Source of the DNA: Tissierellia bacterium
Lineage (GTDB): Bacteria > Bacillota > Clostridia > Tissierellales > Tepidimicrobiaceae
Assembly: GCA_012728365.1 (NCBI GenBank)
Contig: JAAYFE010000017.1
Location: forward strand, 1-32,897
Reading direction: 5' to 3'
DNA length: 32,897 nucleotides
Shown: one piece after another, positions 1-32,897 of the stretch
Layout of the letters: every line of letters starts with the position of its first letter
How positions within the stretch are numbered: the stretch's first letter is position 1
The notes under the pieces: model-generated
Told to the model about the DNA's origin: nothing
Databases searched by the model: none
The model's input: only the letters and a program-made list of their open reading frames with translations
Position numbers and translations under genes: made by a program

Positions 1-202
1 AAATGTTATTTGGGTTTATTAAGTATACTCAAAAAAAGACCTAACGGTATAAAATATCATAATAAATGTAAATTTATTCATAAAGAAAACAAAAATGGCA
101 AGTAGAAACTTTTTTTAAATTTACTTGCCGAATTCAAGATTAAAATTAGGGTAAAATAAAAAAATGGAAGATAGGATATTAATTTAAATAAGGAGTATAG
201 AC
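1..202. other. Upstream intergenic region of the mevalonate operon
   Basis: This AT-rich stretch carries no credible gene. It holds an 8-bp perfect inverted repeat (GGCAAGTA at 97-104, TACTTGCC at 122-129) around an A/T-rich loop. No T-run follows the right arm, so it looks more like an operator or RNA leader hairpin than a terminator. A TAAAAT at 152-157 could be a -10 box, but no good -35 box lies at the right distance. The Shine-Dalgarno of the first gene (AAGGAG) lies about 7 bases before its ATG. A promoter for the mevalonate genes is expected here but is not clear. Confidence 0.4.
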
Positions 203-1150
203 ATGGAAAATAGAAAAGCAATAAAAACTGCAATAGGTAAAATAATCTTAATGGGTGAACATGCAGTAGTATATGGTGAACCGTCAATAGCTATTCCTTT
301 TCCTGAAGTTAGGATTAAAACTACCATTTATCAAAGTAGAGGCCCTGTTATTCTTGATTGCTGCTATTATAAAGGCCTATTATTAAAAGGACCCAAAATA
401 GTATCAGGGCTAATAGAAGTTATAAGGAAGGTAACGGAAAGCTTTAATGAAAGATTAGAAAATTTTAATATTCATATAGATAGTACAATTCCACCAGAAA
501 GGGGAATGGGTTCCAGTGCTGCAGTGGCCATATCTACAATTCGGGCTTTATATGAATATTTCAATAGACCTTTAACAGAAGATCAACTATTAAAATGGGC
601 TAATGTATCAGAAAAAATTGTCCATGGAAACCCAAGTGGTATAGATGCAGCAGTTGTTGGTGGAGAGAAAACCCTTTATTATAAGAAAGGGATGCCCTTT
701 GTACCCTTTAAATTTAATTTAGATGCCTACTTGGTAGTAGGGGACACTGGTAGAAAAGGTCAAACTAGGGCTGCTGTTGAAGGTGTAAGGCAGTTTATTG
801 AATCTAAGCCTAATGAAGGCATGGAACTTATTAAGGAGTTGGGCAATTTAACAAGGCTAGCAAGAAAGTCAATAGAGGATAAGGATGCTGAAAAACTTGG
901 TCAAGCAATGTTCAAGGCTCATATTATATTAGACAAACTAGGGGTTAGCGATGGTAAACTTAATTTTTTGGTTTCAAAGGCCTTAGACTGTGGCGCTTTA
1001 GGGGCTAAATTAACTGGTGGTGGCAGAGGGGGCTGTATGATAGCCTTAGTAGAGGATATTAAAGGGGCTAACTATATATCCAATTGCCTACTTAAATATG
1101 GTGCCCAAAACACATGGATAAGTAAATTAGGAGATGGTTTAGTTGAATAA
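203..1150 (+). CDS. mvk: Mevalonate kinase
   Basis: This enzyme phosphorylates mevalonate to 5-phosphomevalonate with ATP, the first committed kinase step of the mevalonate route to isoprenoids; it is cytosolic. The 315-aa protein has the GHMP-kinase layout: an N-terminal GKIILMGEHAVVYG motif (residues 12-25), the phosphate-binding loop PPERGMGSSAAV (97-108), the catalytic-Asp region GNPSGIDAAV (142-151, likely D148) and the C-terminal glycine motif TGGGRGG (271-277). The length matches bacterial and archaeal mevalonate kinases. The ATG has AAGGAG 7 bases upstream. It is first in a tight operon, its end overlapping the decarboxylase gene by 8 bp. Within the GHMP family, the gene order with mvaD, pmk and fni supports mevalonate rather than galactose or homoserine as substrate. 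Confidence 0.95.
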   Translation: MENRKAIKTAIGKIILMGEHAVVYGEPSIAIPFPEVRIKTTIYQSRGPVILDCCYYKGLLLKGPKIVSGLIEVIRKVTESFNERLENFNIHIDSTIPPERGMGSSAAVAISTIRALYEYFNRPLTEDQLLKWANVSEKIVHGNPSGIDAAVVGGEKTLYYKKGMPFVPFKFNLDAYLVVGDTGRKGQTRAAVEGVRQFIESKPNEGMELIKELGNLTRLARKSIEDKDAEKLGQAMFKAHIILDKLGVSDGKLNFLVSKALDCGALGAKLTGGGRGGCMIALVEDIKGANYISNCLLKYGAQNTWISKLGDGLVE

Positions 1151-2114
1151 TAGAGGAAAAGCAAGGGCTTATGGCAATATAGCCCTAATTAAATACTGGG
1201 GAAAGAGGGATGAAAAATTAATTTTACCCATGAATAGTAGCCTTTCTCTAACTATAGAATGTTTTTATACGGAAACGGAAGTTATTTTTAGTGATAGTTT
1301 TAATGAAGACTATTTTTACTTAAATGGCAAACTACAGGATAAACTTTCTACTAGGAAAATAAGTGATTTTATAGACTTATTTAGGAAGGCTGCTAATATA
1401 AATATGAAGGCTACAGTTAAAAGTACCAATTTTGTACCTACTGCAGCAGGCTTAGCTTCATCTGCTTCTGGCTTTGCTGCTTTAGCAGCAGCTTGTAATG
1501 TTGCCAGTGGTCTAAATCTTGACCATAGGGAACTATCTATGTATGCCAGACAAGGCTCTGGCAGTGCAACAAGAAGTATTTATGGAGGATTTGTAGAGTG
1601 GAAAAGGGGAACTAATGAAAAAGACTCCTATGCTATACCAATAGATGATGCTAAATGGGATATTGGTATGGTTATAGTTATTATAAATTCAAAGGAAAAG
1701 AAGATTTCTAGTAGAGAAGGGATGAGGCATACTGTTTTAACTTCACCCTTTTATAAGGCTTGGGTTGAAAGCTGTGAGAGGGATATTGAAGAAGCAAAGC
1801 TAGCAATTAAAAATAGGGACTTTGAAAGCTTGGGCCTTATTACAGAAAGAAATGGCTTAATGATGCATGCTACAATGCTTGGAGCAAGTCCCCCCTTTTG
1901 CTATTGGGAGCCAGATAGTGTTTTAGCAATGAAGCTGGTAAGAGAATTAAGAAAAGAAGGTATTACCTGTTATTTTACCATGGATGCTGGCCCTAATGTT
2001 AAAATTTTGTGTAGGCTATCTGAAAGTGATAAAATTAAGAATAGGTTAAAGGAATTTTTTAGGGAAGAAAAGATAATAATTACAGGACCTGGTCCAGGAA
2101 TTGTTCTTTTATAG
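1143..2114 (+). CDS. mvaD: Diphosphomevalonate decarboxylase
   Basis: This enzyme converts 5-diphosphomevalonate to isopentenyl diphosphate with ATP use and CO2 release. Family marks visible in the 323 residues are AYGNIALIKYWGKRD (9-23), the nucleotide loop GLASSASGFAAL (103-114), SGSATRSIYGGF (139-150, with R144 expected to position the substrate) and DAGPN (281-285), where D281 is the expected catalytic base. The start is a TTG inside the end of mvk, served by AGGAG at 1129-1133 with 9 bases of spacing. The 8-bp overlap implies translational coupling. Type 2 isomerase and both mevalonate kinases flank it, as in the mvaK1-mvaD-mvaK2 operons of Gram-positive cocci. The intact motif set makes a phosphomevalonate decarboxylase variant unlikely but not excluded. 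Confidence 0.95.
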   Translation: MNNRGKARAYGNIALIKYWGKRDEKLILPMNSSLSLTIECFYTETEVIFSDSFNEDYFYLNGKLQDKLSTRKISDFIDLFRKAANINMKATVKSTNFVPTAAGLASSASGFAALAAACNVASGLNLDHRELSMYARQGSGSATRSIYGGFVEWKRGTNEKDSYAIPIDDAKWDIGMVIVIINSKEKKISSREGMRHTVLTSPFYKAWVESCERDIEEAKLAIKNRDFESLGLITERNGLMMHATMLGASPPFCYWEPDSVLAMKLVRELRKEGITCYFTMDAGPNVKILCRLSESDKIKNRLKEFFREEKIIITGPGPGIVLL

Positions 2115-2127
2115 GGGAGGTAGAAGG

Positions 2128-3189
2128 GTGATTGTATCTAAGATACCAGGTAAACTATTTATAGCCGGTGAGTATGCAGTGGTAGAGCCAGGCAATACAG
2201 CCATATTGGTAGCAGTAGATAAATTTATAACTGTTACTGTAAATAAGACAAATAAAAAGGGAAGTATTAAGAGCCATGGAGAAAAAATCCATTGGGTCAG
2301 GGATAATGGAAGAATTATTCTGGAAAAGGAAACTTCTAGCCTTCAATATATATTATCAGCCATAAAGATTGTTGAAAAGTATGCAGGGGATTTAGGAAAA
2401 AAATTATCTTATTATGATATAGAAGTAAGTAGCCAATTGGAAAGCAACAATGGAATTAAATATGGCTTAGGTTCAAGTGCTGCAGTAACGGTTGCAACTG
2501 TTGATGCCCTATGCAGATTTTTTGAAATTAAAATTACAGAAGAGGAGCTATTTAAGCTATCAGCTTTAGCCAGCCTTTTAGTTAATAGTAGAAGTTCTTG
2601 TGGAGATATAGCTGCTTGTGTTTATGGCGGTTGGATTGCATATACTACTTTTAATAGGAATTGGCTTTTAAATAAGATGGATGAACTTACAGTGTCAGAG
2701 CTACTTAAATTACAGTGGCTTAGCCTTAAAGTAGAAAAGCTAACCCCACCTGAAGATTTAACCCTGGCTGTTGGCTGGACAGGACTAGCTTCTAGTACTA
2801 AAGATTTAGTAGGTAGCCTAAAGGATAAAATTTTAAATAATGAAAAGGCATATAATAAATTTTTGAAGGAAAGCAAAAAAAGTGTAGATAGGATAATTGC
2901 TGCTTTTAAAGATAACAATATAGAAGAGATTCAAAGACAAATTGAGAAAAATAGAGAACTTCTAGTGGAATTAGGCAATGTATTTAATGTGGAAATAGAG
3001 ACGCCTTTACTAACTAAACTATGCAATATTGCTTTAAAATATAAAGCCAGTGCTAAAGTATCTGGTGCTGGTGGTGGGGATTGTGGTATTGCTATTTTTA
3101 AGGGAAATGATAATTTAGACTTGTTAATAAAAGATTGGGAAAGGGCAGGAATTATCTATCTACCTTTAAATATTTATTATAAAGGGTGA
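2128..3189 (+). CDS. mvaK2: Phosphomevalonate kinase (GHMP family)
   Basis: This enzyme phosphorylates 5-phosphomevalonate to 5-diphosphomevalonate. The 353-aa product begins with PGKLFIAGEYAVVEPGN (residues 7-23), closely resembling the bacterial GHMP-type enzyme (MvaK2), and carries the ATP loop GLGSSAAV (113-120) and the C-terminal SGAGGGDCGIA (312-322). The reading frame is open further upstream, from a TTG at 2101, but GGGGAGG at 2114-2120 sits 7 bases before the GTG at 2128, so that GTG is taken as the start. This also places the gene just after the mvaD stop. The order mvk-mvaD-mvaK2-fni puts the second kinase after the decarboxylase, the arrangement known from staphylococci, streptococci and enterococci. 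Confidence 0.93.
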   Translation: MIVSKIPGKLFIAGEYAVVEPGNTAILVAVDKFITVTVNKTNKKGSIKSHGEKIHWVRDNGRIILEKETSSLQYILSAIKIVEKYAGDLGKKLSYYDIEVSSQLESNNGIKYGLGSSAAVTVATVDALCRFFEIKITEEELFKLSALASLLVNSRSSCGDIAACVYGGWIAYTTFNRNWLLNKMDELTVSELLKLQWLSLKVEKLTPPEDLTLAVGWTGLASSTKDLVGSLKDKILNNEKAYNKFLKESKKSVDRIIAAFKDNNIEEIQRQIEKNRELLVELGNVFNVEIETPLLTKLCNIALKYKASAKVSGAGGGDCGIAIFKGNDNLDLLIKDWERAGIIYLPLNIYYKG

Positions 3190-3195
3190 TTAAAG

Positions 3196-4236
3196 TTGAC
3201 AAATAGAAAAGATGATCATGTAAAATTGGCAGAAATGTTTTTTGAAGAGCCAAGGCCTTCAGATTTTGATAATATTCGTTTTGTGCACCATTCCTTTCCA
3301 GAAATGGCAGTGGATGAAGTAGATATTTCTACGTCTTTTGCAGGATTTACCCTAGGACAGCCCTTTTTCATAAATGCCATGACTGGAGGAAGTGAAAAAA
3401 CAAAGGCAATTAATGAAAAATTAGCCATAGTTGCAAGGGAGACTAAGCTACCTATTGCTTCTGGTTCATTAAGTGCCGCCATTAAGGACCCATCCCTTAT
3501 AGATACTTTTAAGATCATCAGGAAGGTAAATCCATATGGCTTTGTATTTGCTAATTTAGGTGCAGGGCATGATGTGGAAAATGCTAAAAAGGCCATTGAT
3601 ATACTAGAGGCTGATGCTTTACAAATTCATTGTAATGTGGTTCAAGAAATAATAATGCCGGAAGGAGATAGGGACTTTTCAAATTGGCTAAGTAATATTG
3701 AAAAAATTGTAAAGGTTGTAGAAGTTCCTGTTATTGTGAAAGAAGTTGGCTTTGGTATGAGTAAGAAAACCATAAAGGAACTTAAGGATATAGGGGTGAA
3801 AACCATAGATATAAGTGGCTCTGGTGGCACTAATTTTGCCAAAATAGAAAACTATCGCAGGAGCAGGTATAAATACGACTACCTGGAAAACTTTGGTCAG
3901 TCAACGGTTATTTCCCTATTAGAAGCCCAGGATTTTATTAAAGATACAGATATAATAGCATCTGGGGGTATTAGAAATCCTTTAGATATAGTAAAAGCCT
4001 TAGCTCTAGGGGCTAAAGCAGCAGGGCTTGCAGGGGCCTTTTTAAATATGTTATTAAATGATGGAGTTGAAAAGACCATAGAGAATATAAACCATTGGAA
4101 GGAAGAAATAGCATCCATAATGACCATACTTGGGAAAAGAAAGGTATCAGAATTAATTAATGCAGACATAGTAGTATTTAATGAAGTAAGAGAATGGTGC
4201 CTTGCTAGAGGAATAGATATAAGTAATAGATTATAG
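3196..4236 (+). CDS. fni: Type 2 isopentenyl-diphosphate delta-isomerase (FMN-dependent)
   Basis: This enzyme interconverts IPP and DMAPP using reduced FMN, supplying both prenyl building blocks. The 346-aa TIM-barrel protein shows MTGGSE (62-67), the SGSLSAA segment (89-95), HCNVVQ (145-150) followed by MPEGDRDF (154-161) with the conserved acidic active-site region, ISGSGGTNF (206-214) and the FMN phosphate motifs SGGIR (256-260) and GAKAAGLAG (272-280). It is unrelated to the Nudix type 1 isomerase. The start is a TTG 6 bases after the mvaK2 stop, with a modest AAGGGTGA upstream. It closes the mevalonate block; the next gene, lspA, has its own candidate promoter. Confidence 0.95.
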   Translation: MTNRKDDHVKLAEMFFEEPRPSDFDNIRFVHHSFPEMAVDEVDISTSFAGFTLGQPFFINAMTGGSEKTKAINEKLAIVARETKLPIASGSLSAAIKDPSLIDTFKIIRKVNPYGFVFANLGAGHDVENAKKAIDILEADALQIHCNVVQEIIMPEGDRDFSNWLSNIEKIVKVVEVPVIVKEVGFGMSKKTIKELKDIGVKTIDISGSGGTNFAKIENYRRSRYKYDYLENFGQSTVISLLEAQDFIKDTDIIASGGIRNPLDIVKALALGAKAAGLAGAFLNMLLNDGVEKTIENINHWKEEIASIMTILGKRKVSELINADIVVFNEVREWCLARGIDISNRL

Positions 4237-4284
4237 TTTTCGTTAAGTAATGACAAAGCCTTTATTTTTAAAGCAAAAGGCATA

Positions 4285-4313
4285 TTGTAATAATTATGCT
4301 TATGCTTTAAAAT
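4285..4313 (+). promoter_or_regulatory. Candidate sigma-A promoter for lspA-rluD-pyrR
   Basis: TTGTAA (4285-4290) and TAAAAT (4308-4313) are separated by 17 bases and lie about 35 bases before the lspA start. The same stretch can fold into an imperfect hairpin: AAAGCA (4270-4275) with TGCTTT (4303-4308), and GCATA (4280-4284) with TATGC (4295-4299). No T-run follows, so it is not a terminator. I see no clear terminator between fni and this promoter. Confidence 0.5.
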
Positions 4314-4348
4314 AGTAATATAGCTTACTTAGTTAGGAGGAATATATA

Positions 4349-4807
4349 TTGGTGTTTTTTATCATGGTATTGGCTATAGTACTAATAGACCAGATTACAA
4401 AACTAGCAGCAATAAAATATCTAAAAGGCAATAAACCCTTTATTATAATAGAGGATTTTTTTCAGCTTCACTATGTAGAAAATACTGGAGCAGCCTTTGG
4501 GATTTTCAAAAATGGTAGATATTTTTTTATTATAATTTCAATACTAGTCATAATATTTGTGGCCTTTTTTGTCTTTAAGTATTTTAACTCTTTAATCTTA
4601 ACTATGAAAATAGCCCTATCTATGTTTATTGGTGGAGCCATTGGAAATCTTATAGATAGAATTAGATTAGGTTATGTTGTAGATTTTTTAAGTTTTAGGC
4701 TACCCTGGGGCTATGATTTTCCAGTATTTAATATTGCAGATACCTTTATAGTAATTTCAACTATTTTTATAATGGTTATGTTACTTTTCAGTAAGCAGGA
4801 GAATTGA
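4349..4807 (+). CDS. lspA: Lipoprotein signal peptidase (signal peptidase II)
   Basis: This integral membrane aspartyl protease removes the signal peptide of diacylglyceryl-modified prolipoproteins. The 152-aa protein has four hydrophobic segments (about 1-23, 57-78, 84-104 and 127-147) and the family boxes VENTGAAFG (43-51), GGAIGNLIDR (95-104), VVDF (110-113) and NIADTFI (128-134). D112 and D131 fit the catalytic dyad. The start is TTG at 4349, with AGGAGG 8 bases upstream; the first in-frame ATG lies 15 bases further in and would eat into the first membrane segment. The stop region abuts rluD, the usual lspA-rluD pairing in Firmicutes. Confidence 0.95.
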   Translation: MVFFIMVLAIVLIDQITKLAAIKYLKGNKPFIIIEDFFQLHYVENTGAAFGIFKNGRYFFIIISILVIIFVAFFVFKYFNSLILTMKIALSMFIGGAIGNLIDRIRLGYVVDFLSFRLPWGYDFPVFNIADTFIVISTIFIMVMLLFSKQEN

Positions 4808-4815
4808 GGGTTAAT

Positions 4816-5730
4816 ATGGATTTATATAAGTTTATTGTTGAAGAAGAAGCAGGAGAAAGACTTGATGTCTATATAGCAGACCAAATTGAAGATCTTTCAA
4901 GAAGTTATATATCTAAACTTATAAAAAAAGCACTGGTGCTAGTAAATGTAGAAATTAAGAAACCAAAATACATAGTTAAAACGGGAGATTTAATACAGGT
5001 AAATATTCCAGAAATAAAAGGACTAGAGCCTGTCCCACAGGATATACCTCTTAATATTATATATGAAGATGAAGACATTATAGTTGTAAATAAACCTAAG
5101 GGGATGGTTGTACACCCAGCTCCAGGCAGCCCTAACAATACATTGGTAAATGCCTTGTTAAATTATACTGATAAATTGTCAGATATTAATGGGAAAATCA
5201 GACCGGGTATAGTCCACAGATTAGACAAGGATACATCAGGGGTACTAGTTGTTGCAAAAAATAACGAAGCCCATATGGATATAGCAAAACAGCTTAAGGA
5301 AAGAACCGTTAAGAGAATATATATTGCTTTGGCCCATGGAATATTTGGAAAGGATGAAGGAATTATAGATGCTCCCATTGGAAGGAATCCAAGAAATAGG
5401 CTTAAAATGGCTGTTACAAATATAAATAGTAAAGAGGCTATTACAAAGTATAAGGTATTGGAAAGATTTGATAAATATACATTAGTTGAATTATCCCTTT
5501 ATACAGGAAGAACCCATCAAATTAGGGTTCATCTATCTTATATAAATCATCCTGTGGTAGGAGATAGTTTATATACCAATAGAAAAAATGAATTCGGTAT
5601 CAAAAGCCAAATGCTTCATGCACAAAAAATAGGATTTAAAATCCCTAGCACTGGTGAATATATGGAGTTTGAGGCTGAACCTTTAGAGGAATTTACTAAA
5701 GTAATAGAAATATTAAGAAAAAATAGGTAG
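4816..5730 (+). CDS. rluD: Large-subunit rRNA pseudouridine synthase, RluA/RluD family
   Basis: This enzyme isomerises uridines to pseudouridine in 23S rRNA, probably in the helix 69 region if it is the RluD orthologue. The N-terminus is an S4 RNA-binding domain (about residues 10-65), followed by the catalytic domain with the signature HRLDKDTSG (134-142), in which D137 is the expected nucleophile, and the later GRTHQIRVH motif. An upstream in-frame TTG at 4804 overlaps the lspA stop, but its AGGAG is only 1-2 bases away. The ATG at 4816 has GAGGG at 5 bases and is preferred, giving 304 aa. It follows lspA directly and probably shares its transcript. Exact target sites cannot be read from the sequence. 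Confidence 0.9.
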   Translation: MDLYKFIVEEEAGERLDVYIADQIEDLSRSYISKLIKKALVLVNVEIKKPKYIVKTGDLIQVNIPEIKGLEPVPQDIPLNIIYEDEDIIVVNKPKGMVVHPAPGSPNNTLVNALLNYTDKLSDINGKIRPGIVHRLDKDTSGVLVVAKNNEAHMDIAKQLKERTVKRIYIALAHGIFGKDEGIIDAPIGRNPRNRLKMAVTNINSKEAITKYKVLERFDKYTLVELSLYTGRTHQIRVHLSYINHPVVGDSLYTNRKNEFGIKSQMLHAQKIGFKIPSTGEYMEFEAEPLEEFTKVIEILRKNR

Positions 5731-6279
<549 letters not shown>

Positions 6280-6284
6280 TGTTA

Positions 6285-6329
6285 AGGGACAGTTGTTGTA
6301 GTAAACTAAACTACAAGATAGCTGTCCCT
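6285..6329. repeat. 45-bp palindromic repeat, copy A (between convergent pyrR and rqcH)
   Basis: AGGGACAG (6285-6292) pairs with CTGTCCCT (6322-6329). After a small internal loop, TTGTAGT (6296-6302) pairs with ACTACAA (6310-6316) around a 7-base loop. It fills the space between the stops of two convergent genes. It lacks a T-run, so it is at best a weak bidirectional terminator. Its outer arms resemble the element at 26138-26181, which suggests a dispersed repeat family. Confidence 0.7.
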
Positions 6330-6337
6330 CTGTTTAG

Positions 6338-8104
6338 CTATTCATCAATTTTTTTCATATTTTCAATATATTTTTCATTAGGAGTTACAAATATGGTCTT
6401 AAAGTTTTCATATATAACCATACCTGCTTTAGCATTTTTAGGCTTCTTTACATTTTTTCTTTCAGTATAGTCCACAGCTACATTACTAGAATTTTTTCCC
6501 TTACTATAATAGGCTGCTAACATTGCAGCTTCTTCTAAGGTAGTATCTGGTACTTTTTTATTTTCAGTTTTAATTATGACATGGCTTCCTGGTATTTTTT
6601 GAACATGTAGCCATAGATCTGTTTTATTTGAGGCTTTCAAAGTTAGATAATCATTCTGTTTATTATTTTTACCTACAAGTATGTGGAAGCCATCTGATGA
6701 AATGTAATGGTGTGGTTTAGATACATTTCTTCCACTTTTCTTTTTTATTTTTCCCTTTAAATAACCTTCTTCTATTAACTCTTCCTTTATTTCCTCTAAT
6801 TCAATTATTTCTGTACACTTATCTATATTGTTTAATACATTTTCAAGATATTCTATTTCCTTTTCAGTTTCAGGGATTTGTTCTAGCAATTGTTTATGGG
6901 CATTTTTAAGTTTTGTATATTTTTTATAGTATCTTTGAGCATTTTCAGCTGGGGAATATCTTTTATCAAGGGGGATGGTTATTTTTTCCATATTTTCATC
7001 ATAGAAATTTTCAACTTCTATCTTATCTACCCCTTTTTCAATCCTATAAATATTAGCAGAAATTAGATCACCATATATTTTATACTTATCTCTATCTTCA
7101 CTCTTCATTAGTTCTTCTTTTTGTTTAGCTAATTTTTTCAAAGAACGCTCAAGTTTGTTTTGTACAGATTTTTTAATAGATAGGCCTTTTTGATAAATCC
7201 TATCCTGCTTATCATTTTCAGTATAATATATATCTAATACCTGGTTTATAGAGTTCATGTATATTTTATTTTTATTTCCAAATTGGTCTATATCTAAGCT
7301 ATGAAATGCAACATAGTCCTTTCCAAATTCATTTTTAATTAATTGGGGATTAAATTTGTTATCTTTTACCTTTTCCATAATTGAAGAAAAGCTTGTATAT
7401 AAATTTTTCACATCAGATTCAGTTAGAGTTCCTAAAGGCCTATCTATGTCTACTCCTGCCTTTGAACAGATTTCTTTACTTATTAAAGGACTGAGGCCTA
7501 CATAATTTGTATAGAAGAACTTATATACTTGTTTGCTTTTATTGTCCTTTTCCATTTGTTGATAAAAATCTGTTTCTGTAGAATATAGTGGATTAAACCT
7601 GTCTTGTTTTACAAAGGTATATAAGAGACCTGGCAAAATCTGTCTAACCCTACTAATATTAGGAGTAATTCTTTTTATTGCATCTATGATCTTTAAAGAT
7701 TCTTTATTTACTAATATTATATTACTATGTTTGCCCATAATTTCAACTATAAGCCTTTTTACTGTAACTTCACCAAATTCGTCTAAAGCTGAAATATCTA
7801 TAAATATAATTCTATCCATTCCATACTGTTCTATATTTAATATAATTCCTCCTGATAAATGTTTCCTTAAAACCATACAGAAGATAGGAGGAGAAGGTGG
7901 ATTTTCCATTTCATATCTGGTAATATGGAGTCTAGGATTATTACTACTAGATGAAATTAGAAGCTTATAATTTTTTCCTTTATTATATACATGAAGTAAA
8001 ATTTCGTCCTTTTCATGCTGGTAAATTTTGTTTATTTTTCCACCTACTAAAAAATTGTTTAATTCTAATACTATGTTTCTTGTAACAATACCATCAAATG
8101 ACAT
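6338..8104 (-). CDS. rqcH: Ribosome quality control factor RqcH (NFACT/Rqc2 family)
   Basis: RqcH binds stalled 50S-peptidyl-tRNA complexes and recruits tRNA-Ala to add C-terminal alanine tails that mark nascent chains for proteolysis. Older annotations call this family a fibronectin-binding protein. The 588-aa protein has an NFACT-N domain with the D-R pair at residues 97-98, which family work shows is needed for tailing. A long charged, helical middle (about 280-450) includes coiled-coil segments. The C-terminal NFACT-R domain begins near 469 and shows LWLHVQKIPGSHVI and the KPKNAKAGMVIY segment. The ATG at 8104 (MSFDG) has GGAGGG at 4 bases; an ATG at 8116 lacks a ribosome site. It is a single gene transcribed against its neighbours. 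The partner RqcP is not in the window. Confidence 0.93.
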   Translation of the reverse strand: MSFDGIVTRNIVLELNNFLVGGKINKIYQHEKDEILLHVYNKGKNYKLLISSSSNNPRLHITRYEMENPPSPPIFCMVLRKHLSGGIILNIEQYGMDRIIFIDISALDEFGEVTVKRLIVEIMGKHSNIILVNKESLKIIDAIKRITPNISRVRQILPGLLYTFVKQDRFNPLYSTETDFYQQMEKDNKSKQVYKFFYTNYVGLSPLISKEICSKAGVDIDRPLGTLTESDVKNLYTSFSSIMEKVKDNKFNPQLIKNEFGKDYVAFHSLDIDQFGNKNKIYMNSINQVLDIYYTENDKQDRIYQKGLSIKKSVQNKLERSLKKLAKQKEELMKSEDRDKYKIYGDLISANIYRIEKGVDKIEVENFYDENMEKITIPLDKRYSPAENAQRYYKKYTKLKNAHKQLLEQIPETEKEIEYLENVLNNIDKCTEIIELEEIKEELIEEGYLKGKIKKKSGRNVSKPHHYISSDGFHILVGKNNKQNDYLTLKASNKTDLWLHVQKIPGSHVIIKTENKKVPDTTLEEAAMLAAYYSKGKNSSNVAVDYTERKNVKKPKNAKAGMVIYENFKTIFVTPNEKYIENMKKIDE

Positions 8105-8132
8105 AATACCCTCCATAATTAGTTTAGTATTT

Positions 8133-8160
8133 TTTATAGAAAATTAAAAAAACGTAACAA
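8133..8160 (-). promoter_or_regulatory. Candidate promoter for rqcH
   Basis: On the minus strand TTGTTA (8155-8160) and TATAAA (8133-8138) are separated by 16 bases and lie about 30 bases before the rqcH ATG. The region is very AT-rich, so chance matches are likely. A second TATAAT-like box further upstream has no good -35 partner. Confidence 0.4.
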
Positions 8161-8222
8161 ATTCTAGCTTATTTGTGCTATATTATATTATAATTCAAAA
8201 GATTAATAATTAAAAGCTAGCA

Positions 8223-8250
8223 TTGACAAGGGCGTATTTATTGATAAGAT
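8223..8250 (+). promoter_or_regulatory. Candidate sigma-A promoter for the yicC-remA-gmk-rpoZ-coaBC operon
   Basis: A consensus TTGACA at 8223-8228 is followed after 16 bases by TAAGAT (8245-8250), about 24 bases before the yicC ATG. GATAAT, overlapping slightly downstream, is an alternative -10 box with longer spacing. The perfect -35 box makes this one of the best promoters in the window. Confidence 0.6.
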
Positions 8251-8274
8251 AATAAGTTAGGAGATGGTATATAT

Positions 8275-9156
8275 ATGATTAAAAGCATGACTGGTTTTGG
8301 TAGAGGTGAGTATTCTGATGATACATATACTTTTAATGTTGAAATAAAAACTGTCAATAATAGGTATAATGATGTAATAATAAGGATGCCAAAACAGTTG
8401 ACTTATTTAGAGGAAAATATAAAAAGATATATTAAAAGGGATATAAGCAGGGGAAGGGTAGAAGTATATATTAGTATGGAATATGAAACAGAATCCCCAG
8501 TAGAGGTAAATGTAGATATATCTTTGGCAAGATCTTATAGATCTGCCTTGGAGAACCTGCTTACTGAATTAGGCATTGAACACAAAATAGGATTGGAAGA
8601 TATACTAACCCTAGAAGATATTGTAAGGACAGAAAGAAAAGAAATAGACGAAGATCTTGTGTGGAACTGCCTATCTAAGGCATTAGATATTGCTTTGGAA
8701 AATGTTATGAATATGAGAAAAGAAGAAGGGGTTGCCCTTAAAGAGGATATTGAGTGTCAATTGGAAAAAATAGATTCTATGATACTTAAAATAGAAGAAA
8801 GGGCGCCCTTTATAGTTGAGGAATATAGGGATAGATTAAGGGAAAGAATAAAAGAACTACTGGATGGGAAACAAGAATTAGATGAAGAAAGATTAAATTA
8901 TGAAGTTGTTCTTTTTGCTGATAAAAGTGACATAAATGAAGAAATTGTTAGATTTAAAAGCCATATAAAACAGTTTTATAAAAGTTTGGAATCTAAGGGG
9001 CCAATTGGAAGAAAATTAGATTTTCTTGTTCAAGAAATGCATAGGGAAATAAATACAATTGGTTCTAAGGCTAATGATTTAACTGTTACAAATTGTGTAG
9101 TGGATATAAAAAGTGAATTAGAAAAAATAAGAGAACAGGTGCAAAATATAGAATAA
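8275..9156 (+). CDS. yicC: YicC/YloC-family endoribonuclease
   Basis: This family was long called a stress-induced protein and is now known to include endoribonucleases such as E. coli YicC. The cellular targets in clostridia are unknown. The 293-aa protein begins [13 protein letters not shown], the typical YicC N-terminus, and has the conserved C-terminal domain with [19 protein letters not shown] followed by SKANDL (about 246-270). Those residues cover the most conserved acidic and basic positions of the family. The ATG has AGGAG about 11 bases upstream. It opens the conserved yicC-remA-gmk-rpoZ-coaBC string and has a strong candidate promoter in front. Confidence 0.92.
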
Positions 9157-9172
9157 AAATAGGAGGTTTAAA

Positions 9173-9439
9173 ATGGATATACATCTTGTCAATATAGGTT
9201 TTGGAAATATAGTATCTGCCAATAGGATAGTTGTAATTGTTAGTCCTGACTCAGCACCTATAAAGAGGATGGTACAGGAAGCTAGAGACAATGGGAGATT
9301 AATTGATGCTACCTATGGAAGGCGGACCAGAGCAGTTATTATTACAGATAGTGACCATATAATTCTTTCTGCAGTTCAACCTGAAACTGTTGCCCAGAGG
9401 GTAAATGGTAAAAATACTAATAAAAATGTAATAGAATAG
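9173..9439 (+). CDS. remA: RemA-like DNA-binding regulator (DUF370)
   Basis: RemA of Bacillus subtilis activates biofilm matrix and osmoprotection genes by binding DNA as a ring-shaped oligomer. The 88-aa protein matches it over nearly the full length: [11 protein letters not shown] (8-18), [11 protein letters not shown] (23-33), [11 protein letters not shown] (45-55) and [18 protein letters not shown]18, R50 and R51, the arginines implicated in DNA binding in Bacillus, are all present. AGGAGG lies 6 bases before the ATG. The gene sits between yicC and gmk, as in many Firmicutes that lack Bacillus matrix operons, so its targets here are unknown. The family assignment is firm; the regulatory role is by homology only. 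Confidence 0.92.
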
Positions 9440-9454
9440 AAAGCAGGGATAAGA

Positions 9455-10054
9455 ATGTCAAAGGGTTTTTTATTAGTTATATCAGGACCTTCAGGAAGTG
9501 GTAAAGGTACAGTGTGTAAAAAACTACTTGAAAGAAATAAAAATCTTGTTTTCTCTGTATCAGCTACTACAAGGAAACCTAGAGAAGGCGAAATAGATGG
9601 AGTTAACTATTTCTTTGTTGATGATGAAAAATTTGATGAAATGATAAGGAATAATGAATTTTTAGAATATGCAAATGTACATGGAAATAAATATGGAACA
9701 CCTATAAATTTTGTTACTAAGGAAATTGAAAAGGGTGAAATAGTAATACTAGAAATAGATGTCCAAGGAGCTATACAAATAAAGGAAAAATACAAGGAAG
9801 CAGTATTTATATTTTTGATACCACCATCAATGAATGAGCTTAAAAATCGCATTGTAAAAAGAGGTACAGAAACGAAAGAAGATATAGAATTGAGACTTAA
9901 AAATGCATTAAATGAATTAAAGTTTGTTGATAAATATGATTATATTGTAATAAATGATGAAGTAGATAAAGCAGTTAGTAAAATAGAAGCTATAATAGAG
10001 GCTGAAAAACTTAGGGTTGCAAGATTAAAGGATAAAATAAATTGCATTATTTAA
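9455..10054 (+). CDS. gmk: Guanylate kinase
   Basis: Gmk phosphorylates GMP (and dGMP) to GDP with ATP, an essential step in GTP supply and in recycling products of (p)ppGpp metabolism. The 199-aa protein has the P-loop GPSGSGKGT (11-19), the GMP-binding stretch SATTRKPREGEIDGVNYFFV (36-55), the EYANVHGNKYGTP segment and the LEIDVQGA motif (about 98-105). The length is typical. The ATG has a moderate AGGGAT upstream. The stop overlaps the strong Shine-Dalgarno of rpoZ, so the two genes are tightly coupled. The gmk-rpoZ pairing is nearly universal in bacteria. Confidence 0.96.
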   Translation: MSKGFLLVISGPSGSGKGTVCKKLLERNKNLVFSVSATTRKPREGEIDGVNYFFVDDEKFDEMIRNNEFLEYANVHGNKYGTPINFVTKEIEKGEIVILEIDVQGAIQIKEKYKEAVFIFLIPPSMNELKNRIVKRGTETKEDIELRLKNALNELKFVDKYDYIVINDEVDKAVSKIEAIIEAEKLRVARLKDKINCII

Positions 10055-10065
10055 GGAGGTATTGT

Positions 10066-10275
10066 ATGTTTATTCCATCTATTAATGATTTAGCTAAATT
10101 TGCAGATAGCCGATATACATTAGTTATGTTGGCAGCAAAAAGATCAAGGCAGATAATTGATGGTAAAGAGCCTTTAGTTGAAACAAAATCAAATAAGCCA
10201 GTAACCATTGCCATAGAGGAAATTGTAAAAGGCAAGGTTAAATATAAAAGGCCTGATATAAAGGGTTACAAGTAG
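10066..10275 (+). CDS. rpoZ: RNA polymerase omega subunit
   Basis: Omega binds the beta-prime subunit and aids RNA polymerase assembly and stability. The 69-aa product has the family core DSRYTLVMLAAKRSRQI (14-30) and the downstream PVTIAIEEI segment. The open frame extends upstream to a TTG at 10042, but AAGGAGGT at 10053-10060 lies 5 bases before the ATG at 10066, which is therefore the start. The ribosome site overlaps the gmk stop codon. It sits directly before coaBC, a standard order. Confidence 0.93.
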   Translation: MFIPSINDLAKFADSRYTLVMLAAKRSRQIIDGKEPLVETKSNKPVTIAIEEIVKGKVKYKRPDIKGYK

Positions 10276-10283
10276 GTGATCTT

Positions 10284-11489
10284 ATGCTTAAAGATAAAAA
10301 TATCATAGTTGGAGTAACTGGTGGTATAGCAGCCTATAAGGTAGTAGATGTAGTTAGTAGATTGAAAAAACAAAGGGCCAATGTAGAAGTCATAATGACA
10401 GAAAATGCTACTAAATTTGTTACACCCTTAACTTTTCAAACACTAGCTTTAAATCCAGTGTATGTGGAAATGTTTAAGGAGCCAAGAAACTGGGATGTGG
10501 AGCATATATCCTTAGCAGAAAAGGCTGATTTATTTTTAATTGCACCAGCAACAGCAAATATAATAGGGAAAATTGCCAATGGAATAGCCGATGACCTATT
10601 AACTACAACCATTATGGCTACTAAATCAAAGGTTATATTTGCTCCAGCTATGAATACAAATATGTATTTAAATCCAATTGTACAAGATAATATAGATAAA
10701 TTAAAAAATTTAGGTTATGAATTTATTGAACCTGGTGTTGGCATACTAGCATGCCAAACCTATGGACCGGGTAGAATGGCTGAACCAGTAGATATAGTTG
10801 AATATGTAATAAATAGCTTTAAAGAAAAGGATTTTTCAGGTATAAAAATAGTAGTAACTGCTGGACCAACTATAGAACCTTTAGATCCAGTAAGATACAT
10901 TACAAATCATTCCAGTGGCAAAATGGGCTATACCATAGCTAAACTAGCAAGTCTTAAAGGGGCTGAGGTAGTACTTATAAGTGGGCCTACCCATTTGGAA
11001 GTTCCTAAGAATGTAAAGCTAGTAAGGGTAAATACTACCTTGGAAATGTTCAATGCAGTAAAAGAAGAATTTGATAGCTGTCATGTACTTATAAAAGCAG
11101 CGGCACCTCTAGATTTTAGACCTGAAAAAGTTTTTTATGATAAGATAAAGAAAAAAGATAATGAGGACGAATTAAATATTAAATACATTAGAAATCCAGA
11201 TATTGCAGAATACTTTGGTAATAGGAAGAAGGACAAAATAGTAGTAGGCTTTGCTGCTGAAACTAATAACCTTGTTCAACATGCTAAGGAAAAATTAAAA
11301 AAGAAAAACTTCGATTTTATAGTAGCAAATAATGTGAAGGAAGCTGGGGCAGGATTTAAGACAGATACTAATATTGTTACAATAATAGATAAGGACGGAA
11401 CAGTAACTGATCATCCTATAATGTCAAAGGAAAAGGTGGCAGAGATTATTTTAGATAAAATAAAAATACTATTGAATAATAAAGGCTAG
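10284..11489 (+). CDS. coaBC: Bifunctional phosphopantothenoylcysteine decarboxylase / phosphopantothenate-cysteine ligase
   Basis: CoaBC joins cysteine to 4'-phosphopantothenate and then decarboxylates the product to 4'-phosphopantetheine, two steps of coenzyme A synthesis. The N-terminal FMN flavoprotein half shows GVTGGIAAYK (10-19), the catalytic-His region VEHISL (H74), PAMNTNMY (121-128) and the substrate clamp ACQTYGPGRMAEP (156-168, with C157). The C-terminal ligase half starts near 187 with AGPTIEPLDPVRYITNHSSG (193-212). The 401-aa length is typical of the fused enzyme. The window also encodes CoaD, the next enzyme in the pathway, at 28871. The gene ends in a hairpin with a T-run, the likely end of the yicC operon. 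Confidence 0.95.
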   Translation: MLKDKNIIVGVTGGIAAYKVVDVVSRLKKQRANVEVIMTENATKFVTPLTFQTLALNPVYVEMFKEPRNWDVEHISLAEKADLFLIAPATANIIGKIANGIADDLLTTTIMATKSKVIFAPAMNTNMYLNPIVQDNIDKLKNLGYEFIEPGVGILACQTYGPGRMAEPVDIVEYVINSFKEKDFSGIKIVVTAGPTIEPLDPVRYITNHSSGKMGYTIAKLASLKGAEVVLISGPTHLEVPKNVKLVRVNTTLEMFNAVKEEFDSCHVLIKAAAPLDFRPEKVFYDKIKKKDNEDELNIKYIRNPDIAEYFGNRKKDKIVVGFAAETNNLVQHAKEKLKKKNFDFIVANNVKEAGAGFKTDTNIVTIIDKDGTVTDHPIMSKEKVAEIILDKIKILLNNKG

Positions 11490-11511
11490 ATTTTAATTCT
11501 AGCTTTTATTG
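11481..11511 (+). terminator. Terminator after coaBC
   Basis: GCTAGA (11485-11490) pairs with TCTAGC (11498-11503) around a 7-base loop. The stem extends by A-T pairs and one G-T pair to about 10 bp, and TTTTATT follows. The coaBC stop codon lies in the left arm. It is moderately strong; some read-through into priA is likely, since priA has no obvious promoter of its own. Confidence 0.65.
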
Positions 11512-11536
11512 TTCATTAAAGTAAAGGATTGATATT

Positions 11537-14014
11537 ATGGATACAAAATATGCAGAAGTTATTGTAGATAATAAGGCCCTAGATACTGATATGGCCTATA
11601 CCTATAAGTTTAATCCAAATGAAATAGACCAAATTGAGATAGGTATGAGGGTTGTTGTTCCCTTTGGAATGGGAAATAGGCTTATAAAGGGGCTAGTTAT
11701 TGATATAAAAGATAAGGTTGATGAAGAAGCTTATGAACTTAAAAACATTGTAGAAGTAATAGATGAAAAGCCCCTTATATCAAAGGAGCTTATTGAATTA
11801 GGTCTTTGGATGGCTGATAAATATTTATGTACAAAATTAGCTGCCCTTCAAGCGGTGTTACCTCCAGGAGATTTTAAAAGTATAAAAACTTACATAGCTT
11901 TAGGTGAAAATGCAAAATTAGTAGACAATTTTTCTCTCAGCCAAGTGGAAAAGGATATAATAAAATTTATTAAGCTAAAGGGAGCTAAAGTGGACTTAAG
12001 TGTATTGAAGCAATATGTAAAAGACACTACAAGTAAGGAAATTCTCAATTTAAAGTCCCTAGGACTAATAGATACTGCTTTAGAGATTGAAACTTCAGTA
12101 GAAAAAAAATATGAGAAATTTGTAACCTTAGTAGATAGAGATGTTTCCCTTAAGGATATACAAGATAAATTGAAAAGGAGCCCTAAGCAGCTGGAAATTA
12201 TAAAATATTTAATGAATGTCCATGAAGTCTCCCTTAAAAAACTATTAAAGGATACAAAATCACACCTTTATTCTGTAAGATCTTTGGAAAAGAAAAATAT
12301 AATTAAAATTAAGAATAAGGAAATTTTTAGAAGTCCAATAAACAATGATATAAAACATTATAAAAAGCATACATTAACAGTAGAACAAAAAAAAACCATA
12401 GATACTATATTAAAATCTGTAAAAGAAAATAAGGAAGATACCTTTCTACTTCATGGTGTTACAGGAAGTGGGAAAACAGAAGTGTACCTTCAGCTAGTAG
12501 AAGAAGCCCTTAGGATTGGCAAAGATGCTATAGTTTTGGTTCCAGAAATTTCCTTAACACCTCAAACCGTAAATAGGTTTGTAGGTAGATTTGGAGACAA
12601 TGTGGCAGTCTTACACAGCAAATTATCTCAAGGGGAAAGGTTTGACCAGTGGCGAAGGATTAGGGAAGGAAAGGTTAAAATAGCTATTGGGGCCCGTTCT
12701 GCTGTTTTTGCACCTTTTAGTAATCTTGGTCTTATAATAATAGATGAGGAACATGAAACAACTTATAAGTCAAGTATGAATCCCAAATATGATGCTATTG
12801 AAGTAGCAGAAAAAAGGTGCAACCAGTCTAAGGCAGTTTTAATTAGAGCTTCAGCAACCCCTTCCATAGAAAGCTATTACAATAGCTTAAATGGTAACAT
12901 GCAGTTACTTAAATTAACTAAAAGGATAAATAATAAAAAGTTACCCCAAGTTAAAGTAGTGGATATGAGGGAAGAATTAAATAGAGGAAATATGTCTATA
13001 TTTAGCAGGGACTTAGAAAAGGCCATAGAGGAAAATCTTTCTTATGGCAAACAGACTATATTGTTTTTAAATAGAAGGGGTTATTCTACCTTTGTATCCT
13101 GTAGAAGCTGTGGCTATGTAGTTAAATGTGATCATTGTAGTATATCAATGACCTATCATATGCAGGAAAATAGACTAAAATGTCATTATTGTGGAAAAAG
13201 CACATATCCACCTAGAATATGTCCTAACTGTAAAAGCAAATACATTAAATATTTTGGCATAGGTACTGAGAAAATAGAAGAATATACAAAAAAGAAGTTT
13301 CCTAATGCAAATGTTGCACGAATGGATTTAGATACTACTACAAGAAAAGGAAGCCATGAAAAAATATTAAAGAATATGGCTGAAAATAAAATAGATATAT
13401 TAATTGGAACCCAGATGATAGCTAAAGGTTTAGATTTTAAAAATGTAACCTTAGTTGGAATAATTGCAGCAGATACCACCTTAAATCTCCCAGACTTTAG
13501 GGCTTCAGAAAGGACCTTTCAGCTTATAACCCAAGTGGCAGGCAGGGCTGGAAGAGGAGAATTTGAAGGAAATGTTATTATTCAGACCTATAATCCTGAA
13601 CACTATAGTATACAGCTAGCTAAAGAGCATGACTATATAAGCTTTTATAATAAAGAAATTCTTCTAAGGAAGGAGTTTAATTATCCTCCTTTTGCAAATA
13701 TCATCTCTATACTTATATATGGAGAAAATTGTAGATTAGTTGCATTAAAGTCACAAGAAGTTTATAATGTATTAATAAGGGAGCTAAAAAACAATGGTCT
13801 TGAAAGGCTAATAGGAAGTGTATTAGGACCTTCTATAGCCCCATTGGAAAAAATAAAAAATAACTATAGATATTTAATTGTTATGAAATGTAATCATGAA
13901 GAATTGAATAGATTAAGAAGCATATTAAAGTGGGTATATATACAGTATAGGAAAGAATTAGATTTGGATAATGTAAACATTAGTATTGACATAAATCCTA
14001 ATTCAATAATTTAG
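11537..14014 (+). CDS. priA: Primosomal protein N', replication restart helicase PriA
   Basis: PriA recognises stalled or collapsed forks and reloads the replicative helicase. The 825-aa protein has an N-terminal DNA-binding region, Walker A GVTGSGKT (307-314), the DEEH box (403-406), RASATPS (437-443), and two four-cysteine zinc sites between the helicase lobes (C522, C525, C531, C534 and C549, C552, C562, C565). The second lobe ends with the QVAGRAGRG motif. It is slightly longer than Bacillus PriA. The ATG has AAGGA about 9 bases upstream. It starts the priA-def-fmt string. Which primosome partners are used cannot be told from this window. Confidence 0.95.
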
Positions 14015-14036
14015 GAAACAATATAGGAGGTACAAT

Positions 14037-14504
14037 ATGGCAATTAGACAATTACGATATATAGGAGATCCAATTTTACGAAAGAAATCTAAGGAAGTTA
14101 CAGAAATAAATGATAGAATAAGAACTTTATTAGATGATATGCTAGAAACAATGTATGAATATGAAGGAGTAGGGTTAGCAGCACCACAGGTAGGAATTTT
14201 AAGAAGGGTAGTTGTTATAGATATAGGTGAAGGTCCTATAAAGCTTATAAATCCAGAGATAATCTATGAAGAAGGAGAGTTCACAGATGTGGAAGGATGT
14301 TTAAGTATTCCAAATAGGGCTGGAACTGTTAAAAGACCAGAAAAGGTTAAAGTAAAATATTTAGATGAAAATGGTGAAGAAAAGATCATAGAAGGAACAG
14401 GCTTGCTTGACAAAGCTTTATGCCATGAAATTGATCATTTAGATGGTATTTTATTTATAGATAAGATGATTGAAGAAATAGTACCAGAAGAAGAGGAAGA
14501 ATAA
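14037..14504 (+). CDS. def: Peptide deformylase
   Basis: Def removes the formyl group from the N-terminal methionine of new proteins. All three metal-enzyme motifs are present in the 155 residues: GVGLAAPQ (44-51), EGCLS (86-90) and HEIDH (130-134). The metal ligands are C88, H130 and H134, and E131 is the catalytic acid/base. The compact length and GVGLAAPQ form fit the bacterial type 1-like enzymes common in clostridia. The C-terminus is a run of glutamates. AGGAGG precedes the ATG by about 6 bases. It is followed by fmt, which installs the formyl group that Def removes, a conserved pairing. Confidence 0.96.
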
Positions 14505-14519
14505 TCTTGAGGTGATAGT

Positions 14520-15449
14520 GTGAATATAGTTTTCATGGGTACTCCAGAATTTGCAGTTCCCACCTTAGAAGCTCTACATGCAAAGGGATATAATATATCT
14601 CTAGTAATTACTCAGAAGGACAAAAGAAGAGGTAGGGGTAAAAAGCTGCTTCCTACACCTGTTAAGGAGAAGGCATTAGAATTAGGTTTAGAAGTTTATC
14701 AGCCAGATTCGGTAAATGACAAAGATTCCATAGAAAAGTTGAAGAAAATAGGTCCTGATGTAATAGTAGTTGTTGCCTTTGGTCAATTACTGAAAAAGGA
14801 TCTATTGGATATACCAAAGTATGGATGCTTAAATGTACATGCATCCATACTGCCTAAATATAGGGGTGCAGCACCAATTAATTGGGCTATTATAATGGGA
14901 GAAAAGGAAACAGGTATAAGTATTATGGAAATGGATGAAGGATTAGATACAGGGGATATACTAAAAATTGAAAAAATTCCTATTGAAGAGGATGATGATT
15001 CTATTATCCTTCATGACAAGCTAGCACGTCTTGGTGGAAAGCTTATAGTGGAAGTTCTAGAGGATGTAAAGAAAGGTAAAGTGGAAAAGATTCCTCAAGA
15101 TCATAAAGAATCTAGCTATGCTCCTATGTTAACTAAAGAAACTGGTAGAATCGACTGGAATAATAATGGAAACAATATAATTAATTTAATAAGGGGATTA
15201 AAGCCCTGGCCATCGGCATATTTTATTTTTAATGGAAATAGTATAAAAATTCACAAAGCTAAAAAAGAAGATAAATTAACAGATGATGAAAATGGAGTAG
15301 TAGTTAAGGTTTCAGATGAGGGCATATATGTAAATTGTCAAGATTCTACCATTGTTATAGAGGAGTTACAATTTCCCGGAAAGAGGAAAATGAAAGTAGC
15401 TGAGTATTTAAGAGGAAATGAATTCCCAACAAATATAAAATTAAGTTAA
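14520..15449 (+). CDS. fmt: Methionyl-tRNA formyltransferase
   Basis: Fmt transfers a formyl group from 10-formyl-tetrahydrofolate to Met-tRNA for initiation. The 309-aa protein has the N-terminal MGTPEFAVP (6-14) and the formyltransferase core with N105, H107 and D143 in NVHASILPKYRGAAPINW (105-122) and MDEGLDTGDIL (138-148). A C-terminal OB-like domain begins after about 205. The start is a GTG with GAGGTG upstream; the next in-frame ATG would remove the first beta strand. It lies 15 bases after def. Confidence 0.96.
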   Translation: MNIVFMGTPEFAVPTLEALHAKGYNISLVITQKDKRRGRGKKLLPTPVKEKALELGLEVYQPDSVNDKDSIEKLKKIGPDVIVVVAFGQLLKKDLLDIPKYGCLNVHASILPKYRGAAPINWAIIMGEKETGISIMEMDEGLDTGDILKIEKIPIEEDDDSIILHDKLARLGGKLIVEVLEDVKKGKVEKIPQDHKESSYAPMLTKETGRIDWNNNGNNIINLIRGLKPWPSAYFIFNGNSIKIHKAKKEDKLTDDENGVVVKVSDEGIYVNCQDSTIVIEELQFPGKRKMKVAEYLRGNEFPTNIKLS

Positions 15450-15460
15450 GGAGGAATGCT

Positions 15461-16153
15461 ATGTTTGGATACTATTATGGCTATGGATATGGCTCTTGGG
15501 GTCTACCGCTAATGATAGCCATACTTATTTCCCTCTATGCTCAAATTAAGGTATCATCATCTTTTAACAAGTATTTAAGAGTCCCAAGCCGCATTGGACT
15601 TACTGGAAGAGAAGTTGCAAGAATGATCCTAGATAGAAATGGACTTTATGACGTTGGAATTGAGCTTATAGGAGGAAACTTGACAGACCACTATGACCCT
15701 AGAAAAAAAGTAATAAGACTTTCAAGAAATGTATATAACGGAAATAGTTTAGCCAGTGTAGCTGTTGCAGCTCATGAGGTAGGCCATGCCATACAACATA
15801 GTGAAGGATATTTTCCACTAATTATTAGAAATAATCTTGCACCAATAGCAAGCTTTAGTGCAAGATTTGTATGGATACTAATATTTTTAGGCTTTGTAAT
15901 AAGCCCATTCCTATTAGAACTAGGAATACTACTATACCTGGCTGTAGTTCTATTCCAAGTAATTACTTTACCTGTGGAATTTAACGCAAGCAGAAGGGCA
16001 CTGCTACAGCTTGAAAATGGCATTATATCAAGAGAGGAAATTGGAGGTTCAAGAAAGGTACTTCAAGCTGCTGCCCTTACCTATGTAGCTGCAACATTAG
16101 TTGCTGTCCTGCAGCTATTAAGACTCTTATCTATTTCAGGTAGAAGAGACTAA
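15461..16153 (+). CDS. Zinc-dependent membrane metallopeptidase, YugP family
   Basis: This 230-aa protein belongs to the neutral zinc metallopeptidase family that includes Bacillus YugP; its substrate is unknown. A glycine/tyrosine-rich start precedes a first membrane segment (about 14-28). The zinc motif AAHEVGHA lies at 103-110, with HEVGH at 105-109. Two more hydrophobic stretches follow (about 126-147 and 151-170), then PVEFNASRRA (171-180), whose E173 could be the third metal ligand. A last hydrophobic segment is near the C-terminus. AAGGAGG precedes the ATG. The fmt-peptidase-rsmB order is common in clostridia, and a strong terminator follows, so it ends the priA-def-fmt unit. Confidence 0.88.
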   Translation: MFGYYYGYGYGSWGLPLMIAILISLYAQIKVSSSFNKYLRVPSRIGLTGREVARMILDRNGLYDVGIELIGGNLTDHYDPRKKVIRLSRNVYNGNSLASVAVAAHEVGHAIQHSEGYFPLIIRNNLAPIASFSARFVWILIFLGFVISPFLLELGILLYLAVVLFQVITLPVEFNASRRALLQLENGIISREEIGGSRKVLQAAALTYVAATLVAVLQLLRLLSISGRRD

Positions 16154-16169
16154 TTGTAAATATTTATAA

Positions 16170-16203
16170 TTTGCCTGGATTTATCCAGGCAAAAATATTT
16201 TTT
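16170..16203 (+). terminator. Strong terminator after the YugP-family gene
   Basis: TTTGCCTGGAT (16170-16180) pairs perfectly with ATCCAGGCAAA (16183-16193), and an A/T tail with a T-run follows (AATATTTTTT). It lies between the peptidase and rsmB. It is short and GC-capped, one of the clearest terminators in the window. The open frame around rsmB extends into it, which argues against the upstream start codon of that frame. Confidence 0.8.
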
Positions 16204-16218
16204 AGGGAGAGAATGGTA

Positions 16219-17553
16219 ATGAATGCTAGAGAAATAGCCTTTAAAATATTGTTAGATGTGCATCTAAAGGGAGCCTACTCTAATTTTTCAATAAATAAAT
16301 ATTTAAAGGGAATAGAAAATACAAGGGATGAAAATTTAATAAGAGAAATAGTATATGGGGTTATAGAAAACTTAACCTATTTGGATTATATGATAGCAAA
16401 ACTTTCTAATAGAAAAATCGAGAGAATAGATCCTAAAATACTAGAGATACTTAGAATTGGCGTATATCAGATAGCCTTTATGGACAAAATCCCCCATAGG
16501 GCAGCAGTTAATGAGGCTGTAAATTTAGCTAAAAAATATGGTCACAAGGGATTAGTTGGATTTACAAATGGTATACTTAGAAACTTTTCAAGAAAAAAAG
16601 AAAAGGTAATGGAGGTAGATGTTAAGGATAAAATTGATTATCTTACTATTAAATATTCTCATCCAAAGTGGATGGTAAAAAGATGGATAAAAGAATTTTC
16701 CTATGATTTTACGGAAAGTCTTTTAAAACACAATAATTCTAAACCAAAACTAAATATAAGAGTAAATACCCTTAAAGTTACCAGGGAGGAATTAAAGAAC
16801 CTTCTTTTAAATTATGGATATGAGGTAGATGAAACTCCATATGCTAAAGATGGACTAATAATAGAAAATCCTATTAGGATAACAGAAATAGAAGAATTTA
16901 ATAAAGGTTATTTTACTATCCAAGATGAAAGCAGCATGTTAGTTGCTGAAATCCTGTCACCTAAAGAGAATGCTGTGGTTTTAGATCTGTGCAGTGCTCC
17001 AGGTGGAAAATCAACCCATATGGCTCAGATAATGAATAATAAAGGAAGAATAATAAGCTGTGATATATATGATCATAAGTTAAATTTAGTTAAGGAAACT
17101 GCTAATAGATTAGGAATTACAATCATAGAAACACAAAAACAGGACGCCTTAAAGCTTAATGAAGAATTCATAGAAAAAATGGACTATGTATTGGTAGATG
17201 CACCCTGTTCAGGTTTGGGAATAATAAGAAGGCGACCAGAAATAAAATGGAATAGGCAGGAAAAGGATATAGAAGAACTATCAAGTATTCAAAAGCAGAT
17301 ACTTAATAATGCAGGAAAATATTTAAAGCCTGGTGGTGCACTGGTATATAGTACTTGTACCATTGAAAGGGAAGAAAATTTAGGAGTAATAGAGGACTTT
17401 TTGAAGAAGAATAATAACTTTGTTTTATATGAATTTAAGCATGAAATTAACCAGAGTACAGATAATAGAGAAAAAGGCTATATCCAGCTATTTCCACATA
17501 TACATGGCACTGATGGCTTTTTTATTGCTAGAATAGTAAAACAAAGCATATAA
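16219..17553 (+). CDS. rsmB: 16S rRNA (cytosine-967 C5)-methyltransferase RsmB
   Basis: RsmB makes 5-methylcytosine at position 967 of 16S rRNA using S-adenosylmethionine. The 444-aa protein has an N-terminal NusB-like RNA-binding domain (about 1-140) and a Rossmann methyltransferase domain with the SAM loop LDLCSAPGGKS (255-265), DAPCSGLG (327-334) and the STCTIEREEN motif. C330 and C380 are the expected catalytic pair. The frame is open from a TTG inside the preceding terminator hairpin. Of two near ATGs, 16219 has AGGGAGA at 8 bases, while 16213 has it only 2 bases away, so 16219 is chosen. It is followed by a 183-bp gap where many relatives carry rlmN. Confidence 0.93.
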   Translation: MNAREIAFKILLDVHLKGAYSNFSINKYLKGIENTRDENLIREIVYGVIENLTYLDYMIAKLSNRKIERIDPKILEILRIGVYQIAFMDKIPHRAAVNEAVNLAKKYGHKGLVGFTNGILRNFSRKKEKVMEVDVKDKIDYLTIKYSHPKWMVKRWIKEFSYDFTESLLKHNNSKPKLNIRVNTLKVTREELKNLLLNYGYEVDETPYAKDGLIIENPIRITEIEEFNKGYFTIQDESSMLVAEILSPKENAVVLDLCSAPGGKSTHMAQIMNNKGRIISCDIYDHKLNLVKETANRLGITIIETQKQDALKLNEEFIEKMDYVLVDAPCSGLGIIRRRPEIKWNRQEKDIEELSSIQKQILNNAGKYLKPGGALVYSTCTIEREENLGVIEDFLKKNNNFVLYEFKHEINQSTDNREKGYIQLFPHIHGTDGFFIARIVKQSI

Positions 17554-17567
17554 ATTTCTTAATGTTA

Positions 17568-17576
17568 TGATATAAT
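17568..17576 (+). promoter_or_regulatory. Candidate extended -10 promoter for the stp-prkC operon
   Basis: TGATATAAT matches the extended -10 pattern TGnTATAAT. No convincing -35 box lies 17 bases upstream, which is common for extended -10 promoters. The start of transcription would give a leader of about 150 bases before stp, with an imperfect hairpin (TGGGAGCA and TGCTGCCA near 17666 and 17683) but no T-run and no recognisable riboswitch. Confidence 0.45.
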
Positions 17577-17736
17577 ATAAAATTGATAAAATATTACAGT
17601 TAAAATATTCACTAAGTTCTTAAGGACAAGCTAAAGATTATAATAAACATTAGATATTAAAAAAATGGGAGCAAGAAGAAATGCTGCCATAAATTATAAA
17701 GTTTTTAAAGTGTAAGAAGTTTGCGAGGTGACCTAA

Positions 17737-18468
17737 ATGAATATTGGTGTAAAAACAAGTAAAGGTAGAATAAGGGAAATAAATCAAGATTTTTATTATA
17801 TATCAGCTGATTCAAAATATCCTTTATTTATAATAGCTGATGGTATGGGAGGTCACAAAGCTGGAGAGGTAGCTTCCAAAATGGCAGTAGAAATAATAGG
17901 TTCTACCTTAGAAAAGGAAATGAATAACTTAAAACTGGAGGATGAGTACATAGTAAAAATTATTAAAAGATCTATATGGAAGGCTAATGAAGAAATTTAT
18001 AAAAGGTCTTTAGAAAGAGAAGAATGTTTTGGAATGGGAACAACTGTAACCTTAGCTTGGGATATAAAGGAGAAAATATATATAGGTCATGTGGGAGATA
18101 GTAGAGCATATCTTTTAAGGAATAATGAGCTTTATCAGATAACAGAAGACCATTCCCTAGTTGAAGAGCTTATTAAAAATGGCAGCATATCAAGGGAAGA
18201 AGCTAAGAACCATCCTCAAAAAAATGTTATAACTAGGGCAGTTGGTACAAGCAGGGAGATTCATGTAGATGTGATTATAAAGGAAAAAAATAAGGGAGAT
18301 ATATTACTGCTATGTACAGATGGATTAACAAACATGCTGAATGATGATGAAATAAAGGAGTTATTGCTTGATGATGATATGCAAAGAGCTTGTGAAAATC
18401 TGGTAGATCTTTCCAATGATAAAGGTGGATTTGATAATATTTCAGTAGTAGCCATTAAATATATGTAA
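17737..18468 (+). CDS. stp: PP2C-family Ser/Thr phosphatase (Stp/PrpC)
   Basis: This metal-dependent phosphatase reverses phosphorylation by the adjacent PrkC kinase. The 243-aa protein has the metal-site motifs RIREINQD (11-18, D18) and IADGMGGHKAGE (33-44, D35 and G36), then GMGTTVT, GHVGDSRAYL, LLCTDGLTNML and the terminal FDNISVVAI with its metal-binding Asp. It has no membrane segment, so it is cytosolic. GAGGTGA lies upstream of the ATG. The prkC gene begins 14 bases after its stop, the standard phosphatase-kinase pair of Firmicutes, which suggests balanced expression. Confidence 0.95.
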   Translation: MNIGVKTSKGRIREINQDFYYISADSKYPLFIIADGMGGHKAGEVASKMAVEIIGSTLEKEMNNLKLEDEYIVKIIKRSIWKANEEIYKRSLEREECFGMGTTVTLAWDIKEKIYIGHVGDSRAYLLRNNELYQITEDHSLVEELIKNGSISREEAKNHPQKNVITRAVGTSREIHVDVIIKEKNKGDILLLCTDGLTNMLNDDEIKELLLDDDMQRACENLVDLSNDKGGFDNISVVAIKYM

Positions 18469-18482
18469 AGTGAGGTGAAAAA

Positions 18483-20450
18483 ATGTTAGGGACAGTACTA
18501 GGTAATAGATATGAGATAATAGAGAAAATTGGCGGGGGTGGCATGGCTTTAGTATATAAAGCAAGGTGTAGGCTTTTAAATAGATATGTGGCAGTTAAAG
18601 TATTGAGGGAAGAATATATAAATGATGAAGAGTTTATAAAAAAGTTTAGAAGGGAATCGCAAGCAGCAGCAAGTCTATCCCATCCAAATATAGTTAATAT
18701 ATATGATGTTGGAGTGGAAAAAAGGGATGGCCAAGATATCCATTATATAGTTATGGAATATATAAAAGGGAAAACCTTAAAGGAAGTAATTAGAGAAAAA
18801 GGGAAATTAACAGTTAATGAAACATTAGATTATACAATACAAATAGCAGAAGCTCTTGACCATGCCCATAAAAATCATATAGTACATCGTGATATAAAGC
18901 CACATAATATAATGATTAATGAAGAAGGAAGGGTAAAGGTAACAGATTTCGGGATTGCAAGGGCAGCATCAGCATCAACTATATCTAATACTACAAATGT
19001 TGTTGGTAGTGTCCACTATTTTTCTCCAGAACAGGCTAGAGGAAGATATACAGATGAAAAATCTGATATATATTCCCTTGGAATTGTAATGTATGAGATG
19101 ATAACAGGTAAGGTACCTTTTGAAGGAGATAGCCCTATTTCAGTAGCTTTAAAACATATTCAAGAGGAAATAGTACCACCTAGAAAAATTGATAGTTCTA
19201 TACCTGTATCCCTTGAAAATATAATATTAAAATGTGTGAAAAAAAGCCAAATCGAAAGATATAGTTCAGCCAGTGAGTTATTAAATGATCTTTATAAAAT
19301 AAGGGATAAAGATGAAGAAATTATAATAGAAAATACGGATCCTATAGATGGACCTACACAAATAATACCAAATATAGATAAAATAAAGGACGGGAATGAA
19401 TTAAATATGCCAAAACCAAAGAAGAAAAAGAAGTCTGATGGTGGTTTAAAGGTAGTTTTTCTTGCCATATTATTAGCTTTTATAGTAGTAAGTTCTTTAG
19501 CCTTAGGTTTTGTAAGATTAAGGCAGCTATTTGTCAATAAAGAAATAATGATACCTAATTTAATTGGTATGGAAGTTGAAAAAGCTGAAGAAGAGTTAAA
19601 AGAATTAGGACTTAAATTAAGTGTTTCAAAAGAAATATTTAGCAGTGAATATGATGCAGGTATAATAATAGATCAAAATCCTTCTCCAAGAACAAAGGTT
19701 AAGGAAGGATATACAGTTGAAGTAGTTGTAAGTAAAGGCAAGGAGTTAACTAAAGTACCAAATTTAATAAATAGGGATATTACTGAAATAGGAAGGTTTT
19801 TAGCAGAAGCTAGTTTAAGTGAGGGTAGGGTAGTATATGAAAACAGTGATGTCGTCCCAGCAAATATTGTAATGAGCCAGGATCCAGAACCATTTACAGA
19901 AGTAGAAGTAGGTACACCTGTTAATATTGTTGTAAGCAAGGGACCAGAAACAGTTTTAGTAAGTATGCCTAATCTTGTAGGTTTAACTGAAGACCAAGCA
20001 AGAAATGCTCTTGCTGCCTATGATTTAAAAATAGGGGAAATTATTAGAGAAGCAAGTGAAGAATATGCAGAAGGGGTTGTATTTTGGCAAAGTATAAAAG
20101 CAGGATATGAAATAGAGGCAGAGACAGCTATAGATTTAATGATAAGTACAGGCCCACCGAAGCTTCCACAAGAACCAGAAGTACCGGAAACACCTGAGGA
20201 ACCAAGTGAACCAAATGATCCAGTTGAAGAAGAAATACCATTTGTAGTTAGTGTAACTGTACAAGGTGAAAATGAAAGTGCTAATATAAGAATTGTAAGA
20301 AACCAGGATGGTAACAAGGAAGTTGTATACGACAGTAGCCATGCTGCAGGTGAAGAAGTTCAAATATATCTTTCCGGTAAAACTGATGCAACTTTTGAAA
20401 TTTATCAAGATGGGAAGCTGATAGATGTTAAAAAACATCCAGAAGGATAG
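18483..20450 (+). CDS. prkC: PASTA-domain Ser/Thr protein kinase PrkC (Stk1)
   Basis: PrkC is a membrane kinase that senses peptidoglycan fragments or lipid II with its outer PASTA domains and controls cell-wall, translation and germination targets. In the 655 residues I see the kinase domain (about 10-270) with a glycine loop, K39, HRDIKPHN (135-142, D137) and DFG (155-157). A lysine-rich juxtamembrane stretch (311-317) precedes one membrane helix (about 322-344). Three PASTA repeats follow (about 355-419, 422-487 and 492-556), each opening with a P-N-L motif. A Pro/Glu-rich linker (559-585) leads to a small beta-rich C-terminal domain (586-655) that is not a PASTA repeat. GAGGTG precedes the ATG. 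It is co-transcribed with stp and followed by rsgA. Confidence 0.95.
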   Translation: MLGTVLGNRYEIIEKIGGGGMALVYKARCRLLNRYVAVKVLREEYINDEEFIKKFRRESQAAASLSHPNIVNIYDVGVEKRDGQDIHYIVMEYIKGKTLKEVIREKGKLTVNETLDYTIQIAEALDHAHKNHIVHRDIKPHNIMINEEGRVKVTDFGIARAASASTISNTTNVVGSVHYFSPEQARGRYTDEKSDIYSLGIVMYEMITGKVPFEGDSPISVALKHIQEEIVPPRKIDSSIPVSLENIILKCVKKSQIERYSSASELLNDLYKIRDKDEEIIIENTDPIDGPTQIIPNIDKIKDGNELNMPKPKKKKKSDGGLKVVFLAILLAFIVVSSLALGFVRLRQLFVNKEIMIPNLIGMEVEKAEEELKELGLKLSVSKEIFSSEYDAGIIIDQNPSPRTKVKEGYTVEVVVSKGKELTKVPNLINRDITEIGRFLAEASLSEGRVVYENSDVVPANIVMSQDPEPFTEVEVGTPVNIVVSKGPETVLVSMPNLVGLTEDQARNALAAYDLKIGEIIREASEEYAEGVVFWQSIKAGYEIEAETAIDLMISTGPPKLPQEPEVPETPEEPSEPNDPVEEEIPFVVSVTVQGENESANIRIVRNQDGNKEVVYDSSHAAGEEVQIYLSGKTDATFEIYQDGKLIDVKKHPEG

Positions 20451-20459
20451 GAGGTATGC

Positions 20460-21341
20460 ATGTTAGAAGGAATTATTATAAAAGGAATTGGTGGATTTTA
20501 TTATGTAAAAACTGAAAAAGGAATATTTGAATGTAGGGCAAGGGGGGTATTTAGGGAAAAAAATATTACACCCTTAGTTGGTGATAAGGTGACAATAAGG
20601 GTTAATGAAGAAGATAATACTGGGTATATAGAAGAAATTTTTGAACGTTCTTCCCAATTAATTAGGCCCCCTGTTGCCAATGTAAGCCAAGCCATTATAG
20701 TTATGAGTATTAAAAGGCCAAATATAAACTATTGGCTTTTGGATAGGTTCCTTATAATGGCAGAAAGGGAAGGCTTGAATATTTGTGTTTTAATAAACAA
20801 GATAGATTTGGCAAGTGAAGATGAAATTAAAGAGGTTGAAACAATTTATACAAAGGCTTTGTATAAGGTTTTAACCACTAGCACTAAAACAAAAGAAGGA
20901 ATCAATAGTCTAAAAGAAGTTTTAAAAAATAACATAACAGTTTTTGCTGGACCTTCAGGTGTAGGTAAATCTTCACTTCTAAATACCCTTCATCCAGATT
21001 TTAAACTTAAAACTGGGGCTGTAAGTAAAAAAGTTGATAGAGGAAATCATACTACAAGACATGTGGAACTTTTAAAAATGGATATGGAGGACACTTATGT
21101 CTTAGATACTCCTGGATTTAGCTCCTTAAGTTTAGATTTTATAAAGGAAGAAGTGGAATTAGGATCTTATTTTAGGGAGATAGATAAGTATAGGCATGAT
21201 TGTAAATTTACTGGCTGTCTCCATCATAAGGAGCCTAATTGTGAAGTAAAAAGGCAGGTAGAATTAGGCAATATTAGTAAACAGCGATATGATAACTATT
21301 TACAGTTTTTAGAAGAGCTAAAAAGCAGTAGGAGGTATTAA
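20460..21341 (+). CDS. rsgA: Ribosome small-subunit maturation GTPase RsgA
   Basis: RsgA (YloQ/YjeQ) is a circularly permuted GTPase that checks late 30S assembly. The 293-aa protein has an N-terminal OB fold (about 1-70). Its G motifs are in permuted order: NKID (G4, 113-116), GPSGVGKSS (G1, 164-172), GNHTTR (G2, 195-200) and DTPG (G3, 216-219). The C-terminal zinc site has C248, C253, H255 and C261. The ATG has GGAGG 5 bases upstream and lies 9 bases after prkC. In Bacillus, PrkC phosphorylates this GTPase, so the neighbourhood fits a kinase-substrate link, though that is not shown here. Confidence 0.95.
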   Translation: MLEGIIIKGIGGFYYVKTEKGIFECRARGVFREKNITPLVGDKVTIRVNEEDNTGYIEEIFERSSQLIRPPVANVSQAIIVMSIKRPNINYWLLDRFLIMAEREGLNICVLINKIDLASEDEIKEVETIYTKALYKVLTTSTKTKEGINSLKEVLKNNITVFAGPSGVGKSSLLNTLHPDFKLKTGAVSKKVDRGNHTTRHVELLKMDMEDTYVLDTPGFSSLSLDFIKEEVELGSYFREIDKYRHDCKFTGCLHHKEPNCEVKRQVELGNISKQRYDNYLQFLEELKSSRRY

Positions 21342-21342
21342 C

Positions 21343-21993
21343 ATGGTAAAGGTTGCACCTTCCATTTTATCAGCAGATTTTGCAAATCTAAGGGAGGAAA
21401 TAGAGAAGTTGGATAAAGGAGGAGCTGACTATATACATTTAGATGTAATGGATGGTAATTTTGTACCAAACATAACCTTTGGCCCTCCTATTATAAAAAA
21501 AATAAGAAGTATAACAGATGTTCCCTTTGATGTTCATTTAATGATTGAAAAGCCAGAAAGATACATTGAGGATTTTGTGAAGGCAGGAGCAGATATATTA
21601 ACTGTCCATGTAGAAGCTTCAACCCACCTACATAGGACCATTGAATCCATAAAATCCTATGGAATAAAAGCAGGTGTAGCTTTAAATCCAGCCACACCAA
21701 TTAATTCTATTGAATATGTTTTAGAATATTTGGATTTAGTTCTTATAATGACTGTTAATCCTGGGTTTGGAGGTCAAAAATTTATAGAATCTACTAAGAG
21801 GAAGATAGTGGAATTAAGGAAAATAGTAGAAAAAAGAAATTTAAATCTACTTATTGAAGCAGATGGTGGTATTAAACTTGATAACTATAAGGAAATAGTT
21901 AAATGTGGCTTAGATATAATTGTAGTAGGTTCAGGCATATTTGAAGCAGAAGATATAGTAGATCGAACTAGAATGTTTAAAACTAATCTTTAA
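21343..21993 (+). CDS. rpe: Ribulose-phosphate 3-epimerase
   Basis: Rpe interconverts D-ribulose 5-phosphate and D-xylulose 5-phosphate in the pentose phosphate pathway. The 216-aa TIM-barrel protein has the metal-site motifs LDVMDGNFVPNITFGP (residues 33-48), DVHLMI, VHVEA, the VNPGFGGQKF phosphate region and EADGGI. All expected His and Asp ligands appear to be present. The start is ATG one base after the rsgA stop, with AGGAGG in the end of rsgA. No terminator follows, so transcripts may run into the TPP leader downstream. Confidence 0.95.
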   Translation: MVKVAPSILSADFANLREEIEKLDKGGADYIHLDVMDGNFVPNITFGPPIIKKIRSITDVPFDVHLMIEKPERYIEDFVKAGADILTVHVEASTHLHRTIESIKSYGIKAGVALNPATPINSIEYVLEYLDLVLIMTVNPGFGGQKFIESTKRKIVELRKIVEKRNLNLLIEADGGIKLDNYKEIVKCGLDIIVVGSGIFEAEDIVDRTRMFKTNL

Positions 21994-22008
21994 ATTTTAG
22001 ATCTGTTA

Positions 22009-22017
22009 TGGTATAAT
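22009..22017 (+). promoter_or_regulatory. Extended -10 promoter of the thiT-thiN unit
   Basis: TGGTATAAT (22009-22017) fits the extended -10 pattern, with a weak TTTAAA about 18 bases upstream. Initiation would fall some 15-20 bases before the riboswitch aptamer, the correct geometry for a riboswitch leader. Confidence 0.6.
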
Positions 22018-22040
22018 ATTTTAAAATTAAATATATTTAA

Positions 22041-22123
22041 ACACTAGGGGAGCCTGATGGCTGAGAGGGGATTCGTTCCCGACCCTTGAACCTGAACTAG
22101 GTAATACTAGCGTAGGGAAGTGT
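22041..22123 (+). ncRNA. TPP riboswitch aptamer (THI element)
   Basis: The conserved thi-box core is directly readable: GGGGAGCC, then CTGAGAGGGG, then GACCCTTGAACCTGAAC and TAATACTAGCGTAGGGAAG. P1 can form from ACACT (22041-22045) and AGTGT (22119-22123). CTAG at 22097-22100 pairs with CTAG at 22107-22110. The aptamer is followed by a terminator and by thiT, so the expected action is premature termination when thiamine diphosphate is abundant. Confidence 0.95.
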
Positions 22124-22157
22124 ATTAATATTAGTACATTATTAATGCAGCTATAGT

Positions 22158-22198
22158 ATACCCATTACTTATGTTCAGGTAATGGGTATTATTTTTTT
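22158..22198 (+). terminator. Riboswitch-controlled terminator with overlapping antiterminator
   Basis: ATACCCATTAC (22158-22168) pairs perfectly with GTAATGGGTAT (22179-22189), and seven T residues follow. GTTCAGGT (22173-22180), which spans the loop and the start of the right arm, is exactly complementary to ACCTGAAC (22090-22097) in the conserved aptamer core. This gives a plain model: without TPP, the aptamer segment pairs with the terminator and transcription continues; with TPP, the segment is held in the aptamer and the terminator forms. The pairing is seen in the sequence; the switching is inferred. Confidence 0.85.
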
Positions 22199-22218
22199 AT
22201 AAAGGGGGAGGAATTTTA

Positions 22219-22758
22219 ATGAAAAAATGGAGTACTAAAATGTTAGTCGAGGCAGGAATATTAATTGCATTAGCTTTGATTCTAGATAGAATTAAAGTGT
22301 ATGAAGCACCACAAGGAGGTTCAGTAACTGCTGGTAGTATGATTCCTATTTTCCTATTTTCCTTTAGATGGGGATTGGGACCAGGAGTTGTTGCAGGTGC
22401 TATATTTGGCCTTTTACAACTTTTATTGGGTGGCTGGGTATTTACGCCAATCCAAGCTATTTTAGAATATCCAATAGCCTTTGGAGTGTTAGGCCTTGCA
22501 GGTATTTTTTCAAATAGGGCATATGAAGAAAATAAAAATAGTATAATAGGAATAGTAGCAGGTATTTTATTAGGTATTGGAGTTAGATTTATTTGTCATT
22601 TCCTTGCAGGAATTGTTTTCTTTGCTGAATATGCAGGAAGTCAACACCCATGGATATATTCTCTTGTGTATCAAGCAAGTTATTTAGTTCCTGAGTTTAT
22701 AATTACTGCAGTAATATTATCATTAGTATGGAAGCCACTTATGAAAATTCCAAAATAA
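22219..22758 (+). CDS. thiT: Thiamine-specific ECF transporter substrate-binding subunit ThiT
   Basis: ThiT is the membrane S-component that captures thiamine and works with the shared ECF module (EcfA, EcfA', EcfT), which is not encoded here. The 179-aa protein is very hydrophobic, with about six membrane segments. It shows the ThiT features PQGGSVTAGSMIPI (31-44), ILEYPIAFG (81-89, with E83 and Y84) and the RFICHFLAG segment (123-131, H127), which match thiamine-contacting regions in characterised ThiT. GGGGGAGG precedes the ATG. It lies just behind the TPP riboswitch, which confirms the substrate class. Confidence 0.95.
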   Translation: MKKWSTKMLVEAGILIALALILDRIKVYEAPQGGSVTAGSMIPIFLFSFRWGLGPGVVAGAIFGLLQLLLGGWVFTPIQAILEYPIAFGVLGLAGIFSNRAYEENKNSIIGIVAGILLGIGVRFICHFLAGIVFFAEYAGSQHPWIYSLVYQASYLVPEFIITAVILSLVWKPLMKIPK

Positions 22759-22773
22759 AAGAGGATGAATAAA

Positions 22774-23409
22774 TTGAAAACTTTGCTGGTTTTAAATGGA
22801 GAGAAAGTAAATAATACTACTATACTAAAACTAAGGGATGAAAGTGACTTTATATTGTCAGCTGATGGTGGGACAGATTACTGTATCCAGCTGGGCATAA
22901 TACCAGACTTGGTAATAGGGGACTTGGATTCTATTTCACCTGAAACTTTGGATATATTGCAGGAGAAAAAAGTACCCATTAATATATTTCCCGTCAAAAA
23001 GGATAAGACAGATTCCCAATTATCCATAGAATATTTAATAGATAGGGGAGCCAAGGAAATTACTATAGTTGGAGCTATTGGTAGTAGAATAGATCATTCT
23101 TTAGCCAATATATTACTCTTAAAAACTATTAAGGATAGGGGAGTAAAGGGCAAAATAGTTCATAATAATAATACTATATATTTAATTGATGATGAATTAA
23201 TTTTAGATAAGAAAAATGGTTATTTTGTATCTATTATTCCCATAGAACCAAAAGGGGCACTAGTATCCCTAAAAGGGTTTGAATATGATCTTTCTAAAGC
23301 CAGGATAGCTTTTGCATCTACTTTAGGAATAAGCAATTTTATTAAAGATAATAAGGGATATATAAAGATATATGAAGGCGAATGTTTAGTAGTTATATCT
23401 AAAGACTAG
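22774..23409 (+). CDS. thiN: Thiamine pyrophosphokinase
   Basis: ThiN converts thiamine to thiamine diphosphate with ATP, turning imported vitamin into cofactor. The protein shows the family motifs LNGE near the start, ADGGTDYCI, DLVIGDLDS, KKDKTDSQLSIEYL and the GAIGSRIDHSLANI segment. GAGG at 22761-22764 touches an in-frame ATG at 22765, too close to work. The TTG at 22774 is 9 bases away and gives MKTLLVLNGE, so I prefer it (211 aa); the ATG version would be 214 aa. It lies 15 bases after thiT and shares the riboswitch-controlled transcript. In many Firmicutes thiN follows rpe directly; here thiT and the riboswitch sit between them. Confidence 0.92.
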   Translation: MKTLLVLNGEKVNNTTILKLRDESDFILSADGGTDYCIQLGIIPDLVIGDLDSISPETLDILQEKKVPINIFPVKKDKTDSQLSIEYLIDRGAKEITIVGAIGSRIDHSLANILLLKTIKDRGVKGKIVHNNNTIYLIDDELILDKKNGYFVSIIPIEPKGALVSLKGFEYDLSKARIAFASTLGISNFIKDNKGYIKIYEGECLVVISKD

Positions 23410-23443
23410 ACTTTAATTCAATTAAGGTCTAGTTTTTATTTTT
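23406..23443 (+). terminator. Terminator after thiN
   Basis: A 12-bp stem is formed by CTAGACTTTAAT (23406-23417) and ATTAAGGTCTAG (23421-23432), with one G-T pair and a 3-base loop, followed by TTTTTATTTTT. The thiN stop codon lies within the left arm. It closes the riboswitch-thiT-thiN unit. Confidence 0.85.
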
Positions 23444-23454
23444 ATGGAAACATT

Positions 23455-23484
23455 TGCTACTTTTATGAATATTATAAAGTAGCA
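23455..23484. repeat. Inverted repeat upstream of the small membrane protein gene
   Basis: TGCTACTTT (23455-23463) is perfectly repeated in inverse as AAAGTAGCA (23476-23484) around a 12-base A/T-rich centre. It lies where the promoter of the following gene should be, and no T-run follows. It could be an operator or a leader hairpin; this is inference only. Confidence 0.55.
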
Positions 23485-23501
23485 GCATTTGAGGTGATTA
23501 A

Positions 23502-23666
23502 ATGAAAAGATATTTTTTTAGATATAAACATAAAATAAATAGGATTGTAGGAATTGCATTGGCAGTAATAGGACTGCTAATTATAATTAATGTAATGCCT
23601 GTTGAATTTCTACTATTTTTGATTGGACTGGCGCTTATATTAATGGCCATACTTTTAATAAAATAA
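23502..23666 (+). CDS. Small two-segment membrane protein of unknown function (54 aa)
   Basis: I do not recognise this gene. The frame encodes 54 residues from an ATG with GAGGTG 5 bases upstream, a good ribosome site. The first 14 residues are strongly basic and aromatic (MKRYFFRYKHKINR). Two hydrophobic stretches follow (about 15-31 and 34-53), split by a short MPVE turn, so a membrane hairpin with a cytosolic N-terminus is likely. It has no signal-peptidase or lipobox motif. Terminators on both sides make it a single-gene unit, and an inverted repeat sits in its upstream region. It occupies the thiN-rpmB interval where Bacillus has the spore gene spoVM, but it is twice as long and does not look like SpoVM. 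A role in sporulation is only a guess. Confidence 0.75.
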   Translation: MKRYFFRYKHKINRIVGIALAVIGLLIIINVMPVEFLLFLIGLALILMAILLIK

Positions 23667-23668
23667 AT

Positions 23669-23706
23669 AGGCTTCCCATATATACAATATTGGAAGCCTT
23701 TATTTT
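23669..23706. terminator. Bidirectional terminator between the small membrane gene and rpmB
   Basis: AGGCTTCC (23669-23676) pairs with GGAAGCCT (23692-23699), with ATAT/ATAT pairing inside. TTATTTTTAT follows on the plus strand, and the minus strand reads ATTTATTTTATT after the hairpin, so it can serve both convergent genes. Confidence 0.8.
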
Positions 23707-23897
23707 TATAATGCTCTTTCAACCCTTCCAGACCTTAAACATCTTGTGCAAACATTTATTCTTTTTGTGCTGCCATTAACAACAGCTTTTACTCTTCTTA
23801 TATTTGGAGACCAACTTCTTCTATTCTTTTTATTTGAAAAGCTCACGTTGTTTCCAAACATTTTTTCTTTTCCACACACATCACATTTACTTGCCAC
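23706..23897 (-). CDS. rpmB: 50S ribosomal protein L28
   Basis: L28 is a small protein of the large ribosomal subunit. The 63-aa product matches it from the start: CDVCGK (5-10), GNNVSFSNKKNRRSW (15-29), PNIRRV and the final CTRCLRSGRVERAL. The two CxxC pairs mark the zinc-binding (C+) form of L28 rather than the zinc-free paralogue used under zinc starvation. The start is GTG with AGGAGGTG upstream on the minus strand. It is transcribed against its neighbours, as is common for rpmB at this locus, and has its own promoter and terminator. Confidence 0.97.
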   Translation of the reverse strand: MASKCDVCGKEKMFGNNVSFSNKKNRRSWSPNIRRVKAVVNGSTKRINVCTRCLRSGRVERAL

Positions 23898-23962
23898 TTA
23901 AAACACCTCCTTAAAATAAACTAGACAGGTATATTTTTATTCTCTTTATAATAACATACTAT

Positions 23963-23992
23963 ATTGTAACACAAAGAATATGAAAAAAGCAA
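23963..23992 (-). promoter_or_regulatory. Candidate promoter for rpmB
   Basis: On the minus strand TTGCTT (23987-23992) and TACAAT (23963-23968) are 18 bases apart, about 65 bases before the GTG. An alternative pairing, TTGTGT with TTATAA, lies slightly closer to the gene. The two cannot be separated by eye. Confidence 0.4.
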
Positions 23993-24023
23993 CTATTACA
24001 GTAAAAGAATTAATGGCTATTAG

Positions 24024-24052
24024 TTGAACATTTTTATATAATAAGATAAAAT
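24024..24052 (+). promoter_or_regulatory. Sigma-A-like promoter for asp23-fakA
   Basis: TTGAAC (24024-24029) and TAAAAT (24047-24052) have the ideal 17-base spacing and lie about 35 bases before the asp23 GTG. It is divergent from the rpmB promoter in the same 190-bp gap. Confidence 0.65.
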
Positions 24053-24087
24053 ATACCCATAAAATAATATTAGGGAGGAGATATCTA

Positions 24088-24444
24088 GTGCCAGCAAGGG
24101 AGAAAAATGAATTTGGATATATTGACATAGATGAAAATGTAATAGCTACTATAGCAGGGCTTTCTGCAATGGAAAGCTATGGTATAGTTGGCATGGCTAG
24201 TAAAAATGCAACTGATGGTTTTTTTGAGTTATTAAAGAAGGATAATTTATCTAAAGGTGTTAAAATACATTCTGAGGGAAATGAAATAATTATTGATCTA
24301 CATGTTATATTACAGTATGGAATTAAAATATCTGTAGTAGCTGAAAACATAATAGAGAAAGTAAAGTTTAATGTAGAAAACTTAACTGGACTTAAGGTGA
24401 GGAAGGTTAATGTTTATGTACAAGGAATTAGAGTAGAAAAGTAG
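24088..24444 (+). CDS. Asp23/Gls24-family envelope stress response protein (YloU-like)
   Basis: This 118-aa protein belongs to the Asp23/Gls24 family, abundant small proteins linked to cell-envelope stress in Firmicutes; the molecular activity is unknown. The segments GYIDIDENVIATIAGLSAME, GIVGMASK and the later LHVILQYGIKISVVAENI are typical. The tail VRKVNVYVQGIRVEK resembles the usual VNVxVxGV ending. It has no membrane segment. The start is GTG with GGGAGGAG upstream. It is paired with the fakA homologue, the same yloU-yloV order as in Bacillus. Confidence 0.92.
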   Translation: MPAREKNEFGYIDIDENVIATIAGLSAMESYGIVGMASKNATDGFFELLKKDNLSKGVKIHSEGNEIIIDLHVILQYGIKISVVAENIIEKVKFNVENLTGLKVRKVNVYVQGIRVEK

Positions 24445-24459
24445 TTAGGAGGTACGAAG

Positions 24460-26094
24460 TTGAAAATTCTATATATAGATGGTTCTATGCTGAGAAAGGC
24501 TTTTGTGGGGGCTGCAAATTTACTAGAGAAAAATAAAGAAGAAGTAAATAGTTTAAATGTTTTTCCTGTACCAGATGGAGATACAGGAACTAATATGAGC
24601 TTAACCCTAAAGTCTGCAATTAGTCATATAAGTAAAGAGAAAGATGAACAAATATCAAAAATTGCTTTGGCAGCTAGTAATGGTTCATTAATGGGCGCAA
24701 GAGGCAACTCTGGAGTGATTCTTTCCCAGATTTTAAGGGGATTTTCAAATGGAGTAAAGGGGAAAGATAAACTGGACACACAATCCTTGGCAAAAGCTTT
24801 TAAAACAGCAGCAGATACAGCTTATAAAGCTGTTATGAAACCTACAGAGGGTACCATTCTTACAGTGGTAAGAGGCATTGCAGAGTATGCCATGAATATT
24901 TCAAGTACAGAAAAGGACATACTAAAATTTCTGGAAAAGGTCATTAAACATGGTAATGAAGTTTTAAATAAAACTCCAGAAATGTTGCCAGTACTTAAAG
25001 AGGCTGGTGTAGTAGATGCTGGAGGTAAGGGACTGATGGTTATCCTTGCTGGTGCCTATAATGCCCTTGCCGGAAAAGAAGAAATAAGCCTTGAAGAATT
25101 AGAAAAAGAAGCAATAGAACAACATGTTTTTTCAAAGGAAATTGATACTTCAGAAATAGAGTTTGGTTATTGTACAGAATTTATAATAAATACAAAAGTT
25201 GAAGATTATGAATCCTTTAGGGAGGACATATCAAAATTTGGAGATTCATTGTTGGTAGTAGGTGGAGAAGGATTAATAAAGGTCCATATACACACAAACA
25301 ATCCAGGCCTTGTTTTAGAAAAAGCATTAAAACTAGGAGAATTAAATGATATCAAAATAGATAATATGAGGTATCAGCACAAGCACCTAGTAGCACAGGA
25401 AGAATTAAATTCTAAAGGGACTGAAGAGAAGGAATATAAGAAATATAGCTTTTTGACAGTATCTGTTGGAGATGGATTAAATAAAATATTTAAGGAACTT
25501 AATGTGGACTATGTAATTCCAGGTGGCCAAACAATGAATCCTAGCACTGAAGACATATTAAAGGCCATAGAAAAAGTAAATGGTGAAAATATAATTATTT
25601 TACCTAACAATGGTAATATAATTTTAGCAGCTGAACAGGCTAAGGAAATATCAGATAAAAATGTATTTGTTTTACCTACTAAAACTATACCAGAGGGTAT
25701 ATCCTGTTTAATTGCCTTTGATCCTGATTTAGAAGTAGAAGAAAATTTAGGAAATATGAAAGAAGCCATTGAAAGTGTAATTACTGGTCAGGTTACCTAT
25801 TCAGTTAGGGATTCAGAAATTAACAATAAAAAGATTAATAAGGACGATATAATTGGTATATCAAAAGGTGAAGTAGTTTCAAATGGAAACAATATTGAAG
25901 AAGTAACTTTAGAATTATTAAGAAATATTGTCCATGAGGATGCATCATTAATATCCATATATTATGGAAATGGAATTGATGAGGAAGAAGCAGGAAAACT
26001 AGCTAATTTAGTAGAGGAAGAATTTGAAGATTTTGATGTGGAAGTACTATATGGTGGCCAACCAATATATTATTATATACTTTCAGTAGAATAA
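24460..26094 (+). CDS. fakA: DhaL-domain fatty acid kinase FakA homologue (YloV)
   Basis: FakA is the ATP-binding subunit that, with a FakB (DegV-family) partner, phosphorylates fatty acids for phospholipid synthesis. The 544-aa protein has an N-terminal DhaL kinase domain (about 1-200) with PVPDGDTGTNMS (36-47; D39 and D41 bind metal), SLMGARGNSGVILSQ and DAGGKGLM. A middle domain (about 215-315) contains GYCTEF and KVHIHTNNPG. The C-terminal domain (about 325-544) shows VIPGGQTMNPS, as in YloV. The start is a TTG with AGGAGGT upstream. No fakB gene is in the window, so the partner must be encoded elsewhere. A hairpin terminator follows directly. Confidence 0.9.
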   Translation: MKILYIDGSMLRKAFVGAANLLEKNKEEVNSLNVFPVPDGDTGTNMSLTLKSAISHISKEKDEQISKIALAASNGSLMGARGNSGVILSQILRGFSNGVKGKDKLDTQSLAKAFKTAADTAYKAVMKPTEGTILTVVRGIAEYAMNISSTEKDILKFLEKVIKHGNEVLNKTPEMLPVLKEAGVVDAGGKGLMVILAGAYNALAGKEEISLEELEKEAIEQHVFSKEIDTSEIEFGYCTEFIINTKVEDYESFREDISKFGDSLLVVGGEGLIKVHIHTNNPGLVLEKALKLGELNDIKIDNMRYQHKHLVAQEELNSKGTEEKEYKKYSFLTVSVGDGLNKIFKELNVDYVIPGGQTMNPSTEDILKAIEKVNGENIIILPNNGNIILAAEQAKEISDKNVFVLPTKTIPEGISCLIAFDPDLEVEENLGNMKEAIESVITGQVTYSVRDSEINNKKINKDDIIGISKGEVVSNGNNIEEVTLELLRNIVHEDASLISIYYGNGIDEEEAGKLANLVEEEFEDFDVEVLYGGQPIYYYILSVE

Positions 26095-26100
26095 TAATAA

Positions 26101-26125
26101 CCCTACCTTTAGGTAGGGATTTTGC
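26101..26125 (+). terminator. Terminator after fakA
   Basis: CCCTACC (26101-26107) pairs with GGTAGGG (26112-26118) around TTTA, followed by ATTTTGCTT. The stem is GC-rich and short, and the T-tract is modest. It separates asp23-fakA from recG. Confidence 0.7.
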
Positions 26126-26137
26126 TTAAAAAAGTAG

Positions 26138-26181
26138 AGGGACGGTTCTGCTGTGCTGATATGGCAGTTGAGCTGTCTCCT
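26138..26181. repeat. Palindromic repeat, copy B (upstream of recG)
   Basis: AGGGACGGTTC begins at 26138. GACGGTTC (26141-26148) pairs with GAGCTGTC (26170-26177) using two G-T pairs, and CTG (26151-26153) pairs with CAG (26165-26167) inside. The outer arms resemble copy A at 6285-6329 (AGGGAC at the left, AGCTGTC at the right, then a pyrimidine-rich run ending TTTAG). It lies between the fakA terminator and recG. Confidence 0.6.
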
Positions 26182-26203
26182 TCTCTTTAGTGAGGGGATG
26201 AAG

Positions 26204-28246
26204 ATGGATATTCAATATGTAAAAGGGGTTGGACCTAAGAGAGCGGTCCAACTTAAAAAGTTAAATATTCATACAGTGGAAGACTTACTTTACTATATTC
26301 CAAGGGACTATGAGGATAGGACTAAGTTTAAATACATAAGCCAATGTATTAATGGAGAGAAGGTAAGTTTAAAAGTACAAATATGCGGTTATCCTATTAA
26401 ATCCAAGCCAAGAAAAAACCTTTCTATAATAAGGGTACCTGTTAGGGATAAAACTGGCCAAGCTACCTTAGTATGGTTTAATCAAGACTACATACTAAAT
26501 CAAGTTTCCCTAGGTGATCTTGTAATAGTAAATGGAAAAATTAATTTCTTCGGCAGAGAAATGCAGATAGTAAATCCTATTTTGGAAAAAGGCAGCGGGG
26601 ATAAAATAGGGAAAATAATACCCATATATTCCTTAACAAGCAAAATAACCAATAATCAAATGATAAAAATAGTAGAAAATGCCCTTACTAGCTATTTACC
26701 AAATATAAAAGAAAAGCTTCCAGAGGACCTGAGAAAAGAGTTAAATTTAATGCCTATTAAAGAGGCTCTTGTAAATATACATTTTCCTAAGAGTAAAGAC
26801 CACTATATCCAGGCTAGAAAAAGGCTTGCCTTTGAAGAATTACTTATACTACAGCTAGGACTATTATTAATTAAAAATAGAACAAAGGAATTATATGAAG
26901 GCATTAAATTTCCAAAGGATGATGAAATATATACATTTATAGAGAATCTTCCTTTTAAACTAACTAATGCTCAAATGAAAGCCTTTAAGGAAATAGAAGC
27001 AGATATGGAAAAAGATGAACAGATGAATAGGTTAGTGCAAGGAGATGTAGGTTCTGGTAAAACAATAGTAGCAATTCTTGCCATGTTTAAAGCATGGAGG
27101 GCAGGTTATCAATCTGTTATGATGGCACCTACTGAAATACTTGCTACCCAACACTATGAATCTATATTAAATTTTTTAAAGGATTATGATATAAACATTA
27201 AGTTATTAATAGGAAGTATTAGTAATAAGCAAAAGGAAGAAATATTAAAGGAATTAAAAGAAGGAAATATAGATATACTTGTAGGAACCCATGCTGTAAT
27301 TCAAGATAGGGTGGAATTTAATAAACTTGGATTGGCTATTACAGATGAGCAGCATAGGTTTGGTGTTAAACAAAGGGCAGTTTTAAGCCAAAAAGGAAAT
27401 AATCCAGACATACTTGTAATGACTGCTACTCCTATACCTAGAACCTTAAGTTTAATACTATATGGAGATTTGGACATATCCATAATTGATGAACTTCCTC
27501 CAGGTAGAAAGAAAATAGAAACTTATGCAGTAGGACCTAATATGCTGGATCGGGTCAATGAATTTGTTAGAAGGCAATTATTAGATGGAAGACAAGCCTA
27601 TATTGTAACCCCTCTAATTGAAGAAAATGAACAGCTAGACTTACAATCTGCAGAAGACTTGTATTTAAATTTAAAGGAAGAGGTATTTACAGAATTCAAG
27701 GTAGGCCTACTTCATGGAAAGATGAAACCGGCTGAAAAGGATGAAATAATGGAGAAGTTTGTTAAAAAGCAACTAGATATATTAGTATCTACAACTGTTA
27801 TTGAAGTAGGGGTTAATGTACCCAATGCAAATATTATGGTAATACACAATGCAGAAAGATTTGGACTGGCTCAACTGCATCAATTAAGAGGAAGGGTAGG
27901 CAGAGGTGAGCACCAATCCTATTGTATACTTATTAATGGAAGCAATTCTAAAATTGCCAGGGAAAGAATGAGAATACTCCAAAAATCCACCGATGGATTT
28001 TATATTTCTGAAAAGGACTTGGAACTAAGAGGACCAGGAGAATTCTTTGGTACAAGACAACATGGTTTACCAGAGCTAAAAGTTGCAAATCTTTTTTCAG
28101 ATATGGAGATACTAAAAATTGCTCAAGAAAAAGCTAAGGAAATATTAGAAGAAGATAAACTATTACTTAAGGAAGAACATTTTTATTTAAGACAAAGTAT
28201 AATAGACTTGTTTAAGGATAGAATTAAAGACTTAATTTTAAACTAA
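26204..28246 (+). CDS. recG: ATP-dependent DNA helicase RecG
   Basis: RecG remodels stalled forks and branch-migrates Holliday junctions. The 680-aa protein has an N-terminal wedge/OB region starting MDIQYVKGVGPKRA, Walker A GDVGSGKT (280-287), the DEQHRFG box (381-387), TATPIPRTL, and the second-lobe motifs VIEVGVNVPNA and QLRGRVGRG. The open frame extends back into a palindromic repeat. GAGGGG at 26192-26197 touches an ATG at 26198 but lies 6 bases before the ATG at 26204, which gives the standard length and is chosen. No clear promoter is seen between the fakA terminator and recG. Confidence 0.95.
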   Translation: MDIQYVKGVGPKRAVQLKKLNIHTVEDLLYYIPRDYEDRTKFKYISQCINGEKVSLKVQICGYPIKSKPRKNLSIIRVPVRDKTGQATLVWFNQDYILNQVSLGDLVIVNGKINFFGREMQIVNPILEKGSGDKIGKIIPIYSLTSKITNNQMIKIVENALTSYLPNIKEKLPEDLRKELNLMPIKEALVNIHFPKSKDHYIQARKRLAFEELLILQLGLLLIKNRTKELYEGIKFPKDDEIYTFIENLPFKLTNAQMKAFKEIEADMEKDEQMNRLVQGDVGSGKTIVAILAMFKAWRAGYQSVMMAPTEILATQHYESILNFLKDYDINIKLLIGSISNKQKEEILKELKEGNIDILVGTHAVIQDRVEFNKLGLAITDEQHRFGVKQRAVLSQKGNNPDILVMTATPIPRTLSLILYGDLDISIIDELPPGRKKIETYAVGPNMLDRVNEFVRRQLLDGRQAYIVTPLIEENEQLDLQSAEDLYLNLKEEVFTEFKVGLLHGKMKPAEKDEIMEKFVKKQLDILVSTTVIEVGVNVPNANIMVIHNAERFGLAQLHQLRGRVGRGEHQSYCILINGSNSKIARERMRILQKSTDGFYISEKDLELRGPGEFFGTRQHGLPELKVANLFSDMEILKIAQEKAKEILEEDKLLLKEEHFYLRQSIIDLFKDRIKDLILN

Positions 28247-28250
28247 AGTG

Positions 28251-28278
28251 TTCACAACTAAGATATATATGATAAAAT
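28251..28278 (+). promoter_or_regulatory. Candidate promoter for rsmD-coaD
   Basis: TTCACA (28251-28256) and TAAAAT (28273-28278) are 16 bases apart and start right behind the recG stop. They lie about 25 bases before the rsmD start. Confidence 0.4.
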
Positions 28279-28301
28279 ATTACTGTAAACGAGGTGGTTT
28301 T

Positions 28302-28853
28302 TTGAGAGTAATTTCAGGAGAGAAAAAAGGATTTAAATTAAGGTCACCTAAGGGCGTAAATACTAGACCTACTGAAGATAGAATTAAAGAGTCCTTATTT
28401 AATATCCTTAGGGATATACATAATGAATCAGTAGTACTAGACCTTTTTGCAGGTTCTGGTGGAATTGGTATAGAATTTCTAAGTAGAGGTGCAAAAAAAA
28501 CATTTTTTGTCGATAAATCCTATGAAAGTATTGAATGTATCAAGGATAATCTGGTCCATACAGATTATATTCTTAAATCTGAAGTTATAAAGAAAGATGC
28601 CTTTAGGGCTTTAAAAGAATTTAACGAAAAGGGTATAAGGTTTAACTATATATTTGCAGATCCACCTTATGAAAAAGGACTGGCCTTAAAAACACTTGAA
28701 ACCATAGATAATATGGATATTTTAAAGAAAGATGGCCTACTTATAATCGAACATGAAATAAATTTAAATTTAGACATAAAACCTTTATCTAAACTTTCAA
28801 AAAAGGATTACAGAAAGTATGGGAGTAAGGCTATATCCTTCTATATCTACTGA
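28302..28853 (+). CDS. rsmD: 16S rRNA (guanine-966 N2)-methyltransferase RsmD
   Basis: RsmD methylates G966 of 16S rRNA with S-adenosylmethionine. The 183-aa protein shows the typical start RVISGEKKGFKLRSP, then RPTEDRIKESLFNIL, the SAM-binding VLDLFAGSGGIGIEFLSRGA and the catalytic FADPPYEKG motif. The frame is open from a GTG at 28248, but GAGGTGG at 28291-28297 serves the TTG at 28302, and the family starts at that point. The rsmD-coaD pair is conserved across bacteria. Confidence 0.94.
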   Translation: MRVISGEKKGFKLRSPKGVNTRPTEDRIKESLFNILRDIHNESVVLDLFAGSGGIGIEFLSRGAKKTFFVDKSYESIECIKDNLVHTDYILKSEVIKKDAFRALKEFNEKGIRFNYIFADPPYEKGLALKTLETIDNMDILKKDGLLIIEHEINLNLDIKPLSKLSKKDYRKYGSKAISFYIY

Positions 28854-28870
28854 ACTCTGGGGGGATTAAG

Positions 28871-29356
28871 ATGAATGTTATTTATCCAGGTAGTTTTGAT
28901 CCTGTAACTTATGGCCACATAGATATTATTGATAGATGTGCTAAACAGTTTGATAGAGTAATAGTATCTGTTCTTAATAATACTGCAAAAAATTACATGT
29001 TTACTATAGAGGAAAGAATGGACCTATTGAAAAAGGTCCTAGATAAGTATGAAAATGTGGAAGTAGATTCTTTTAATGGCTTATTGGTAGATTATGCTAA
29101 TAAGAAAAATTGTCCATTAATAGTAAGGGGCCTTAGGGCTGTTTCAGATTTTGAATATGAAATGCAGATGGCTCATGTGAATAAAAAGTTGCAAGAAAAT
29201 ATAGAAACCATATATTTAGTCTCTAGGGAAAAGTTTTCCTATTTAAGTTCAAGTATAGTTAAGGAAGTAGCCATGTATGGAGGAGATATATCCTGTTTTG
29301 TACCCAAAGAAGTGGAAAAGGCATTAATAGAAAAAATAAATGGAGGAGAGAAGTAA
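28871..29356 (+). CDS. coaD: Phosphopantetheine adenylyltransferase
   Basis: CoaD joins ATP and 4'-phosphopantetheine to give dephospho-CoA, the penultimate step of coenzyme A synthesis. The 161-aa protein has the nucleotidyltransferase motifs YPGSFDPVTYGHIDII (5-20, with the TxGH box), RGLRAVSDFEYEMQMA and the SSSIVKEVA segment. The length matches the bacterial enzyme. It acts after CoaBC, encoded at 10284. GGGGG lies upstream of the ATG. The next gene begins immediately after its stop. Confidence 0.96.
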   Translation: MNVIYPGSFDPVTYGHIDIIDRCAKQFDRVIVSVLNNTAKNYMFTIEERMDLLKKVLDKYENVEVDSFNGLLVDYANKKNCPLIVRGLRAVSDFEYEMQMAHVNKKLQENIETIYLVSREKFSYLSSSIVKEVAMYGGDISCFVPKEVEKALIEKINGGEK

Positions 29357-29803
29357 ATGGAAGTACTAAGGCTAATTGAAGAAATTGAAGAAATTTTAGA
29401 TAATGCATCAGCCATTCCCTTTTCAAATAAAGTAATGGTTGATGCAGAAGAGCTATTTGAAATACTGAGAGAAATAAGAATAAAGCTTCCAGATGAAATA
29501 AAACAGGCTAGCTGGATAAAGGAAGAAAGGCAGAGGATACTTGCTGAAGCTCAAAAAGATGCTGACACTATTTTAAATGAAGCTGAATTAAAATTAAAGG
29601 AATTAATAGATGAAAATGAAATAACAAAAAAGGCAAAGGAATTGGCAGAAGAAATAATTACAAAGGCCCAAAACAATGCAAAAGAAATAAGGCTTGGAGC
29701 CTTAGAATATGCTGATAATATACTTTTAGAAACCCAGCAAAATTTGAAAAATATAATTGAAATGTTAAATGAAAACAGGCAGGAGCTAAGGGGCACAAAG
29801 TAA
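29357..29803 (+). CDS. Coiled-coil protein of unknown function (V-ATPase subunit E-like helical)
   Basis: I cannot name the function. The 148-aa protein is almost wholly helical and charged. A short N-terminal part (1-55) contains FSNKVMVDAEELFEILREI and IKLPDEI. A long amphipathic helix (about 56-148) rich in Ala, Glu and Lys follows, with the look of peripheral-stalk or DivIVA-like coiled coils. Such proteins at this locus are often loosely labelled ATPase, but I see no nucleotide-binding motif. It has no membrane segment. GGAGGAGAG, in the coaD end, precedes its ATG, and it starts directly after the coaD stop, so it is translationally linked to coaD. It faces ylbJ with 5 bases between the stops and no visible terminator. 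Confidence 0.85.
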   Translation: MEVLRLIEEIEEILDNASAIPFSNKVMVDAEELFEILREIRIKLPDEIKQASWIKEERQRILAEAQKDADTILNEAELKLKELIDENEITKKAKELAEEIITKAQNNAKEIRLGALEYADNILLETQQNLKNIIEMLNENRQELRGTK

Positions 29804-29808
29804 AACTG

Positions 29809-30975
29809 TTATTCTGTTATCTTATATACTATGGTTAAAATAACTGAAACAATTATCATATATATTATAGCCAATATTATAATTTTTAATGAATTTAAGA
29901 AAATAATATGCCAATGTCCAATAAAATAATATTCATAAAAAGGGGCAGGTAAAAAGGAAGGTTCAATATATTCTTTGTATTTAAAAATGTAGAGTATCCC
30001 AGTATAAATACTGGCAAATATTCCATGTAGAAGTTTAGAAAAAATGTATAATTTACTGTCCATGTCGGTTTTGCTTATAAAGCTTAAGGCTTGACTGTGT
30101 ATGGAAAAGCCACTCCATCCAATTAAAAAATTTATAATCATTAGTTTGTATGTTAATTCAATGTTTAGGGAGGCAATTCTTTGTATACCAGTAGTTACTT
30201 CCAATAGTCCTGCAATTACACCTTTTAAAAGCTCAATATTTATACTTAATGGTATGTAGTTTAAAAATTTATTAAATATATCTGATATAAAAATTAATTC
30301 AGTTAGCACAGAATAAAAAATTATAAATCCTCCAACTAACAATATGGTATTTATACTTTTTAACATGGCTTTACTAAGGACTGAACCTATGGAATAATTT
30401 TTGTTTAAAGTATATAAGATAATGGATGCATTATTTTTATTATTACTATGGTTTGGTTTTTCCTTGCTTTTATAAAAATTAAAAGCTAATCCAACAGTTA
30501 TAGCCCCTAAATAGTGGGGATACATAATTAAGGGAGCTATTTTACCATTACCTAGTATTCCTATGGATACAGCTCCTAGCATAAATAGGGGGCCTGAAGT
30601 GCTGGAAAAGGATAAGGTTCTTTCTCCTATGGTTTTTGATATTATCTTTTTTTCACGTAAGCTTGAAGTAATTTTTGCACCTACCGGATAACCAGATATA
30701 ATACTCATGGCAAAGGGAAAGGCGCTTTCTCCAGATACTTTGAAAAGGGGACCTATAATTGGCCTTAAGACATTTCCTAGCATATTAACAAAGCCTATTT
30801 CAATAAGTAGTTCTGATATTATGAAAAAAGGAAATAAAGATGGTAATACTACATTAAACCATGCCATAAGTCCATTATAGGCACTTTTTAAGGAAACTTC
30901 AGGATATAGGATTAGGCCTAGAAGAAGGCAAATTACTCCTAATAAAAATATTGCATTTTTAAAATATATTTTCAT
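29809..30975 (-). CDS. ylbJ: Sporulation integral membrane protein YlbJ
   Basis: YlbJ is a polytopic membrane protein made in the mother cell under sigma-E in Bacillus and needed for normal spores; family members carry nucleoside-recognition (gate) domains. The 388-aa protein has about eight hydrophobic segments and the family pattern WFNVVLPSLFPFFIISELL, SIISGYPVGAKI, SFSSTSGPLFMLG and an LIGWSGFSIHSQ segment. The first in-frame codon is a TTG that touches AGGAGG; the ATG at 30975 is 9 bases from it and is preferred. It is separated from tmcAL by a terminator, so it needs its own promoter. Its presence supports an endospore-forming host. Confidence 0.9.
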   Translation of the reverse strand: MKIYFKNAIFLLGVICLLLGLILYPEVSLKSAYNGLMAWFNVVLPSLFPFFIISELLIEIGFVNMLGNVLRPIIGPLFKVSGESAFPFAMSIISGYPVGAKITSSLREKKIISKTIGERTLSFSSTSGPLFMLGAVSIGILGNGKIAPLIMYPHYLGAITVGLAFNFYKSKEKPNHSNNKNNASIILYTLNKNYSIGSVLSKAMLKSINTILLVGGFIIFYSVLTELIFISDIFNKFLNYIPLSINIELLKGVIAGLLEVTTGIQRIASLNIELTYKLMIINFLIGWSGFSIHSQALSFISKTDMDSKLYIFSKLLHGIFASIYTGILYIFKYKEYIEPSFLPAPFYEYYFIGHWHIIFLNSLKIIILAIIYMIIVSVILTIVYKITE

Positions 30976-30996
30976 TAATGTCAACCTCCTTTATAA

Positions 30997-31002
30997 ATTA
31001 TA
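30997..31002 (-). promoter_or_regulatory. Possible -10 box for ylbJ
   Basis: A TATAAT on the minus strand lies 21 bases before the ylbJ start, with TTTATAAAGGAGG following. No clear sigma-A -35 box is present. A sigma-E promoter is expected from the family, and an upstream TCATATA might be its -35 element, but the match is not good enough to claim. Confidence 0.25.
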
Positions 31003-31023
31003 TTTTAAACATTCATTTATATG

Positions 31024-31053
31024 AAAAAATAGCAGGATGTCCTGCTATTTTTT
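31024..31053 (-). terminator. Terminator after tmcAL
   Basis: AAAAAATAGCAGGA (31024-31037) and TCCTGCTATTTTTT (31040-31053) are perfectly complementary, so on the minus strand a GC-centred hairpin ends in a T-run. The tmcAL stop codon lies inside it. The symmetry would also allow function on the plus strand. Confidence 0.85.
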
Positions 31054-32289
31054 TTGAGTGTAACAGCTAGTAAAAAAGTCTCTATCTGTAAAAGGAGGTT
31101 TACTTTTAATACCTAGGAAAAACAGGTCTGTAGCTATTTTATCAAAATATATAATTTTTTCTATATGAGGATCATCAAGTCTTTTATAATTAGCAAACTT
31201 TGTAATGATAGGGATCTTAGACTGTTTTTTTATTTCTTTAAGAAGCTTAAAACCCTTTTCATTAGTACCAAGAACTCTAATATAAGTTGGATAAAACTTA
31301 TTTATTTCTTTAAACTTATGTTCATCTAGCCCTGCCATAAAGTGGATTAGTATTCTTTGAATTCTACTTCTAGGATATCGTTTTGTGACTATATTTTGTA
31401 TAAACTCATCAATAGTATTAAATTGACTACTCATGTTTATAATTCTATTTTCTAGCCCATTTTCAATGTCCATGATTTTGTCAAGGCCTTGGCCTTTTTT
31501 AATCCTTAATAAATAGTGTATTATCTGGTTATAATTATCTAAGGAATTAAAAGTATTATGTTTTATATATTCAAGTAGATGGTTATAGGTATTTGAAGGT
31601 ACAAATTCTTTAACTTCATTAATATCGTTACTTTCTAATAGTTTTTTTCTTATGGCTGTAGCACTGGATATTTTATGTGAAAGTTTAGTTTCTTTAAACT
31701 GGCTTCCAATCCTTTTTATTGTAAGAGGTACTATTTTGCTTTTTAGCCTTGTTAGGGCCTTTAAATACTCAATAGCTAAAATATTATTTGGTGAATTTAT
31801 AATATTTTCTATATCTAAATTTTTATTATACTTTAAACAATAATCTTTAAGGGCCATACTACGGGATACTGAAAAAGAATTTCCTTCATTTAAGTATTTT
31901 TTCAGCCTATTCTTATAATAAGGAGGTTCTTTTATTAAAATTTCAGCAATTTCAAAGAGTGTATCTATATTTCCTATTTCACTTCCAAAGGAAATATAGT
32001 CAACTATATTTAAACTATTAAGAAGTGAAACGCTGCCATAGGCAAATAATTCTGCAGACTGGGTGGCAAATACGAAGGGTAATTCTATAACTAAATCAAT
32101 GCCATTATCAATTGCCATTTTAGCTTTGGTCCATTTATCTACAATGGAAGGTTCTCCTCTTTGAACAAAGGAACCACTCATCACTGCTATAGAATATTCA
32201 GAATTTGTTAATTTTTTAGAAATTTCCAAATGATATTTATGGCCCAAATGGAAGGGGTTATATTCAGCTACAATTCCAAGGACTTTCAT
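31045..32289 (-). CDS. tmcAL: tRNA(Met) cytidine acetate ligase TmcAL (YlbM)
   Basis: TmcAL makes N4-acetylcytidine at the wobble position of elongator tRNA-Met, using free acetate and ATP through an acetyladenylate; this differs from the acetyl-CoA enzyme TmcA. The 414-aa protein starts MKVLGIVAEYNPFHLGHKYH, the family nucleotidyltransferase motif with the FHLGH box (13-17), and continues with AVMSGSFVQRGEPSIVDKW (35-53). A C-terminal helical tRNA-binding part follows. AAGGAGG lies 7 bases before the ATG. It is divergent from ackA, which handles acetate and acetyl phosphate, and is followed by a strong terminator. Older annotations call it a nucleotidyltransferase. Confidence 0.92.
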   Translation of the reverse strand: MKVLGIVAEYNPFHLGHKYHLEISKKLTNSEYSIAVMSGSFVQRGEPSIVDKWTKAKMAIDNGIDLVIELPFVFATQSAELFAYGSVSLLNSLNIVDYISFGSEIGNIDTLFEIAEILIKEPPYYKNRLKKYLNEGNSFSVSRSMALKDYCLKYNKNLDIENIINSPNNILAIEYLKALTRLKSKIVPLTIKRIGSQFKETKLSHKISSATAIRKKLLESNDINEVKEFVPSNTYNHLLEYIKHNTFNSLDNYNQIIHYLLRIKKGQGLDKIMDIENGLENRIINMSSQFNTIDEFIQNIVTKRYPRSRIQRILIHFMAGLDEHKFKEINKFYPTYIRVLGTNEKGFKLLKEIKKQSKIPIITKFANYKRLDDPHIEKIIYFDKIATDLFFLGIKSKPPFTDRDFFTSCYTQKK

Positions 32290-32316
32290 AAAATAGCCTC
32301 CTTAAAATTTACTAAT

Positions 32317-32325
32317 ATTATAACA
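32317..32325 (-). promoter_or_regulatory. Extended -10 promoter for tmcAL
   Basis: TGTTATAAT on the minus strand (32317-32325) matches the extended -10 pattern and lies about 27 bases before the tmcAL start. The -35 region is weak. Confidence 0.5.
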
Positions 32326-32366
32326 CGAATATATCATTAAAACACACAGATTAGCAAATAATATCG

Positions 32367-32395
32367 TTGATTTTTTAACACTTTTATAATAATAT
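32367..32395 (+). promoter_or_regulatory. Candidate promoter for ackA
   Basis: TTGATT (32367-32372) and TAATAT (32390-32395) are 17 bases apart and end 33 bases before the ackA ATG. TATAAT at 32385-32390 overlaps, but its spacing to TTGATT is too short. The tmcAL promoter lies back to back in the same 139-bp gap. Confidence 0.45.
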
Positions 32396-32428
32396 ATTTA
32401 TTGGATAAAAAAAGAAGGAGGAATATAA

Positions 32429-32897
32429 ATGAATGTATTAGTAATTAATTGCGGTAGTTCTTCATTAAAGTATCAGCTAATAGATATGACCAATGAGGAA
32501 GTTCGTGCTAAAGGGTTAGTAGAGAGAATTGGTATTGAGGGCTCAAGAATTAAGCATACAACTATAGGCAAGGAACAAGTTATAATTGAAGAACCAATGA
32601 AGGACCATAAAAGAGCTTTAGAATTAGTATTAAATGCTCTTGTTGATGAAAATTATGGTGCTATAAAGTCCATGGATGATATTTATGCAGTTGGCCATAG
32701 GGTTGTTCATGGTGGAGAAAAATTTGCTAGCTCAACAATTATTGATGATAAGGTTATGGAAGCATTAAATGATTGTATAGAATTGGCCCCACTCCACAAC
32801 CCACCAAATATAATGGGAATTGAAGCTTGTAAAGAACTAATGCCAAATACCCCAATGGTGGCTGTATTTGATACTGCCTTCCATCAAACTATACCAC
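32429..32897 (+). CDS. ackA: Acetate kinase, N-terminal part (cut by the window end)
   Basis: AckA interconverts acetate plus ATP and acetyl phosphate plus ADP, the ATP-yielding last step of acetate fermentation. Only the first 156 of about 400 residues are in the window. They include [16 protein letters not shown] (2-17, N7), [11 protein letters not shown] (89-99, R91), PLHNPPNI (121-128, H123) and FDTAFHQT (147-154, D148). These fall at the same positions as the catalytic N7, R91, H123 and D148 of the Methanosarcina enzyme. The ATG has GGAGG upstream. The gene is intact to the edge with no frameshift. Phosphotransacetylase is not in the window. Confidence 0.96.

What the first reader, a model, noticed from the sequence alone, without database searches (positions are those of the whole stretch)
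203..4236. Complete lower mevalonate operon in a clostridial-type genome
Four intact genes (mvk, mvaD, mvaK2, fni) with overlaps or short gaps encode mevalonate to IPP/DMAPP. Most Clostridia make isoprenoids by the MEP pathway, while this gene set and order (kinase, decarboxylase, second kinase, type 2 isomerase) is the one known from Gram-positive cocci. The block sits beside the ordinary lspA-rluD-pyrR genes. Either the lineage replaced MEP with mevalonate by transfer of a whole operon, or it keeps both pathways. The first part of the pathway (HMG-CoA synthase and reductase) is not next to it on this side.
Basis: partly seen in the sequence, partly recalled or inferred. Interest (0 to 1): 0.55.

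Follow-up and report, generated by a model that had tools for sequence, protein, structure and literature searches.

The report
Bacterial genes for salvaging external mevalonate
Four intact genes turn mevalonate into the building blocks of isoprenoids, but the genome cannot be seen to make mevalonate; a membrane transporter that goes with these genes in many bacteria suggests that the cells import it.

Summary
The operon is real and intact: mvk, mvaD, mvaK2, fni (203-4236), all over NCBIfam cut-offs and under purifying selection. HMG-CoA synthase is not found over cut-off in this genome or in 99 relatives. The one HMG-CoA reductase lies on another contig beside AtuA and transporter genes. IspG and a DXR-II-like protein are present; canonical Dxs and Dxr are not found. 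In 15 of the 17 relatives with mvaD the operon adjoins a TctA-family permease with a small membrane partner. This permease subfamily occurs in 18 of 18 genomes with mvaD and in 1 of 82 without, and that one has it beside HMG-CoA reductase. Of 80 named loci with the permease, 62 carry lower-mevalonate genes alongside, all on the same strand. Of 50 such genomes, 36 lack HMG-CoA synthase and 7 also lack IspG. Best explanation: a mevalonate salvage module fed by a previously unassigned mevalonate importer. In the window the operon has no permease next to it and sits just upstream of lspA, a site empty in six relatives. The enzymes are known; the import-coupled module appears new. Transport itself is untested.

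The parts
203..1150 (+). mvk, mevalonate kinase (315 aa)
   Evidence: TIGR00549 277.5 bits over cut-off 163.05; GHMP motifs PPERGMGSS and KLTGGGRGG
1143..2114 (+). mvaD, diphosphomevalonate decarboxylase (323 aa, TTG start)
   Evidence: TIGR01240 398.4 bits over cut-off 171.35; MDAGPN motif; best PDB match 5v2l, E 1.3e-111
2128..3189 (+). mvaK2, phosphomevalonate kinase (GTG 2128 preferred; the open frame runs from TTG 2101)
   Evidence: TIGR01220 423.8 bits over cut-off 165.7, match starts at residue 11 of the longer frame
3196..4236 (+). fni, type 2 isopentenyl-diphosphate isomerase (346 aa, TTG start)
   Evidence: TIGR02151 410.8 bits over cut-off 281.3
181..202 (+). mvk leader with ribosome binding site, still alike in G001, where the permease gene ends just upstream; in the window 1-180 gave no convincing match to the permease or lspA regions of G001
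   Evidence: local alignments
4256..4348 (+). retained leader of lspA: 87 of 93 aligned bases identical to the stretch before lspA in G001, where a dksA/traR-type gene stands instead of fni; marks the right-hand junction of the block
   Evidence: score 149 against a maximum of 32 in 200 shuffles; relatives
4349..6279 (+). lspA-rluD-pyrR, the housekeeping genes downstream; order conserved in relatives without the block

Best explanation
The block is the enzymatic half of a mevalonate salvage module. Mevalonate made by other organisms is taken up by a TctA-family permease with a small two-helix partner, then phosphorylated twice, decarboxylated and isomerised to IPP and DMAPP. Shown: the four enzymes; that HMG-CoA synthase is not found; and the tie of one permease subfamily to lower-mevalonate genes in many lineages, with two neighbour types (mevalonate kinase; HMG-CoA reductase) that share mevalonate as a metabolite. 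Inferred: that the permease carries mevalonate, that the direction is inward, and that in this genome the HMG-CoA-reductase-type permease on contig C13 does the job after the operon was parted from its own permease.
For: HMG-CoA synthase TIGR01835: 0 of 100 genomes over cut-off; one of 14 control genomes is over cut-off (the answer does not say which; Lactococcus is the one expected). MvaD over cut-off in 18 of 100 genomes, 13 of 20 in the family. Permease profile A1 at E<=1e-20: all 18 mvaD genomes and 1 of 82 others, G030, where it follows HMG-CoA reductase and an HMGL-like (PF00682) enzyme. Fisher p is 6e-19 without correction for kinship; 13 of 13 versus 0 of 7 inside the family. In G000, G005 and G015 the permease is not beside mvk but is present; G005 and G015 have no HMG-CoA reductase, which leaves Mvk as the known mevalonate enzyme there. 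Named genomes: 62 of 80 permease loci carry Mvk, MvaD or PMK, 62 of 62 on the same strand; 52 have mvk within 200 nt; the small partner is there in 79 of 80. Of 50 of these genomes, 36 lack HMG-CoA synthase and 7 lack IspG as well; all 7 carry the linked operon, though PMK matches in four of them are weak, 25-29% identity. Permease and MvaD or Mvk distances agree (Mantel rho 0.51 and 0.61; maxima of 500 permutations 0.14 and 0.15). dN/dS well below 1.
Against: No transport data. Fifteen of the 19 hits supplied rows to the profile, so only G005, G014, G015 and G030, and the 81 absences, are new information there. 13 of 80 loci with room on both sides show no lower-mevalonate gene, one of them with HMG-CoA reductase instead. 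14 of 50 genomes have HMG-CoA synthase, so there import would be a supplement, or the permease could export. The window contig starts 202 nt before mvk, and the permease of this genome is on another contig of a 226-contig assembly, with G+C 0.378 against 0.317 for the window and 0.30-0.35 for four other stretches; a stray contig is possible, although its permease is 78-80% identical to those of two family members. Fold matches of the permease model are middling.
Confidence: 0.74

Rival explanations
1. Replacement or full second pathway: the organism makes its own mevalonate, with a divergent HMG-CoA synthase that the family model misses and the HMG-CoA reductase of contig C13.
For: G000 has one HMG-CoA reductase over cut-off. 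Two weak HMG-CoA synthase hits (32.8 and 30.8 bits) exist.
Against: The weak hits are short and far under the cut-off of 360; E. coli and B. subtilis ring in the control too, and only one control genome is over cut-off. None of the other 17 mvaD genomes has the reductase. The reductase lies in a cluster with AtuA, a sigma-54 activator and the permease, and its G030 counterpart stands with an HMGL-like enzyme, which points to breakdown of mevalonate.
Confidence: 0.1
2. The permease exports mevalonate or carries another organic acid (for example citrate), and its linkage is incidental or serves overflow control.
For: Characterised TTT systems mostly take up citrate (passages of PMC5812351). Fourteen of 50 permease genomes have HMG-CoA synthase.
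Against: Seven genomes with the linked operon show neither HMG-CoA synthase nor IspG, where export would make no sense. Linkage recurs with two unlike mevalonate enzymes.
Confidence: 0.12
3. The lower operon is a decaying remnant of a once complete mevalonate pathway and is no longer used.
For: The upper half is missing, and the window's operon has no permease next to it.
Against: All four frames are intact, dN/dS is 0.06 to 0.21, and mvaD is kept in 13 of 20 family genomes.
Confidence: 0.04

Closest known systems
Gram-positive mevalonate operon mvaK1-mvaD-mvaK2(-fni) of staphylococci, streptococci and enterococci
   Same: Same enzymes and order (order recalled); MvaD best matches solved mevalonate diphosphate decarboxylases 5v2l/6e2s, then 2hk2
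   Different: In those cocci the cell makes mevalonate with MvaS and MvaA (general knowledge; passages of PMC6052127 for S. aureus). Here HMG-CoA synthase is not found and the operon goes with a permease.
Mevalonate catabolism of Pseudomonas mevalonii (HMG-CoA reductase and lyase; recalled)
   Same: External mevalonate is the substrate; the G030 locus pairs HMG-CoA reductase with an HMGL-like enzyme and the same permease family
   Different: The window operon builds IPP rather than breaking mevalonate down.
Tripartite tricarboxylate transporters (TctABC)
   Same: Membrane protein is PF01970 TctA, 83 to 91 bits over cut-off 28.9 in three scanned
   Different: Small partner has no Pfam match; no binding protein gene was recognised by eye in the operons; predicted substrate is mevalonate, not citrate
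Mevalonate-requiring sake lactobacilli ('hiochic acid'; recalled, not found)
   Same: Bacteria that depend on external mevalonate
   Different: No transporter gene was known to me; not tested here whether they carry this permease

Membership tests
Lower mevalonate pathway (Mvk, PMK, MvaD, Fni) | All four enzyme families over curated cut-offs, intact frames | tested here: met
   motifs; dN/dS
Complete mevalonate pathway | HMG-CoA synthase in the genome | tested here: not met
   TIGR01835: G000 best 32.8 bits against a cut-off of 360.35; 0 of 100 genomes over cut-off
Complete mevalonate pathway | HMG-CoA reductase in the genome, in a biosynthetic setting | tested here: inconclusive
   One PF00368 protein on C13, but among AtuA, transporter and sigma-54 regulator genes
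MEP pathway | IspG | tested here: met
   TIGR00612 437.1 bits at C168:39447
MEP pathway | Canonical Dxr or DXR-II reductoisomerase | tested here: inconclusive
   Canonical Dxr absent. PF21135 protein at C101; its G001 counterpart matches Brucella DRL 3upy/3upl at E 2e-99 (entry names recalled as Brucella DRL). True DXR-II was not told apart from the related oxidoreductases described in PMC3847144.
MEP pathway | Dxs | tested here: not met
   No hit over cut-off in G000 or in any of 13 family genomes; the best hits look like a split transketolase by their layout
MEP pathway | IspD, IspE, IspF, IspH | not tested
Tripartite tricarboxylate transporter family | TctA membrane protein | tested here: met
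   PF01970 in three permeases scanned, including that of G000
Tripartite tricarboxylate transporter family | TctB small subunit | tested here: inconclusive
   Small partner with two hydrophobic segments, no Pfam match
Tripartite tricarboxylate transporter family | TctC binding protein | not tested
   None was recognised by eye among neighbours; no family scan for it was run
Mevalonate importer | Transport of mevalonate | not testable with these tools
   Inferred from gene context only

The most novel reading that the evidence does not exclude
A dedicated natural mevalonate importer exists in bacteria: a TctA-type permease with a small two-helix partner. It defines a widespread mevalonate salvage module across Tissierellales, Lactobacillales, Erysipelotrichales, Mollicutes, Clostridium and Bacillaceae. 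Some carriers, among them Helcococcus sueciensis, depend entirely on mevalonate shed by neighbours, which makes mevalonate a shared public good.
Probability: 0.62. Interest if true: 0.78.

Novelty: new variant of a known kind. Interest (0 to 1): 0.62.

Why it matters
[quoted passage not shown] A natural importer would give a tool for isoprenoid engineering and explain orphan lower-mevalonate operons. It would also turn cross-feeding on mevalonate into a testable question and predict which bacteria need it.

Tried and rejected
Replacement of MEP by a full mevalonate pathway was rejected on the missing HMG-CoA synthase. The idea that the DXR-II-like gene is encoded beside an E1-type pair that could act as an alternative Dxs was examined. 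In G001, G003, G008, G012 and G013 the gene stands between a flavoprotein gene and a lipoate ligase gene (named by eye). In G005 and G057 such genes lie in or beside a sorbitol-PTS operon, with an E1-type pair further along (by eye; PTS genes of G005 scanned); dropped.

An ECF-type transporter beside mvk in G005 and G015 was suspected in a note and dropped on reading the G005 proteins: by eye an endonuclease-IV-like protein, a SRAP-like protein and a small membrane protein of unknown kind; they were not scanned. A first guess that the 452-aa protein is a sodium symporter of the PanF type (same note) was wrong; it is TctA.

The permease fold search gave no Foldseek match at E<=0.001. VIA-align gave a plant YS1 transporter at Z 10.3 (rmsd 5.8, 278 residues aligned) and Pho90, INDY and TRAP proteins at Z 6 to 7, too weak to state a mechanism. 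A profile of the permease found no solved relative by sequence at E<=1.

Paper searches for mevalonate salvage, import or permeases listed nothing that ties TctA to mevalonate, judged by titles and starts of abstracts. The 4 papers that hold both 'tripartite tricarboxylate transporter' and 'mevalonate' (3 listed) were not opened. Subscription journals are mostly not in that library. The promoter and terminator scan of 1-5000 was no richer than shuffles.
Full report
The observation. Four genes at 203-4236 encode mevalonate kinase, diphosphomevalonate decarboxylase, phosphomevalonate kinase and type 2 isomerase, each over its curated cut-off, with the expected motifs. Between this genome (G000) and its genus mate G001, synonymous changes far outnumber amino-acid changes per site in all four genes. 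The window is one whole contig, C33, of a 226-contig assembly estimated 94.5% complete. The contig starts 202 bases before mvk.

Who it is. The genomes are unnamed. So the window comes from a Tissierellales-type bacterium (inference).

Missing upper half. HMG-CoA synthase is over cut-off in 0 of 100 genomes, G000 included. Eleven of 14 control genomes ring, one of them over cut-off; the answer does not name it, and Lactococcus is the one expected. HMG-CoA reductase occurs in 3 of 100: G000, G030 and G078. In G000 it lies on contig C13 with AtuA, an AtuA ferredoxin-like protein, a sigma-54 activator, a small membrane protein and a TctA permease. In G030 it stands between an HMGL-like (PF00682) enzyme and a small membrane protein followed by the same kind of permease, which looks like breakdown of mevalonate (inference).

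MEP status. IspG is over cut-off in 97 of 100 genomes and in all 20 of the family. Canonical Dxr is over cut-off in 44 of 100 and in none of the family. A PF21135 (DXR-II-like) protein is in 52 of 100 and in 17 of 20 of the family; the G001 copy matches the Brucella enzyme over 421 residues. PF21135 also covers genes in sorbitol-PTS operons, so DXR-II activity is not proved. Canonical Dxs was sought in 21 genomes: it is over cut-off only in G021, G024, G025, G026 and G027, the same five of those 21 that have canonical Dxr. A working MEP pathway in G000 is therefore not established; IspD, IspE, IspF and IspH were not searched.

Distribution of the operon. MvaD is over cut-off in 18 of 100 genomes: 13 of 20 in the family, plus G043, G085, G049, G060 and G068. 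The MvaD tree has 70 rows: 67 loci, the window and two PDB sequences; duplicates and some cut loci were left out, and support is SH-aLRT from a quick search. The window groups with G001 (98), then with G003 and G043 (99), inside a clade of 15 rows (97): Tissierellales and two Erysipelothrix MAGs. Carnobacteriaceae and Vagococcus branch beside this clade (94). G049, G060 and G068 fall among Clostridium. This is family-level inheritance with several transfers between groups; the direction was not determined.

Locus. In G001, G003, G006, G008, G009 and G012 lspA-rluD-pyrR is present without the block before it. A dksA/traR-type gene precedes lspA in five of the six; in G008 the gene before lspA is of another kind (the dksA/traR family was scanned for G001 only, the others were judged by eye). 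In the window the 93 bases before lspA still match G001 (87 of 93), so the block was inserted there. The left junction is not on the contig. Mis-assembly cannot be ruled out; no repeat was noticed at the right junction, but I ran no repeat search.

The permease. In 15 of the 17 relatives with mvaD the operon adjoins, or in G049, G060 and G068 contains, a gene of about 452 codons of the TctA family, mostly with a small gene before it. The two without are G005 and G015. A profile of 15 of these permeases (A1, which includes the C13 copy of G000) was run on the 100 genomes at E<=1e-20. It hit 19: all 18 with MvaD, and G030. Fifteen of the 19 had supplied rows to the profile; G005, G014, G015 and G030 had not. 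In G000, G005 and G015 the permease is not beside mvk and is of a second type that also includes the G030 copy (71-88% identical within the type, 36-41% to the mvk-linked type). So the three genomes whose operon lacks a linked permease carry the second type elsewhere.

Test in named genomes. A scan of genome contigs (84,980 species by its description) with alignment A2 found 237 relatives; the best 80 were kept and the other 157 were not seen. Within the stored flanks, 62 of 80 have Mvk, MvaD or PMK, 58 have all three and 44 have Fni too. All 62 have them on the permease strand, 52 have mvk starting within 200 nt of the permease, and 79 have the small partner. Of the 18 without, 5 are cut by the contig end within 316 nt of the permease (one of them, L161, begins what looks like Mvk). 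Thirteen show no link; one of these, L209, has HMG-CoA reductase directly upstream. Nine of the other 12 are Oceanobacillus, Virgibacillus, Lentibacillus or Cerasibacillus; the rest are Allofustis and two Sporolactobacillus.

Who needs import. In 50 of the 80 genomes, HMG-CoA synthase is present in 14 and IspG in 32, one of them split and under the cut-off. Neither is found in 7: two Erysipelothrix MAGs, three Izimaplasma or Mollicutes MAGs, the isolate Helcococcus sueciensis DSM 17243 and bacterium M55B118. All seven carry permease, Mvk, MvaD, PMK and Fni together; in the three Izimaplasma or Mollicutes MAGs and M55B118 the PMK match is weak, 25-29% identity. Twenty-nine have IspG only, 11 have the synthase only and 3 have both. 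No completeness values were given for these genomes, and five of the seven are labelled MAGs, so some absences may be gaps; Helcococcus is the firmest case. HMG-CoA reductase was not searched in these 50.

Co-inheritance. Over 65 loci, permease distances follow Mvk (rho 0.61) and MvaD (rho 0.51); the largest of 500 permutations reached 0.15 and 0.14.

Mechanism. Shown: enzymes, gene context, missing synthase. Inferred: the permease brings in mevalonate, since mevalonate is the metabolite that mevalonate kinase and HMG-CoA reductase share; the direction is inward, since many carriers cannot be seen to make it. An AlphaFold model of the permease (mean pLDDT 86.9) has only middling matches to solved transporters, so the transport mechanism is left open.

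What is known. A 2026 review discusses partial and dual pathways, notes species of Clostridium with genes of both pathways, and reports that all Legionella it analysed lack phosphomevalonate kinase and most also lack HMG-CoA synthase, so mevalonate genes without the synthase are in print; the passages and the one section I read name no import-coupled lower pathway (PMC13001223). [quoted passage not shown] PMC3847144 (passages) reports DXR-II in Firmicutes and two Firmicutes strains with no other MEP or mevalonate gene found. My searches listed no paper that ties TctA to mevalonate.

Noticed in passing
G000-G012, G020, G022, G023: Sixteen of 21 genomes lack both canonical Dxs and canonical Dxr yet keep IspG; seven family members of the window (G004, G006-G011) also lack mvaD. 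How they make IPP is unexplained.
   Followed up: partly
L243 (G005:C163), L246 (G057:C10): PF21135 (DXR-II-like) genes sit in or beside sorbitol-PTS operons (Pfam scan for G005, by eye for G057), so this family is not only an isoprenoid enzyme.
   Followed up: partly
L094 (G000:C13), L128 (G030:C80), L129 (G078:C92): HMG-CoA reductase clusters with AtuA (G000, G078) or an HMGL-like enzyme (G030), a sigma-54-type activator (scanned for G000, by eye for the others) and a permease: likely mevalonate breakdown operons. G078 has a weakly GntP-like permease instead of TctA.
   Followed up: partly
L142, L143, L145, L151, L154 (Enterococcus): Five Enterococcus genomes carry the permease and lower operon, lack HMG-CoA synthase and have IspG, unlike the picture of the genus that I recall.
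   Followed up: no
L188, L189, L190, L195, L205 (Sporolactobacillus): Close species differ in whether the permease is linked to the operon.
   Followed up: no
L096, L097, L101 (G012, G017, G019): No fni was matched in these operon stretches, unlike the window.
   Followed up: no
window 22036-23409: TPP riboswitch ahead of thiT and thiamine diphosphokinase; ordinary.
   Followed up: yes
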